Below are positions 1 through 26,007 of a DNA stretch of 26,007 nt, piece after piece. Origin of the DNA: a virus; the IMG/VR virus record IMGVR_UViG_3300025890_000136, positions 1-26,007 of that record; one strand, 5' to 3'. The notes beneath the pieces were generated by a model, which did not search any database, was not told the origin of the DNA, and saw only the letters and a program-made list of their open reading frames with translations. The position numbers were made by a program, and so were the translations under genes. How positions within the stretch are numbered: position 1 is the stretch's first letter; each line of letters opens with the position of its first letter.

Positions 1-123
1 CTTTTCTTTTCTTATACGCAAAATTGGGGGTTCGGCCCAGAGGGAAGAGGCATTTACGCAAAAAGGGGTTTACTATTTGTAGGTTTATCTACTTAGTTTA
101 AACCAAAACGAAATAAAAAAAGG
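1..123. other. left non-coding end; candidate cos/terminase-binding region
   Basis: No ORF is visible. Two copies of TACGCAAAA followed by a G-run lie exactly 40 bp apart (15-30 and 55-69), and a weaker match (ATATGCAAAT) ends the window at 25998-26007. The stretch lies directly upstream of the terminase genes. If the window is circular or cohesive-ended, the HNH nuclease gene at the right end adjoins it. HNH-cos-terS is the usual order in HK97-like phages, so terminase recognition is a reasonable inference. Cleavage itself cannot be seen. Confidence 0.35.
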
Positions 124-312
124 ATGGGAACAATTTATAAATGTAAGGAATGCAAAAAGGAGCGAACATTGGAAAAAGCAACAATTTGTGTTATTGATGG
201 GAGTGTTGAAGTTAAGGAGGCAAAGTGCGAATGTGGAAATTATATGAAAGCAAAACCAAAGGGAGGGATGCCATCATTAATAAGAACAGAACCAACATTG
301 AATAAAAAATAA
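124..312 (+). CDS. small zinc-ribbon protein upstream of terminase
   Basis: This is a 62-residue protein with a CxxC pair at residues 7-10, a lone Cys at 22 and a CxC at 35-37, which suggests a single zinc-ribbon or knuckle. The remainder is Lys/Glu-rich and soluble. It starts at an ATG after an A-rich leader, and its stop codon directly abuts the small terminase start, so the two are probably co-translated. Its position suggests a packaging accessory or DNA-binding role, but that is inferred from neighbours only. The zinc-binding call comes from the cysteine spacing. I do not recognise a named family. Confidence 0.65.
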   Translation: MGTIYKCKECKKERTLEKATICVIDGSVEVKEAKCECGNYMKAKPKGGMPSLIRTEPTLNKK

Positions 313-789
313 ATGGGAAAGGGCCGCAAGAAATTACCAACTGCATTAAAAAAAATGCAGGGAACAACTGAAAAAAGCAGGGAGGTTGATAATGAAATGC
401 AAGTTGAATTGTGTTCATCATTGCCAGATGCACCAGAGTTATTAAGTGAGATTGGAAAAGGCGAATGGCTAAAAGTAACACAACAATTATTTAATTTACA
501 GATGTTGCATTCAGTTGATTTAAGATTGGTTGAGGCATATTGCAATGAAATTGCTTTATATATTGAAAGCGAACAATGGTTAAGGAAAAACGGCAGGGTT
601 GAGGAATTTAAAAACATTGATGGGATGGTTACAAGATCACAAGCCAATCCGCATCAAAAAATTGCTAAGGATGCATTAGCATCAGCATTAAAATTGGCTA
701 CTCAGTTTGGATTAACACCTGTTGCGAGGGCATCAATTTCAGCACCAACAGTAAATAATAATACGCAAATAAATAATTATTTTGAGTAA
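313..789 (+). CDS. terS: terminase small subunit, P27 family
   Basis: The 158-residue protein recognises the packaging site and recruits the large terminase. The P27 family (Terminase_4) pattern is clear. There is a basic N-terminus (GKGRKKLPT), a PxxPxxL-like segment near residue 39, and a helical WLKVTQQL...LHSVDLRLVEAYC region. A Gly-rich NGRV/DGMVTRSQANP stretch follows, and the protein ends with a QFGLTPVARA motif near residue 135. It begins immediately after the zinc-ribbon gene and overlaps the large terminase start by 8 nt. The Asn-rich C-terminal tail (NNNTQINNYFE) is a low-complexity end and may be the large-subunit contact; that last point is inference. Confidence 0.9.
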   Translation: MGKGRKKLPTALKKMQGTTEKSREVDNEMQVELCSSLPDAPELLSEIGKGEWLKVTQQLFNLQMLHSVDLRLVEAYCNEIALYIESEQWLRKNGRVEEFKNIDGMVTRSQANPHQKIAKDALASALKLATQFGLTPVARASISAPTVNNNTQINNYFE

Positions 790-2326
790 ATATTATTTTG
801 ATAAAGATTCAGCATTAAGATCAATAAGTTTTATTGAGAAATTTTGCACACACACAAAAGGCGAGTTGGCAGGAAAGCCATTTTTATTGGAGGATTGGCA
901 AAAGGAAATTGTTGGGAATATATTTGGTTGGAAAGATGAGGAAACAAATCTAAGAAAATACAGAACAGTATTTGTTGAAGTTCCAAGAAAGAACGGGAAA
1001 ACAACATTATGTGCAGCAATCAGTTTATATATGTTATTTGCAGATAGTGAAAGGGGATCAGAAGTTTATGCAGCAGCAGGGGACAGAAATCAAGCGGGAA
1101 TTGTTTTTGAAATTGCAAAGGGAATGATATTAAATTCAAATGAATTAACAAGCCGTTCCAAAGTGTTCAGAAATTCAATCACACATGAGGCAAAAGGAAA
1201 TTTCTTCCAAGCAATAAGTTCAGACAGTAAAACAAAACATGGATTCAATGCCAACTGCATTATTTTTGATGAATTACACACACAGCCCAACAGAGATTTA
1301 TGGGATACCTTAACAACATCAACAGGAAGTAGGAGGCAACCATTAACAATTGCAATTACAACAGCGGGATATGATAGGCAATCAATTTGTTATGAGGTTT
1401 ATGATTATGCAAAGAAAGTGGAAAGCGGTGCAATTGATGATGATACATTTTATCCTGTAATATTTGAGGCGGATGATGATGATGATATTACATTGGAGGA
1501 AACATGGAAAAAAGCAAATCCAAATTATGGAATATCGTTAAGAAAAGATTACATGCTCCAGGAATCAAAAAAGGCGGTTAATGTTCCATCATATCAAAAC
1601 ACATTTAAAAGGTTAATGTTAAACATTTGGACAGACAGCCAAACGCAATGGATTGGCCATGATGAGTGGGCGGAATGCAACCAAGATTTTGATTATAAAA
1701 GTTTGGAGGGAATGGAATGTTGGGGAGGTTTGGATTTAGCATCAACAAGAGATATAAGTGCATTTGTTTTGGTTTTTAGTGTTGAGGATAAAATTATTGT
1801 TTTGCCCCATATGTTTATTCCAAAAGATAACGCAAAGAAAAGAAGTGACAGAGATGGAGTGAATTATATGGAATGGATAAGGGATGGGCATGTAATAGGA
1901 ACAGAGGGAGATGTTGCAGATTACAATTTCATTAAAGCGAAAATAAATGAGTTAAGCAAAAAATATCGGATTCAATCAATTGCTTATGACAGATGGAATG
2001 CATCCCAATTAGTCATTGATTTACAAAATGATGGTGCAAACATGGATCCATTTGGACAGGGTTTTGTTTCAATGTCAGCACCTACAAAGGAATTGGAAAA
2101 AATTATTTTGGGCAAACAAATTGTGCATGATAACAATCCTGCAATGAATTGGATGTTGTCAAATGTTGCAATACAAGAAGATCCGGCAGGAAATATTAAA
2201 GTTGCAAAAAATAAGAGTAAGGAAAAAGTGGATGGAATTGTTGCGTTGGTGATGGGAATTGGTGAAATGATGACAGGGGAAGATTCAACAAGTGTATATG
2301 ATGGGAGGGGAATATTAACATTTTAA
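782..2326 (+). CDS. terL: terminase large subunit (ATPase and nuclease)
   Basis: The 514-residue motor pumps DNA into the prohead and cuts it. The N-terminal ATPase has a Walker A-like PRKNGKTT at about residues 68-75 and a Walker B CIIFDE at 159-164. The RNase H-like nuclease has acidic residues at D318 (GLDLAS), D403 (AYDRW) and D484 (KVDGIVAL). This is the Terminase_1/HK97-like arrangement at normal family length. The start is a TTG at 782 that overlaps the terS stop. The next downstream in-frame ATGs would remove part of the N-terminal adaptor segment, so the TTG is preferred and suggests translational coupling. Confidence 0.95.
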   Translation: MSKYYFDKDSALRSISFIEKFCTHTKGELAGKPFLLEDWQKEIVGNIFGWKDEETNLRKYRTVFVEVPRKNGKTTLCAAISLYMLFADSERGSEVYAAAGDRNQAGIVFEIAKGMILNSNELTSRSKVFRNSITHEAKGNFFQAISSDSKTKHGFNANCIIFDELHTQPNRDLWDTLTTSTGSRRQPLTIAITTAGYDRQSICYEVYDYAKKVESGAIDDDTFYPVIFEADDDDDITLEETWKKANPNYGISLRKDYMLQESKKAVNVPSYQNTFKRLMLNIWTDSQTQWIGHDEWAECNQDFDYKSLEGMECWGGLDLASTRDISAFVLVFSVEDKIIVLPHMFIPKDNAKKRSDRDGVNYMEWIRDGHVIGTEGDVADYNFIKAKINELSKKYRIQSIAYDRWNASQLVIDLQNDGANMDPFGQGFVSMSAPTKELEKIILGKQIVHDNNPAMNWMLSNVAIQEDPAGNIKVAKNKSKEKVDGIVALVMGIGEMMTGEDSTSVYDGRGILTF

Positions 2327-2334
2327 ATAAAAAT

Positions 2335-2544
2335 ATGGATAATAAAATATTAGCATTATTAACGCCAGAGGGATTTGATGACAGATTTTGGGATGTTGCA
2401 GCACAAACAAAAACATATAAAAAAGCATATGAAATTGTTGAGGAGGAATGTGAGGAACATTTCAACAGGAGGCGATATTCTGATTATAATAGTTTCAGAA
2501 ATTGCAGAGATAAGAGGTTAAAAAGGGTGCAAAAAACAATTTAA
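2335..2544 (+). CDS. small conserved basic protein after terL
   Basis: The 69-residue, charged, helical protein has an acidic middle (EIVEEECEEHF) followed by an Arg/Tyr-rich RRRYSDYNSFRNCRDKRLKR segment near residues 45-65. A short protein with this Y-S-xFR-xxRxxRLK ending recurs between terminase and portal in Bacteroidota phages, as far as I recall; its function is unknown to me. It lies 8 nt after terL and is followed by 191 nt of non-coding sequence, so it is probably the last gene of the packaging transcript unit. Confidence 0.7.
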   Translation: MDNKILALLTPEGFDDRFWDVAAQTKTYKKAYEIVEEECEEHFNRRRYSDYNSFRNCRDKRLKRVQKTI

Positions 2545-2562
2545 CATAATAAATTAGTTTGG

Positions 2563-2660
2563 TTAGTCCCTATCTAGTAATTGATTTTATATGTTTTTTA
2601 ATGTATATATACCGCAAAACCATCAAAATGCCTTAAAACGCATAAAAAGGGCGTTAAATT
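2563..2660 (+). promoter_or_regulatory. candidate late control element with phased A-tracts
   Basis: This is the non-coding stretch before the portal gene. It contains TTAGT-N6-CTAG (2563-2577) and TTATATGTTTTT (2587-2598). A-tracts of 4-5 follow at about 2615, 2624, 2634 and 2643, spaced roughly one helical turn, which predicts bent DNA. The same order of elements occurs at 14698-14785 before the endolysin gene. The arrangement suggests a phage-specific promoter or activator site, but no canonical host -33/-7 pair fits well here. Confidence 0.4.
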
Positions 2661-2672
2661 AAATTTAAGAAA

Positions 2673-2687
2673 TGCAACCAAGTTGCA
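2673..2687. promoter_or_regulatory. perfect inverted repeat TGCAAC-caa-GTTGCA, operator-like
   Basis: A 6+3+6 perfect dyad lies about 50 bp before the portal start. It overlaps one of the TTGCACAA octamers (2683-2690). That octamer recurs at 2715-2722, 16979-16986 and 22586-22593, all between genes. The symmetry fits a small dimeric DNA-binding protein; no regulator is identified. Confidence 0.3.
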
Positions 2688-2735
2688 CAAAAGTTAGTGT
2701 TTTTAAGCGTATAATTGCACAAATTCTTATAAGAT

Positions 2736-3929
2736 TTGGGCGTAATTGATACAATAAAAAATGTGTTTAATCCATCAAAAGATGAAGTTAGACACGAACA
2801 AAGATCATTAAATTTAGTTCCTGCATATGGAAGTGCAGTTGCAGTTGGGAGTGATAATGCATTAACATTTACGGCAGTTTGGGCCGCAATCAGATTATTA
2901 AGTGAAAGTGTTTCAAGTTTGCCATTGGGAGTTTATACAAATTCTGATGGTGATAAAATTGTGGCGGAAAACAATCCTGTTTATCCTTTACTAAAAATAA
3001 GGCCCAACAATTATCAATCAAAAATTACATTCCTGGAAAAAGTAATGATGGATTTACTTACAAAAGGGAATTCATATGTTAGAATTGAAAGGAACAGGGG
3101 AGCAATCCCAACAGCGTTATTGCCTTTAAATGCTGATGATGTAAAAATTAAATTTATTGATGGCGTTTTATTTTATGAAACAGCATCAAATATTTATGAT
3201 GCATCTGATATTTTACATTTCAAAACAATTACAAAGGATGGAATTATTGGATTAAGCCCAATTGATCAATGTAAGAATTCAATCGGTTGGGGAATGGCAG
3301 TTGAGGAGTTTGGAAACACATTCTTTAAAAATGGTGCAAAATTAAGCGGGGTTTTACAAACTGATAGAGCATTAAGTGAAACAGCAATTGGAAGATTAAA
3401 AAATTCATTCAATAATGTTTATGCTCAATTAACAGGATCAAATGCAACTGTTGTTTTAGAAGAGGGATTGACATTTAAACCTGTTTCAATAAGTGCAGAA
3501 CAAGCACAATTTTTAGCAAGCAGGACATTTTCTTTGGAAGAGGTTGGCCGTATTTTCAACATCCCAAATCACATGTTACAAAATAATACGAAATCAAGTT
3601 TCAATAATATTGAAATGCAATCACAGGAATTTGTTACATACACTTTAATGCCGTATTTAACAAGAATTGAACAGGAAATGAATTTAAAATTATTTAGAAC
3701 GAATGAGATTGGAAAAACTTTTGTTGAATTCAATGTAAATGGTTTATTAAGAGGAAACACAAAAGACAGATCAGAGTTTTACAGAACAATGTTAAACATT
3801 GGTGCAATGAGCATTAATGAGATAAGAAATAAGGAAAACATGAATAAAATTGCAGATGGTGATAAACATTTCATGCAATTAAACATGACTACAATTGACA
3901 AGATTGGACAAGAAGAAACAGAAGTTTAA
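2736..3929 (+). CDS. portal protein, HK97 family
   Basis: The 397-residue protein forms the dodecameric ring through which DNA enters the head and to which the neck attaches. Family hallmarks include AVWAAIRLLSESVSSLPLGVY near residues 48-68, NSYVRIERN near 111, a FKTI..GIIGLSPI segment near 165, and a conserved SLEEVGRIFNIPNHML segment near 266. Length is typical. The start is a TTG at 2736 giving MGVIDTIKNVF, which matches the usual portal N-terminus; no ATG is available nearby. It is followed 2 nt later by the protease gene, the standard portal-protease-capsid order. Confidence 0.92.
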   Translation: MGVIDTIKNVFNPSKDEVRHEQRSLNLVPAYGSAVAVGSDNALTFTAVWAAIRLLSESVSSLPLGVYTNSDGDKIVAENNPVYPLLKIRPNNYQSKITFLEKVMMDLLTKGNSYVRIERNRGAIPTALLPLNADDVKIKFIDGVLFYETASNIYDASDILHFKTITKDGIIGLSPIDQCKNSIGWGMAVEEFGNTFFKNGAKLSGVLQTDRALSETAIGRLKNSFNNVYAQLTGSNATVVLEEGLTFKPVSISAEQAQFLASRTFSLEEVGRIFNIPNHMLQNNTKSSFNNIEMQSQEFVTYTLMPYLTRIEQEMNLKLFRTNEIGKTFVEFNVNGLLRGNTKDRSEFYRTMLNIGAMSINEIRNKENMNKIADGDKHFMQLNMTTIDKIGQEETEV

Positions 3930-3931
3930 TC

Positions 3932-4549
3932 ATGGGAATTTGGGATAAAAAATACAACAATAGTATGGAAAAAAGATTATTTAATATTGAAACTAGAATG
4001 GAAGAGGGCGAAACAATGAATGTTGTTGGCCATGCATCAGTTTACAATACAATGAGTGAAGATTTAGGAGGTTTTAGAGAAATTATTGCACCTGGAGCAT
4101 TTGATGATGTTTTGGAAAATGATGTTAGAGCATTAATAAATCATGATGGAAATCTAATTTTGGCTAGAACAACAAGCGGAACATTAAAACTATCAACTGA
4201 TGAAAAGGGTTTAAAATATGAATTTGACATGCCCCAAACATCTTATGGTAAGGATTTAGCAATTTCAATGAAAAGGGGTGATGTAACACAATCATCTTTT
4301 GCATTTACAGTTGAAAATGATAATTGGGAAACAAAAGATGGAATGGATGTAAGAACAATCACAAAAGTAAAAAGATTATTTGATGTTTCTCCTGTTACTT
4401 ATCCCGCTTATCCAGATGCTGATGATTTAGTTATTGCACAAAGAGGATTAAGTGTTTACAAAGAAAAACAGGAAAGATTGAATGAGGAAAAAGATTTGGT
4501 TAAGCGTTCATTACTTAACTTAAATATTGAGTTACAAAAAAGGAAATAA
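3932..4549 (+). CDS. prohead maturation protease, HK97 family
   Basis: The 205-residue serine protease cleaves the capsid scaffold during head maturation. Family features are the VVGHASVYNTMSEDLGGFREII segment (residues 31-52, start of the fold), PGAF at 54-57, the catalytic His in LINHDG (H71) and the catalytic Ser in TQSSFAF (S121/S122). The motif VSPVTYPAYPDA near 160 is also typical. The C-terminal 40 residues are charged and helical and may be a self-cleaved tail. It lies between portal and capsid genes with 2-nt and 23-nt gaps. Confidence 0.92.
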   Translation: MGIWDKKYNNSMEKRLFNIETRMEEGETMNVVGHASVYNTMSEDLGGFREIIAPGAFDDVLENDVRALINHDGNLILARTTSGTLKLSTDEKGLKYEFDMPQTSYGKDLAISMKRGDVTQSSFAFTVENDNWETKDGMDVRTITKVKRLFDVSPVTYPAYPDADDLVIAQRGLSVYKEKQERLNEEKDLVKRSLLNLNIELQKRK

Positions 4550-4572
4550 TTATTAATAAAAAAGAAAGCAGA

Positions 4573-5793
4573 ATGAAAAATTCAAAAGAATTAAAAGAAA
4601 TGCGTTCAGATATTATCGGAAAATTAGAGGAAATAAAACTAATTGCAGAAAATGAAGAGCGTGATTTAACAACTGAGGAAAATACATCAGTTGATGAGTT
4701 ATTAACAGATGCAGACAATATGGATGCAAAAATTGAAAGAGCAGAAAAAATGGAAAAAGAAATCAGATTGGCAGCATCAACAGTTGGAACAACAGTTGCA
4801 AAGCCAGAAGTAAAAGAAGTTAGAGAATGGAGTTTATTTAAGGCAGTAAATGAAATGCGTAATGGTGGAAAACTTACAGGAGTTGAGGCGGAAATGCACC
4901 AAGAGGCAGAAAGAGAAAACAGAGGGGCATTAAGTGGAATTGGAATGCCATCATTTATGACTGAAAAAAGAACAATAGATCAAACTAACTCAGCAATTGC
5001 ACCATCAATAACAGGGGCATATGCAGATGCATTAATTCAAAGTGGAGTTTATTCACAAGTTGGATTAAATGATTTAGGAAACATGGCAGCTGATACAGTT
5101 ATTCCAGTAACAGGACAATCAACAGCAGCATGGGCAGGTGAAAATGCAACAGTTGCAGATACAGGAGCAGATTTTGGAAAAGTAACATTAACTCCAAGTA
5201 GATTATCAGCAGTTGCAAACATTTCAAATGTAATTTTAGCACAAAATGGTGGAGCAGAGGCAGCAATTATGGCTCAATTAGGGCAGCAAGTTGCATCAAA
5301 TATTGATGCTGCAATGTTCGGATCAGCAGATGTTGCTTCAGCACCTGGATCAATTGCAGGAACAACAGGCGTTTTGACATTTACTGAGGCAGCAGCAGCA
5401 GATTTAAGTGGAGATGCATTAACAGCAATCCAAACTTTAGCTGATGATCATGGTTTAGATGGAAATCTTGGATTTGTTTACAATTGGGCAGCTTACAAAG
5501 GTTTAATGTCAGATGCACAAGTTTCTAATGTTTCAGCAGCAATGCAAAATGATTTATTATTAGGAAGGCCAGTTTATTTCTCAAATGCACCAGCAACTGT
5601 TGCAGCAACATCAGCAGATGGTTTATTTGGTGATTTTGACAGACTTTATTTTTGTTCATTTGGGCCAACATCAATTACAGTTGATCCATACACGAATGCA
5701 ATGAATAATGAGGTAAGATTAGTATTAAATAACCATTATGGTTGGGGAGTTGCAGATGGAGCATCATTTGTTAAATTCACTTCATTAATATAA
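4573..5793 (+). CDS. major capsid protein, HK97 fold, with N-terminal scaffold domain
   Basis: The 406-residue protein is the head shell subunit. The first roughly 75 residues are charged and coiled-coil-like, as in the HK97 delta domain removed by the protease. The body starts near residue 110 and contains the shell-like segments DTVIPVTGQSTAAWAGENA and FGKVTLTPSRLSAVANISN, and ends with a typical RLVLNNHYGWGVADGASFVKF strand. Length fits the family. It has its own strong terminator 16 nt downstream. Ala-rich composition and GCA codon preference distinguish it from its neighbours, as expected for a highly expressed gene. Confidence 0.95.
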   Translation: MKNSKELKEMRSDIIGKLEEIKLIAENEERDLTTEENTSVDELLTDADNMDAKIERAEKMEKEIRLAASTVGTTVAKPEVKEVREWSLFKAVNEMRNGGKLTGVEAEMHQEAERENRGALSGIGMPSFMTEKRTIDQTNSAIAPSITGAYADALIQSGVYSQVGLNDLGNMAADTVIPVTGQSTAAWAGENATVADTGADFGKVTLTPSRLSAVANISNVILAQNGGAEAAIMAQLGQQVASNIDAAMFGSADVASAPGSIAGTTGVLTFTEAAAADLSGDALTAIQTLADDHGLDGNLGFVYNWAAYKGLMSDAQVSNVSAAMQNDLLLGRPVYFSNAPATVAATSADGLFGDFDRLYFCSFGPTSITVDPYTNAMNNEVRLVLNNHYGWGVADGASFVKFTSLI

Positions 5794-5808
5794 TTTGATT
5801 GAAAATTT

Positions 5809-5845
5809 AAGGGGGTTGGTTTTAATCGGCCAATCCCCTTTTTTT
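5809..5845 (+). terminator. intrinsic terminator after the capsid gene
   Basis: The arms AAGGGGGTTGG (5809-5819) and CCAATCCCCTT (5830-5840) pair over 11 bp with a single G-T wobble, around a 10-nt loop. Seven Ts in a row follow (5839-5845). This is a strong Rho-independent structure and would limit read-through from capsid into the neck genes. Confidence 0.85.
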
Positions 5846-5855
5846 AAACCATAAT

Positions 5856-6434
5856 ATGAGATCTTACAAAGTAATAGATGCAGCAAATCAACAAGCGGTT
5901 GACACAGAAGACATGAAACTTTATTTAAAAGTTGATACAACTGCTGATGATAGTTTAATTGAGGATTTAATAAAGGCGGCAACAAGTAGTTGTCAAGAAT
6001 ATACAAACAGGTTTTTTATTACAACTGAAATTACACAGTATGGAGATAATTGGAATGATGTTTCAGAATTATTTAAAAGTCCCGTTCAAACAACTTTGTT
6101 CAATATTAAATATTATGATACAGCAGGAGTGTTGCAATCTTTAGCAACAACAAAATACACATTGGATAATGTTTCACAACCTGCGAGATTAGAACCAGCA
6201 CCAGATGAAAGTTGGCCAGATATTATTGATGGTTTAAATGCGATTGAGGTTAATTATCATGTTGGAGTTGATACACCTGCATTGTTGGATAAAGGTATAA
6301 AGTCAGCTATCATGTTGACAGTTGGGCATTGGTATCAGAACAGGGAGGCAGTTATTGTTGGGAGGCAAGTAAATGAAATCCCAATGAGTGCAAAATATTT
6401 ATTGGATCAATATAAAATACAGGTTATTAGGTAA
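5856..6434 (+). CDS. head-tail connector, phiE125 gp8 / HK97 gp6-like
   Basis: The 192-residue adaptor binds under the portal. The N-terminal part (DTEDMKLYLKVDTTADDSLIEDLIKAA, residues 17-43) is the classic start of the gp6-like connector family. It is followed by SSCQEYTNRFF and, near the end, the helical AIMLTVGHWYQNREAV segment. Position directly after the capsid gene and length match the family. Its stop overlaps the next start by one base. Confidence 0.88.
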   Translation: MRSYKVIDAANQQAVDTEDMKLYLKVDTTADDSLIEDLIKAATSSCQEYTNRFFITTEITQYGDNWNDVSELFKSPVQTTLFNIKYYDTAGVLQSLATTKYTLDNVSQPARLEPAPDESWPDIIDGLNAIEVNYHVGVDTPALLDKGIKSAIMLTVGHWYQNREAVIVGRQVNEIPMSAKYLLDQYKIQVIR

Positions 6435-6754
6435 TGCAAATTGGTGATTTAGACAGAAGAATAATTATTGAAGTTCCAACCAAAACAGCAAACAGTTATG
6501 GGGAGGAAACTTTGGAGTTTTCAACTTATAGAACAGTTTGGGCAAAGATGGAATGGAAAGGAGGAATGGAAAAAGAGGAAACGCAAAGAATTACAGCAAC
6601 AACAAAATTAGTTTTTACAGTTAGAAATTTGGATATTAGTATAAACGAACAAAACAGAATAAATTATAATGGCAAATATTATTATATTAAAGTCATCAAT
6701 GAAATTGAGGGGCGAGAAAGTTTTTTGGAATTAGAAACAGAACAAAAAGATTAA
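6434..6754 (+). CDS. head closure protein, SPP1 gp16-like head-tail joining family
   Basis: The 106-residue, mostly beta protein starts GDLDRRIIIEVPTKTANSYGEE and has TVWAKMEWKGGME near residues 34-46 and NRINYNGKYYYIKVI near 74-88. These segments follow the Phage_H_T_join pattern (small barrel with a protruding loop). It plugs the connector after packaging and provides the tail docking surface. The start overlaps the connector stop (TAATG), implying coupled translation, and the next gene starts directly after its stop. Confidence 0.85.
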   Translation: MQIGDLDRRIIIEVPTKTANSYGEETLEFSTYRTVWAKMEWKGGMEKEETQRITATTKLVFTVRNLDISINEQNRINYNGKYYYIKVINEIEGRESFLELETEQKD

Positions 6755-7255
6755 ATGGCAGAACCAGCAATTTCAATTAAAATTGATCCAGGAAATTTGA
6801 AAGTGATTGATAACATGTTTAAACAATTGCCAAAACAAGTTAATAAAGAAAAGGTTTGGTTAAAATTTTGGAGGGAAAATTCAAAACCATTAGTAAGGGC
6901 AGCAAAAAGTAAAGCACAGGGATTAGGAGGAACAGGGCAATTAGCAAAGAGTGTTGGGTTTTTTACAACAAAAAGCAGCAGAAAATACAATGGCGGATAT
7001 GTAGGGCCAAGAGTAAAAGGAGCATTTAGAAGTAAAAAAAAGAGTGGATTTTATGGGGCATGGGTTGAATATGGAGGGAGTGTTAATTTTGGAGGTAAAG
7101 GAACAGGAAAAGATCAGCCATGGATGGCAGATGCATGGAATTCAACAAATCAGCAGGTTTTAAATAATGGAATGAGGGATGCGGAAAAGATATTTGTAAA
7201 AGCGGTTAAAACACATGAAAAGAGGATGGCAAAATACGGAACATTAGGATATTAA
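6755..7255 (+). CDS. neck/tail completion protein, HK97 gp10-like
   Basis: The 166-residue basic protein has the gp10-like pattern: an N-terminal amphipathic region, a GTGQLAKSVGFF segment near residues 59-70, a GYVGPRVKG strand, YGAWVEYGG near 100-108, and a final conserved QPWMADAW near 121-128. It acts at the head-tail interface and in tail completion. It abuts both neighbours, with 0 and 1 nt between genes. Confidence 0.87.
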   Translation: MAEPAISIKIDPGNLKVIDNMFKQLPKQVNKEKVWLKFWRENSKPLVRAAKSKAQGLGGTGQLAKSVGFFTTKSSRKYNGGYVGPRVKGAFRSKKKSGFYGAWVEYGGSVNFGGKGTGKDQPWMADAWNSTNQQVLNNGMRDAEKIFVKAVKTHEKRMAKYGTLGY

Positions 7256-7256
7256 A

Positions 7257-7658
7257 ATGAAGAGTGGATTAGCAATATATAATATTTTAAGCAGAGATTC
7301 AGATGTGATCAGCATGGTGGCAAGACGAATTTTTCCAAATGTTGCAAAAAATGGAACGGAATTCCCATTTATCATTTATGATGTTGAAAGTGAAAGCCCA
7401 ACAGATACAAAGGATGGAGTTTCAACATTGGATGAGGATTTTGTTATGGTTTCATGTTATTGCAAAACATATTCTGAGGCATCAGATTTAGCAAGAAAAA
7501 TAAGAACGGCATTAGATAGGAAAATAGGAACATTTGGAGGAATTGAAATACAATCAATCCAATACAATGGATATAATGATTTATTTGATGACAATACAAG
7601 TGATGAGGGGGTTTACAGAAAAGCATTAGATTTTAAATTGAGAATTATAAATAATTAA
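7257..7658 (+). CDS. tail terminator/completion protein, DUF3168-like
   Basis: The 133-residue protein begins with GLAIYNILSRDSDVISMVARRIFPN and continues with FPFIIYDVES, VSCYCKTYSEASDLARKIRTALD and a final YRKALDFKLRI strand. This is the fold pattern of the DUF3168 family (HK97 gp10/lambda gpU-type tail terminators), which caps the tail tube and connects it to the neck. Its position, one gene before the tube protein, agrees. Confidence 0.82.
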   Translation: MKSGLAIYNILSRDSDVISMVARRIFPNVAKNGTEFPFIIYDVESESPTDTKDGVSTLDEDFVMVSCYCKTYSEASDLARKIRTALDRKIGTFGGIEIQSIQYNGYNDLFDDNTSDEGVYRKALDFKLRIINN

Positions 7659-7661
7659 TTA

Positions 7662-7819
7662 TGAAATATGTATTAAAAAATGACTGGATTTCACCAAGTG
7701 GAAAAACATTCAAAAAAGGGCAAATTATGGATTTAACACAGGAGTTAATTGATGTGTTGGATAAGGTAGAAGTAAAAAAAGAAAAGAAAGAAAATAAAAT
7801 TAATAATAAAAAAAAATAA
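7662..7819 (+). pseudogene. small Lys-rich tail-region protein, apparent frameshift in an A-run
   Basis: An ATG at 7662 opens MKYVLK but runs into an early stop. From 7679 the next frame reads a good protein (NDWISPSGKTFKKGQIMDL... then a Lys/Asn-rich tail) to a TAA at 7817-7819, with no start of its own except rare ATT. One extra A in the run at 7676-7680 would give an intact 52-residue ORF that fits exactly between the tail terminator and the tube gene. The site is not a canonical slippery heptamer. An assembly indel or a real frameshift mutation is most likely. The function is unknown. Confidence 0.5.
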
Positions 7820-7825
7820 AATAAA

Positions 7826-8260
7826 ATGGCAGCACCAACAGGCGTTCTTAACGGAACAGAAATAAAAATTTATGTAGCAGGCACATTAGTTGCTTATGCT
7901 ACTACGGGATCAATCAATATTAATCATTCATTAAGAGAAATCACATCAAAAGATAGTGGAGCATGGAAAGAGCAAATGGAGGGATTAAGGGATTGGAGTA
8001 TTGATTTGGAGGGAATGTATGCATGGACAGATCCAGCAGGTGGATCAATCACAAATGCAGATGATTTATATTTATCATACATTGACAACAGAACAAGTTT
8101 CACAATTACATGGGGATCAACAGATGCTGAGGCAGGAGATACGAAATATAGTGGAACAGCGTATTTAACAACTGTTTCAATGAGTGGAGCAACTGAGGAT
8201 TCAGCAACTTATTCAGCATCATTTAGTGGAACTGGAGCGATAACACAGACAATATCGTAA
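7826..8260 (+). CDS. major tail (tube) protein, TP901-1-like
   Basis: The 144-residue protein polymerises around the tape measure to form the tail tube. It has the typical short beta-rich layout: an N-terminal GVLNGTEIKIYV strand, GSININHSLREITSKDSGAWKE near residues 29-50, the GLRDWSIDLEGMY segment and a Ser/Thr-rich end (ATYSASFSGTGAI). This matches the TP901-1 tube family. It has its own hairpin downstream, as expected for a protein needed in many copies, and precedes the tail chaperones. Confidence 0.88.
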   Translation: MAAPTGVLNGTEIKIYVAGTLVAYATTGSININHSLREITSKDSGAWKEQMEGLRDWSIDLEGMYAWTDPAGGSITNADDLYLSYIDNRTSFTITWGSTDAEAGDTKYSGTAYLTTVSMSGATEDSATYSASFSGTGAITQTIS

Positions 8261-8271
8261 TAATAATTTTT

Positions 8272-8321
8272 GGGAATAGGGGGATGATCTTGTTTAGGTT
8301 TGTTTCATCCCCTTATAGCCC
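8272..8321 (+). terminator. hairpin terminator after the tail tube gene
   Basis: TAGGGGGATGA (8277-8287) pairs with TCATCCCCTTA (8305-8315) with one G-T wobble, and an outer GGG/CCC pair extends the stem. The downstream run is only ATTTT, so termination is probably partial. The hairpin lies 12 nt after the tube stop and before the chaperone genes. Confidence 0.65.
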
Positions 8322-8340
8322 ATTTTAAAACAAACAAAAC

Positions 8341-8667
8341 ATGAAATATACATTTGTAGAAATAGCAGCTAAAAAACATCCAATTAAATTTGGATTTAAT
8401 GCCTTAAGAAAATACGGAATTAAAACAAACACATCATTATCTGATTTGGATAAAATGGGAAATGATATGAGTTTAAACAATGCATTAACTTTAATCCTTT
8501 GTGGAATTGAGGATGGATTCAGAGCAGCAAAACAAAAATGCAATTTGGACATTGATAGTTTATCTGATTTAATTGATGAGGATCATGATGCAATTGCAAG
8601 ATGCATGGAAATTTTGGCCGAGCAAATGGGCGGTAAAAAAGGAAAGGCAAAAAAGAGGGGAAAGTAA
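8341..8667 (+). CDS. tail assembly chaperone, short form (gpG-like)
   Basis: The 108-residue protein chaperones the tape measure. It has a helical body (KFGFNALRKYGIK, NNALTLILCGIEDGFRAAKQ) and a Lys/Gly-rich end. Near the 3' end the codons gcA AAA AAG form the slippery heptamer A AAA AAG (8649-8655), in frame and four codons before the stop. Position between tail tube and tape measure is the conserved one for these genes. The family is recognised mainly by this context plus the frameshift; sequence conservation is low. Confidence 0.8.
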   Translation: MKYTFVEIAAKKHPIKFGFNALRKYGIKTNTSLSDLDKMGNDMSLNNALTLILCGIEDGFRAAKQKCNLDIDSLSDLIDEDHDAIARCMEILAEQMGGKKGKAKKRGK

Positions 8668-8700
8668 AAGGCCAACATGGTGGGCAACCATTAAGTTGGC
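8649..8700 (+). promoter_or_regulatory. programmed -1 frameshift signal: A AAA AAG plus hairpin
   Basis: The slippery heptamer A AAA AAG is at 8649-8655 in the right frame. Fifteen bases later a hairpin forms: GCCAAC (8671-8676) with GTTGGC (8695-8700), and ATGGT (8677-8681) with ACCAT (8687-8691), with a 5-nt loop and a TAA bulge. The spacer is longer than the common 5-9 nt. The genes on either side are the tail chaperone pair. Confidence 0.85.
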
Positions 8701-9011
8701 AAGAGTTGGAACAGATTGCATTTGGGCAATTGGGAATGAGTGTTGATGATTTTTATGATATGATGCCGAAACATTTTTGGAATAAAATGGACGGGTTTTA
8801 TAAGTTGGAAAATATAAAGGAGCAGCAGGAATGGCAAAGAATCAGATGGCAAACAACATTATTGTTAAACATTCAATTGCCGAAAAACAAGACAGTTAAA
8901 CCAACAGATTTGATTGAATTTGACTGGGATGAGAAAGGAAAGGAAGTTGATTTTGAGCAATTAAAAGCGAGGGCAGAATTTATTAAAAAAATGGAAGAGC
9001 ATGGCAAGTAA
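8655..9011 (+). CDS. tail assembly chaperone extension (gpT-like), made by -1 frameshift
   Basis: This frame has no good start of its own; a TTG occurs only at 8706. Slippage by -1 at 8649-8655 joins it to the preceding ORF and gives a fusion of about 223 residues. Reading from the slip, the frame continues to PLSWQELEQIAFGQLGMSVDDFYDMMPKHFW, the usual opening of the second tail chaperone in gram-negative phages, and this starts upstream of the TTG. That supports the fusion over independent initiation. It overlaps the tape measure start by 11 nt. Confidence 0.82.
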   Translation, partial: EGKVKGQHGGQPLSWQELEQIAFGQLGMSVDDFYDMMPKHFWNKMDGFYKLENIKEQQEWQRIRWQTTLLLNIQLPKNKTVKPTDLIEFDWDEKGKEVDFEQLKARAEFIKKMEEHGK

Positions 9012-11418
9012 AGCAGTTGGTTTTTTAACTTTTAATTTTGGGGCAAACATGGGTGGATTTAACAAATCCATGAAAAAGGCCAGAATGAGCATAAAAAAAT
9101 TTGGTTCTTCCATGAAATCAATGGGTAAATCAATGACTACCAACATGACAATGCCTTTGTTAGCGGTTGGAGCAGCAGGAGTTAAATTAGCAGTTGATTT
9201 TGGGACATCAATGGCTAAGATTAGAACATTGGTGGGTGCAAGTGCATCAGATTTAAAAGCATATGAAAAGCAAGTTTTAGCAATTTCACAATCAACAGGA
9301 GTTGCAGCCGATCAATTAGCAGAGGGTTTATTTTTCATCACATCAGCAGGATTAAGTGGAAAGGAGGCAATTGAGGCCTTAGAAATATCAGCAAAAGGTG
9401 CAGCAATGGGAATGGGTGAAATGGCAGACATTGGAAATGCCTTAACATCCATTATGACAGCATATGCAAGTGAGGGGATGACAGCCGCAAAAGGTGGTGA
9501 TTTATTGCATGAAACATTAAAACAGGGTAAATTTGAGGCCAGCGAATTCATGCAGAAGTTGGGGAAAGTTATTCCAACAGCAGCAGCGGCAGGAGTATCA
9601 TTTGAGGAATTAGGTGCAGCATCAGCAACAATGTCAAAATTAAGTGGTGATGCAAGTGGAACATTAACATCCATGAATTCCTTAATGATGAAACTTTTAA
9701 ATCCATCACAGCAACAAAAGGATATTTTAGAAGAAATTGGAATTTCAGCAGAAGATTTAGGAACAATGATGGATGATTCCTTAATGGGAACATTGCAGTT
9801 TTTATTTAAAAATTTAGAGGGCAACAATGAAATGCTGATGAAAGTTTTTGGATCATCAAAAGCAGTAACAGGGGCATTGTCAACAATGGGATTACAATCT
9901 GAAACTTATGCAGGAGTTTTGGATGGAATGAATGATTCACAGGGCAATGTTTCTGAGGGGATGGAAATATTAGCAGAAACAAGCGGGTTTAAAATGCAAA
10001 AGGCATTAAACAGCACAAAACTGGTTTTGATGGACATTGGGGACAAAGTGATGCCGTTAGTTTTAAAAATGGTGCGAAAAGTTGAGGCAGGGATGCAATG
10101 GTGGCAATCATTAGATAAAAACGCAAAAACAACAGCAATTTCAATTGGATTATTTTTGGCAGCATTAGGCCCAGCAATAACATTAGTTGGAAGTTTAGCA
10201 ACAGCATTTGCATTTTTAGCAAGTCCCATTGGATTGGTTGTTGCGGCAATTGTTGCAATTGTTGTTGCGTTTGCTTATGTGAGGGAAAATTTTGATGCAT
10301 TTAAGGAAAGAATGGGAGATTGGGCATGGTGGAAAAATGCATTAATTCAAGCATTGCAATGGGTTATTGAATACAGTCCAATTTCATTATTGATAAAAGG
10401 ATTTAATAAATTAGCAACATTTTTAGGAAGAGATCCAATTGTTAATCCATTTGAAACAATGGCAGATGGGTTGGAAGATTTAAAGGAGGAAACAAAGGAA
10501 TATGAAAATGAGTTTGGCAGTTTTGGGGATGCAATGAAAAACCAAGCATCTGAATTAGGGGATGCATTGGGAGCAATGGGTGGATCCATAGGAGTTGGAA
10601 CAGGGGGGACAGCAGAAACAGAGGAGGCGCCAGTTGTTGAAATTCCTGCAATTGATACGAAACCAATGGAGGATGCATTGGAAGTGGTTGAGGATGCAAC
10701 AGATGGGACAACATCAACATTAAAAGGTTCATGGGATGAGTTTTTTGAAGATTGGAAAAAGGGAATTGAGAAAACAGTTGCCATTGCACAAAGACTTATG
10801 GGCAGTTTGAGTGGGGTTGTTTCAGCAATTAATGAAAAGGAAATGACAGAATTTCAAAACATGAGAAATTTAAAAGATGAGGCAATGCAGGAGGATTATG
10901 ATAAGGAATTGGCTGCAATTGAGAATTCAACAGCGAATGAAGAGGCAAAAAAAGAGGCAATTGCACAATTGGATGAAAAGTATAATAAAAAGAAAGAAGA
11001 AAGCAACAAAATATTGGATGCAAAAGAAAGTGCAATAAAACGAAAACAAGCAAAAAGAGATAAAAAACTTAATATAATGAATGCTATAATTAGCACAGCA
11101 GCAGCAGTTGCAGCAGCGTTGCCTGTAATTCCATTATCAATTGCCGTTGGTATTATGGGGGCGGCACAAGTTGGATTGATAGCATCAACACCTATTCCAG
11201 CATTTGAGGATGGTGGTATTATTAGCGGCCCAACTGTTGGATTAATGGGAGAATATGCAGGAGCAAAAAACAATCCAGAGGTTGTTGCACCATTAAATAA
11301 ATTAAAAGGAATGATTGGAAATCAACAGCAAAAGATTATTGTTGAGGGCAGAATTAGTGGAAATGATATTTACATATCAAACAGCAAAACAAGTAATCAA
11401 AGAGATCGTTTAATATAA
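9001..11418 (+). CDS. tail tape measure protein, TP901 type
   Basis: The 805-residue protein sets tail length and is ejected during infection. The N-terminal 350 residues follow the PhageMin_Tail/TP901 pattern (basic KKARMSIKKFGSSMKSMGK, then TSMAKIRTLVGAS and LAISQSTGVAADQLAEGLFFITSAGLSG). Hydrophobic segments lie near residues 379-426 and a second Ala-rich one near 695-730. An acidic linker and coiled-coil (about 520-690) sit between them. At roughly 1.5 angstroms per residue the tail would be near 120 nm. It overlaps the chaperone and the next gene by a few bases, which is normal. Confidence 0.92.
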   Translation: MASKAVGFLTFNFGANMGGFNKSMKKARMSIKKFGSSMKSMGKSMTTNMTMPLLAVGAAGVKLAVDFGTSMAKIRTLVGASASDLKAYEKQVLAISQSTGVAADQLAEGLFFITSAGLSGKEAIEALEISAKGAAMGMGEMADIGNALTSIMTAYASEGMTAAKGGDLLHETLKQGKFEASEFMQKLGKVIPTAAAAGVSFEELGAASATMSKLSGDASGTLTSMNSLMMKLLNPSQQQKDILEEIGISAEDLGTMMDDSLMGTLQFLFKNLEGNNEMLMKVFGSSKAVTGALSTMGLQSETYAGVLDGMNDSQGNVSEGMEILAETSGFKMQKALNSTKLVLMDIGDKVMPLVLKMVRKVEAGMQWWQSLDKNAKTTAISIGLFLAALGPAITLVGSLATAFAFLASPIGLVVAAIVAIVVAFAYVRENFDAFKERMGDWAWWKNALIQALQWVIEYSPISLLIKGFNKLATFLGRDPIVNPFETMADGLEDLKEETKEYENEFGSFGDAMKNQASELGDALGAMGGSIGVGTGGTAETEEAPVVEIPAIDTKPMEDALEVVEDATDGTTSTLKGSWDEFFEDWKKGIEKTVAIAQRLMGSLSGVVSAINEKEMTEFQNMRNLKDEAMQEDYDKELAAIENSTANEEAKKEAIAQLDEKYNKKKEESNKILDAKESAIKRKQAKRDKKLNIMNAIISTAAAVAAALPVIPLSIAVGIMGAAQVGLIASTPIPAFEDGGIISGPTVGLMGEYAGAKNNPEVVAPLNKLKGMIGNQQQKIIVEGRISGNDIYISNSKTSNQRDRLI

Positions 11419-14363
11419 TGGCATACGGAAAGAAATTTTATACATCTTATCAAAGTTATAATGGATGGGATTATTACATGGAAATTTTTGTTAAGAATTA
11501 TGTTGGAGCAGATTCTGAAATTTCTTTGGGGGGAAATGGTTGTGTAATTTCTTATAATACGGACAACAATGAAAGGGATAATTCTATTTTGTCATCAGAT
11601 TTAAGTTTTGATTTTTTAGTTACCAATATAACTGAGGAATTGTTTGTGGGTGATTTAAGAGATACATGGGAAGAGGGGGATGTTTATGTTCATTTATATC
11701 AATCAACTAGCGCAAATGAAAATCCTTTGTGGAGTGGATTTATTTTGATGGATTTAGGAGCAGCAGAAGATGTGGATATGCCATATCAAGTTGAGTTAAA
11801 AGCAACTGATGGATTATCATTATTAAAAAGTGTTGATTTTGTAAAAAATGGCTCAAATATTCCATATAGTAATGCGGAAATATACTCAGACAGAGAAACA
11901 TTTGTTTATTGGATTTCTGAAATTTTACAAAAGGCAAAAACAGCAGATTTAAATAATGGGGCGTTTGCAGATCCATTATTTTCAACATCTGTAAATTGGT
12001 ATAATGAGTTACATCAAGATACAACATTGGCATATGATCCTTTGAAAATAACAAAAGGCGGAATATCATGGGCCAATAAAGTTGATGATAATGGTTATTA
12101 TGATGTTAAAAATTGTTATGTTGTTTTAAAAGAAATGTTAAGGGTTTGGGGTTGCAGAATAACTTATTGGAATCACATGTTCCATATTGTTCAAATATCG
12201 GAATACATCAATGCTGATAGTGGAACAAATTTAAATCCAGATAATTTAAACACTAGAATCTATAATTTAAACGGAACATTATCATCAACACAGTCATATT
12301 TAGGAAACAAATATAAAACAAGATATGATTTAATTACAGGAATAGGGGGAGCAGGGATACAAAAATTAACTGGAACAACATATCAATTTTATCCAAGATT
12401 AAAAAATGCAGTGGCAACAGCGCAAACGGGAGGTGGGTTGAATTATTATGGCGGGTTTCCTCCTTTTAATGCATCAACATTAGGAAGCCCCATACCATCA
12501 CAATGGATAACAAATGCAGCATCAGCAAGTGAATTATATTTGGAGATTCCATTAAATGTTTCAAAAGGGAATGCGGGGGCTTATCTTAATTTATATTGGC
12601 GATTTAACATTGTAGCAACAGATGGAACAACAACCAAATATTTGCAGGAAAATAGTGGAACATTTAGTTGGATTAATACATTGCCAACATTCGGATCCCC
12701 ATCAACAGAAAGAAGAGTTAGGGGGAATTGTTCATTGACATCCTCAGTAATAAACCAACAAAAAACAATTTTCAGTGATTTTATACCATCAGATTCAGCA
12801 TTTGCAGGAACATGGAAGTTTACCATTGAGATGGATGATTCTGATTGGGGGACGCAACATGACACATCATTTTTTCAAATAAGCACAACAGGGTATGGAT
12901 ATGCAACTTATGAGCCATTTACAAATGCAATTTCATGGAGCAACATCCCGCAACAAGCGGGAGGGAATGAGGGGTTTTTATTAATGATTAATTCAAACAA
13001 TGGAGTTAATGCACAGGGGCAAAATATAACAGCATCTGTGTCAGAAGATAATTCAAAAATAAAAGATTTTCAAAAATTATTTTGGGCAGATGCAGCAGAT
13101 GGAACAGATCCAGGAGCGTTAGAGGCGGAAGAATTCCCAACCTTTTTTACAGCAACAAATTTCACTGGTAAATGGGGAGTTGGAACATTATTGGGGGATG
13201 ATACAATTACAAATTTACTTTTGAGTGAATTTATTTTTGGGCAAACCAATAATACACAAATAATAAACACAAAATTTGCAATATCTGAAAATGGTAAAAA
13301 TTCAAATGATGGAACATTAACAGTCCCAAATTACATCAATCCTATTGGGAGAATAAGAGAAAATATTATTGGTTATGTGGATAAGTTTTATATTTTTAGA
13401 TCCGGGAATTTTCACACATATTTTGATGAGTGGGATTATGAGGGTTGGGAAGTTAAAAGGGATGTTGGAACATTAACAACAACAACAACAACAACATGGG
13501 GGCCAAACGGGCCAGCTGAAACGGATAATGGCCCAGTTGGAATGAAATTAGCAGCCCCAACAACATTGGAAGAATTAAATGTTAAAAATTCATCATTAAC
13601 AGTAACGACATCAGCAATCACAGGAGTAAAAACAAGCATTGATATTGAGGCCGTTGGCGAAACTATCATGGCAGCAGGTGATGTTTTGTTATTAAGTAGT
13701 GTTGAGCAAATGCATGAATTAACATTAAGCACAAGAATACTATCAACAGATACTGCAATTAATATTAGTTCATATGATTTTGGAGGTGATGTGATTTTAG
13801 CAGGGGCATTAATTACACATAATGAGATTGATTTAATACAACAATATCAAAATAAAACAAAGGGAACAGTTGGTGGTTTGGCAGTAACAGCAACAACATT
13901 AGGGCCAATTGAATATACAGGCGGAAGATATATTGGTAATTTTGATGCATTAAGAGGTATGGATTTAGATTACATTATTGTATTGCCATCTGATTTTATG
14001 ATTAATGATGATGTTGCATCTCCAGCACAATTTAAGGATGCAGCAACAACAGGATTGCAAGTTTCAAATGCATCAAGTGAATTGTTGGCGTTTATAAGAA
14101 TTCCAACAGGAAAGAAAGCAACAAAAGTTGATATTTTTGGAACGAATCCAAAAGTTGTTGAGGTATATGAGTTGAATGTGAATGCAAATACAGACTTAAC
14201 AACAGCAACAGATTTGGCAGGAGGAACGGGAGTAATGAATACGCAAATTACATTGACAAGTGAAGTTGCATCAACTTCAACAAATTATTTATTAATTAAA
14301 GTAAAACTTACAGGTTTGAGCAACAGAATTTGGGGCGGTAAGGTTACAATTGACAACATATAA
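11418..14363 (+). CDS. large tail-tip / baseplate and probable receptor-binding protein
   Basis: The 981-residue protein is encoded directly after the tape measure. The N-terminus (MAYGKKFYTSYQSYNGWDYYMEIFVK) and a VELKATDGLSLLK segment near residues 125-140 match a tail protein common in Bacteroidota phages. The region to about residue 600 is aromatic and beta-rich. A run of seven threonines at residues 687-693 separates it from a roughly 290-residue C-terminal part rich in Thr/Ala and beta strands, a plausible adhesin. No separate distal-tail, hub or fibre gene follows, so this protein may combine those jobs; this is inference. Confidence 0.75.
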   Translation: MAYGKKFYTSYQSYNGWDYYMEIFVKNYVGADSEISLGGNGCVISYNTDNNERDNSILSSDLSFDFLVTNITEELFVGDLRDTWEEGDVYVHLYQSTSANENPLWSGFILMDLGAAEDVDMPYQVELKATDGLSLLKSVDFVKNGSNIPYSNAEIYSDRETFVYWISEILQKAKTADLNNGAFADPLFSTSVNWYNELHQDTTLAYDPLKITKGGISWANKVDDNGYYDVKNCYVVLKEMLRVWGCRITYWNHMFHIVQISEYINADSGTNLNPDNLNTRIYNLNGTLSSTQSYLGNKYKTRYDLITGIGGAGIQKLTGTTYQFYPRLKNAVATAQTGGGLNYYGGFPPFNASTLGSPIPSQWITNAASASELYLEIPLNVSKGNAGAYLNLYWRFNIVATDGTTTKYLQENSGTFSWINTLPTFGSPSTERRVRGNCSLTSSVINQQKTIFSDFIPSDSAFAGTWKFTIEMDDSDWGTQHDTSFFQISTTGYGYATYEPFTNAISWSNIPQQAGGNEGFLLMINSNNGVNAQGQNITASVSEDNSKIKDFQKLFWADAADGTDPGALEAEEFPTFFTATNFTGKWGVGTLLGDDTITNLLLSEFIFGQTNNTQIINTKFAISENGKNSNDGTLTVPNYINPIGRIRENIIGYVDKFYIFRSGNFHTYFDEWDYEGWEVKRDVGTLTTTTTTTWGPNGPAETDNGPVGMKLAAPTTLEELNVKNSSLTVTTSAITGVKTSIDIEAVGETIMAAGDVLLLSSVEQMHELTLSTRILSTDTAINISSYDFGGDVILAGALITHNEIDLIQQYQNKTKGTVGGLAVTATTLGPIEYTGGRYIGNFDALRGMDLDYIIVLPSDFMINDDVASPAQFKDAATTGLQVSNASSELLAFIRIPTGKKATKVDIFGTNPKVVEVYELNVNANTDLTTATDLAGGTGVMNTQITLTSEVASTSTNYLLIKVKLTGLSNRIWGGKVTIDNI
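13476..13496 (+). repeat. (ACA)7 microsatellite encoding a poly-Thr linker
   Basis: Seven perfect ACA codons in the tail-tip gene encode seven consecutive threonines and are followed by WGPNGP. Slippage by whole units would change linker length without breaking the frame. Confidence 0.9.
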
Positions 14364-14364
14364 A

Positions 14365-14559
14365 ATGCCAATAAAAAGCACAATAAAAGAAATAGGAGAA
14401 ACAGCCGTAATTAATGGCTCAATTTTAAGTGTAACAACATTCTCAAATTTAGAATTGGGATTGAAAATATTACTGTTAATTGTTACGATAATATACACAG
14501 TTGATAAATGGTATTTTCACAGGAAAAAAAGAGATGGCAAAGAAAAGAAAACTAAATAG
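14365..14559 (+). CDS. small single-span membrane protein
   Basis: The 64-residue protein starts at ATG 14365, two bases after the tail-tip stop; an upstream TTG at 14350 is less likely. One hydrophobic span (LGLKILLLIVTIIYTV, about residues 31-46) is followed by a very basic tail ending KEKKTK. The N-terminal part is soluble. Its position at the tail-lysis boundary suggests a holin, antiholin or other lysis accessory, but no family is recognised. Confidence 0.65.
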   Translation: MPIKSTIKEIGETAVINGSILSVTTFSNLELGLKILLLIVTIIYTVDKWYFHRKKRDGKEKKTK

Positions 14560-14683
14560 TAAGAATCCAAAATATTGGCAAAAAGACAAATTGAATGAGC
14601 CAAAAATTAAAAGGAAAGTATTAATGCCGAATTCAAAAGGGCTAATTATTCATGCAATTTGGTATGAAAACAATTTAACATAA
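14534..14683 (+). CDS. small basic protein, hypothetical
   Basis: A 49-residue Lys-rich protein from ATG 14534, which overlaps the preceding gene by 26 nt. The ORF could extend to a TTG at 14501, but the ATG version gives a compact basic protein (AKKRKLNSKNPKYWQKDK) like others in phage lysis regions. It has no membrane span or known motif. It is followed by a 112-nt non-coding control region. Confidence 0.5.
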   Translation: MAKKRKLNSKNPKYWQKDKLNEPKIKRKVLMPNSKGLIIHAIWYENNLT

Positions 14684-14697
14684 TATTTTAAAAATAG

Positions 14698-14785
14698 TTA
14701 GTTCATTACTAGCAAATTAAACTTATATGTTTTTATATAGTAATATACTAGAAAGGGCTAAAAGTCGCTTAAAAGGGCTTAAAAC
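14698..14785 (+). promoter_or_regulatory. candidate late control element before the endolysin gene
   Basis: TTAGT-N6-CTAG (14698-14712) and TTATATGTTTTT (14723-14734) appear in the same order and spacing as at 2563-2598. Three tandem 10-bp units then follow: GCTAAAAGTC, GCTTAAAAGG and GCTTAAAACA (14757-14786). The A-tracts are in helical phase, which predicts curvature just before the M15 peptidase start at 14796. Confidence 0.45.
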
Positions 14786-14795
14786 AAGAAACAGA

Positions 14796-15155
14796 ATGAA
14801 ACTAAAATATTTTAAATTAAAGGAGTTTGATTGCAAATGTGGGTGCAAAACAAATAAAATTGATGAAGAATTTTTGGAGATGATTGACAGGGCCAGAAAA
14901 TATGGGGGAGTTCCATTTAAAATTAATAGCGGTTACAGATGCCCAAAACATCCATTATCAAAAAGCAATCCAACAAGTTCACACATTAAAGGAGTTGCAG
15001 CAGATATTAAATTTACAGATGGACAAAATTTAGCATTAATAATTGGAGGTTTGGGAGGTGCAGGATTTGAAAGGTTTGGGATAAACTTTAAATCAAAATT
15101 TGTGCATGTTGATTCTGATGTGGACAAAGTAACACCATGTATTTGGGGCTATTAA
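14796..15155 (+). CDS. endolysin, M15 family peptidase (D-Ala-D-Ala carboxypeptidase-like)
   Basis: The 119-residue protein hydrolyses peptide cross-bridges in peptidoglycan. The start at ATG 14796 gives MKLKYFKLKEFDCKCGCK, the usual start of this family. The upstream in-frame ATG at 14727 would add 23 basic residues encoded within the repeat element and is rejected. Zinc ligands are H63 and D70 (SSHIKGVAADI) and H104 (FVHVDSD); SGYRCPKH at 45-52 is also typical. A CKCGC cluster lies near the N-terminus. There is no signal peptide, so release depends on the adjacent holin. Confidence 0.9.
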   Translation: MKLKYFKLKEFDCKCGCKTNKIDEEFLEMIDRARKYGGVPFKINSGYRCPKHPLSKSNPTSSHIKGVAADIKFTDGQNLALIIGGLGGAGFERFGINFKSKFVHVDSDVDKVTPCIWGY

Positions 15156-15215
15156 ATGATTTACTTAATATTATATATTGTGTTTTTAGTGATAATAAGA
15201 AAGAGAAAAAAATAA
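15156..15215 (+). CDS. 19-residue membrane peptide between endolysin and holin
   Basis: A tiny ORF starts directly at the endolysin stop (TAAATG) and stops 3 nt before the holin start. It encodes a hydrophobic segment of about 14 residues (IYLILYIVFLVII) followed by RKRKK, a positive-inside membrane anchor. Tight packing between two lysis genes suggests translation, but short hydrophobic reading frames arise easily in AT-rich DNA. It could be a lysis regulator. Confidence 0.4.
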   Translation: MIYLILYIVFLVIIRKRKK

Positions 15216-15218
15216 ATT

Positions 15219-15611
15219 ATGGGAATTTGGAGTAAAATATTTGCAAGTGGAGCAACTGATTTAGTAAAGGAAGTTGGAAATGTAGTTGATGACTTAACAA
15301 CATCAGATGAAGAAAGGTTATTGGCAAAGCAAAAGTTAGAGCAAATGATTTTTGATTTTGAATCAAAGATGCAGGAGGAAGTTACAGAAAGATGGAAAGC
15401 TGACATGAATTCTGATAGTTGGTTGAGCAAAAACATTAGGCCATTAACATTGGCATTTTTAGTTGTTGCAACAGTTCTGTTGATTTTTATTGATGCAGGA
15501 GCAATTGATTTTGTAGTTGATGCAAATTGGAAAGACTTATTGCAAATTGTTTTGATTACTGTAATAGGAGCATATTTTGGTGGACGTTCATATGAAAAAA
15601 TAAAAAGATAA
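15219..15611 (+). CDS. holin-like protein, 3TM gene-transfer-release type
   Basis: The 130-residue protein forms membrane lesions that release the endolysin. An N-terminal soluble helical part (about 1-70, KLEQMIFDFESKMQEEVTERW) leads into the family motif WKADMNSDSWLSKNIRPLTL at about 62-81. Spans lie near 79-94 and 109-124, and a basic end (RSYEKIKR) closes the protein. This fits the holin family described for gene-transfer agents and HP1-type phages. It comes right after the M15 peptidase. Confidence 0.8.
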   Translation: MGIWSKIFASGATDLVKEVGNVVDDLTTSDEERLLAKQKLEQMIFDFESKMQEEVTERWKADMNSDSWLSKNIRPLTLAFLVVATVLLIFIDAGAIDFVVDANWKDLLQIVLITVIGAYFGGRSYEKIKR

Positions 15612-15626
15612 TTAAAAACAAACAAG

Positions 15627-16856
15627 ATGAAAAACAAATACTTAATTTACAATAATGAGATTGCAGACTTATGGCATTTGGGGAATGGTTATGTTGCAAT
15701 TAGTGAAATATTAATTGAAAGACATGGATTGGATGTTTCAGTTGATCATTTAAGGAAATCAATTGCTGAGATTATAAAATACAATTTGGCAGATAAGGAA
15801 ATTGTTGAGTATAATGTTAGGTTGGCAAAGCAAAAACAAAAGGCCCAAGATTTAAATAGAATATCAAACAAATCATTTAGGGAACATGCGAGGGTTGAAA
15901 ATTCTTTAATATCTTATAATGAGGAGTTGATTAAACTATTAAAGAGAAACGAGTTTAAAATTAAGATTCCAAAAGAACCAAAGGAGGAAAGGGGTGCAAT
16001 GATAGTTCAGATAGCAGACACACATTTCAATGAGTTGGTTTCATTAGATCATAACAAATATGATTTTACAGTTGCATCAAAGAGGTTGCAAAAGTTTGCA
16101 CATTATGTTAAAAGATATGCAGAGTTTCATGGGGTTGATAACATCCTGTTGGCCATCACAGGCGATTTGATTAATTCAGATAGGCGATTGGATGAAAAGT
16201 TGGCAATGGCAACAAACAGGGCTAAGGCAACATTTTTGGGCGTTCATTTATTAAAGCAATTTATTGTTGATATAAGTTCAGTTGCTGAAATAAGCGTTGG
16301 ATGTGTTACAGGAAATGAAAGCCGAGTTAATGAGGAATTGGGTTGGGTTGATATTGTTGCAAGTGATAATTATGATTTCACAATATTTGAAATGCTGAGG
16401 TTATTATTGCCAGACATTAATTTTATTAGGGGAAACGCATTGGAATTAATTGTTGAGGTTGCAGGGCAAAATGTATTGTTAATACATGGGCATCAATTAG
16501 GAAAGATGGACAGCAACAGAATTGCAAAAGTAGTGGCAAAGTATGCAAGAAAAGGAATTCAAATTGATTTTATGATGTGTGGACATTTACATGAAACAAT
16601 GATTACAGATTTATTTGCTAGGAGTTCATCATTAGTTGGTGCGAATGCTTATAGTGAAAACGCATTGAATTTAAGCAGCAGAGCAGCACAGAATATTTAT
16701 GTTATGTTAAAGGAGGGCAGGCAGGACATCAGAATTGACTTACAAGATACAAATGGATTTAAGGGTTATAATATAGATAAGGAGTTGATGGCCTACAATA
16801 CAAAGAGTGCAGAAAAAAGCAAGCCAAAAAACACAATTTTTAAAATAATTATATAG
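15627..16856 (+). CDS. metallophosphoesterase with N-terminal helix-turn-helix-like region
   Basis: The 409-residue enzyme has all calcineurin-like metal motifs: DTH (131-133), GDLIN (179-183), GNES (229-232, where GNHD is usual), HGH (287-289) and GHLHE (319-323). It probably acts on nucleic acid or a nucleotide phosphoester. The first roughly 50 residues (NEIADLWHLGNGYVAISEILIERHGL...) look like a DNA-binding HTH, with a helical linker to about 118. It closes the late block and is followed by a strong terminator. Related proteins occur in Bacteroidota phages; the substrate is not known to me. Confidence 0.85.
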   Translation: MKNKYLIYNNEIADLWHLGNGYVAISEILIERHGLDVSVDHLRKSIAEIIKYNLADKEIVEYNVRLAKQKQKAQDLNRISNKSFREHARVENSLISYNEELIKLLKRNEFKIKIPKEPKEERGAMIVQIADTHFNELVSLDHNKYDFTVASKRLQKFAHYVKRYAEFHGVDNILLAITGDLINSDRRLDEKLAMATNRAKATFLGVHLLKQFIVDISSVAEISVGCVTGNESRVNEELGWVDIVASDNYDFTIFEMLRLLLPDINFIRGNALELIVEVAGQNVLLIHGHQLGKMDSNRIAKVVAKYARKGIQIDFMMCGHLHETMITDLFARSSSLVGANAYSENALNLSSRAAQNIYVMLKEGRQDIRIDLQDTNGFKGYNIDKELMAYNTKSAEKSKPKNTIFKIII

Positions 16857-16902
16857 ATTTGTCCCGTTTTTAGTCGTAATTTTAGTTTTAAAAAGGGGGA
16901 TT

Positions 16903-16935
16903 TGCATCACATTTAGTGGTGCATTTTCTTTTTTT
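16903..16935 (+). terminator. intrinsic terminator closing the late gene block
   Basis: TGCATCAC (16903-16910) pairs with GTGGTGCA (16916-16923) over 8 bp including one T-G wobble. The loop is 5 nt, and TTTTCTTTTTTT follows. The hairpin sits 47 nt after the phosphoesterase stop. Confidence 0.85.
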
Positions 16936-16976
16936 ATACCTAGTAAACAAAGTTTTTTTAAAATTTCTTTGTTTTA

Positions 16977-17008
16977 TTTTGCACAATTGTTAAAAAGGTG
17001 TATCTTTA
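16977..17008 (+). promoter_or_regulatory. Bacteroidota-type promoter for the replication block (cassette 1)
   Basis: TTTTG (16977-16981), a 19-bp spacer, then TATCTTTA (17001-17008) matches the TTTG/TAnnTTTG class. The spacer contains the palindrome ACAATTGT. GGTGT and ACACC flank the -7 box (16997-17001 and 17008-17012), an operator-like dyad. A CTAG occurs 61 bp upstream of the -7 box. The transcribed leader is A-rich. Positions 17001-17030 are identical to 19901-19930. Confidence 0.8.
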
Positions 17009-17038
17009 CACCATCAAACAAACAAAAAAATTAAAGAC

Positions 17039-17215
17039 ATGACAACATTAAAAAACACAAAAGGAACAAAGGCAGTAAACATTATCAATGATGCAACAGG
17101 AAGATTTAGAGCAATGTATGTTCAAATATATAATGGACATGAGCAAGTTTTAAATTCAAAAGATTATGCAACTTTTAAAAGTGCAGAAAAATGGGCCAAA
17201 TCAAAATTAAGTTAA
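17039..17215 (+). CDS. first early small protein, hypothetical
   Basis: A 58-residue protein encoded directly behind the promoter. The sequence has an early basic stretch (LKNTKGTKAV), a central beta-like FRAMYVQIYNGHEQVLNS and a C-terminal helix FKSAEKWAKSKL. It reads like a small folded alpha-beta protein, not a random ORF. It is followed by the GGGGGTGTAAAA hairpin. Being first in the early transcript it may be a host-takeover or regulatory protein, inferred from position only. Confidence 0.7.
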   Translation: MTTLKNTKGTKAVNIINDATGRFRAMYVQIYNGHEQVLNSKDYATFKSAEKWAKSKLS

Positions 17216-17236
17216 TAAAATAAATTAAATTAAATA

Positions 17237-17254
17237 GGGGGTGTAAAAGCCCCC
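17237..17254 (+). terminator. GGGGG/CCCCC hairpin (attenuator-like, cassette 1)
   Basis: GGGGG (17237-17241) pairs with CCCCC (17250-17254) around TGTAAAAG, and an A-rich rather than T-rich stretch follows. The sequence AATAGGGGGTGTAAAA also occurs after the first ORF of cassette 2. With no U-tract it is unlikely to terminate fully; an attenuator or RNA-processing or stability element fits better. Confidence 0.55.
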
Positions 17255-17268
17255 ATAAAAAAAACAAG

Positions 17269-17388
17269 ATGAGAAATTTTTTAGATCACACAATTTTGGT
17301 ATTGGGAATGATTGGGGCAATATATATTGTTTTGGCAGCAGTTCAATTAGTAGAGTTAATTTTAAAAGCATTATTAATATGGAATTAG
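17269..17388 (+). CDS. 39-residue single-span membrane protein
   Basis: The short ORF encodes a soluble start (MRNFLDHT) and one long hydrophobic span (ILVLGMIGAIYIVLAA) continuing into a leucine-rich end. It overlaps the next gene by 10 nt. Its place after the early hairpin and its overlap support translation, but the family and role are unknown. Confidence 0.5.
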   Translation: MRNFLDHTILVLGMIGAIYIVLAAVQLVELILKALLIWN

Positions 17389-17636
17389 AATATACAGAAT
17401 CAATCATCAAAACAATTGATGCATCAGATTTGCCCGTTTACACAGTATGGAAAAACAAATGGTTTTACAGAGTTCGCAATGTTGAGGGCCGCATTTTATG
17501 TGATAAGTTGTATATTGATTCATTTGAATATCAACAATCATCATTAGGCGTTTGCCTATCAAAAGAAAATGAAAGAACAACTGAGGATGCATGGCGTAAT
17601 GCAATGCATAAATTTATGAATTTTTTAAGAAAATAA
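17379..17636 (+). CDS. hypothetical early protein
   Basis: The 85-residue protein has a beta-rich, aromatic first half (VYTVWKNKWFYRVRNVEGRILCDKLY) and a helical end (TEDAWRNAMHKFMNFLRK). No motif is recognised. It overlaps the membrane peptide and is followed 1 nt later by the next gene, so it belongs to the early operon. Confidence 0.65.
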   Translation: MELEYTESIIKTIDASDLPVYTVWKNKWFYRVRNVEGRILCDKLYIDSFEYQQSSLGVCLSKENERTTEDAWRNAMHKFMNFLRK

Positions 17637-17637
17637 A

Positions 17638-18042
17638 ATGACAAAACAAGAATTAACAAAGTTTTACAAATTACACAATTTATTGCCATCTGATGTTTAC
17701 AAAGACAAAAGAGGTTTTGTGATAATTACAAAAAGTGGAATTGAGAAAATACAGAATCAAAACAATATAAAAATTGCATTTGAAATGATAGTTTGCGACA
17801 TTGATAATGTTGTAATAAAAGCGGTAAGCATGAGGTTTGATGCATCAGCAGATGAGTTTGTGCCAATCATTGAAACTTTTGGAAGTGCTAACAAAGAGAA
17901 TTGTAGAAATACATTTAAGGTTGAAGTTGCAGAAAAAAGAGCATTGGCGAGATGCATAATAAAAACTATGCAATGGACAAATATGAAAGGTGAGGATGAG
18001 ATGGAGCATCAACCAAATGAAACTTTAAATAAATTGAAATGA
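17638..18042 (+). CDS. possible single-strand annealing protein (uncertain)
   Basis: The 134-residue protein has a two-strand region around VIITKSGIEKI...IKIAFEMIVCDIDNVVIKAVSMRF. It ends with the motif FGSANKENCRNTFKVEVAEKRALARCI near residues 81-107. A G-x-A-xxxN...AEKRAxxR ending is reminiscent of phage annealing or Rad52-like proteins, which also finish their core with an A-KRA helix. The neighbours (nuclease, SSB) form the usual annealing-protein set, which strengthens the guess. The protein is short for that family, so the call stays tentative. Confidence 0.4.
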   Translation: MTKQELTKFYKLHNLLPSDVYKDKRGFVIITKSGIEKIQNQNNIKIAFEMIVCDIDNVVIKAVSMRFDASADEFVPIIETFGSANKENCRNTFKVEVAEKRALARCIIKTMQWTNMKGEDEMEHQPNETLNKLK

Positions 18043-18311
18043 GTTACAAAGTAAAGCAAGAAATTGAAAGCGTGATTTTGTTGGCATTGGTAAAATGTGT
18101 TTCAGAACAATGTTCAATATTAAAGGATCAACATAAATTAAATGTTAAAAGGAGATTTAATAAGTTGTTAAGCACAGCCCGAGCATATGAAAAAGAGATT
18201 GATAATGTAATGGAACAAACAGGAGATTTTGGGGTTGAAACAGTTTATGATACAATCATGGAAACAATAAATGAATCAAAAGAAAAAGTTTATGAGGGAT
18301 TTCAAAATTAG
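18039..18311 (+). CDS. hypothetical helical protein
   Basis: The 90-residue all-helical, charged protein starts with an ATGA overlap with the preceding gene, so translation is probably coupled. It has no recognised motif. It sits between the possible annealing protein and the nuclease, and could be a small partner of either. Confidence 0.65.
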   Translation: MSYKVKQEIESVILLALVKCVSEQCSILKDQHKLNVKRRFNKLLSTARAYEKEIDNVMEQTGDFGVETVYDTIMETINESKEKVYEGFQN

Positions 18312-19026
18312 TCAATCAGCATTAAAGGATTTTTATAATCCAGATGTTTGCCCAATTAAATGGGAGGAATCATATTTGAATGGTTACCGATCACAACCAA
18401 GTGCAGCAATGTTGGATGGTTTGGTATTTGAGCAACATGTAATTGGATTGAGTAGAGGTGGCGAGGTTTACGAAATACCAAAAGGAAAGACAGGTAAAAA
18501 GTTAAAGCGTGAAGTTGATTTGCTAAAATTAGCAGAGCAATCTAAACAGACAATGAAAGATTTGGAAATTGAGTTGGTTGATGTGCAGCCGCATTGGGAG
18601 GTTGAGGATTTAGTGGGACATCCAGATGCTTTAATTAAGTATAAAGGCGAGTTGGCATTAATGGATCTGAAATATACGGGAGTGCGTGAGGATGAAAGTT
18701 GTAAATGGAATCCGTTTGCCTGGGAGGATTTACAATATAAAGATTTCAGACAGGCATTGCATTATGTAGAAATGTATTATTTAATGGAGGGAGTTTATTT
18801 GCCATTCTTTTATTTAGTTTTTGGAAAGAGCGGTTGGTGTAAATTTATTCTTATTGATATTACATCAAGTGCAATGGATGATTACAGAATGTTATTGGAT
18901 ACATTCAGAAACGATTTAAAAACATTTAAGGCAAAGCCAATAAATGATTATTCAAAGTGCCGTAAATGTGCGGTATTATGCGACAAAAGAACAATTAAAC
19001 CTAATATAATAAATATAGAAATATGA
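18292..19026 (+). CDS. PD-(D/E)XK nuclease with probable Fe-S cluster
   Basis: The 244-residue protein belongs to the RecB/Cas4-like nuclease group. Motifs counted from ATG 18292 are GLVFE (E47), VGHPD (D112), ALMDLKYT (D125, K127) and QALHYVEMY (Q154, Y158). One Cys at 20 and a CxxCxxxC group at 223-230 form the split four-cysteine pattern of iron-staple nucleases. An earlier in-frame ATG at 18271 adds seven residues but increases overlap with the previous gene. It probably resects DNA ends for recombination or replication, working with the neighbouring SSB. Confidence 0.85.
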   Translation: MRDFKISQSALKDFYNPDVCPIKWEESYLNGYRSQPSAAMLDGLVFEQHVIGLSRGGEVYEIPKGKTGKKLKREVDLLKLAEQSKQTMKDLEIELVDVQPHWEVEDLVGHPDALIKYKGELALMDLKYTGVREDESCKWNPFAWEDLQYKDFRQALHYVEMYYLMEGVYLPFFYLVFGKSGWCKFILIDITSSAMDDYRMLLDTFRNDLKTFKAKPINDYSKCRKCAVLCDKRTIKPNIINIEI

Positions 19027-19397
19027 AAGCAGTAATTAAGGAAGCATTAAGATTATGTTCCAACATGTGGAATGTAGATTCAAAACAAGTAATAAACAAC
19101 AGATGCAGAAAGGCGGATGTTATAATGGCAAAAAGAATGTTTATATATTATCTTTACAACTTTGTGGAGATAGGCCATGCACACATTAAAAACCATGTGA
19201 AAGGATTAAACCATGCAACAAGCATTTACCATGTGAGGGAATTTAATAAACAATTGGATATTGATTATGCAATTAAATTAAAGTTCCAAAGATTTATGGA
19301 GGAAATGAAATCATTTAGTTTGTATGGTGAGGAATTTGAACAAAAAAAACAAGAGTTAGAACAAATAAAAGTTGAATTAAATAATTTAAAAAAATGA
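19023..19397 (+). CDS. stand-alone DnaA domain IV-like DNA-binding protein
   Basis: In this 124-residue protein, residues 10-75 resemble the C-terminal DNA-binding domain of DnaA. It reads CSNMWNVDSKQVINNRCRKADVIMAKRMFIYYL..., then the signature-like NHATSIYHVREF at 63-74, which corresponds to the DHTTVLHA signature of DnaA. There is no AAA+ domain. The C-terminal third is a Glu/Lys coiled coil. It may bind DnaA-box-like sequences at the phage origin or tether host proteins. It overlaps the nuclease and SSB genes by 4 nt each. The similarity is by eye and needs a profile search. Confidence 0.65.
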   Translation: MKAVIKEALRLCSNMWNVDSKQVINNRCRKADVIMAKRMFIYYLYNFVEIGHAHIKNHVKGLNHATSIYHVREFNKQLDIDYAIKLKFQRFMEEMKSFSLYGEEFEQKKQELEQIKVELNNLKK

Positions 19398-19708
19398 AAA
19401 TTACAGGAAAATTAGTTAGAGTTTTGGAAAAACAAGTTGGAACATCTAAAGCAGGAAAGGAATGGATGAAACAGGAGTTTGTTTTAAACACAGGATCAGA
19501 TTACAATCCAGAGGTTTGCCTCAGTGTATTTGGTGAGGACAAAGTAAAAGGATTGAAACAATTTAGCGAGGGGCAGGAATTAAGTGTTGATGTTAATGTT
19601 TACAGTAGGGAATGGAATGGAAAGTATTATCATTCAATTGATGCATGGCAAATTGAAGTTGTAGGAAGTAAACAAGATGTTGGGGATGATGGAGATTTGC
19701 CGTTTTAA
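19394..19708 (+). CDS. SSB-like protein, DUF3127 family
   Basis: The 104-residue OB-fold-like protein starts KITGKLVRVLEKQVGTSKAGKEWMKQEFVL, has VCLSVFGEDK at 41-50 and a YSREWNGKYYHSIDAW segment at 70-85. It finishes with the acidic tip DDGDLPF, the protein-recruiting tail of bacterial SSBs. This is the DUF3127 pattern common in Bacteroidota. It should coat single-stranded DNA during replication and recombination and recruit partners through the tail. It is the last gene of the first replication sub-operon. Confidence 0.88.
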   Translation: MKITGKLVRVLEKQVGTSKAGKEWMKQEFVLNTGSDYNPEVCLSVFGEDKVKGLKQFSEGQELSVDVNVYSREWNGKYYHSIDAWQIEVVGSKQDVGDDGDLPF

Positions 19709-19718
19709 AAGTTAAAAA

Positions 19719-19803
19719 AAGCCAACAATTCAGTTGAGTAAGCCAAAAAAACGCATTTTTTACATTTTATTTATGCTGAAAAGCCGATAATTTGGGCCAA
19801 TAA
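19719..19803 (+). other. candidate iterons / replication origin
   Basis: Four degenerate copies of AAGCCAAnAA occur here: AAGCCAACAA (19719), AAGCCAAAAA (19740), AAGCCGATAA (19781) and GGGCCAATAA (19794). The first three are spaced 21 and 41 bp, near whole helical turns. A very AT-rich stretch (19804-19828) follows. The location beside the DnaA-like and SSB genes makes an origin possible; the repeats are weak. Confidence 0.25.
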
Positions 19804-19825
19804 ACAACAATTTTTTAAGTTTTTT

Positions 19826-19840
19826 TTAGTGATTTACTAG
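19826..19840 (+). promoter_or_regulatory. TTAGT-N6-CTAG motif upstream of the second early promoter
   Basis: Same motif and spacing as at 2563 and 14698. The bases around it, TTACTAGATAGGGA, are also the reverse complement of TCCCTATCTAGTAA at 2567. Here the CTAG lies 64 bp upstream of the -7 box; in cassette 1 a CTAG lies 61 bp upstream, so it could be an activator site. Confidence 0.4.
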
Positions 19841-19876
19841 ATAGGGATAAATATTTTTGAAAGTTTTATTGTTTCG

Positions 19877-19908
19877 TTTTACACAATTGTTAAAAATTGT
19901 TATCTTTA
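19877..19908 (+). promoter_or_regulatory. second early promoter (cassette 2)
   Basis: TTTTA (19877-19881), a 19-bp spacer and TATCTTTA (19901-19908) have the same geometry as the promoter at 16977. Fifteen spacer bases are identical (CACAATTGTTAAAAA), and the 30 bases from the -7 box into the leader are identical. The -33 box has TTTTA where cassette 1 has TTTTG, so it may be weaker or activator-dependent. Confidence 0.75.
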
Positions 19909-19939
19909 CACCATCAAACAAACAAAAAAAATAAACAAA

Positions 19940-20149
19940 ATGAAAACAAAAACACAAAATACAAAAATTAAATTAGATAAAAATTTATCTTTAAATGGAA
20001 AAATTACAAATCTTTCTATAAATAAGAATGAATTAATAATCAAATCAAATAGTTCAATTTCTTGGTTAAGTGCTGAGAGTATCGCAAAAAACCTAATTAA
20101 AAAGGGATATACTCAGATTAAAAAAATTACCTTTAACGAATTACACTAA
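19940..20149 (+). CDS. first small protein of cassette 2, hypothetical
   Basis: The 69-residue basic protein has Lys/Asn-rich strands (IKLDKNLSLNGKITNLSINKNELIIKS) and a C-terminal helix-strand unit (SAESIAKNLIKKGYTQIKKITFNEL). There is no known motif. It occupies the same place behind the promoter as the 58-residue protein of cassette 1, although the two proteins are not clearly related. Confidence 0.7.
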   Translation: MKTKTQNTKIKLDKNLSLNGKITNLSINKNELIIKSNSSISWLSAESIAKNLIKKGYTQIKKITFNELH

Positions 20150-20156
20150 AAATAAT

Positions 20157-20175
20157 AGGGGGTGTAAAAACCCCT
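20157..20175 (+). terminator. AGGGG/CCCCT hairpin (attenuator-like, cassette 2)
   Basis: AGGGG (20157-20161) pairs with CCCCT (20171-20175) around GTGTAAAAA; TTAAATTAA follows. It shares AATAGGGGGTGTAAAA with the hairpin at 17237. The stem is short and the T-run weak, so partial termination or RNA processing is more likely than a full stop. Confidence 0.5.
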
Positions 20176-20190
20176 TTAAATTAATAAACA

Positions 20191-20562
20191 ATGATAAAAG
20201 GATTTGAAACGATAACAGCCGATTTAAACGAACAAGAATTGGAATTGATGCCAACCATCATAAAAGGATTAAAAACAAAGCATGGCAAAGATATGGCCGT
20301 AACAGGCGGTAAAATAGCAGATGCAGTTGGGTTGAGTGGAATTAAAGTTCAGAAAATAATTAATGTGATAAGAGTTAAAAATTTAATTCCAGGTTTATGT
20401 GCGTGCGGCAAAGGTTATTTTATAGCCAATAACATTGAGGAATTGGACAATTATATTATAAGTTTAAAGCAAAGGATAAAGGCACAGGTTGATGTTTTAA
20501 ACGCATTAGAGCAACAAACAATAATTTTTGGAGGGACAGGGCAAACAACATTATTTGAATAA
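20191..20562 (+). CDS. winged-helix DNA-binding protein, hypothetical
   Basis: The 123-residue protein has a winged-helix core. It starts with helix LNEQELELMPTIIKGLKTK, then MAVTGGKIADAVGLSGIKVQKIINVIRVKNLI (recognition helix about residues 47-68) and a wing with CACGKGYFIANNI. A helical C-terminus (EELDNYIISLKQRIKAQVDVLNALEQQ) may dimerise. Probably a transcription or replication regulator of the early genes. It is followed one base later by the next gene. Confidence 0.75.
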   Translation: MIKGFETITADLNEQELELMPTIIKGLKTKHGKDMAVTGGKIADAVGLSGIKVQKIINVIRVKNLIPGLCACGKGYFIANNIEELDNYIISLKQRIKAQVDVLNALEQQTIIFGGTGQTTLFE

Positions 20563-20563
20563 T

Positions 20564-21226
20564 ATGGAAAGAGATTTTAAAGGGATATGGATTCCAAAAG
20601 AGGTTTGGTTAAATAAAGATTTGAAACTAATTGAGAAATTGTTTTTAGTTGAGATTGATTCATTGGATAATGAAACAGGATGTTGGGCATCAAATAAATA
20701 CTTTGGTGAGTTCTTTGGAATTTCAAAGGGCAGATGTTCCCAAATAATAAATTCATTGGAGCAAAATGGTTTTATATTAATAAAATATGAATATGAGGGA
20801 AAGGAAATAAAAAGCCGAACAATTAGGGTAGTTAAAAAATTAAATAGGGTATTTAATAAAGGTGCAGGGGGTAGTAAATATATTAAAGGGGGGTATTTAG
20901 AAAATGATAAAGATAATAATACAATAACTAATAATACAACTAATAATAAAACTACTAAAGGGAGATTTAAAAAACCTTTAATTTCTGAAATTTCTTTTTA
21001 CATTGAGGAAAGAGGCAATAAAATTAATGCAAACAAATTTTTTGATTATTATGAATCAAATGGTTGGAAAGTTGGGAAAAACAAAATGAAATGTTGGAAA
21101 GCAGCCGTTAGGAATTGGGAAAATATGCGAAAAGATAAGGGCCAAATGGAATCAAAAGTTATGGAAAGATTGTCAAGCCATGACAAAGCAAAACAAATGT
21201 TAAAAAATATGCACAATGGAAATTAA
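20564..21226 (+). CDS. replisome organiser-like protein (winged helix N-terminus)
   Basis: The 220-residue protein starts at ATG 20564; an upstream TTG at 20528 lies inside the preceding gene and is rejected. The N-terminal 85 residues form a winged helix typical of phage replication proteins (GIWIPKEVWLNKDLKLIEKLFLVEIDSL, then NKYFGEFFGISKGRCSQIINSLEQNGFI). After an Asn/Thr/Lys linker comes a second helical region with FFDYYESNGWKVGKNKMKCWKAAVRNW, the familiar tail of DnaD/RepO-like initiators. It should bind the phage origin and load the host helicase; no helicase is encoded here. Confidence 0.8.
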   Translation: MERDFKGIWIPKEVWLNKDLKLIEKLFLVEIDSLDNETGCWASNKYFGEFFGISKGRCSQIINSLEQNGFILIKYEYEGKEIKSRTIRVVKKLNRVFNKGAGGSKYIKGGYLENDKDNNTITNNTTNNKTTKGRFKKPLISEISFYIEERGNKINANKFFDYYESNGWKVGKNKMKCWKAAVRNWENMRKDKGQMESKVMERLSSHDKAKQMLKNMHNGN

Positions 21227-21236
21227 AGAAATAAAC
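21215..21236 (+). repeat. 22-bp direct repeat, left copy flanking the methyltransferase gene
   Basis: Identical to 22185-22206 over 22 bases, covering the ATG and the first six codons of the methyltransferase (reading MEIKEIN). The copies are 970 bp apart and bracket exactly one complete gene. Recombination between them would remove the methyltransferase and leave the next gene intact. Confidence 0.9.
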
Positions 21237-22184
21237 AAAGTATTTAATATTGATTTTTTAAATAATGATTTGCCAGATAAATGTGCAAATTTGATAATTG
21301 CAGATCCTCCATATTACAAAACTAAAGGGGAATTTGATTTTATTTGGAAAACTTTTGATGATTATTTAAAAGATGTTGAAAAATGGGCAATTGAATGCAA
21401 AAGATTATTGGCAGACAATGGGACATTACTATGGTATGGAGATGCAAAAAATATTGCATATTCTCAAATCATTTTTGATAAGTATTTTAATTTATTAAAT
21501 TGTGTAGTTTGGGAAAATACAAACGATCACAAACAGCAAATAAGATTTAATGAAGATTTACGAACATTTGCACCTCTTACAGAAAGGATTTTAATGTATG
21601 AAAAAAAAGGAGATAAAACAGGAGGTGAATTAATATTTGATCAGTTTTTAAAACCAAATAATCCATTTAGTAAATATTTGAAAATTGAGTTTAAAAATGC
21701 AAAGGTAACAAATAAAGAAATTTCTAAATTATTCCCAAGCCGAACAGGTGGGTTAACGGGTTGTGTTTCTAATTGGTTAAATGGGGATAATGTAATAACA
21801 AAAGATCAATATTTGAAAGTTCGTAAATACTTAAATAATAAATATTTGAGGAAAGAGTATGAAGATTTGAGGAAAGAGTATGAAGATTTGAGGAGGCCTT
21901 TTAACAACTTTTTACACTTAGGAGATGTAATAAAATTACCAAATTATGAAACAAATAATTATGATCATGCTACAATAAAACCAGAAAAATTGGCAAGAAT
22001 ATTTTTAAACACTTGCAGCAGAAAAGATGATTTGGTAATTGTCCCATTTGCAGGAAGTGGCACAGAATGTGCAATGAGTGTTAAGGAGGGCAGAAAATTT
22101 ATTGGTTATGAAATAACAGAAAAACATGCTACAATGAGTCAAAAAAGAGTTGATGAGATATTAAAACAACCAAAATTATTTTAA
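21216..22184 (+). CDS. orphan DNA N6-adenine/N4-cytosine methyltransferase, beta-type
   Basis: The 322-residue enzyme is of the N6_N4_Mtase family. DPPY is at residues 30-33 and FAGSGT at 278-283; motif IV before motif I makes it the beta order. An HTH-like insert at about 163-207 probably reads target DNA. A heptad LRKEYED repeat at 211-226 precedes RRPFNNF. The TIKPEKL segment at 253-259 is the usual lead-in to motif I. No restriction enzyme lies nearby, so its job is likely protection from host restriction, or regulation. The gene is bracketed by a 22-bp direct repeat. Confidence 0.9.
   Translation: MEIKEINKVFNIDFLNNDLPDKCANLIIADPPYYKTKGEFDFIWKTFDDYLKDVEKWAIECKRLLADNGTLLWYGDAKNIAYSQIIFDKYFNLLNCVVWENTNDHKQQIRFNEDLRTFAPLTERILMYEKKGDKTGGELIFDQFLKPNNPFSKYLKIEFKNAKVTNKEISKLFPSRTGGLTGCVSNWLNGDNVITKDQYLKVRKYLNNKYLRKEYEDLRKEYEDLRRPFNNFLHLGDVIKLPNYETNNYDHATIKPEKLARIFLNTCSRKDDLVIVPFAGSGTECAMSVKEGRKFIGYEITEKHATMSQKRVDEILKQPKLF
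21846..21893 (+). repeat. in-frame 21-bp tandem repeat in the methyltransferase gene
   Basis: Two perfect 21-bp units (21846-21866 and 21867-21887) plus the first six bases of a third encode LRKEYED twice and then LR. The unit is seven codons, so copy-number change would alter a helical linker by whole heptads while keeping the frame. Confidence 0.9.
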
Positions 22185-22206
22185 AATGGAAATTAAAGAA
22201 ATAAAC
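22185..22206 (+). repeat. 22-bp direct repeat, right copy flanking the methyltransferase gene
   Basis: Second copy of the repeat at 21215, at the start of the next gene, covering the ATG and the codons for MEIKEIN. The two proteins diverge immediately afterwards. Confidence 0.9.
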
Positions 22207-22581
22207 CAACAAGATTTGGAGTTAATGTGCGTTGATGTATTAACACAAACATATGCAGATTTAGGGCAAAAGGATAATGATCCGCAAAACAAAGTTATGT
22301 TGGCCCAAAGTTTAGCAAAGGATTTAAAAAGGCGTTATGCATTTATGCCATTTGATGCAGTAGTTTTGGCATTTGAGAATGGAGTGCGTAACACAGAATT
22401 ATTTGTTGTTAGTGCATCAACCTGGTGCAAGTGGTTAAACAAGATGAAAGCAGAAATTTGGGATGGTTGGCATCATTTTGAGTTGGGCAATCATCATGTT
22501 ATTCAACCGCATGTTAAAGCAATAATGGAGCAGCAACCAAAATTAATGATTGAGTATAAACAAAAGTTAAGATTAAATTAG
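22186..22581 (+). CDS. conserved hypothetical protein
   Basis: The 131-residue protein has helical segments (DLELMCVDVLTQTYADLG, KVMLAQSLAKDLKRRYAFMPFDAVVLAFENGVRN) and a Trp-rich STWCKWLNKMKAEIWDGWHHFE region. Its first seven residues are identical to those of the methyltransferase just upstream because of the direct repeat. The pattern of a helical body with a TWxKWL segment recurs in Bacteroidota phages, as far as I recall; the role is unknown. Confidence 0.65.
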   Translation: MEIKEINQQDLELMCVDVLTQTYADLGQKDNDPQNKVMLAQSLAKDLKRRYAFMPFDAVVLAFENGVRNTELFVVSASTWCKWLNKMKAEIWDGWHHFELGNHHVIQPHVKAIMEQQPKLMIEYKQKLRLN

Positions 22582-22605
22582 TAATTTGCACAAAATTTAA
22601 TAATT

Positions 22606-22761
22606 ATGGATAAACATACAGCAGATGATCCGAACAATCCAATCAATCAACAGCCAACAATAAATTTTTGTGAAGTTTGTGATATTGAAGAAAGTAAAAC
22701 ATATTTTGTTGATGATTCACAAATTTGTGAAAATTGTTATACAGAAGAAATAAAAGAATAA
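22606..22761 (+). CDS. small protein with two CxxC pairs, zinc-binding
   Basis: The 51-residue protein has CEVC at residues 22-25 and CENC at 41-44, the spacing of a four-cysteine zinc ribbon, after a polar Asn/Gln-rich start. The gap before it contains a TTGCACAA octamer (22586-22593). Function unknown; the zinc site is inferred from spacing. Confidence 0.6.
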   Translation: MDKHTADDPNNPINQQPTINFCEVCDIEESKTYFVDDSQICENCYTEEIKE

Positions 22762-22771
22762 ACAAATTAAA

Positions 22772-22942
22772 ATGGAATACAAGAACGGCAAAAGACAATT
22801 TAAGTATATGTGTAAAAAGGATAAGGAAAGGATTTTTAATTCACTATCATTAAACTTAACATCAAAGCAAATACAAGCAAAGCACAATATTACATTTATC
22901 ACATTAGATAAAATAATTAAAGAAAGAATTACAAAGTTATGA
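22772..22942 (+). CDS. small basic HTH-like protein, hypothetical
   Basis: The 56-residue Lys-rich protein contains a segment SLNLTSKQIQAKHNITFITLDKIIKE that looks like one helix-turn-helix. It may be a small DNA-binding protein. It overlaps the next start by ATGA. Too short for a firm family call. Confidence 0.5.
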   Translation: MEYKNGKRQFKYMCKKDKERIFNSLSLNLTSKQIQAKHNITFITLDKIIKERITKL

Positions 22943-23133
22943 TTAAAGCAATAGAGAAAACATTAAATTGCACAGATAAAAATGGAGTGCAAAGGGGTTG
23001 GATTGTTAAATATGATTCAAAGGATAAGATTAAAGAAATAAAAAGTTTATTCAATCCGAATGATTACAAAGGCAGTAGGCCCGTTTATAATGATGAGCAG
23101 ATTTTAGTTATATTAAAAAAGGAAAGGAAATGA
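22939..23133 (+). CDS. hypothetical small protein
   Basis: The 64-residue protein is mixed alpha-beta (GWIVKYDSKDKIKEIKSLFNPNDYKGSRPVYNDEQILVILKK). It is linked to both neighbours by ATGA overlaps and so belongs to a tightly coupled string of small genes. No motif is recognised. Confidence 0.55.
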   Translation: MIKAIEKTLNCTDKNGVQRGWIVKYDSKDKIKEIKSLFNPNDYKGSRPVYNDEQILVILKKERK

Positions 23134-23285
23134 TTTATGTAATATTAATTTCATTTATAGTTATATTATTTTTATATAATACAATTATTGAAATGAAAAT
23201 AAAAAATGATGAATTAAAAAGTTTGAATAATAATTTAAAAAGATTTGAGGATGAGTGGAAAAACAAATACACAAATAAAGGTTAA
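23130..23285 (+). CDS. small membrane-anchored coiled-coil protein
   Basis: The 51-residue protein has an N-terminal membrane span (IYVILISFIVILFLY) and then a charged coiled coil (EMKIKNDELKSLNNNLKRFEDEWKNKY). The start overlaps the previous stop by ATGA. The layout resembles small phage inner-membrane proteins; role unknown. Confidence 0.5.
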   Translation: MIYVILISFIVILFLYNTIIEMKIKNDELKSLNNNLKRFEDEWKNKYTNKG

Positions 23286-23559
23286 GAATAAATATTATTG
23301 GGATATGGACAGAAACAAACCATTTAAAAAAAGCATTGATTATTCAAAAGACAAAACACCTAATTACTACATTGGAAAGGTTTATAGATATGAGGCAAGA
23401 AAAGTGATTGAGGATTTTGATTTAGGATATAATTGTGGGACAGCATTAAGTTATATTGTCAGAGCAAAGCGTAAGCATGAAACAAGTGTTGACTGCATAC
23501 AGAAAGCAATTAACCATTTAGAATTTGAGTTGGATAAAATAAAAAATATAAATAAATAA
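23251..23559 (+). CDS. DUF3310-like protein (possible nucleotide kinase family)
   Basis: The 102-residue protein starts at ATG 23251 (an upstream TTG at 23245 is possible). The core from about residue 37 reads YYIGKVYRYEARKVIEDFDLGYNCGTALSYIVRA followed by KRKHE...CIQKAINHLEFELDK. This follows the DUF3310 pattern: a Y-N-x-G-x-A-x-x-Y-I-x-R-A core and a final KA-x-x-x-L-E-x-E helix. Some members, such as T7 gp1.7, are nucleotide kinases. The Lys-rich N-terminal extension is specific to this protein. Confidence 0.7.
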   Translation: MSGKTNTQIKVKNKYYWDMDRNKPFKKSIDYSKDKTPNYYIGKVYRYEARKVIEDFDLGYNCGTALSYIVRAKRKHETSVDCIQKAINHLEFELDKIKNINK

Positions 23560-23562
23560 CAA

Positions 23563-23727
23563 ATGTTGAAAACTAATGTTTTACTTTACACCATGAAAGA
23601 ATTTGGAAGATTATTAATCACAACTGTTTTGTTGCCATTTATATTGGTTGCATCAGTTTTAATGTTATTTTTTGTAATACATGAAAGTTTTTGGCACAGT
23701 AAAGGGGGGGAAACTAAAACTGAATAA
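23563..23727 (+). CDS. small single-span membrane protein
   Basis: The 54-residue protein from ATG 23563 has a long hydrophobic stretch (LLITTVLLPFILVASVLMLFFVI, about 17-39) and a short polar tail. A shorter start at 23593 is possible. It begins 3 nt after the DUF3310 gene and overlaps the NinB-like gene by 47 nt. Role unknown. Confidence 0.45.
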   Translation: MLKTNVLLYTMKEFGRLLITTVLLPFILVASVLMLFFVIHESFWHSKGGETKTE

Positions 23728-24064
23728 CAGCAGAAAGTTCCAGGATTCATTAAGAGAATTTGAGGGAATGGATGTTGAGTTAAGAATTAGGAAAAGGAGT
23801 GCAAACAGATCAAAGGAGCAGAACAGTTTGTATTGGAGTTGGATTGATATATTATCAAAAGAAATAGGATACACAAAAGAAGAGATGCACACATTAATAA
23901 AATATAAATTCCTTAAAAGAAATGTTGTTGATGACAATGGAGAAGAGCAGGAAGTAATTAAAAGCACAACTACACTTACAACAAAAGAATTTAGTTTGCT
24001 TATGAATGATGTTTTGTTTTGGAGTAATAACACATTAAACATTAATTTGCCGAGCAATGAGTGA
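23681..24064 (+). CDS. NinB-like recombination protein
   Basis: The 127-residue protein has the NinB/YbcN pattern: IRKRSANRSKEQNSLYWSWIDILSKEIGYTKEEMHTLIKYKFL at residues 36-78, with the RSxxQNxxYW core, followed by STTTLTTKEFSLLMNDVLFW. Members of this family bind single-stranded DNA and assist phage recombination. It overlaps the VRR-NUC gene by 8 nt. It adds to the nuclease and SSB set further upstream. Confidence 0.75.
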   Translation: MKVFGTVKGGKLKLNNSRKFQDSLREFEGMDVELRIRKRSANRSKEQNSLYWSWIDILSKEIGYTKEEMHTLIKYKFLKRNVVDDNGEEQEVIKSTTTLTTKEFSLLMNDVLFWSNNTLNINLPSNE

Positions 24065-24425
24065 GGAAAGATTGCAAACAGAAGTTGTTAATTGGATTAA
24101 ACTAAAATATCCAAAGGCGAGATTTTGTGCATCATTGGGCGGTATATACACAGGGCCAAGACAGGCCATCAAAGCAAAGCGGACAGGTTACAGCAGGGGA
24201 TTCCCAGACTTACAAATAACAGAGGCAAGAGGTGGTTACTTTGGATTATTCATTGAATTAAAAACAATCAAAGGAAGAGCAACAGATGTGCAAAGGGATT
24301 GGATTAATGATTTGAATGATAGAGGTTATTATGCAGAGATATGCAAAGGATTACCAGCAACATTAAAAACAATTGAATCGTATATGGAGCAGAAAGAAAC
24401 AAAGAGGAATGAAAGCAATCAGTAA
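24057..24425 (+). CDS. VRR-NUC domain nuclease
   Basis: The 122-residue protein is a minimal PD-(D/E)XK enzyme of the VRR-NUC family, used in DNA repair or Holliday-junction-type cleavage. Visible catalytic residues are E9 (LQTEVVNW), D51 (GFPDLQ), E67 and K69 (FIELK) and Q79 (TDVQRDW). A GGIYTGPRQAIKAKRTGYSRG basic loop lies before D51. Its length is that of stand-alone phage forms. It overlaps both neighbouring genes. Confidence 0.9.
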   Translation: MSEERLQTEVVNWIKLKYPKARFCASLGGIYTGPRQAIKAKRTGYSRGFPDLQITEARGGYFGLFIELKTIKGRATDVQRDWINDLNDRGYYAEICKGLPATLKTIESYMEQKETKRNESNQ

Positions 24426-24762
24426 AAAGCAATCAACAGTTAATAAAGAATTAAAGAAAGTATATCAAGAGATTGCAGAAGAGCGTGGCCATTATTGCAC
24501 AGGATGTGGCCGTTCAGATGTTCCATTAAGTCATTCGCATATCATTCCAAGAAGTAGGCGTTCAGATTTAGTAACAGATAAAAGAAACATCACATATCAT
24601 TGTTTAGATGGTATTGATGGAAATGGCAACAGCAGAAAGGGATGCCATACAATTTGGGAGGGAGTTGACAGAGATACATTGTTAGACTATCCCAGAAACA
24701 TTGAATATGTATTAGAGGTTGATGTTGAGTATTATTATTTAATAACAGAATTAAATGGGTGA
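24409..24762 (+). CDS. HNH/treble-clef nuclease-like protein
   Basis: The 117-residue protein starts at ATG 24409; a TTG start at 24373 would place the first 12 residues inside the VRR-NUC gene and is less likely. Motif elements are CTGCGRSD, LSHSHIIPRSRRSDL (H), KRNITYHC (N) and KGCHTIWEG (H), the order of a zinc-bound HNH site. Phage members process DNA or assist packaging or recombination. It overlaps the next gene by 8 nt. Confidence 0.75.
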   Translation: MKAISKKQSTVNKELKKVYQEIAEERGHYCTGCGRSDVPLSHSHIIPRSRRSDLVTDKRNITYHCLDGIDGNGNSRKGCHTIWEGVDRDTLLDYPRNIEYVLEVDVEYYYLITELNG

Positions 24763-25360
24763 TATTATAATAATAGCAAAGTTAAAAGAAATAATGGACA
24801 GGAAAGGATATAAGTTTTTTGAAAGAGGAAATTACAATCTTAATATTATTGGCATCAGAAGTAAACAAAGCGTTGCAAATAGTTTTGATGATTCATTAAT
24901 GTGCATATTTAAAAAGGATGATGAATGGGTTGTTAATGAATATACAATTACAACAGATGCAGGGAGTTATTGGTTAAAGAATCCCATTGATAAAAAAGGA
25001 ACAGCATTATTAGTTCCCGATCAATACAGGGGAGTTTATGGTTTAAGGAAACACAATGGGAAATATAAAGCATTATGTCAATCATGGGGAGATGTTAAAG
25101 TTTACAGGGATAATGATAAGGATATTATTTTAGATTATGATTGTGAAACAATAGACAAAGGAATGTTTGGAATTAATATACACAGGAGCAATCCAAGAAC
25201 AGAAAGCACAATGGTTAATAAATGGAGTGCGGGTTGCCAAGTGTTTAAGAAAGCAAATGAATACAATGAGTTTATTAATGATTGTGAAACGGCAAGAAAC
25301 ATTTGGGGGAATAAATTTACTTATACATTGCTAACATATAAAGATATTAAGAATGGATAA
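24755..25360 (+). CDS. L,D-transpeptidase-like (YkuD-type) cell-wall protein, tentative
   Basis: The 201-residue protein contains FGINIHRSN (H143) and, 17 residues later, WSAGCQVF (C161), matching the HX(15-18)SxGC catalytic pattern of YkuD-type transpeptidases and related phage proteins. Before it lie LLVPDQYRGVYGLRKHNGKYKALCQ and KVYRDNDKD. There is no signal peptide. It may be a virion-associated or accessory cell-wall enzyme, but it sits far from the endolysin, among nucleases. The fold is not confirmed. Confidence 0.5.
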   Translation: MGDIIIIAKLKEIMDRKGYKFFERGNYNLNIIGIRSKQSVANSFDDSLMCIFKKDDEWVVNEYTITTDAGSYWLKNPIDKKGTALLVPDQYRGVYGLRKHNGKYKALCQSWGDVKVYRDNDKDIILDYDCETIDKGMFGINIHRSNPRTESTMVNKWSAGCQVFKKANEYNEFINDCETARNIWGNKFTYTLLTYKDIKNG

Positions 25361-25613
25361 TGTTTTTATAAAAGCGGCAACATCATTATTATTACATGAT
25401 GCAATGGAGGAATTAAAACAGATGGCAATACAGAATGGCAATCAACATGATGAGGAGTATTTGGATAACATGTTGTTGATGTCAATGATAGGTTATGCAA
25501 TAGCAACAGGAAGAGATAAAAGATATATTGTTGAGATGTTTGCCAACATTGTTAATGAGCAACAGGATGAGAATGCAATGGAGATTATTAATCAAGCAAA
25601 GGATTTATTATAA
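25353..25613 (+). CDS. hypothetical helical protein
   Basis: The 86-residue, all-helical acidic protein (FIKAATSLLLHDAMEELKQMAIQ, YLDNMLLMSMIGYAIATGRD, YIVEMFANIVNEQ) overlaps the genes on both sides by 8 and 1 nt. No family is recognised. Its position next to the terminal HNH gene may mean a packaging-related role. Confidence 0.6.
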   Translation: MDNVFIKAATSLLLHDAMEELKQMAIQNGNQHDEEYLDNMLLMSMIGYAIATGRDKRYIVEMFANIVNEQQDENAMEIINQAKDLL

Positions 25614-25948
25614 TGCCAACATTACCAAAAGGAAACAGGCGGCCATGGATACCAAAGAAAAGAAAGATTTATGGACAGACAGATAACAGTTCGTTTTATC
25701 AATCAAAACAATGGAGGATGTTAAGGCGTTATTATATTAAAGCCAATCCATTATGTGAGGAATGCACCAGGAAAGGAAAGACAACAGCAGGGAATTGTAT
25801 TGATCACATCAAGCCAATAAGCATGGGAGGAAGTAAGGTGGATGAATCTAATTTGCAAACACTATGCAACAGTTGCCATGCTAAGAAGTCAGCAACTGAG
25901 GCGGTTGAATATAGGAAAGGAGTTAAGGATTATGTTAGAAAGAAATAA
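25613..25948 (+). CDS. HNH endonuclease, terminase-associated type
   Basis: The 111-residue protein has the usual phage HNH layout: FYQSKQWRMLRRYYIKANPLCEEC at 28-51, CIDHIKPISMGG at 62-73 (metal-binding D-H), and NLQTLCNSCHAKKS at 80-93 with two CxxC pairs (48-51 and 85-88). HNH proteins next to the cos site assist terminase cleavage in HK97-like phages. It is the last gene; if the ends join, the next genes are the terminases. A basic N-terminus may contact DNA. Confidence 0.9.
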   Translation: MPTLPKGNRRPWIPKKRKIYGQTDNSSFYQSKQWRMLRRYYIKANPLCEECTRKGKTTAGNCIDHIKPISMGGSKVDESNLQTLCNSCHAKKSATEAVEYRKGVKDYVRKK

Positions 25949-26007
25949 TTTTAAAAAATATTGTGTGGGGGGTGCATGAAATCTTAAAAAGTAAAATATA
26001 TGCAAAT
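25949..26007. other. right non-coding end, adjoining the HNH gene
   Basis: No ORF. It contains a GTGTGGGGGGTGCATG stretch and ends ATATGCAAAT, a weak match to TACGCAAAA at 15 and 55. It shares no long repeat with the first 123 bases, so terminal redundancy is not visible. Together with 1-123 it could form a cos region of about 180 nt. Confidence 0.35.

Follow-up and report, generated by a model that had tools for sequence, protein, structure and literature searches.

In the mycobacteriophages Island3 and Brujita, the presence or absence of a gene has been explained by a short direct repeat of ~50-60 bp at gene ends, one phage having a single copy (PMC3029335). For lambdoid phages, the same article discusses conserved boundary sequences, short homologies at gene boundaries that edge swapped modules, and orf has been reported to contribute to mosaicism in these phages (PMC3945230). 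In bacterial genomes, restriction-modification genes have been reported to insert with a long, variable target duplication (Nobusato et al. 2000, as cited in PMC3031569). In the present study, a locus resembling each of these systems in part is described from a 26,007-nucleotide stretch of a viral record (IMGVR_UViG_3300025890_000136; hereafter, the window), which has a GC content of 32% and, together with its relatives, probably represents a phage group infecting Bacteroidetes.

As in Island3 and Brujita, whether one gene is present or absent is linked to a short direct repeat, which is single when the gene is absent. However, the mycobacteriophage repeat lies at gene 3' ends and concerns a gene of no known function, whereas the repeat described herein extends over start codons and a stop/start overlap and the site accepts several different DNA-modification genes. 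As with the lambdoid boundary sequences, the same short sequences edge exchanged modules in different phages, but here the insert lies between two copies of one boundary sequence, which is coding in three genes; recombination through boundary sequences at this junction is putative. In common with the restriction-modification insertions, direct repeats flank the insert and one copy is found in empty relatives, the latter being 65-73% identical in the flanking proteins rather than isogenic. Those insertions concern bacteria and long, variable duplications, whereas the present cases concern solitary methylases of phages and short duplications (12-56 bp exact), some at gene overlaps; at the window junction the repeat is 22 bp and encloses the methylase alone. 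Compared with open papers, what may be new is the combination of a phage start-codon or gene-overlap site, a short duplication and interchangeable modification genes, and closer precedent may exist.

Results

The repeat, AATGGAAATTAAAGAAATAAAC, is an exact 22-nt direct repeat at positions 21215-21236 and 22185-22206, with starts 970 nt apart, and extends to 25 nt if one mismatch is allowed. It ranks third by length among the exact repeats in the window, and no further occurrence was found in the record, even with two mismatches. None of 240 Markov-simulated windows (orders 1, 2, 3 and 5) reached 22 nt, the maximum being 20. The sole gene between the copies (21216-22184, + strand) encodes a solitary N6/N4-type DNA methyltransferase of 322 aa (Pfam PF01555 N6_N4_Mtase, E 3.9e-33, 115.7 bits against a cut-off of 26.7 over residues 25-309; phrog_67, E 2.8e-43), with DNA methylation and protection from restriction as its predicted function. 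Both this gene and the next open reading frame (22186-22581, + strand) have their ATG and codons 2-7 within the repeat. Thus, the perfect repeat, the one complete methyltransferase gene enclosed by it and the start codon plus six further codons common to two genes, as given in a preliminary description of this DNA, are all confirmed, and the two genes are not paralogues. In addition, the upstream gene ends within the left copy, with its last codons and stop (AAT GGA AAT TAA) at 21215-21226. The left copy is thus read in two frames, and this turns out to be the key to interpreting the repeat. Both copies are also present, exact and 976 nt apart, in the independent metagenome contig L005 (IMGVR 3300025873_000029), and the repeat is therefore not an assembly artefact; the right copy is exact in L003, L004 and L006 as well.

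The upstream gene (20564-21226, + strand) encodes a replication initiator-like protein of 220 aa (PF13730 HTH_36; PHROG replication initiation / O-like). Its N-terminal half (20564-20900) is of two dissimilar types among close relatives, and its C-terminal half is common to them. The downstream gene encodes an all-helical protein of 131 aa (structure model, pLDDT 82.7), for which no family match was obtained in profile searches and no relatives were found in sequenced phages and bacterial genomes. Among solved structures, the model gave its best match to 9oa1, the P loader of phage lambda (Z 6.8 over 80 residues, rmsd 2.7), which is weak for a helical protein; as a weak lead from modelling, this protein might be a lambda P-like helicase loader and would then form an O-P-like replication pair with the upstream gene.

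The same junction was examined in ten viral contigs that have the same upstream and downstream genes and were obtained from scans of viral contigs. It is occupied in six and empty in four. Another allele of the window methylase occupies the junction in L005 and in L117, the latter being a diverged phage with the L005 allele; a Mom-type modification protein (PF25680) is found in L003, and a second, smaller methylase family in L004, L006 and L010. The empty junctions are those of L008, L009, L141 and the more distant L011. In L008, L009 and L141, the last codons of the upstream gene overlap the downstream start by 11 nt, in single copy (ATGGAAATTAG or ATGGAAATTAA; for example AAAATGGAAATTAGAAACATAAAC in L008), whereas the overlap in L011 differs and has 4 nt. 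Judged from these sequences, the overlap present once in the three empty phages is what stands twice around the methylase. The suggestions that the junction might be a natural swap site and the repeat a scar of insertion, which the preliminary description had proposed to check by comparing relatives, are both borne out by this comparison, and the possibility it had raised that relatives always carry the methylase is contradicted. At the Mom and second-methylase junctions, the left boundary matches the right over 12 nt with one mismatch, without a 22-bp left copy (boundary sequences around the three occupant types: left AATGGRAATTAA, right TTTTAAAATGGAAAT). Most occupants have no intact 22-bp left copy, and swapping therefore does not need the 22-bp repeat.

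Several lines of evidence bear on exchange and duplication. First, in the five-phage clade formed by the window, L003, L004, L005 and L006, the 120-nt flanks of the occupant are 85-98% identical, and identity just inside falls to 27-42% where the occupants differ. Second, the methylases of L005 and L117 are 98.5, 98.1 and 92.8% identical in their N-terminal, middle and C-terminal parts, the flanks of these two contigs are 76.5 and 77.4% identical, and identity changes at the repeat copies. Horizontal movement of the methylase, with breakpoints at the junctions, is thereby shown. Occupant type required six changes on the flank tree, against a shuffled mean of 6.1, and does not follow this tree, most branches of which are unsupported; the phylogeny was therefore set aside as a means of deciding between insertion and deletion. 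Third, the left copy of L117 equals the single copy of L141 over 28 nt (CAAGATGGAAATTAAACAAATAAATAAA), whereas the right copy of L117 itself has diverged. The first codons of the methylase are therefore best read as a copy of the downstream-gene start. For most methylase homologues elsewhere, the match to the window begins only at about residues 3-6. These homologues begin with an (I/L)N-like motif, and the ATAAAC ('IN') part of the repeat may therefore be the methylase's own sequence.

The window and L005 alleles of the methylase are ~91% identical in nucleotides at their ends and 55% in the middle (21511-21990), which is a probable swapped target-recognition region. Within the methylase, an in-frame 21-bp tandem repeat (21844-21894; LRKEYED units) has also been observed, and the L005, L117 and L096 alleles differ in its copy number or spacing. 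A second slot, empty in the window (20560-20566, + strand), lies where the stop of a phrog_2113 gene directly precedes the ATG of the replication gene, and different methylases are found there in L003 (1512-2156), L005 (2751-3362) and L006 (3309-3725). At a third site, after the 131-aa gene, L004 carries a cytosine methylase (3933-4583). The C-termini of several modification genes are alike (KQPKLF, 22167-22184; SQIKMF, L004 3525-3542; QAQLF, L004 4566-4583) and are reminiscent of sliding-clamp binding motifs.

The same architecture was observed for this methylase family at unrelated sites. In L089, a member of the family separates the genes of the small and large terminase subunits, with the 12-nt overlap ATGGCATATAAA on both sides (small-subunit end GGC ATA TAA; large-subunit start ATG GCA TAT AAA). 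In L096, an exact 56-bp repeat at a methylase locus spans the start of the following gene, and in L129 and L086 a methylase is preceded by an imperfect duplicate of its downstream neighbour's start. In a survey of 1976 genes of at least 80 aa in the first 217 sequences, which had been fetched by methylase and replication queries, 36 genes lay between the copies of an exact repeat of 13 nt or longer and were counted as bracketed. Fifteen of the 36 are DNA methylases by family searches or by a motif test that was applied uniformly to all genes. By this test, bracketing was found for 11 of 102 methylase-like genes and for 25 of the remaining 1874 genes (odds ratio 8.9, p 8e-7), on simple gene calls, with some of the counted loci related and with a hypothesis that had itself been drawn from some of these data. 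After merging of similar proteins, 6 of 28 methylase clusters and 25 of 1199 others were bracketed (p 4e-5), and a control in which gene starts and ends were paired at random gave ~0.5%. A second locus set was fetched afterwards via a cytosine methylase family and tested with the same settings, a search with the second methylase family having given too few new loci; here, 5 of 99 methylases and 9 of 644 others were bracketed (p 0.028), or 3 of 99 and 0 of 644 with repeats of at least 20 nt. Some bracketing repeats are promoter- or leader-like (L027, L023, L285), and in L229, L308 and L179 the conserved methylase start motif MKILNLY is involved. Repeats resembling Shine-Dalgarno sequences or promoters, around methylases and other genes, were retained in the counts and excluded as insertion examples.

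Discussion

Herein, we propose that insertion of a methylase gene at a true swap site left the stop/start overlap in two copies and that these are the repeat, a reading to which we assign a probability of about 0.7. The ancestral junction would probably have been empty, with an 11-nt overlap between the last codons of the replication gene and the start of the gene that follows. Since stop and start overlap, there is no plain insertion point that spares both neighbours. The methylase gene would have entered with a duplication of the overlap plus ~10 nt, and the 22-bp repeat would be that duplication: the left copy would keep the end of the upstream gene and provide the methylase with its start and initial codons (MEIKEIN), while the start of the downstream gene would be kept by the right copy. 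The duplication presumably arose during the insertion itself, via short-homology (illegitimate or annealing-driven) recombination, and selection may have let only duplicating insertions survive. Each copy being coding sequence, the repeat would then have been kept as a scar. Close relatives carry other modification genes, namely the second methylase family and Mom, at this junction, and the breakpoints fall within the same few bases. The direction of the event, insertion rather than deletion, is weakly indicated and rests mainly on the distant empty contig L011, since the flanking proteins of the empty relatives share only 65-73% identity with those of the window.

The first alternative is an active cassette, in which the 22-bp repeats would recombine often in phage populations and reversibly delete or exchange the methylase. 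The repeats are indeed in direct orientation, and an exact deletion would break neither neighbour, the state that is seen in L008, L009 and L141; precise loss of the methylase by one crossover is therefore possible. The phage also encodes a NinB/Orf-type recombination mediator (23681-24064, + strand; phrog_72, E 2.9e-21), a possible helper of short-homology exchange, and a single-strand DNA-binding-like protein (DUF3127; 19394-19708, + strand; PF11325, phrog_4932). However, 22 bp is short, no empty genome was found in the tight clade of the very close relatives of the window, and the Mom and second-methylase junctions have no 22-bp left copy. The deletion by single crossover put forward in the preliminary description thus stands as to topology, with empty phages that resemble the predicted product, whereas a very close empty relative is missing and other occupants lack the left copy. 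On balance, we consider frequent recombination through the repeats unlikely. A Rad52-like annealing protein, suggested by eye at 17638-18042, was rejected, with no family match and a structure model too poor for use (pLDDT 44).

In a second alternative, ordinary homologous recombination in the conserved flanks would account for the exchange, and the repeat would be a selected translation-initiation sequence common to two genes, with no duplication. A-rich starts would suit translation in Bacteroidetes, and the flanks within the clade, with their 85-98% identity, are long enough for homologous exchange. However, no other gene in these genomes was found to start with the 22 nt, the left copy of L117 tracks the sequence of an empty junction, and the breakpoints of L117 lie at the gene edges although its flanks are only ~76% identical. 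These results make this explanation quite unlikely. That two AT-rich gene starts agree by chance or through shared codon usage is very improbable and was rejected. The GC content is low and A-rich starts are common, but a coincidence over codons 2-7 was computed at ~1e-8 per gene pair, the simulations never matched the repeat, and comparable repeats stand at the methylase sites of L089 and L096. A transposon or insertion sequence was also rejected, no transposase being present and the methylase reading frame alone filling the space between the copies.

Returning to the duplication of the overlap upon insertion, we tentatively extend it to a wider class: phage modification genes might insert into tight or overlapping stop/start junctions and duplicate them, each newcomer using a duplicate of the neighbouring gene's start for its translation. 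Such a general route is possible but rather less probable than the event at the window junction. In phage operons, genes are packed to the point of overlapping, and anti-restriction genes are nevertheless gained and lost; a duplicated stop/start overlap would offer a simple way in, with the neighbours unbroken and the newcomer still translated. If the general route is true, start-spanning repeats would also permit clean loss, and gene gain and loss by short homology in phages could be read directly from sequence. The duplicated overlap would thus be a signature of modification-gene gains, and the present junction is named as one where swapping is testable.

Two further observations concern repeated sequences elsewhere. 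In L179 (3647, 4242), L308 (2102, 2757) and L229 (3401, 3989, 4641), a small membrane-like gene comes directly after a gene of a cytosine methylase family, and the start of the small gene (ATGAAGATAYTAA) is a copy of MKIL, with which the methylase begins; at these loci, the shared start may run from the methylase to its neighbour. In the window itself, an imperfect direct repeat at 16982-17030 and 19882-19930, with 30 nt exact inside (CACAATTGTTAAAAA...TATCTTTACACCATCAAACAAACAAAAAAA), lies just upstream of the gene starts at 17039 and 19940 and resembles a promoter and leader of the Bacteroidetes type in duplicate.
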